This document shows, in pieces, positions 1-5,770 of a stretch of DNA of 5,770 nucleotides; the stretch's first letter is position 1; every line of letters starts with the position of its first letter. The notes beneath the pieces are model-generated. The model did no database searches. It saw only the letters and a list, made by a program, of their open reading frames with translations, and had not been told where the DNA came from. Source of the DNA: Porticoccus sp. (GTDB lineage: Bacteria; Pseudomonadota; Gammaproteobacteria; Pseudomonadales; Porticoccaceae); NCBI GenBank assembly GCA_002685455.1, contig NYXF01000050.1:1-5770 (forward strand), read 5' to 3'. The position numbers and the translations under genes were made by a program.

Positions 1-983
1 CTATAAATCAGTATACCCGTTATGGCACTGTGTTCTTGGCTACACTCCAAGCAATAGGAATGTCAGTTGGTTTAGCAGGACAAGGTCTTGCTTATACAGT
101 TGATTTTAGTTTTCATTTCATTGCGGTAATTTCTTTGGTTACTGGGGCTGTATTTTTGATGTGGTTAGGAGAACAAATTACCGAAAGAGGCATTGGTAAC
201 GGTATATCTATGTTAATATTTGCTGGAATTGTTGCTGGTATTCCATCCGCTATCGGACAGGCCTTAGAGTCCTCACGTCAGGGTGAATTGCATGTTTTGG
301 CTCTATTGCTAGTTGGAATCCTTGCAGTCGCAGTAGTATATTTTGTTGTATTCATTGAGCGTGGTCAAAGACGAATAACTGTAAATTATGCTCAACGCCA
401 ACCGGGTAAGGGTCCAGCACAAGCAAGTCATCTCCCACTTAAGGTGAATATGGCTGGTGTTATTCCAGCAATATTTGCAAGTAGCTTATTATTGTTCCCC
501 GCGTCCATTGCACAGTGGTTTGGTCAAGGTGCTGGATCGGCAGACTGGCTTCAAGAAGTCGCACTTTTCATAGGCCCCGGCCAACCATTGCATATATTAT
601 TATTTTCTGGGTTAATTATTTTCTTTTGTTTTTTCTACTCAGCGCTAATGTTTAATCCCAGGGAGATGTCGGATAATTTAAAACGTGGAAATGGATTTTT
701 ACCTGGTATAAGACCTGGAGAGCAAACAGCAAGATATATAGATGGTGTAATGACAAGATTAACTTTGGTGGGCGGCATATATATGACTGCAGTATGTCTT
801 TTGCCTCAATTCTTGAACGTATATTTAAATGTTCCATTTTATCTTGGCGGAACATCCTTGCTCATTGCGGTAGTTGTTACAATGGATTTTATGTCGCAGG
901 TGCAGTCACACTTGATGTCAAACCAGTATTCTTCTTTAATGAAGAAGTCTAATTTAAAGGGATATGGTGGTAAAAGCCGTTGA
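1..983 (+). CDS. secY: Protein translocase subunit SecY, 5'-truncated by the window edge
   Basis: SecY is the pore-forming inner-membrane subunit of the SecYEG translocon, which exports unfolded proteins and inserts membrane proteins. The first complete codon is at 3 and the frame runs without stops to TGA at 981-983, giving 326 residues. It begins INQYTRYGT, which in E. coli SecY (443 residues) lies roughly 110-115 residues in, so TM1, the plug and TM2 are outside the window. Visible landmarks are [19 protein letters not shown] (TM4 and the following loop), the basic loop [34 protein letters not shown] (TM7), and the large cytoplasmic loop with PGIRPGEQT, which holds the conserved Arg important for SecA-driven transport. 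The last TM has [11 protein letters not shown] and the end reads LKGYGGKSR. About eight hydrophobic helices (TM3-TM10) remain. The GTG at 30 is internal and is not a start. It is the penultimate gene of the spc operon; rpmJ follows after 19 bases. Identification is by strong family resemblance; nothing looks broken. Confidence 0.98.
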
Positions 984-1002
984 TTTGGTCAGAGGATTTA
1001 TT

Positions 1003-1119
1003 ATGAAAGTACGCGCATCAGTAAAAAAAATATGCCGTAACTGCAAGGTAATTAAACGCAAAAACGTTTTGCGAGTTATTTGTAGTGTTGAGCCGCGACA
1101 TAAACAGCGTCAAGGTTAA
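1003..1119 (+). CDS. rpmJ: 50S ribosomal protein L36 (bL36), zinc-binding form
   Basis: A 38-residue [23 protein letters not shown] onward, ending HKQRQG and TAA. It matches E. coli L36 in length and nearly residue for residue. L36 is a small basic protein that binds 23S rRNA in the large subunit. The four zinc ligands of the zinc-ribbon are present: Cys11, Cys14, Cys27 and His33, so this is the C+ (zinc-containing) paralogue, not the zinc-independent copy some bacteria use under zinc limitation. The Shine-Dalgarno AGAGGA at 991-996 sits 6 bases before the ATG and just behind the secY stop, so it is probably transcribed with secY as the last gene of the spc operon. The position after secY is the standard gammaproteobacterial arrangement. 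Confidence 0.97.
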
Positions 1120-1248
1120 TTTAATAGAGTTATTGATTTTTATTTCAAGCAAAGCTATCCTCTTGCCCCGATTTTTAATAGCGTGGATATTGATTAGAAA
1201 TCATTTAGATTTTAGCTAAAAACAAAAATTAAAGTGGAGTATGAAAAG
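1120..1248 (+). promoter_or_regulatory. Leader of the alpha operon between rpmJ and rpsM, candidate site of S4 feedback control
   Basis: This 129-base gap is the longest non-coding stretch of the ribosomal cluster. In E. coli the equivalent region folds into a pseudoknot spanning the rpsM start, which S4 binds to repress translation of the operon. Short inverted repeats are visible here: GCTAT at 1154-1158 with ATAGC at 1178-1182, TGATT at 1191-1195 with AATCA at 1199-1203 (3-base loop), and the perfect 12-base palindrome TTTTAGCTAAAA at 1210-1221. They end about 15 bases before the GGAG at 1236-1239 that serves rpsM. I could not reproduce the E. coli pseudoknot by eye, so the regulatory role is inferred from position and from the presence of rpsD in the operon. 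No GC-rich stem plus T-run terminator is evident after rpmJ. Confidence 0.4.
1133..1161 (+). promoter_or_regulatory. Weak sigma-70-like promoter candidate for the alpha operon
   Basis: TTGATT at 1133-1138 and TATCCT at 1156-1161 are separated by exactly 17 bases. Each hexamer matches the sigma-70 consensus at four of six positions. The location, 14 bases after the rpmJ stop and about 90 bases before rpsM, suits an alpha operon promoter. In such AT-rich DNA a match of this quality can arise by chance, and the operon may instead be read through from the spc operon. Confidence 0.25.
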
Positions 1249-1605
1249 ATGGCCCGAATTGCCGGTGTCAATATACCTGATAATAAGCATGCAGTTATTT
1301 CTCTGACATATGTTTTTGGAGTTGGTCGCAGCACAGCTAAGGCTATATGCGCTAATGCAGGTATAGACGAAAATATAAAAATATCTGATTTGAGTGAAAC
1401 CCAAATAGATGCTGTACGAGGTGCCGTTGGAGAAATAGCAGTTGAGGGTGATTTGCGAAGAGAAGTTAGTATGAATATCAAGCGTCTGATGGACCTTGGG
1501 TGTTATCGAGGCCTTCGTCATCGTCGTGGCTTGCCATTGCGTGGGCAGCGCACCAAAACTAATGCGCGTACCCGAAAAGGGCCGCGTAAGCCAATTAAGC
1601 GATAG
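1249..1605 (+). CDS. rpsM: 30S ribosomal protein S13 (uS13)
   Basis: S13 sits in the head of the small subunit, contacts 16S rRNA, and forms bridges to the large subunit and contacts with the P-site tRNA through its C-terminal tail. The product is 118 residues, the same as E. coli, starting [16 protein letters not shown]. The helix-two-turn-helix region is visible, with [20 protein letters not shown], followed by [20 protein letters not shown] and the basic tail [14 protein letters not shown]. The ATG at 1249 is chosen over an upstream in-frame GTG at 1234 because it gives the family N-terminus exactly and has GGAG at 1236-1239, 9 bases upstream; the GTG overlaps that GGAG. It is the first gene of the alpha operon, and rpsK follows after 12 bases. 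Confidence 0.98.
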
Positions 1606-1617
1606 GAAAATATAAGA

Positions 1618-2010
1618 ATGGCAACTCCAGATAAAAAAACTACCCGAAAAAAGGTAAAAAAAACAGTTATAGATGGCATCGCCCACATTCATGCCTCATT
1701 TAATAATACTATAGTTACAATCACAGATAGACAAGGAAACACGCTAAGCTGGGCAACGTCTGGCGGTTCCGGTTTTAGAGGGTCTCGAAAAAGCACTCCT
1801 TTTGCTGCACAAGTTGCTGCAGAGAGAGCTGGTGAGGCCGCTCAGGAGTTCGGATTAAAAAATCTTGACGTTCAGGTTAAAGGACCAGGCCCAGGAAGAG
1901 AATCAGCTGTGCGAGCTCTCAATAATGCGGGATATAAAATTACAAATATTACCGACGTAACACCTATTCCGCATAACGGTTGTCGTCCACCAAAAAAACG
2001 TCGTGTTTAA
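1618..2010 (+). CDS. rpsK: 30S ribosomal protein S11 (uS11)
   Basis: S11 lies on the platform of the 30S subunit near the Shine-Dalgarno/anti-Shine-Dalgarno duplex and the mRNA exit. The product is 130 residues (E. coli 129), starting [20 protein letters not shown]. The family core is complete: [40 protein letters not shown] and the Gly/Pro-rich [14 protein letters not shown]. The C-terminus [20 protein letters not shown] is essentially invariant in bacteria and includes the Asn-Gly pair (residues 120-121) known to form isoaspartate in E. coli S11. The Shine-Dalgarno AGGA at 1604-1607 overlaps the rpsM stop codon TAG, so translation of the two genes is probably coupled. rpsD follows after 16 bases. 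Confidence 0.98.
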
Positions 2011-2012
2011 AT

Positions 2013-2016
2013 AGGA
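2013..2016 (+). promoter_or_regulatory. rpsD ribosome binding site with two closely spaced ATG codons
   Basis: AGGA at 2013-2016 lies just after the rpsK stop. Two ATGs follow: one at 2022, 5 bases downstream, and the true rpsD ATG at 2027, 10 bases downstream in another frame. The first opens only a six-codon frame (MIWQDI) ending in TAG at 2040-2042. Protein similarity fixes the rpsD start at 2027. Confidence 0.6.
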
Positions 2017-2026
2017 TAGCAATGAT

Positions 2027-2647
2027 ATGGCAAGATATTTAGGACCTACATGCAAACTTTCTCGTCGGGAAGGAACGGATTTATTTTTAAAAAGCGGAAT
2101 TAGACCACTGGAGTCTAAATGTCATGCGGATAGCGTTCCAGGACAACATGGTGCGCGACGCGGTCGTCTTTCTGATTATGGTGTTCAGTTGCGTGAAAAA
2201 CAAAAAGTTCGTCGCACATATGGAATTCTTGAAAAACAATTTAGAAATTACTATAAAGAAGCAGCAGTAATTAAGGGGGCAACAGGTGAAACTCTATTGA
2301 GGCTTCTTGAGCAACGTTTAGATAATGTAGTTTATCGTATGGGGTTCGGTTCAACTCGCTCTGAGTCTAGACAGCTAGTTGCGCACAATGCAATTCTAGT
2401 CAATGGAAAGAAAGTTAATATTGCCTCATACCGAGTCTTAGAAAATGATATTATAAGTATTCGTGAGAAATCAAAAAAACAACTGCGCATCCAAGCAGCC
2501 CTTCAAATATCAGCCCAGAGGACAGGTGTTGATTGGGTAGAAGTTGATAATAGTAGTATGTCCGGTACTTTTAAGCGTTACCCTGATCGCAGTGAGCTTC
2601 CTGCAGAGATCAACGAAAATTTAATTGTAGAGCTTTACTCAAAGTAG
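2027..2647 (+). CDS. rpsD: 30S ribosomal protein S4 (uS4)
   Basis: S4 is a primary 16S rRNA-binding protein that nucleates assembly of the 30S body, helps form the mRNA entry channel and proofreading interface, and in E. coli represses its own operon through the rpsM leader. The product is 206 residues, identical in length to E. coli. It begins [20 protein letters not shown]. The N-terminal domain has [20 protein letters not shown] and the core has [18 protein letters not shown]. The S4 RNA-binding domain lies around residues 95-160 ([20 protein letters not shown], then [13 protein letters not shown]). The end is NLIVELYSK. Only Cys9 and Cys32 are present in the N-terminal region, so the four-cysteine zinc site of the C+ class is absent. 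It is the third gene of the alpha operon, and rpoA follows after 49 bases. Confidence 0.98.
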
Positions 2648-2659
2648 AGTTAATAGTAT

Positions 2660-2680
2660 TTATTTGATAGTTATTTGATA
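2660..2680 (+). repeat. 10-base tandem direct repeat before rpoA
   Basis: TTATTTGATA occurs at 2660-2669 and again at 2671-2680, separated by one G, giving an 11-base period. It lies in the 49-base rpsD-rpoA gap, just ahead of the ribosome binding site region of rpoA. The repeat is exact, but in an AT-rich gap it may be a slippage product without function. Confidence 0.6.
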
Positions 2681-2696
2681 TAAGGCAGACAGGCAT

Positions 2697-3695
2697 ATGC
2701 ATACATCAGTGAATGAATTTTTGACACCTCGAACTATAGATGTAACTGAAATCAGCGCTACACAATCGAAAGTAGTCCTAGAGCCATTAGAGCGTGGTTT
2801 TGGCCATACACTAGGTAATGCTTTACGTCGAATACTGCTGTCTTCAATGGCCGGTTCTGCCATCGTAGAAGTAGAAATTGATGGTGTGCTTCATGAATAT
2901 AGTAGTTTGGAAGGTGTCCAAGAAGATGTCATAGAAATCCTTCTTAATTTGAAAGAAGTGGCCATCATATTACATGAGAAAGATGAGGTGACCTTGACCC
3001 TGTCAAAAAAGGGTAAGGGTCCAGTTACTGCTGGTGATATTGAGCTTGATAGTACATGTGAAATAATTAATCCAGAGCATGTTATTGCTAATATAACCGG
3101 TAGCACTAAGTTGAACATAAGACTTCATGTAGTTAAGGGAAGAGGATATCAACCATCTACATTACGCTCAGAAGCAAGTGACGAAGATCGCTCTATTGGA
3201 CGCCTTCCTATGGATGCTACGTTTACTCCTGTTAAGCGAGTCTCCTACGTAGTTGAAAGTGCCCGTGTCGATCAACGAACTGATCTAGATAAGCTAGTGT
3301 TAGACTTAGAAACAGATGGAACAATCGATCCAGAAGAGTCTATTCGTCGTGCGGCGACTATCTTACAACAACAACTTGCTGTGTTTGTTGACTTACAGAG
3401 TGAAAATACAGCTATTCCTGAAGAAGAAGAAGATTTAATTGATCCAATCCTGCTTCGACCTGTAGATGATCTTGAGCTGACTGTTCGTTCCGCTAACTGC
3501 TTAAAAGCAGAGAATATCCATTATATTGGTGATTTGGTGCAGCGTCTTGAAGTTGAGTTGTTGAAAACACCTAACTTGGGGAAAAAATCTCTAACGGAAA
3601 TTAAAGATGTTTTGGCATCCAGAGATTTATCTTTAGGCCAGAGAATTGAAAACTGGCCACCTGCAAGTATTCGCCCTGAAACTGAAGAGGTTTAA
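2697..3695 (+). CDS. rpoA: DNA-directed RNA polymerase subunit alpha
   Basis: Alpha dimerises to start RNA polymerase assembly, and its C-terminal domain binds UP-element DNA and activators. The product is 332 residues (E. coli 329). The N-terminal domain (about 1-233) contains [20 protein letters not shown] with the paired Arg44/Arg45 needed for assembly, then [20 protein letters not shown] and [20 protein letters not shown]. An acidic linker (about 234-248, with PEEEED) leads to the C-terminal domain, [20 protein letters not shown]. Arg264 there corresponds to the DNA-contacting Arg265 of E. coli. The end of the domain reads [20 protein letters not shown] and NWPPASI, with a short acidic tail RPETEEV. 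ATG at 2697 gives the family N-terminus (SVNEFLTPR). The ribosome binding site is weak: AAGG at 2682-2685 is 11 bases away, and the nearer CAGG at 2690-2693 is only 3 bases away. Translation may depend partly on coupling to rpsD. Confidence 0.98.
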
Positions 3696-3699
3696 TTTC

Positions 3700-3719
3700 T
3701 TCAAACCAATTAATTTGAA
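3700..3719 (+). repeat. Short inverted repeat just after rpoA
   Basis: TTCAAA at 3700-3705 is followed by TTTGAA at 3714-3719 with an 8-base spacer, forming a 6-bp, AT-only-plus-one-GC stem. It lies 4 bases after the rpoA stop and is followed by a run of A, not T, so it does not resemble an intrinsic terminator for the + strand. It may stabilise the rpoA 3' end or be accidental. Confidence 0.35.
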
Positions 3720-3750
3720 AAAAATTTATTGCTGAGATAGCAAAATTTTT
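3720..3750 (+). promoter_or_regulatory. AT-rich hairpin abutting the rplQ ribosome binding site
   Basis: AAAAATTT at 3720-3727 pairs with AAATTTTT at 3743-3750, and TGCT at 3730-3733 pairs with AGCA at 3739-3742. The stem has 12 base pairs with a 2-base bulge (AT at 3728-3729) and a 5-base loop GAGAT. The Shine-Dalgarno AAGGA starts at 3751, immediately after the stem. The structure could set translation of rplQ relative to rpoA or be an RNA processing site. It resembles a terminator only weakly: the closing T-run is part of the stem, and L17 is normally co-transcribed. The pairing is seen directly; the role is inferred. Confidence 0.45.
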
Positions 3751-3764
3751 AAGGAAATAAGATA

Positions 3765-4166
3765 ATGCGTCATCGCAAAAGTGGCAGAAAGCTGAGTCGG
3801 ACAGGAACACACAAAAGAGCTATGTTCCGTAATATGGTTGCTTCTTTAGTGAAGCATGAGTTTATAAAAACAACTTTACCAAAGGCAAAAGAACTACGCA
3901 GAATTGTCGAGCCTTTAATAACTTTAGCAAAAGTCGATAGCGTGGCTAATCGAAGATTAGCTCAAAGTCGAATTCAGGATAAGGCTACGGTTGGAAAACT
4001 ATTTACAGAGCTTGGGATTAGATATCAAAACCGACCAGGTGGATACATTAGCATATTAAAATGTGGATTTCGTTCCGGAGATGCTGCTCCAATGGCCTAT
4101 GTTGGGCTCTTGGACCGTCCCGAAGTAGAACCCGTAGAAATTGATGAAGAACAACAAGAAGCCTAA
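3765..4166 (+). CDS. rplQ: 50S ribosomal protein L17 (bL17)
   Basis: L17 is a bacterial-specific protein of the large subunit located near the peptide exit tunnel opening. The product is 133 residues (E. coli 127), starting [20 protein letters not shown]. The conserved blocks are present: [50 protein letters not shown], and near the end [20 protein letters not shown] followed by [10 protein letters not shown]. The tail [14 protein letters not shown] is a little longer and more acidic than in E. coli; this end varies in the family. AAGGA at 3751-3755 lies 9 bases before the ATG. It is the last gene of the alpha operon. The next gene converges from the other strand, with 12 bases between the stops. 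Confidence 0.98.
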
Positions 4167-4168
4167 CT

Positions 4169-4193
4169 TTACTTATCTTTATGAAAGAGGTAA
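4169..4193. other. Weak inverted repeat at the convergent rplQ/kinase junction
   Basis: TTAC at 4169-4172 pairs with GTAA at 4190-4193, and TCTTT at 4176-4180 pairs with AAAGA at 4184-4188, with a 3x1 internal loop and a 3-base loop. It covers the stop codon of the minus-strand gene. It could act for both strands, but it is AT-rich, imperfect and lacks a following T-run, so I do not call it an intrinsic terminator. It is the only palindromic structure seen between the two genes. Confidence 0.25.
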
Positions 4194-5624
4194 TTGGATA
4201 TGGAATGTCGTTCCTACGTTAATATCAGAAGTTATAGCAAGTTGTCCTCGATGTTGTTCCGTAATAATAAAATATGAAAAAGATAATCTCTTAGCAGAGT
4301 GATAATCAGACTTTGTTGATTGATTCGTGAAAAATGGCTCGAAAATAAATTGTTGTTCCTCTTTACTTACCCCTAATCCATTATGTTGTATCTTAATCCA
4401 TAGAGCATCATAACATTCCATAACCTTGATCTTTATGAGCGACTCTAGTTTTTTAGCAGCATGATTTTCGCTTATAGCGTAGCATGAGTGTCTCAATAGA
4501 CTTAATATTACCTGCTTTATTTCTGATGAGAATAAAGGTATTTGAGGTAGATTTTCCTCAAATTCGCATTCTATCTTAATATCAGAAAATTTTAATCCAG
4601 ATGAGGAGGTTATAACTTTTCTTGCTAACTCGACAGTCTCATTAATAATTTCTTGCATACTGCAAGATTGCTTTTTTCCACCTCGGCTTACAGAAAAATC
4701 TAATAGATTATTTATTATAGCACTCACTTGTTGGCCTCTTTGACCAGCTTCCGTAAGATTTTCTTCAATTTTTTTTAAGCCTTTGGATGTTGAGTTTTCT
4801 GATTTCTTAAGGCTAGCTATACTGCTATCAATATCTTTAAGTATACACTGCAATGGAAAATTTATATCATGCGCCATAGTAGAGGCCAGCTCACCCATAG
4901 ACGACATCTTATCTCTTTGGACAAGCATATTTGCCGTGAGGATGTTTTCTGTTACATCATTTATGAGTAGCACAACACCAGTCTCCTCTTGTTCTCTGAG
5001 AGGATAAATAGTTATATCAAAATGGTATTGTCCTCGTTGACTATGTTTAATTGTTTCTGCTTGATTTTGCGTTTGAACATGATTTACTTGCTCTGGGGTT
5101 ACAGTTATAGCAGGGTAAGTTTTCCAGAGATCTTTGCCTAATGCTTGTGCCGAGCTTATACCGGTAATAGACTCAGTTTTTTGATTCCATCGAGTTATTT
5201 TCCCATATTTATTTATACTAATAAGCATGAGGGGCATTGAGCTGAGAATATCAGCTATATAGGTCTCTGACGAGCGCAATCTATCGGTGGTTGTTTTATG
5301 TTGCGTGATTTCTCCCTCAAGCAATCTATTAGAATCTTTTAGTAACTGATTATATTGGTCAAGTGTAGCTGTTCTCTCTAAAACTCTTTCTTCAAGTTGA
5401 GTTGTTATTTCTTTCAGAGCAATATTAGAATGACGAGCCTGCCTACGGCTCAAGAAGAGCATTATGCCTGTGATTGATAAAAGAATGATGAATATCCCTC
5501 CAGACCAATTCGCAAGATGTTGCCAATTGGTGTGCCCATCTTCATCATTCAAAAAACCAATCATCCCTGCATTAACTGGGAAACTGAAGATTAAAAAAAT
5601 TATATATAATAGATTTTTTTTCAT
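4179..5624 (-). CDS. Membrane-anchored PAS-domain histidine-kinase-like protein with degenerate ATPase domain (probable pseudokinase)
   Basis: The product is 481 residues from the ATG at 5624. Residues 1-19 (MKKNLLYIIFLIFSFPVNA) look like a signal peptide or first membrane anchor. A segment of about 20 residues follows, then a transmembrane helix at about 40-59 ending in RRQ. After that come a likely coiled coil (about 67-117, with LEERVLERTATLDQYNQLL), a PAS domain (about 119-226), and a HisKA dimerisation domain with RDKMSSMGELASTMAHDINF and phospho-acceptor His252. An HATPase_c-like domain (about 365-481) ends in TFHIQLPLS. The ATPase domain keeps FEPFFT (428-433), but the N-box Asn is His379, the G1-box Asp is His414 (HNGLG), and the glycine-rich G2 box reads HSAKRL (442-447). 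Autophosphorylation is therefore doubtful; it may be a pseudokinase, phosphatase or scaffold. A GTG at 5636 would add four residues; neither start has a well-spaced Shine-Dalgarno, and ATG is preferred for the MKK-hydrophobic N-terminus. No response regulator gene is visible. The membrane protein gene upstream ends 32 bases before this start. Confidence 0.9.
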   Translation of the reverse strand: MKKNLLYIIFLIFSFPVNAGMIGFLNDEDGHTNWQHLANWSGGIFIILLSITGIMLFLSRRQARHSNIALKEITTQLEERVLERTATLDQYNQLLKDSNRLLEGEITQHKTTTDRLRSSETYIADILSSMPLMLISINKYGKITRWNQKTESITGISSAQALGKDLWKTYPAITVTPEQVNHVQTQNQAETIKHSQRGQYHFDITIYPLREQEETGVVLLINDVTENILTANMLVQRDKMSSMGELASTMAHDINFPLQCILKDIDSSIASLKKSENSTSKGLKKIEENLTEAGQRGQQVSAIINNLLDFSVSRGGKKQSCSMQEIINETVELARKVITSSSGLKFSDIKIECEFEENLPQIPLFSSEIKQVILSLLRHSCYAISENHAAKKLESLIKIKVMECYDALWIKIQHNGLGVSKEEQQFIFEPFFTNQSTKSDYHSAKRLSFSYFIITEQHRGQLAITSDINVGTTFHIQLPLS

Positions 5625-5656
5625 ATTTAAAATCACTACTCTTATTTATTTTTGAC

Positions 5657-5770
5657 TTAAAAGAATAATACCATACTTAGTGTAAACACTAATCCTGACC
5701 AAATTAATATTACCGTGCAGTATCCCATTATATCTTTGATTTTTAGCCCTGCTATTCCTAATAGTGGTAG
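5657..5770 (-). CDS. C-terminal 37 residues of an integral membrane protein, possibly an AtoE-type short-chain fatty acid transporter; cut by the window edge
   Basis: On the minus strand an open frame enters at the right edge and runs 37 codons to TAA at 5657-5659. It encodes LPLLGIAGLKIKDIMGYCTV followed by ILIWSGLVFTLSMVLFF. This is a short loop with KIKD, then one long hydrophobic helix ending at the C-terminus, typical of a multi-spanning transporter. The segment GLKIKDIMGYC resembles, from memory, the C-terminus of the SCFA_trans/AtoE family (short-chain fatty acid transporter), but 37 residues are too few for firm assignment. The stop lies 32 bases before the ATG of the kinase-like gene on the same strand, with no terminator between, so the two are probably co-transcribed. 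Being open at the edge, it could also be a chance frame, but the good hydrophobic pattern and operon spacing argue against that. Confidence 0.6.
   Translation of the reverse strand, partial: LPLLGIAGLKIKDIMGYCTVILIWSGLVFTLSMVLFF

Follow-up and report, generated by a model that had tools for sequence, protein, structure and literature searches.

A mostly marine family of probable histidine pseudokinases with exchanged ATP-site residues and a frequently lost phospho-acceptor

Introduction

To our knowledge, histidine pseudokinases are known from a few studied cases. RetS, RocA, and DivL demonstrate that other signalling proteins can be targets of a histidine kinase (HK) core without kinase activity (PMC5992135, PMC7028121, PMC4211667). 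In Pseudomonas aeruginosa, RetS targets GacS; it is presented as having kept its transmitter phosphatase despite a degenerate HATPase domain, and it has two receiver domains and a retained HExxT motif (PMC5992135). RocA of group A Streptococcus acts via the kinase CovS and is described with six putative membrane helices and a CA domain from which several catalytic residues are absent, and its phospho-acceptor His proved dispensable in the test reported there (PMC7028121). DivL of Caulobacter, by its authors' account, keeps the N, G1, F, and G2 boxes and possesses several PAS domains (PMC4211667). A review gives general orientation (PMC12189002), and a term search of the main text of a survey of marine two-component systems (PMC6365647) returned neither SAR92 nor HTCC2207.

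The window analysed here, a 5,770-nucleotide stretch of a Porticoccus sp. contig (NYXF01000050.1), encodes a protein (the window protein) that is probably of the kind represented by RetS, DivL, and RocA, but it belongs to a new family with switched pocket residues. The unusual feature of this family is the combination of switched, near-fixed pocket positions with a phospho-acceptor that is often lost. In contrast to RetS, no receiver domain was detected by Pfam after the kinase core of the window protein, and HDINF is read in place of HExxT. DivL combines a Tyr phospho-acceptor with intact boxes, whereas the window protein combines H252 with replaced boxes and has one detected PAS domain. The loss of several catalytic CA residues is shared with RocA as described, although RocA differs in its six putative membrane helices and its Gram-positive host. 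A literature search, with subscription papers outside its scope, found no papers on this family.

Gene and Domain Organization

The features of the window are collected in Table 1. Re-reading of the minus-strand frame confirmed what the preliminary description had stated about this protein: a single open frame of 481 codons from the ATG without interruption, an N-box reading SLLRHS (S375 and H379), a G1 box reading HNGLG (H414), and a G2 box reading HSAKRL in which all three glycines are lost, together with retention of FEPFF and the C-terminal GTTFHIQLP. Codons 375–447, which span these boxes, correspond to window positions 4284–4502. An alternative GTG start at 5636 would give a 485-residue product.

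Table 1. Features annotated in the 5,770-nucleotide window
Feature	Residues	Window position	Strand	Remarks
Putative pseudokinase gene	1–481	4179..5624	-	481 aa + stop, ATG start, ORF reading
N-terminal region	1–60	5445..5624	-	Signal-like first hydrophobic helix, short conserved segment, membrane helix; topology inferred
PAS domain	123–226	4947..5258	-	
DHp (HisKA-like) helices	234–313	4686..4925	-	
H252, phospho-acceptor position	252	4869..4871	-	Family counts under Phospho-acceptor Position 252
CA (HATPase_c) domain	319–481	4182..4670	-	
N-box SLLRH	375–379	4488..4502	-	
G1 box HNGLG	414–418	4371..4385	-	
F-box FEPFF	428–432	4329..4343	-	Kept
G2 region HSAKRL	442–447	4284..4301	-	
SCFA_trans gene, 3' end		5657..5770	-	Short-chain fatty acid transporter; named from the whole L001 homologue (L001:6616-7968)

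Pfam HATPase_c was matched by the window protein with 43.9 bits (cut-off 26.4), and PAS was also called, while HisKA scored 16.4 bits, under its 26.9 cut-off. The best NCBIfam match was AtoS (NF008468) with 146 bits, below the cut-off of 646. The HK fold is intact in the predicted structure, in which the lid (433–438) has a pLDDT below 50. The window protein thus unites a predicted HK fold with a loss of catalytic residues that is conserved in its orthologues, and the catalytic Asn, Asp, and Gly of a canonical HisKA/HATPase_c kinase are absent from its boxes. A lone sequencing error is ruled out because the 90%-identity cluster of the window protein contains eight member sequences from seven contigs and because the replaced letters recur throughout the family. 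Some sources label the gene "ATP-binding protein" or sensor kinase.

In the alignment of the window protein with the best 120 of its 1440 homologues, A19 of the first helix occurs in 116 of 121 rows, and T32, W34, Q35, and N39 occur in 120/120 rows bearing a letter. These four residues mark a near-invariant segment adjoining the membrane helix (residues 30–39, window 5508–5537), which may serve in sensing or docking.

ATP-site Residues across the Family

The preliminary description had proposed that homologues be aligned to see whether the N, G1, and G2 changes are conserved, and the alignments revealed that the replaced residues are the rule of the family. The protein search yielded 1440 homologues, with identities from 100% to about 50% among the best 120, and in the resulting alignment (n = 121) H414 and R378 were each found in 120/120 rows with a letter, S375 in 119, H379 in 118, and R446 in 119. 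A broader collection of 206 family rows was assembled from the best 120 of the 1440 homologues, the best 80 of 137 confirmed loci, and five loci from a draw across the class, which had given six family loci, the sixth being already among the 80. Removal of rows with fewer than 430 filled columns or with more than 95% identity to a kept row left 171 rows (the best-scoring set). In this set, H414, R378, N415, and L447 are each present in 171/171 rows, S375 in 169, R446 in 165 (His in 4), and H379 in 160 (Tyr in 9). Neither Asn375, Asn379, nor Asp414 was found in any of the 205 family rows with a letter, and Gly446 occurs in one of the 205 (L036). The complete loss of the G2 glycines in the window protein is stricter than in the family, of which 100/171 rows retain the middle glycine. 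Residues 442–445 drift, while position 446 beside them stays near-fixed. Three of the replacements bring basic or imidazole groups into pocket positions.

Since the best-scoring set, being drawn from the best homologues and the best loci, favours typical members, an unselected set was also counted, in which each of the 83 matches from 112 HTCC2207-family genomes was included, 79 of them near full length. R378 was again invariant (82/82), and S375 (81/82, Asn in 1), H414 (79/81, Phe in 2), N415 (79 of 81–82), R446 (74/81, His in 7), L447 (81/81), and F449 (81/81) were largely or fully kept. On the other hand, H379 was retained in only 60/82 rows (Tyr 16, Cys 3, Asn 3), and G418 was present in 49/81. 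Asp414 and Gly446 were absent from this set. The exceptions found only here are Asn379 in three related members (L269, L271, and L274), Asn375 in L254, and the two related members L199 and L278, which possess Phe414, no recognisable G1 box, and Arg252. In the unselected counts, too, the replaced residues are thus the norm, with some members degenerating further. Despite the loss of G1, the divergent L199 (L199:1271-2671) and L278 are open frames of family length.

The next-best kinases examined in the same or related genomes carry the usual N, G1, and G2 boxes. A search with L081, from a Pseudomaricurvus genome, was used to list the best 120 relatives (P0122–P0241), and the His, the Glu, both Asn, the Asp, and the tested G1/G2 residues were found in 120/120 of those listed, apart from one Ser at a G2 leucine. 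These AtoS/NtrB-like relatives (L081, L082, and P0122–P0241) have the PAS domain, the DHp helices, and a SYFIITEHH segment in common with the pseudokinase family, but keep the catalytic residues that are replaced in the latter. A branch with full SH-aLRT support separates the family from 20 outgroup kinases in a tree built without the trait columns. A shift or permutation of the boxes was considered and rejected, as the profile alignment with the canonical relatives is in register and only the lid varies in length. L081 and L082, the two canonical relatives with the highest scores, also look like orphans, with no response regulator in the fetched stretch by tblastn, and three canonical relatives (L092, L104, and L105) lie close together on one contig (G232:C100).

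Phospho-acceptor Position 252

Beyond the preliminary description, the phospho-acceptor was found to have been lost repeatedly in the family, which adds evidence for the pseudokinase reading. The window protein itself has H252. Residue 252 is His in 143/171 rows of the best-scoring set and is replaced in the other 28 (Gln 14, Tyr 9, Ser 2, Leu 2, Ile 1); the unselected set has His in 58/82 and replacements in 24 (Gln 20, Tyr 2, and Arg 2, the latter in L199 and L278). The flanking residues A251 (171/171, best-scoring set) and D253 (170/171 and 82/82, respectively) are nearly invariant.

Trees were calculated from 102 of the 171 rows, from which rows differing at position 252 were never removed as redundant; the 83 unselected matches stood outside the trees. 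The 102-row tree requires 19 changes at position 252. Supported branches force at least 13 changes in the tree that includes outgroup kinases and leaves out the trait columns, and at least 12 under a mixture model without an outgroup; these counts are blind to the distinction between loss and regain, and the canonical relatives have His in 120/120. Such repeated loss suggests that the phospho-acceptor is dispensable in the family, and we infer the same for the His-bearing window protein.

Selection on the Gene

Because dS was too high between the window and its nearest loci (2.35 with L001 and saturated with L002), the dN/dS estimate that the preliminary description had called for was made on close pairs from other parts of the family. 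The median dN/dS of 30 close pairs (dS 0.1–1) was 0.061 for the whole gene and 0.068 when only the CA domain was considered, with a whole-gene range of 0.026–0.466; some far pairs gave 0.3–0.47 at a dS of about 1. Within the Gln252 clade, composed of L017, L018 (MOLA455), L020 (HTCC2207), and L025, dN/dS was 0.035–0.072, and 0.035–0.075 for the CA domain. Synonymous turnover was evident at fixed sites among 81 genes, where R378 is encoded by all six Arg codons and H414 by CAC in 64 and CAT in 17. These codon comparisons indicate that the gene, including its CA domain, is under strong purifying selection.

Distribution and Genomic Context

One match at E ≤ 1e-100 was found in 83 of the 112 genomes of the HTCC2207 family, with internal stops in 0/83, and 29 of the 112 have no match at this threshold. 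When genomes were sampled evenly across the class, 17/369 passed E ≤ 1e-60, of which six carry the replaced-box protein and the other 11 carry canonical relatives alone. Neptunomonas, Marinobacterium, and Pseudomaricurvus are among the kinds of cultured bacteria that carry the family. All 11 genomes reached through loci have one match each, with about 690–810 bits. An obligatory heterodimer with a canonical relative was rejected, since a second match above 300 bits exists in just 2/11 genomes.

No conserved neighbour was found among 80 loci with flanks of up to 8 kb. In Porticoccus-type genomes, the gene is found close to SCFA_trans and to rplQ or a different gene (c26); in SAR92-type genomes, it adjoins a large gene that looks permease-like by eye (c2), and elsewhere its neighbours are unrelated. 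In L001 and L002, SCFA_trans reads toward the pseudokinase gene across a gap of about 30 bases, and the tail of the transporter gene is also present in the window; co-transcription of the two genes in this lineage is possible. Positions 1–4166 on the plus strand of the window contain the end of a ribosomal-protein operon in the usual gene order, namely secY (cut), rpmJ, rpsM, rpsK, rpsD, rpoA, and rplQ, named from reading and not by family search.

Proposed Role and Alternative Explanations

As ATP-site residues are exchanged family-wide and the phospho-acceptor has been lost repeatedly, these proteins are best read as non-catalytic regulators, and they probably constitute a mostly marine family of histidine pseudokinases that act through protein contact in trans. 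In this mechanism, a PAS sensor anchored in the membrane would retain the predicted fold of its DHp and CA domains but would no longer carry out ATP-dependent histidine phosphorylation. The PAS domain or the conserved N-terminal segment could shift the state of the DHp/CA module, which may then bind and modulate another signalling protein, by analogy with RetS, DivL, and RocA. The pseudokinase may still bind ATP weakly, and some phospho-chemistry, for example with phosphate from another protein, is possible in the majority of members because position 252 is mostly His and D253 is near-fixed. The three related Asn379 members and the one with Asn375, the 29 genomes without a match, the pairs with dN/dS of 0.3–0.47, and one family-bearing assembly without a detected response regulator (G396) fit this explanation less well. 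Decay of a kinase gene or an assembly artefact, to which the absence of even the middle G2 glycine from the window protein might point, is refuted for practical purposes by the family-wide conservation, the low dN/dS, and the lack of internal stops; the earlier proposal of selection for a non-catalytic role is thereby supported, and close relatives combining canonical boxes with relaxed selection, sought among the family rows, were not found. It is highly improbable that the protein is a true atypical kinase that uses ATP in another geometry to phosphorylate H252 or a partner: the prevalence of H252, the near-fixed D253, and the intact predicted fold would suit such an enzyme, but other residues stand in place of the G1 Asp, the N-box Asn, and the last G2 glycine, and clades persist in which position 252 is Gln, Tyr, Ser, Leu, Ile, or Arg, the Gln clade under strong constraint. 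A phosphatase-only sensor, which would act on a response regulator through the DHp motif without ATP, is improbable as well. The fixed D253 and the precedent of RetS as described (PMC5992135) speak for it, whereas the residue at +4 of the motif is Thr in only 37/171 rows of the best-scoring set and 5/82 of the unselected set (otherwise mostly Ile, Leu, Ala, Val, Met, or Pro), and response-regulator-like matches lie in only 3/80 loci. Asn is an alternative to Thr at the +4 position of the transmitter phosphatase motif.

A possible, if unlikely, alternative is that the pocket has been re-purposed, such that S375, R378, H379, H414, N415, and R446 would bind another small ligand (e.g., a guanine nucleotide, an anion, or a metal) and the CA domain would serve as a second sensor beside PAS. 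The replaced positions H414, R378, N415, R446, and S375 show a conservation close to that of catalytic positions while residues 442–445 drift and the phospho-acceptor is often lost, and the added basic and imidazole groups would suit such a ligand. However, residues that fill the pocket as a plug and stabilise the domain would give the same pattern, the lid is predicted with low confidence, and the exceptions in the unselected set, chiefly L199 and L278 with Phe414 and no G1 box but also the incomplete conservation of H379, lower the odds of a re-purposed pocket. Its extension to a two-input, non-enzymatic membrane sensor, in which PAS and the converted CA pocket would both report in trans, is unlikely. 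If it were true, the conversion would consist, for almost every member, of the adenine-reading Asp becoming His, the Mg-binding Asn becoming mostly His, and the last G2 glycine becoming Arg; the sensor would report to one among the small number of regulatory systems that streamlined marine bacteria have, and a few members such as L199 and L278 would represent later losses of the pocket input. Fully catalytic relatives beside a family with a switched pocket and repeated phospho-acceptor loss offer a natural experiment, by which the non-catalytic use of the HK core becomes directly testable. HATPase matches should accordingly not be counted as kinases in two-component surveys.

Possible Partners

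The gene is a single-copy gene of SAR92- and Porticoccus-type marine bacteria, and some assemblies that carry it yielded only two or three response regulators. In G002 (1.3 Mb), three response regulators were detected at E ≤ 1e-8, namely PhoB, NtrC, and a PrrA-like protein, each of which adjoins its own kinase; a fourth such pair occurs in G001. PhoB, NtrC, PhoR, and NtrB reach their NCBIfam cut-offs, while the PrrA-like and PrrB-like proteins remain under theirs. No GacS-like hybrid was seen in G002, as none of the three response-regulator matches lies inside a HATPase frame. Among ten further genomes (1.2–1.6 Mb), NtrC was found in nine, giving 14 of the 15 genomes searched for response regulators; in G396, an assembly whose completeness is not given, no response regulator was matched at E ≤ 1e-6. 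NtrC is the only regulator common to all five genomes in which the listed regulators were fully fetched (G001, G002, G380, G397, and G432). NifL-type regulators contact enhancer-binding activators of the NtrC/NifA type. NtrB/NtrC as the target of the pseudokinase is a doubtful guess by elimination, made on assemblies whose completeness is not given, and it is weak because NtrC is common anyway. A PrrA/RegA-like partner was rejected by co-occurrence, being present in 49/83 genomes with the pseudokinase and 22/29 without it.

The matches in 3/80 loci were obtained by tblastn with four response regulators as queries, and one of them is adjacent to the family gene. This sole adjacent receiver is encoded directly downstream of the family member in L036 (L036:1640-2242), where it is fused to a helix-turn-helix domain that is MerR-like by eye, and the next gene encodes an FNR-like regulator. 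The same locus, L036, is also the sole Gly446 row.
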